10,520 bases of DNA from positions 1-10,520 of the forward strand of contig PLEA01000635.1 of the NCBI GenBank assembly GCA_003136335.1. The letters run 5' to 3'. Source of the DNA: Acidobacteriaceae bacterium (GTDB lineage Bacteria > Acidobacteriota > Terriglobia > Terriglobales > SbA1). A model generated the notes under the pieces. It was not told where the DNA came from and made no database searches. It saw nothing but the letters and a program-made list of their open reading frames with translations. Shown here one piece after another: positions 1-10,520 of this stretch. Position numbers and translations under genes: made by a program. How positions within the stretch are numbered: position 1 is the first letter of the stretch; each line of letters begins with the position of its first letter.

Positions 1-447
1 AATGGCGCGGTCGTGGCCCAGTTTGGGCAGGTTCACCCAGATGTCGTGTCGGAGCGCAAGTTGCGGCAGGATGTTTTTCTGGCGGAGTTTGATCTAGAGC
101 AGTTGTACAGGAATGGGCTGCGGCCGGTGCGGTTTGCTCCTCTCGGCAAATATCCGGCGGTGGATAGGGATTTTTCGTTTATTTTTGCCGATGGGATTTC
201 GTTTGAGCAGATGCGCAAGGTGATCGCGGGCTTGGGCCTAGCGGAGTTAGAAGAGTTTCGTCCGGTAGAAATATTCCGCGCCGGGGGAAATGCGGAGGGC
301 AAATATTCTGTATTGTTGCGGGTTCGGTTTCAGTCCGCGGATCGGACGCTGCGCGAGGATGAGGTGGCCCAGTGGTCGGGGAAGATCGTGGCGGCGCTGG
401 CGGAATTAGGCGGGGTGCAGAGGGTTGGAGAAAATCCCCCACCCTAA
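1..447 (+). CDS. pheT: Phenylalanine--tRNA ligase beta subunit, C-terminal part (5' end outside window)
   Basis: The reading frame is open from base 1 (N-G-A-V-V-A-Q-F-G-Q...) to a TAA at 445-447, so this is the last 148 codons of a longer gene; a GTG at 13 is internal. PheT is the large subunit of the cytoplasmic alpha2beta2 enzyme that charges tRNA-Phe. The visible part covers the end of the catalytic-like core (FGQVHPDV, then VFLAEFDLEQL) and the whole C-terminal anticodon-binding (FDX-ACB) domain, recognisable from its opening PLGKYPAVDRDFSFIF and its regular alternation of strands and helices to the end. The C-terminus looks complete. A 5-bp hairpin (438-442 with 451-455) straddles the stop codon but has no T-run, so it is not a convincing terminator. 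Family assignment is secure from the motifs. Confidence 0.95.
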   Translation, partial: NGAVVAQFGQVHPDVVSERKLRQDVFLAEFDLEQLYRNGLRPVRFAPLGKYPAVDRDFSFIFADGISFEQMRKVIAGLGLAELEEFRPVEIFRAGGNAEGKYSVLLRVRFQSADRTLREDEVAQWSGKIVAALAELGGVQRVGENPPP

Positions 448-514
448 ATAGTGGGCGGATCAAACCTTCTCGGTCTCGCCAGGTTTCGGGCGGGAGAGTG
501 AAGAGGGCGGCTCC

Positions 515-660
515 CTGCTTTCGGGTTCCGGCGCGAACAGAATCCGGCTAGTCATGTCCTCCTGTGCAAAAGATGGGCAGGATGGGCCTTGCGCGGTTGA
601 GCAAGGACGAGTACGATAAAGATGTTCTCATTTAGGCCTCGTTCCCGCGCAGGCCTTCCG
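515..660 (+). ncRNA. ssrS: Candidate 6S RNA (ends approximate)
   Basis: 6S RNA is a rod-shaped RNA that mimics an open promoter and sequesters housekeeping RNA polymerase. Three things point to it. First, a hairpin CCTTGC (587-592)/GCAAGG (601-606) closes the loop GCGGTTGA; this resembles the apical hairpin of E. coli 6S RNA, whose loop also contains GCGGTTG. Second, a long-range stem can form between 528-538 and 641-653 (GCGCGAAC pairs with GTTCCCGCGC across a two-base bulge, plus two more G-C pairs beyond one mismatch), enclosing about 100 bases and leaving large, mostly unpaired internal strands like the central bubble. Third, position: a noncoding gap right behind pheT, in a chromosomal context where 6S RNA occurs in several bacterial groups. 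The ends are guesses and the fold was done by eye, so this is a moderate call. Confidence 0.42.
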
Positions 661-858
661 CGCCAGCCGATCCGAGGCGGCGCCTTACGGATCCGATCAA
701 CGAAATCGATAGAATTTAAGAGAAGTTTTTATTCGCGAATAGCAGTTCGTTTCAAGAGTTGGGGTTCGTTCCAAAGTGTGTTCAGTCGCAACCCGCAACT
801 GCGTCGATCCGATCCTGTGTGCTAGGCGGAGCTTTGCGCGAAGGCGGGGAGCGCGTGA

Positions 859-887
859 TTGGCGGGGCCTTTGAGATTCTGTAAAAT
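859..887 (+). promoter_or_regulatory. Predicted sigma70-type promoter for the receiver-domain gene
   Basis: TTGGCG (859-864, 4 of 6 to consensus) and TAAAAT (882-887, 5 of 6) are separated by exactly 17 bases. Initiation would fall near 894, leaving a leader of about 27 bases before the ATG at 921. The placement supports independent transcription of that gene from pheT. Confidence 0.45.
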
Positions 888-920
888 TCTGCAACAAGTA
901 CGTAACAGCTTGAGAGGACT

Positions 921-1595
921 ATGAACGCTGGACCAGCAAGACCCTCCGGTGGTGGTGGCGGGGGTGGAAGAAGAAGGCGGCGCGGACGCCGTCCACACAA
1001 TCTGCGCGGACAGAAGCCCGGACCGGGCTTGAGCCGGGAAAATAAAGACGGCATCTACACGGCGCCGATGGATCACAGCTACCGGGCGGCGTTGGCCGGG
1101 GGCAACAACAATGGGCACAAGGGGGGGCGGCAGAGGCCGGGGTTTGCGGCGCAATATCCGCAACCGGAGCCGGAACCGTTGCCGATGAATGGAGATGCGA
1201 ACCCGCGCATCTTTGCCTTTATTGAAGATTTGTTTTTTATGGCGAAGATTCAGGAGACGGCGCGCAAGCTCAACGTGAAAGTTGAGTTCGTGAAGACGGA
1301 CAAGGATCTGATGGAGCGGATGGAGCAGAACGGCGACGAGAAACCTTCGCTGATTATTTTTGATCTGAACCTGGCGAGCGTGAAACCGCTGACCCTGATT
1401 CCGAAGCTGAAGAGCAGGCTGAAGAAGGGGACGTCGATCATCGGATTCCTGTCGCATGTGCAGGGAGATTTGAAGCAGAAGGCGCACGAAGTGGGTTGCG
1501 ACATGGTGCTGCCGCGGTCGGCATTTTCGCAGAATCTGCCGCAGTTGCTGCGCAGGCATGGGGCGCCGGAGGATGTGGAGCCGACGGTGCAGTAG
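921..1595 (+). CDS. CheY-like receiver-domain protein with Gly/Arg-rich N-terminal tail
   Basis: 224 residues. Residues 1-90 are low complexity: a run of seven Gly (10-16) followed by a dense Arg block (17-24), then Gly/Asn/Pro/Glu-rich linker. Residues 95-210 read as a receiver fold: RIFAFIED (beta1, with E102/D103 at the acidic-pair position), SLIIFDLN with D148 at the phospho-acceptor position, SIIGFLSHV with S178 at the Thr/Ser switch position, and CDMVLPRSAF at beta5. The conserved Lys of beta5 is absent, so this may be a pseudo-receiver or atypical response regulator rather than a normal phospho-switch. There is no output domain after it. The basic tail could bind nucleic acid, but that is inference. 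GAGAGG at 912-917 is a close but usable ribosome binding site. No histidine kinase is nearby. Fold: fairly sure; function: unknown. Confidence 0.75.
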   Translation: MNAGPARPSGGGGGGGRRRRRGRRPHNLRGQKPGPGLSRENKDGIYTAPMDHSYRAALAGGNNNGHKGGRQRPGFAAQYPQPEPEPLPMNGDANPRIFAFIEDLFFMAKIQETARKLNVKVEFVKTDKDLMERMEQNGDEKPSLIIFDLNLASVKPLTLIPKLKSRLKKGTSIIGFLSHVQGDLKQKAHEVGCDMVLPRSAFSQNLPQLLRRHGAPEDVEPTVQ

Positions 1596-1670
1596 GGGCG
1601 GCGTCCGGATTGTGGAGCTTGCCTCGAGCTGCGGACTGAAGTTAAGTCTCCTCTCAGCCCGATTATCGTC

Positions 1671-2312
1671 TCACTTCACTTCGGCAGGACAAGGCGCTCC
1701 CGCTGCCTGCCATTGCTTCACCTTTGCGGCAAACTCCTCATGCGGCATGGGGACAGGACTTCGGCCCTCGCCGGGGTTCCAGGCCCAGGACACGAGTTTA
1801 TCTTCCGTGAGGTGTTCGACGAGTTGATCAAGGTTCCGGTTCCTGTTTTGTTTGGGATCTTTGATCGACTGGCAAAGTTGCGCATCGGTCAGTCCCTGCC
1901 AGATCATGGGAGTTTTCGAAGGCGGCAGACCCCAGTTGGGTGCGCCGGGCGGCAGATGTGCTCCCGCCAGATTGTGGTCCTGATGACAGGCGCTGCATTT
2001 TTCGGCAGTCAGTCCGTGACCGTCAGGACCCCGCCGCACGTTCATGGTGTGCGGATGTCCGTTATCGCCCTGCCGCGGAGAGTCTCCCTGCGAATGACAG
2101 TTCATGCAGCGCGGGTGCCGCAACACAGGAACAAACGCTGTGAAGAGCGCTCGCTCGTCGCCTGCTGCTGATGCAGCCATACTCGCGGGCTTACTCTTTA
2201 AGTCCGCGGGCCGTTCCGCAACGGCTATCGGAAACCAGAGACAGAGTGCCCCGGCGAGCCCGACAAACCCTGTCAAAAACGCTTTTCGAACCAATTTGTG
2301 CAAGTGTTTCAT
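1671..2312 (-). CDS. Periplasmic diheme c-type cytochrome of the molybdenum-hydroxylase operon
   Basis: 213 residues from an ATG (2312-2310) that overlaps the stop of the upstream hydroxylase gene (ATGA) and follows a GGAGG at 2317-2321. The frame stays open further upstream, but that extension lies inside the neighbour's coding region and has no cytochrome features, so I reject the longer start. A basic N-terminus plus hydrophobic segment (about residues 10-32, ending AVAE) looks like a signal peptide or anchor. Two heme c attachment motifs are visible: CMNCH (69-73) and CSACH (106-110). The rest is rich in His, Pro and Trp, with several Met (for example 136 and 189) available as axial ligands. 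Its place as third gene of a coupled set suggests it takes electrons from the IorAB-like enzyme and passes them to the respiratory chain (inference). Confidence 0.85.
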   Translation of the reverse strand: MKHLHKLVRKAFLTGFVGLAGALCLWFPIAVAERPADLKSKPASMAASAAGDERALFTAFVPVLRHPRCMNCHSQGDSPRQGDNGHPHTMNVRRGPDGHGLTAEKCSACHQDHNLAGAHLPPGAPNWGLPPSKTPMIWQGLTDAQLCQSIKDPKQNRNRNLDQLVEHLTEDKLVSWAWNPGEGRSPVPMPHEEFAAKVKQWQAAGAPCPAEVK

Positions 2313-4474
2313 ACCGCCTCCGTCAGACGGATGGGTAGCCGACGGATTCGCTTTCCAGTAACGGCGAACACGGCATTTGCGATCGCCGGCGCCGCACACG
2401 GAACACCTGGCTCTCCGATGCCGCCGGATTTCTCGTTGTTCTCCACGATGTGAGTTTGGATCTCCGGACATTCATTGATACGCATCACCGGGAAAGTGTG
2501 GAAATTTGTTTGCTGCAATCGTCCGCTCTCGAAGGTCAACTCCTGGAATAGTGCGGCCGAGGCTCCAAAGATTGCGCCACCCTCAGTTTGCGCCGCGATA
2601 ATGCCAGGGTTCACGTACTGTCCGCAGTCGATGGCACACACTAGGCGGTGCACCCGAACCTTGCCGTCCGTAACCGACACTTCGGCCACGTGCGCGGAAT
2701 AGCTGCCAAACGCAAAATGCACAGCGATTCCCCGGCCCATCCCTTTTGGCAGCGGCTGGTCCCACCCCGCTTTCTGCGCCGCGAGATCGAGCACGCCAAG
2801 GTGCCGCGGCTGCTTCATCAACAGTCCGCGCCGGAACTGGTAGGGATCTTTTCCTGCCAGGCCGGCGAGTTCGTCTACGAAGCACTCAGTGGCAAAGGCA
2901 GTGTGAGAGTGTCCCACGGAACGCAGCCACTGCACGGGAACATTGATATCCGCCCGGTGCGATTCAACCGCCAGGTTCGGGATCGCGTAGGGCAGATCGT
3001 CAACGCCTTCGACGGACGCGGGATCGTACTCCTTTCCCTTCATCATCATCCCTTCGAACGGCGTTCCCGCCATGATCGATTGCCCGACCAGACGAGATCT
3101 CCAACTCACCGGATTCCCAGCGGCATCAACCCCGCCTTCGATGGCGTGCAGAAATGCCGGGCGATACCAGCCGCCGGCCATGTCGTCTTCGCGCGTCCAA
3201 ATCACTTTGACCGGGGCTCCCGCTGCTTTGGCGACGTGCACCGCTTCCACAACAAAGTCGGACTGCGGATTCGCCCGGCGTCCGAAGCCTCCGCCCAGCA
3301 GAGTGGTGTGGAGCTGAACCTTCTCGTTGGGAAGTCCGGCGACCTTTGCAGCGTTGGCGCGATCCACCGTCTGAAACTGTGAGCCGGTCCAGATCTCGCA
3401 AGAGTCCGGGCGCAAGTCCACTGTGCAGTTCAGCGGCTCCATCATCAGGTGGGAGAGGTAGGGAACTTCGTAAACTGCCTCGATCTTCCTGGTTGCATTC
3501 GCCAGCGCAGCGGCGGCATCTCCTTCGTTCCGGACGGTCTTGCCGGGCGATTTCGCGCGCTCGCGGAAGTCCGCCATCATCTGACTGGTGTTGAAGTCCC
3601 GCATGCTGCCTTCGTCCCAATCCACCCGAAGGGTATCCCGAGCCATCTTGGCTTGCCAGAAGGAGTCCGCGATCACCGCAACGCCGGAGGGAACAGCGAC
3701 AATTTTGCGCACTCCCGGCATCGAACGGGCCCGGGAATCGTCAAAGCTCTTCATGGTCGCGCCGAAGATGGGAGGACGGGCGATCACGGCGGTTACCATT
3801 CCAGGCAATTTGACATCGATCCCGAAGACGGCTTTACCGTCCAGTTTCTCGGGAGTGTCGAGCCGCTTGATCGGTTTGCCGATCAGTTTGAACGTCTTTG
3901 GATCTTTCAGCTGTACGTGCGCGGGCGGCGTTTGCTTTGCCGCAGCGTCGACCAGCTGCCCATAAGTCAGCTTACGATTGGAACCGTTGAACACCGCCCC
4001 TGAGTCGGTGCGGCAGGCCGTTGTTTCCACATTCCATTGCTGCGCAGCCGCAGCGGTGAGCATGGCGCGTGCCGCCGCCCCGGCCTGCCGGAATTGTTCC
4101 AATCCCGACCAAACGCTGGAGCTTCCCCCTGTCATCTGCATGCCGAAGGCCGGGTGGTTATATTTGGGATCGACTGGAGCAGGCTCAAAACCAACTTTGG
4201 TCCAGTCGGCGTCGAGTTCCTCGGCGAGGAGCATGGGCAAAGAGGTGTAGACACCCTGCCCCATCTCCGAATGGTTCACGATGACCGTCACCCGTTCGTC
4301 AGTTCCGATCCGCACAAAAGCGTTTGGCGTGAAAACATTGGCGGACGGCTGCGCCGAAGCCAGTTTACTTACTCCAGGCAAATAGAAGCCGAGCAACAAA
4401 CCGCCACTGGCTGAAACTGAAAGCTTGATAAATTCGCGACGTTCCATCCCGGTGCGCTCCCGTCGAGTACTCAC
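2309..4474 (-). CDS. Tat-exported molybdopterin-binding subunit of a xanthine dehydrogenase-family hydroxylase (IorB-like)
   Basis: 721 residues, normal for the short, IorB-type large subunit. These enzymes hydroxylate N-heterocycles or oxidise aldehydes at a molybdenum cytosine-dinucleotide cofactor; the true substrate cannot be read here. The N-terminus carries a twin-arginine signal (ERREFIKL, residues 11-18, then a hydrophobic stretch to about 38 and a likely cleavage near ASAQ), so the enzyme is periplasmic. Other landmarks: [11 protein letters not shown] (114-124), the cofactor-contact motif LLGGGFGRR (392-400), and GIGEPG (685-690), where E688 is at the catalytic glutamate position of the family. 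The chosen start is a GTG overlapping the upstream stop (GTGA), with AAGGAAGG six bases before it. An ATG nine codons in (4447), preceded by GGGAG, is a possible alternative that still keeps the Tat motif. No disruption is visible. Confidence 0.93.
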
Positions 4475-4941
4475 CTGGCACCTTCCTTTGCCACCATCTC
4501 GGCAGCCCGATGGATTGCCCTACGGATGCGCGGATATGTTCCGCAGCGACAAATGTTCCCAGTCATCGCCTGGTCAATATCCTCATCCGTGGGCGTTGGT
4601 TTCTCGCGCAACAGAACGGCCGCACTCATCAGTTGCCCCGATTGGCAGTAGCCGCACTGGGGAACGTCTTCCTCGATCCACGCACGTTGCAGTGGATGGC
4701 TCAGATTGGGCGACAGTCCTTCGATTGTGGTAACCGCTTTCCCAGTCGCGCGCGAGACTGGCGCGACACAGGAGCGCACGGCCTCTCCATCAATATGGAC
4801 AGTGCAGGCGCCGCATTGCGCCATACCGCACCCGTACTTGGTTCCGGTGAGACCAAGTTGTTCGCGGATAACCCAGAGCAGCGGAGTGGAAGGATCGACG
4901 TCGAGATCGACGCGTTTGCCGTTAACGGAGAAGCCAATCAT
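4471..4941 (-). CDS. [2Fe-2S] subunit of the xanthine dehydrogenase-family hydroxylase (IorA-like)
   Basis: 156 residues, the usual length for the small iron-sulfur subunit. It relays electrons from the molybdenum centre of the next gene's product. The plant-type ferredoxin cluster ligands are C38, C43, C46 (CGMAQCGAC) and C58. The second, helical [2Fe-2S] domain has C96 and C99 (QCGYC) and C131/C133 (CRCG). All eight cysteines are present. No signal peptide is seen, so the protein probably crosses the membrane folded together with the Tat-tagged partner. AGGAGA six bases before the ATG is a good ribosome binding site. It is first of three overlapping genes. Upstream, a TAAAAT at 4982-4987 (minus strand) could be a -10 box but lacks a good -35, so whether the operon has its own promoter or is read through from the selenoprotein gene is unresolved. 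Confidence 0.93.
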
Positions 4942-5033
4942 GGTAGGTCTCCTGGTTTTTCTCCTGCGTCAAGCGCCATTGATTTTACATCGTTGGGGGA
5001 TGAGTTCATGGTTGGCGTCGACGGTGTGATTTC

Positions 5034-5108
5034 CTAGCCCGAAGGCCACGCCAGGGGGCGACCGCCGAGAAGGTGGAGGTGGAAGACGGATTGGCCGGCG
5101 CCGGGGCC
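5034..5108 (-). pseudogene. Truncated HIT-family gene remnant (3' end only)
   Basis: In one minus-strand frame this reads GPGAGQSVFHLHLLGGRPL followed by AWPSG and a TAG stop. The intact HIT protein at 9445-9792 ends GPGAGQSVFHLHVHLLGGRP followed by LSWPPG. By eye the nucleotide match between 5035-5108 and 9446-9525 has five mismatches outside one 6-base gap. The gap removes two residues of the catalytic HxHxH motif, leaving HLHLL, which could not work as a HIT site. No start or upstream HIT sequence is present: homology stops at 5108, four bases beyond the stop codon of the selenoprotein gene. It is a scar of duplication or insertion, not a gene. Confidence 0.8.
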
Positions 5109-5111
5109 TTC

Positions 5112-5849
5112 TCACTTACTTGCTCGCGTCGGGAGGGCCCGAGAAAGGGCTGCTTCCAACTCGGCAGGCTTAAACCCGAAGGGACCGGGTTTGCTCTTGT
5201 ACACAATGCGGCCTTGCGAGTCGATCAGATAGATCCGGTCGGGCCAGCCCGTATACGCTTGTTCCGTTGAGTTGCCGAACTCGTCGAGTACAGCCGGGAA
5301 TTCTATGCCAAGTTTTCGCACACAAGCTCCGGCGATGAATGCTCGATCTTCTTCCGTTTTCGGGCTGGCAAAAACAACGCTGTCTTTGATATTGCTCTGC
5401 ATTTGCCAGACATCGCTGGGATGCGCTTCGGTGATGTACACCACCAGAAATGCGACGCGTCCGCGATACTGCCTGTAAAGCTTGTTCAGAGCGGGAACCT
5501 CCCGCCGGAATGGCGGTCAAGTATAACTGCCGAATACCAGCACGACAGGTTGTCGCTGATTGAGCGTAGCAAGCTGAACGCGCTCGCTCTTGTCCAACTT
5601 GAGCAGAGAAAAAGTTGGCGCGGGATCGCCCACGTGCAGACTGCCTGCGCGGGCTTGCGTCCACAGGGTTTCAAACGGGAACAGCATGAAGACGACCGGG
5701 CCGGGCATTCTGGCCATGACCCGTCCAAAGGCTTCAGGGGGCTGGTGCATGGCCCACCAGACGTAGGCTCCAAAGAAGGCGTAGACGATCACCAGGCAGA
5801 CCAGGAGCCTGCTCAGGAGCCTACGCGTAAATGGGCTGAGCTTCTTCAT
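5112..5849 (-). CDS. Iodothyronine deiodinase-like selenoprotein with in-frame UGA (Sec111)
   Basis: A single 245-residue frame from ATG (5849-5847) to TGA (5114-5112), interrupted only by TGA at 5519-5517 (codon 111). Residues 1-110 hold an N-terminal membrane anchor (about 12-32, LLSRLLVCLVIVYAFFGAYV) and the start of a thioredoxin fold (VGDPAPTFSLLKL, PVVLVFGSYT). Right after the UGA the same frame continues PPFRREVPALNKLY, then VVYITEAHPSDVW and AYTGWPDRIYLIDSQGRIVY. These match deiodinase hallmarks: FGSxTUPPF, YIEEAHxxDGW and LPERLYVI. E141 and H143 lie 30 and 32 residues after Sec, as for the active-site Glu and His of animal enzymes. A bacterial SECIS hairpin follows the UGA. The family carries out selenol-dependent reductive dehalogenation in animals; the bacterial substrate is unknown. 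Tyr109 replaces the Cys two positions before Sec; C176 is the only other cysteine outside the membrane segment. The start overlaps the receptor stop (TAATG) without a clear ribosome binding site, suggesting translational coupling. Gene finders would report two ORFs or a pseudogene. Confidence 0.9.
5491..5519 (-). promoter_or_regulatory. UGA codon and bacterial SECIS-like hairpin for selenocysteine insertion
   Basis: On the coding (minus) strand the UGA is followed by 11 bases and then GCGGG-AGGTT-CCCGC: a perfect 5-bp stem (5505-5501 with 5495-5491) and a five-base apical loop containing GGU. The loop begins 16 bases after the UGA. In E. coli fdhF the essential loop bases G23 and U24 sit in a similar AGGUCU loop; the equivalents here are G22 and U23 counted from the U of UGA. 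No bulged U is evident in the stem. A competing small hairpin (CCGCC-ATTCC-GGCGG) lies directly after the UGA. Confidence 0.75.
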
Positions 5850-8800
5850 TAGAACAAGATTTTCAGCGCGACCTGGATTACGCGCGGGCTCACGTCTGAC
5901 TGGATCTGGCCGAAGGTGCCCGTTTGGATGTCTTCGATGTCGCTAACCGGCAGGCGGAAATTGGTATGGTTCAGGAGGTTGAATAATTCTCCTCGGAATT
6001 GCAGCTCTTTTGATTCGGTGAGGCGGATGTTCTTGAACGCGGAGAAGTCCCAGTTCACGTATCGCGGGCCCAGGACTGCGTTGCGGCCTTCGTTGCCGAA
6101 AACCTCGAAGCGGCCTAGAGGATCCGGTTGGAGTGGCTGGAAGGCTTTTACGTTGAACCACTCCTGAGGAGTGCGCGGACCCGAGTTGGGGTTTCCAATC
6201 ACATTGGGGCGGTTGGCGGAGAAGCCGGTGATTTCCGGAGCCTGCCCTTGCAGCGAAACGTCGTTCGAGTCGAACACGGTGAAAGGCGTTCCGCTCATCG
6301 CCGTGAAGATCCCATTCAGCTGCCAGTTGCCGAGAACGTGTCCGTACCATGCGCTGGAGTGCTGCAAGAAAGGAAGGCTCCACTGGTAGCTCAGCACGAA
6401 GCGATGGCGAGCGTCGAACATGGAGGGGCCGCGCTCAGCAGCCAGGTTGAAGGGGTTTTGCGCCAGGTCATTCTCGCCCGCAACGGCCTGCGGAGACGAT
6501 CCGGTGATGTTGAAAGAAGAGACGTCATCGATGGAGTGCGACCAAGTATAAGACGCGAGGAACGAGAGACCGTGCCCGAAGCGCTTACGCAGGCTGGCTT
6601 CAAGGGCGTTATAACCGGAATTCGCGAGGCTGGCGATTTCACCGACCGAACCATAGACACAATTATTGGGGTTCGCCAGGGTGCACCCGGAATAAAGGCG
6701 ACGCTGGTTCACGTTGTTTTCGTTCGAGACGCCCACGCCGGGAATGAAGGCTGGCGGATTCCCTTCGATGAATCGAGGCAACCGGACGCCGGTAGTGCCG
6801 ACGTACCCGGCCTGGAGCAGCCAGTCCTCACCGAATGAGCGCTGAATGTTCAGATTCCAATCCTGCGCGTAGGGTAGATGCAGGTTTCGTGCAACAACGA
6901 GCAGGGTCATCGGCTCGGGGAAGGGTACTCCGAAAGGATCCGGAGCATAAAACGGATTGGCAAATGACTTGATGGGAAATCCCAACTGAAGCGTCTTCAG
7001 GTACGGAGGCGCGCTGACCGGATCCTGCAGCGGACCGCCCTCACCGGTGTAGTAGGGCTCGTAGAAAATTCCGTAAGCCGCGCTGACCACGGTTTTGGCG
7101 CCGCCGCGCGGGTCCCAGGCAAATCCAACGCGCGGAGCAAAAGCCGTCTTCTGGGTTGCAATCAAGCCCCTGGGTACGCCCGAATCGCCGGGATAGAGAA
7201 GTCCTGCCGGAGCGTTTGGAAGTACGGTGGACTGCGCTCCGGGAACAAACAGATTCACGCGGTTCTTATTCTCGGTGGAGGGGAAAGGGATCTCGTAGCG
7301 AAGTCCGAGGTTCAGGGCGAGGCGAGAGGTGACCTTGTAGGTGTCCTGGGCGTAAGCATCGATGGCGCGGTCGCGAATTTCGCGGCTGAAATCGCCGCCA
7401 CCTTGCAGAAAGACCACGGGGTTGCCGGAAAGGAAATTGGCAAAACCGTCGTTGTAGAGGAAGCTCTCAAATGAGGGAATGCCGGCGAATACAAAAAATC
7501 CGTTGGTGGCGATGCCCTGTAGCGCGTTGATCTGGTCGCGGCGGTAGCCTCCGCCAAACTTGAATTCGTGGCGGCCATGGATCCAGCTCAGAGAGCCAGA
7601 GAGGTCAAACGTATTCTGATAAGTGTTGCGCGGTCCGGTGATGGGGTCGCCGACCGAGGCGTATCCACCGATCTGAATGAATGGAGGTCCGGCGGCCGAA
7701 GGCAGCGTGGGAGCGTACTGAAATCCTAAGTTCGACAGCGGCTCGTGATTCAGGTGCTGGTCGAGCAGGAAGGTATTGCGGAGATAAGAAAAGCGCGCGA
7801 CGCCGATGGTGGACGGGGAAAAGATGTGCGTGTCCTGCGCGACGAAGTTCTGCGCGCGGTCATACTCGCCTACCGGGAAGCCGGGGACATTGGCGCCGAC
7901 GGGCGAAAGAGGATCTGTGGTCGGGCCGCTGCTGTACATGTAGCGGAAATTCAGCGTGTCGGCGCGGGAAAGATAATGATCGAGGCGCATGCCGAACTGG
8001 TTGTTATTCGCGCTCAGGGTCTGGGTGGCGATGAATCCATTTTGTCCAACGTTGGGCAGCGGGAAAAGCGGCAGGACACTCGCCGCTGTCGGATCGATGG
8101 GCGTGAAAATCGTCATTTGGTTAAACGGCACCGACTGTCCAAAAAACGTGAGCTGCCCATTAGGGTCGGATGCGCCTTGCGAGTTGACGCACATACCGCT
8201 GGTCGAGTTAAAGGAATCTCCGGGGATGGACGTGCACAGCTGCCCGAAGTTGCCCTGCGTTTCCGGTTGCGAAGCCACGGTTGCGGGCACGGATTCGCCC
8301 TGCCGGTTGCGGAAGCCTTCGTAATATCCGAAGAAGAAAGTCTTGTTCTTCACGATCGGCCCGCCGAAAGTCGCGCCGAATTGATTCTGCTTCAACGGCT
8401 GAACGCTGTGGGTGAAGTAATCCGACGAATCCATCGCATCGTTGCGCAGAAACTCCCAAGCCGCGCCATGAAAGGAGTTGGAGCCGGAGCGCGTGACGAT
8501 GTTGGTCGTGGATCCGGTGTTGCGTCCGAACTCCGCATTCGCGTTGTGGCTGAGAATCTTGAACTCGGCAATCGCGTCGATGGGCGGCTTGAGAACGAAG
8601 CCGCCGTCCACTGAACTGGCATTATCGGCGCCGTCAATCAGAAAATTATTCGATTCCGGCCGTTGGCCATCGACGGCGTAGGCCTGATTCTGCCGTGCCG
8701 GGCCTCCGGCTTCGAGAAGTCCAGGAGTCAGCGGCACGACGCCGGGTTGCAGTGTTCCCAACTGAGAAAAGTTGCGCCCGTCGAGCGGGAGATCGAGAAT

Positions 8801-9223
8801 CTCACGCTCCATGACGGTTTCGCCGAGACTGCTGACCGTGCTCTGCACCAATGCGGCATCCGCCTTGATCTCGACTTGCTGCGTCTCGGAACCGACCTTG
8901 AGGCTAACGCTGACCGTCGCAGTCTCGTTCACGTCCAGGGAGATTCCTTGCTGCAAATATTTCTGGAAGCCTTTGGCGCGAACTTCCAACTGGTAGTGCC
9001 CGATCGGGAGTTCGATCAGCACGTACGCGCCCTGGCGGTCCGTCATTGCGGAACGAGTTAAGCCCGTCTCGACCTGTTGCGCTGTGACGGTAGCAGCCTG
9101 GACAGTGGCGCCGCTCGGATCCAGCACCGTTCCACGGATACTTCCCGTGATTTGCTGCCCGGCGACGTTCAGGCTTACAAAGACTGTCGCGATTACAAAC
9201 GTCAGTGCTTTAAGGCTCCGCAT
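5849..9223 (-). CDS. Oar-like TonB-dependent outer-membrane receptor with carboxypeptidase-regulatory-like domain
   Basis: 1124 residues from the chosen ATG, typical for the very large receptors abundant in acidobacteria. Order: signal peptide (MRSLKALTFVIATVFVSLNVAGQ); a carboxypeptidase-regulatory-like beta-sandwich at about 25-110 (GSIRGTVLDPSGATV, GAYVLIELPIGHY); a plug domain from about 120 (EREILDLPLDGRNF, NNFLIDGADN); and a long beta-barrel ending in the aromatic-terminated strand VALKILF, the outer-membrane insertion signal. It should import a large or scarce ligand using TonB energy; the ligand is not deducible. The frame is open upstream to a TTG at 9289 and an ATG at 9274, but the ATG at 9223 gives a clean signal peptide and has GGGGA seven bases ahead. 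The stop overlaps the start of the deiodinase-like gene by one base. No TonB/ExbBD genes are nearby. No frame disruption is visible. Confidence 0.9.
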   Translation of the reverse strand: MRSLKALTFVIATVFVSLNVAGQQITGSIRGTVLDPSGATVQAATVTAQQVETGLTRSAMTDRQGAYVLIELPIGHYQLEVRAKGFQKYLQQGISLDVNETATVSVSLKVGSETQQVEIKADAALVQSTVSSLGETVMEREILDLPLDGRNFSQLGTLQPGVVPLTPGLLEAGGPARQNQAYAVDGQRPESNNFLIDGADNASSVDGGFVLKPPIDAIAEFKILSHNANAEFGRNTGSTTNIVTRSGSNSFHGAAWEFLRNDAMDSSDYFTHSVQPLKQNQFGATFGGPIVKNKTFFFGYYEGFRNRQGESVPATVASQPETQGNFGQLCTSIPGDSFNSTSGMCVNSQGASDPNGQLTFFGQSVPFNQMTIFTPIDPTAASVLPLFPLPNVGQNGFIATQTLSANNNQFGMRLDHYLSRADTLNFRYMYSSGPTTDPLSPVGANVPGFPVGEYDRAQNFVAQDTHIFSPSTIGVARFSYLRNTFLLDQHLNHEPLSNLGFQYAPTLPSAAGPPFIQIGGYASVGDPITGPRNTYQNTFDLSGSLSWIHGRHEFKFGGGYRRDQINALQGIATNGFFVFAGIPSFESFLYNDGFANFLSGNPVVFLQGGGDFSREIRDRAIDAYAQDTYKVTSRLALNLGLRYEIPFPSTENKNRVNLFVPGAQSTVLPNAPAGLLYPGDSGVPRGLIATQKTAFAPRVGFAWDPRGGAKTVVSAAYGIFYEPYYTGEGGPLQDPVSAPPYLKTLQLGFPIKSFANPFYAPDPFGVPFPEPMTLLVVARNLHLPYAQDWNLNIQRSFGEDWLLQAGYVGTTGVRLPRFIEGNPPAFIPGVGVSNENNVNQRRLYSGCTLANPNNCVYGSVGEIASLANSGYNALEASLRKRFGHGLSFLASYTWSHSIDDVSSFNITGSSPQAVAGENDLAQNPFNLAAERGPSMFDARHRFVLSYQWSLPFLQHSSAWYGHVLGNWQLNGIFTAMSGTPFTVFDSNDVSLQGQAPEITGFSANRPNVIGNPNSGPRTPQEWFNVKAFQPLQPDPLGRFEVFGNEGRNAVLGPRYVNWDFSAFKNIRLTESKELQFRGELFNLLNHTNFRLPVSDIEDIQTGTFGQIQSDVSPRVIQVALKILF

Positions 9224-9336
9224 GCATTTCCCCAGTTTCCCCAAGAGTTGCTGTGAACGTTGAGATGAAGACATCCCGAAAAAGCCCAACAGTTTCAGAC
9301 TGCTGAGATCTCGACCCGCAGAGGGAGAGTGCGGCG

Positions 9337-9364
9337 ATTATAGGGACGCTTAGCGGCTGGTCAA
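9337..9364 (-). promoter_or_regulatory. Strong predicted sigma70 promoter for the receptor-selenoprotein operon
   Basis: On the minus strand TTGACC (9364-9359, 5 of 6) and a perfect TATAAT (9342-9337) are 16 bases apart. Initiation near 9330 gives a leader of about 107 bases to the chosen receptor start. It lies in the gap between the HIT gene and the receptor, so receptor and selenoprotein can be transcribed independently of HIT. Confidence 0.7.
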
Positions 9365-9444
9365 TAATACGAAAGCAGTATTCGCTGTTGTCGAAGCGTG
9401 ACGGACGAGGTCGTGGTGTTTTTTACGGGCTGCCCGGAGATTAC

Positions 9445-9792
9445 TTAGCCCGGGGGCCACGACAGGGGGCGGCCGCCGAGAAGGTGGACGTGGAGGTGGA
9501 AAACGGATTGGCCGGCGCCGGGGCCGACGTTGAGGACGGTGCGGTATCCCTGCTCGATATTGCGCTGGCGGGCGATGTGGGCGGCGGCGAGGTGGCAGCG
9601 GCCGATGAGTTCGGCATCGGCGGACTGGGCCTCTTTTAATCCGGCGAAATGTTTTTTGGGGATGATGAGAATGTGCGTGGGGGCTTGCGGGTTGATGTCT
9701 TCGAAGGCGAAGACGTGGTCGTCCTCGTGAACTTTCTTGGCGGGGATTTCGCCGCGGAGGATGCGGCAGAAGAGGCAGTTGGAATCGGTCAT
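9445..9792 (-). CDS. HIT-family (histidine triad) nucleotide hydrolase, Hint-like
   Basis: 115 residues, the normal size for bacterial HinT-type proteins, which hydrolyse adenosine 5'-phosphoramidates and related nucleotidyl compounds in the cytoplasm. Seen directly: CLFC (6-9) and RGEIPAKKVHEDDHVFAFED near the N-terminus, the core strand PTHILIIPKKHF, and the catalytic triad HLHVHLL (H99, H101, H103; the middle His is the nucleophile in the family), ending LLGGRPLSWPPG. AGGTGA about eight bases before the ATG can serve as ribosome binding site. The gene lies 126 bases after the membrane protein gene and 222 bases before the receptor. Its last 80 bases are repeated as a decayed fragment at 5035-5108. 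Confidence 0.93.
   Translation of the reverse strand: MTDSNCLFCRILRGEIPAKKVHEDDHVFAFEDINPQAPTHILIIPKKHFAGLKEAQSADAELIGRCHLAAAHIARQRNIEQGYRTVLNVGPGAGQSVFHLHVHLLGGRPLSWPPG
9446..9525 (-). repeat. Intact copy of the direct repeat shared with 5035-5108
   Basis: This 3' end of the HIT gene is repeated in the same orientation 4.3 kb away, beside the stop of the selenoprotein gene. By eye the copies have five mismatches over 74 aligned bases plus one 6-base gap. Similarity ends just after the HIT stop codon on one side and about 25 codons inside the gene on the other. Together the copies bracket the receptor-selenoprotein pair. Confidence 0.75.
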
Positions 9793-9918
9793 GTTGAGTT
9801 CACCTGGGCTGGGTTACTTGGCGGAAACAATAACACATGAGGGCTGGTCTGGAAGTTATCTCAATAGCCGCTGGTGGTGGTTGGTGCAATCGTGGTCATT
9901 GCGGGTCATTGATCACCT

Positions 9919-10308
9919 TCAAGGAAGGAACCAGCCAACCGCCACGGCAACGATCATGAGCTTGATGAGCCAGCCGATCGCGTAGGACGCCACAAAAACC
10001 CGATGCAGCTTCATGAATGCGGCATTGGTGAGGATGAGTGGCAACGGGGCCATCAGCCATACCGTAACAGCTAGTTTCAACGCGCCAGCAGAATGTAAAC
10101 CCAGCCGGGCGGCGACGCAGGCAAAGACTCCGCAGGTCAGAAAGGGTAACGGACTAGTGAGAGCAATCGCTGTGCTTTCCTTGCCCGGGCGCCAGATTTC
10201 TGGATAACTGTAGCGGCGATGAATCCAATCGCCGGCGAAGAACCAGTCGGTGAGCGAGGAGAGGATGCCGGCGCCGACGATGATCGCAATGAGTCGCGGC
10301 CAGTTCAT
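9919..10308 (-). CDS. Small integral membrane protein of unknown function (four predicted helices)
   Basis: 129 residues starting MNWPRLIAIIVGAG. Four hydrophobic segments are visible at about 4-20, 47-67, 75-95 and 106-127, with a charged, Trp/Tyr-rich loop between the first two (DWFFAGDWIHRRYSYPEIWRP). The overall pattern resembles small DUF1761-type membrane proteins, but I cannot confirm this. The frame is open a further 21 codons upstream; I prefer the ATG at 10308 because AAGGA lies seven bases before it and the extension (MALPRKAFARVQF...) spans the likely promoter. HIT is next downstream after a 126-base gap. Confidence 0.7.
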   Translation of the reverse strand: MNWPRLIAIIVGAGILSSLTDWFFAGDWIHRRYSYPEIWRPGKESTAIALTSPLPFLTCGVFACVAARLGLHSAGALKLAVTVWLMAPLPLILTNAAFMKLHRVFVASYAIGWLIKLMIVAVAVGWFLP

Positions 10309-10334
10309 GTCGTTTTCCTTCTGAATACGCGGGA

Positions 10335-10340
10335 ATTGTA
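10335..10340 (-). promoter_or_regulatory. Possible -10 element for the membrane protein gene
   Basis: TACAAT on the minus strand (5 of 6 to TATAAT), about 27 bases before the chosen start codon. No convincing -35 box is seen at the right distance (TTCCTC at 18 bases is weak). Confidence 0.3.
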
Positions 10341-10451
10341 CTCGCGCGAAGGCTTTTCGAGGAAGAGCCAAGATCGCCGGGACGGAGGGAGCGCAGCAGT
10401 GCTATAGCCCGCTCTAATAACATTGCAGTTTTCGGAGGGCAGATGCGCGTG

Positions 10452-10520
10452 CGTCAGGTGCCGTCCCTACGGGACTTGTTCCAATTCTTGGCGCGCTTTC
10501 CCGGCACTTCCGTGCCGGGC
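10452..10520. repeat. Hairpin-rich intergenic repeat, probably a dispersed REP-like element (continues past window)
   Basis: Two perfect hairpins 24 bases apart: GTCCC-TAC-GGGAC (10463-10475) and CCCGGCAC-TTCC-GTGCCGGG (10500-10519). Pairs of words like these, built on a 'GTCCCTACGGGAC' palindrome and a 'CCCGGCAC..GTGCCGGG' palindrome, recur between genes in acidobacterial genomes as I recall; only one copy is inside this window, so the repeat status is not shown here. The second hairpin could also act as a terminator, but no T-run is visible before the window ends. Confidence 0.45.

Follow-up and report, generated by a model that had tools for sequence, protein, structure and literature searches.

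A probable acidobacterial deiodinase-like selenoprotein, predicted to be membrane anchored and encoded across an in-frame UGA codon

The window analysed here, a stretch of 10,520 nucleotides from an Acidobacteriaceae bacterium, encodes a deiodinase-like protein whose reading frame passes through an in-frame TGA that is, on the evidence of comparative sequence analysis, almost certainly decoded as selenocysteine (Sec). The whole explanation, including the mechanism proposed below, has good support: the product would be a selenoprotein that is anchored in the membrane, faces the periplasm and belongs to the deiodinase-like (PF00837) branch of thioredoxin-fold proteins. We favour a function as a periplasm-facing selenol reductase or peroxidase; dehalogenation is possible too. 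In animals, the related enzymes switch thyroid hormone on and off, whereas the bacterial protein probably does a different redox job. The features on which the argument rests are these:

5112..5849, reverse strand: gene for the deiodinase-like (PF00837) selenoprotein, with its ATG at 5849, 245 codons and a terminal TGA
5849..9289, reverse strand: upstream gene for an Oar-like outer-membrane protein of 1146 residues, with OMP_b-brl_4 and CarboxypepD_reg domains
5748..5816, reverse strand: predicted N-terminal transmembrane anchor, residues 12-34, from hydropathy and charge
5517..5519, reverse strand: UGA codon 111, read as Sec from TGA in relatives, SECIS, selB and tRNA-Sec
5489..5506, reverse strand: bacterial SECIS hairpin in codons 115-121 (GGCGGG-AGGTT-CCCGCTC on the coding strand)
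5496..5500, reverse strand: apical loop AGGUU of the SECIS, 19-23 nt past the U of UGA
5421..5429, reverse strand: Glu141-Ala142-His143 (EAH), matching DIO3 Glu200 and His202, in 111/111 distinct bacterial rows
5322..5324, reverse strand: Cys176, proposed resolving cysteine, in 93/111 distinct rows

Standard ORF calling splits the gene into two ORFs of 110 residues each (5849-5517 and 5444-5112). The original prediction was that these hide a single gene, and this holds: the 245-codon frame has its TGA at codon 111 and runs on for 134 codons beyond it. When TGA is translated as Sec (U), the three motif blocks named in that prediction are all present (FGSYT-U-PPF, YITEAHPSDVW and WPDRIYLI), and the distances from Sec to Glu141 and His143 are indeed those of an animal deiodinase (30 and 32 residues, matching Sec170 to Glu200 and His202 in mouse DIO3). 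The T4_deiodinase profile (PF00837) spans residues 70-237, straight through the TGA, with 114.3 bits against a cut-off of 27 (E 7e-33); the AhpC-TSA and Redoxin profiles score lower on the translated gene (41.7 and 40 bits). Among proteins of solved structure, the sequence matches mouse DIO3 best (5.6e-24), followed by DIO2 (5e-20). The AlphaFold model (pLDDT 95) has mouse DIO2 and DIO3 as its top structure matches and shows the deiodinase fold. We regard membership of PF00837 as close to certain.

Relatives were found by scanning contigs of GTDB species with two peptide patterns that leave out residue 111, and the best 80 of the 282 found were kept, all of them bearing acidobacterial names. 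Codon 111 is TGA in 80/80, with the frame running on; in one locus (L040) a stretch of N follows right after the TGA and the frame continues across it. Further in-frame stops in the 80 aligned frames are restricted to the C-terminal end, apart from a single TAA at the very N-terminal margin of the L058 alignment. Viral contigs gave 4 pattern matches and 0 relatives. If the TGA were a true stop, the locus would be a pseudogene or two genes split by a nonsense mutation, as the two 110-residue ORFs of ordinary calling would have it. However, the same TGA in every fetched relative, with the frame continuing, is far beyond chance, in line with the earlier argument that a nonsense mutation is hard to credit, and the residues past codon 111 are conserved in these relatives instead of being disrupted. 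Purifying selection is alike on either side of the TGA (median dN/dS 0.077 and 0.064, over 10 usable pairs from 30 of the 80 loci tried, with dS mostly saturated and one value of 26.5), and the hairpin codons described below are nearly fixed. A true stop is thus extremely improbable.

A second alternative is that a code change or a suppressor makes TGA encode tryptophan or another ordinary residue. Among the best 120 of 453 homologues, the residue aligned to site 111 is Cys in 60 (a form that the original prediction had proposed to look for), Trp in 50, Arg in 3 and Gly in 2, with 5 unaligned, and the Trp-bearing ones, which would speak for this alternative, come nearly all from the source jgi (P0002-P0035 and others, public metagenome proteins). 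Yet at the level of DNA the codon is TGA in 80/80 relatives and never TGG. Because TGG occurs at codon 111 in none of the 117 DNA loci examined, we read the Trp of these homologues as TGA translated by code 4. This code was probably chosen for short contigs, which would make the Trp an artefact of annotation that masks selenoproteins. In addition, the terminal stop of the same gene is TGA in 28/79 relatives, other family members have Cys at the site, selB is present in most of the relatives' genomes examined and a SECIS follows the codon, all of which leaves an ordinary residue at codon 111 with next to no probability. The Arg (P0064, P0065, P0082) and Gly (P0087, P0090) homologues may reflect sense mutations, translation by another code or errors. 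The name deiodinase is given to a few of the homologues (P0080, P0087, P0091).

A Cys-form control for the hairpin described below was sought at DNA level: the Cys protein P0115 has matches in 17 of 347 genomes of the phylum, with TGA in 16 of them, and the sole Cys gene among these matches, in a long frame of 848 residues, is too distant to serve. Cys forms of the domain (FGSY[ST]CPNFR) also occur in long frames at three loci (L120, L142, L143), and the printed start of the last two looks, by eye, like TPR repeats. In one genome (G526, L121), the frame of a Sec deiodinase-like gene leaves the family soon past the EAH motif.

The sequence right after the UGA carries the strongest excess of codon constraint, codons 118, 116, 115, 119 and 117 being the top five of 104 conserved codons (up to 81 sequences). 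These codons lie in a hairpin whose bulged stem is 98.3% paired in 39 sequences, and one stem pair switches from G-C to C-G in 8 of these 39. The covariation score is reached by 0 of 500 shuffles; the number of pairs changed on both sides is one, which 463 of 500 shuffles reach. A straight stem of six pairs (91.0% paired, no covariation) was set aside in favour of the bulged form. In a second acidobacterial group (L125-L130) the stem at this position reads CGCC/GGCG, and 5 of the 6 sequences keep AGGU as the core of the loop. In the joint alignment two pairs go from G-C to C-G together in those 6 of 35 sequences, the number of double-sided pairs being reached in 273 of 500 shuffles and the covariation score in none; the pair counts ignore kinship, and the swap in this group may be one inherited event. 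Six other sequences (L115, L118, L122, L124, L131, L132) have a hairpin with a GGN loop four bases further on, as judged from sequence, with three of them folded. No Rfam family reaches its gathering score in the window. The SECIS of E. coli fdhF, to which 5368 of 5426 E. coli genomes have a match, shares the AGGU (AGGUCU at 20-25 nt past the UGA, against AGGUU at 19-23 nt here) and differs in its stem sequence and in the size of its loop (6 nt against 5 nt, counted by hand).

By the original prediction, absence of selB and tRNA-Sec would speak against Sec, and this was checked in genomes of relatives. In 30 genomes of relatives, each with exactly one TGA in its deiodinase-like gene, selB is over the cut-off in 26 and a strong tRNA-Sec (at least 64 bits) is present in 23. 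We counted tRNA-Sec at this level because the 47-bit cut-off (27/30) admits weak matches of about 47-54 bits and lets controls pass in 5 of 14 genomes. Of 249 genomes sampled from the class, requested at 90% completeness and returned without completeness figures, 76 have any match to the gene; 64 genomes have a TGA gene, counting G088 (which has TAG and TAA too) and G109 (partial). There, selB occurs in 62 of the 64 genomes with a TGA gene versus 116 of the 185 others (P = 1.3e-8, kinship ignored; selB at E <= 1e-65, 178/249 genomes, or 175 at the curated cut-off). The two TGA-gene genomes lacking selB are G120 and G245.

The two sets of genes can also be neighbours. A selB-cluster frame lies shortly upstream on the same strand in 11/80 loci, and likewise in L073 by separate matches. 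In these 12 loci a selA-cluster frame precedes the gene in 10 and a selD-cluster frame in 8, several of the contigs ending there; selA and selD are named in L055. The order in some relatives is selD-selA-selB followed by the deiodinase-like gene. ARAGORN finds a tRNA-SeC in 7/80 loci, and in Edaphobacter lichenicola (L056) roughly 150 bp separate its end from the start of the matched region, the sel genes lying beyond it on the other strand. In 9 of 12 acidobacterial genomes tested, a TGA also lies within a molybdopterin oxidoreductase, and five that were fetched (L144-L148) have it in the context NQAR-U-H, which we take to be that of the formate dehydrogenase alpha subunit; a sixth fetched region (L149) yielded no frame that passed the filter. 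A formate-dehydrogenase-like alpha subunit is probably a second selenoprotein of these hosts, and Sec is therefore probably in general use in them.

The N side of the predicted anchor is positively charged and the model has a helix at residues 6-34, so that the topology is predicted to be N-in, with the catalytic domain in the periplasm (the anchor analysis covered 80 loci, one of them too short). The TAA of the Oar-like gene overlaps the ATG of the deiodinase-like gene (TAATG), and in L001 and L003 an outer-membrane protein gene likewise ends where the deiodinase-like gene begins. Over the 80 loci, a protein of this cluster ends at most 700 bp before the TGA on the same strand in 8. Among the nearest relatives the adjacency may be a hint of joint expression, but it is not a general link. 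Downstream are genes for 2Fe-2S and molybdopterin-binding subunits (window 4941-2309), and the reverse strand of 1671-4941 holds, along with these, a CxxCH-motif protein that has no Pfam match; the set resembles a molybdenum hydroxylase of the isoquinoline-oxidoreductase type. A link to these genes was considered and dropped: when the neighbours in the 80 loci were clustered, none of the 20 largest clusters contained such frames, and we thus take them to be chance neighbours.

Active-site residues were counted over 114 bacterial rows, 111 of them distinct, from about 45 residues before the Sec to 134 after it, the anchor lying outside; the motif filter dropped L040 (N stretch) and L120 (Cys). 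Ser108, Thr110, Tyr138, Glu141 and His143 are invariant together with Sec (111/111). They are the counterparts of DIO3 Ser167, Thr169, Tyr197, Glu200 and His202, and that of Trp207 is kept in 110/111. In contrast, DIO3 Phe258, His219 and Arg275 correspond to Pro in 110, 104 and 88 of the 111 rows (Pro203, Pro163 and Pro221 in the window), and we therefore do not class the protein as a thyroid-hormone deiodinase. In the mutant data given in PMC7506546, Phe258Pro and Arg275Ala lower DIO3 activity.

These residues bear on what the enzyme does. It could be a periplasmic reductive dehalogenase in which Sec111 removes halogen from an aromatic compound in the soil, much as thyroxine is deiodinated by the animal enzymes. 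Its nearest solved structures (DIO2, DIO3), the conserved Ser/Thr/Tyr/Glu/His/Trp positions and the coupling in the window to an outer-membrane protein, which could import the ligand, are what one would then expect. The three prolines argue the other way, two of them at sites where mutation lowers DIO3 activity, as does an outer-membrane neighbour found in only 8/80 loci besides the window, and we consider such a dehalogenase unlikely. The halogenated substrate raised at the outset is possible, but the thyroxine-holding residues of animal deiodinases are not conserved here. A role as a ResA/TlpA-type thiol-disulfide oxidoreductase, serving the maturation of cytochrome c or of outer-membrane proteins, is more improbable still: the motif is U-P-P-F with no CxxC, and the sequence around EAH, with its Tyr138 and Glu141, is that of a deiodinase.

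A second cysteine points to how a selenol reductase or peroxidase, the function we favour, might work. It occurs at exactly one of three sites in 109/111 distinct sequences; where Cys176 is missing, 13 rows have the cysteine at 159 and 3 at 109, and 2 rows have it at none of these sites. The full-length Sec protein L117 also has it at none. This pattern suggests a resolving thiol, and we give reasonable credence to Cys176 being the resolving cysteine. Three acidobacterial sequences (L115, L118, L122) have FGSCT-U-PPF, whose Cys corresponds to the proximal one in DIO1 and DIO3. Cys176 lies close to the position of the distal Cys of DIO enzymes without coinciding with it. This distal Cys was judged too far from Sec170 for resolving in DIO3 (Cys239), according to the discussion in PMC7506546, and no disulfide to the distal Cys was found in DIO1 within the results described in PMC9141512.

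In the mechanism we propose, SelB, guided by the hairpin right after the UGA, would insert Sec at codon 111. The selenolate, held by Ser108, Thr110, Tyr138, Glu141 and His143, would attack an oxidised or halogenated small molecule to form a selenenyl intermediate, which Cys176 would resolve as a selenenyl-sulfide, to be reduced by a periplasmic thiol donor. Peroxides or other oxidised compounds, more than iodothyronines, would be the likeliest molecules to be reduced, and the evidence slightly favours a non-halogen redox substrate. A bolder and rather doubtful reading is that the resolving Cys moved among 109 (as in DIO1 and DIO3), 159 (before the helix that follows the omega loop) and 176 (in that helix) with Sec fixed, and, in its boldest form, that the acidobacterial enzymes use Sec to dehalogenate halogenated organic compounds of the soil in the periplasm. 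If this reading were true, the proximal-Cys mechanism of animals would be one of several solutions, and the bacterial proteins would form a series, still alive today, that leads from a redox enzyme to a dehalogenase.

Since ORF calling splits the enzyme and public metagenome proteins often show Trp in place of Sec, a widespread soil selenoprotein is easily missed. We found no report of a deiodinase in Acidobacteria among the papers listed in the literature searches, subscription journals being mostly outside the search. Three known selenoprotein genes were counted in Occallatibacter riparius in a study whose main text does not contain the word deiodinase (PMC12013277), and the deiodinase-like gene may be among those three. 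If our reading is correct, nature provides this active site in 111 distinct variants, some of them in named strains (Edaphobacter lichenicola, Acidicapsa dinghuensis, Occallatibacter savannae) that could offer a route to the function of bacterial deiodinase-like proteins and to the origin of the animal thyroid enzymes.

With animal DIO1-3 (4tr3, 9h48), the protein has in common the fold, the Sec position, the EAH at +30 and +32, the Ser/Thr/Tyr/Glu/His/Trp network and the membrane anchor; it differs in having Tyr in place of the proximal Cys, a site at which DIO2 has Ala as described in PMC9141512, and a bacterial instead of a eukaryotic SECIS. In a midpoint-rooted tree of 51 hand-picked rows, the ten rows from a mouse DIO3 query (six named animals and four of other source, with four animal rows left untrimmed as they have no trimming motif) fall into a single starred group, separate from the remaining 41. 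With 8 of 48 inner branches open and a long L123, the tree is read for this split and not for the bacterial branch nearest the animals. Peroxiredoxins (AhpE, Bcp) and ResA/DsbE have the same fold, and many homologues are annotated as peroxiredoxin.

Bacterial deiodinase-like selenoproteins are a kind known since 2005, when they were described from the Sargasso Sea with a bacterial SECIS and Cys homologues, a redox role being suggested (PMC1088965). In the Global Ocean Sampling study of 2008, a table has the figure 22 for this family, in our reading the number of Sec sequences, and gives no motif for it (PMC2398784). The marine proteins, as presented in these accounts and in PMC9312934 and PMC13188914, share with ours PF00837, the bacterial SECIS and the existence of Sec and Cys forms. 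The motif listed for the family in the last two is UxxC, whereas the window has U111-P-P-F114. Here the second Cys lies elsewhere, the lineage is acidobacterial, the N-terminus carries an anchor, and some genomes have the gene linked to selDAB. To the extent that the literature was searched, what is new is the acidobacterial spread, the combination of U-P-P-F and anchor, the selDAB linkage, the covariation in the SECIS and the Cys at one of three sites.
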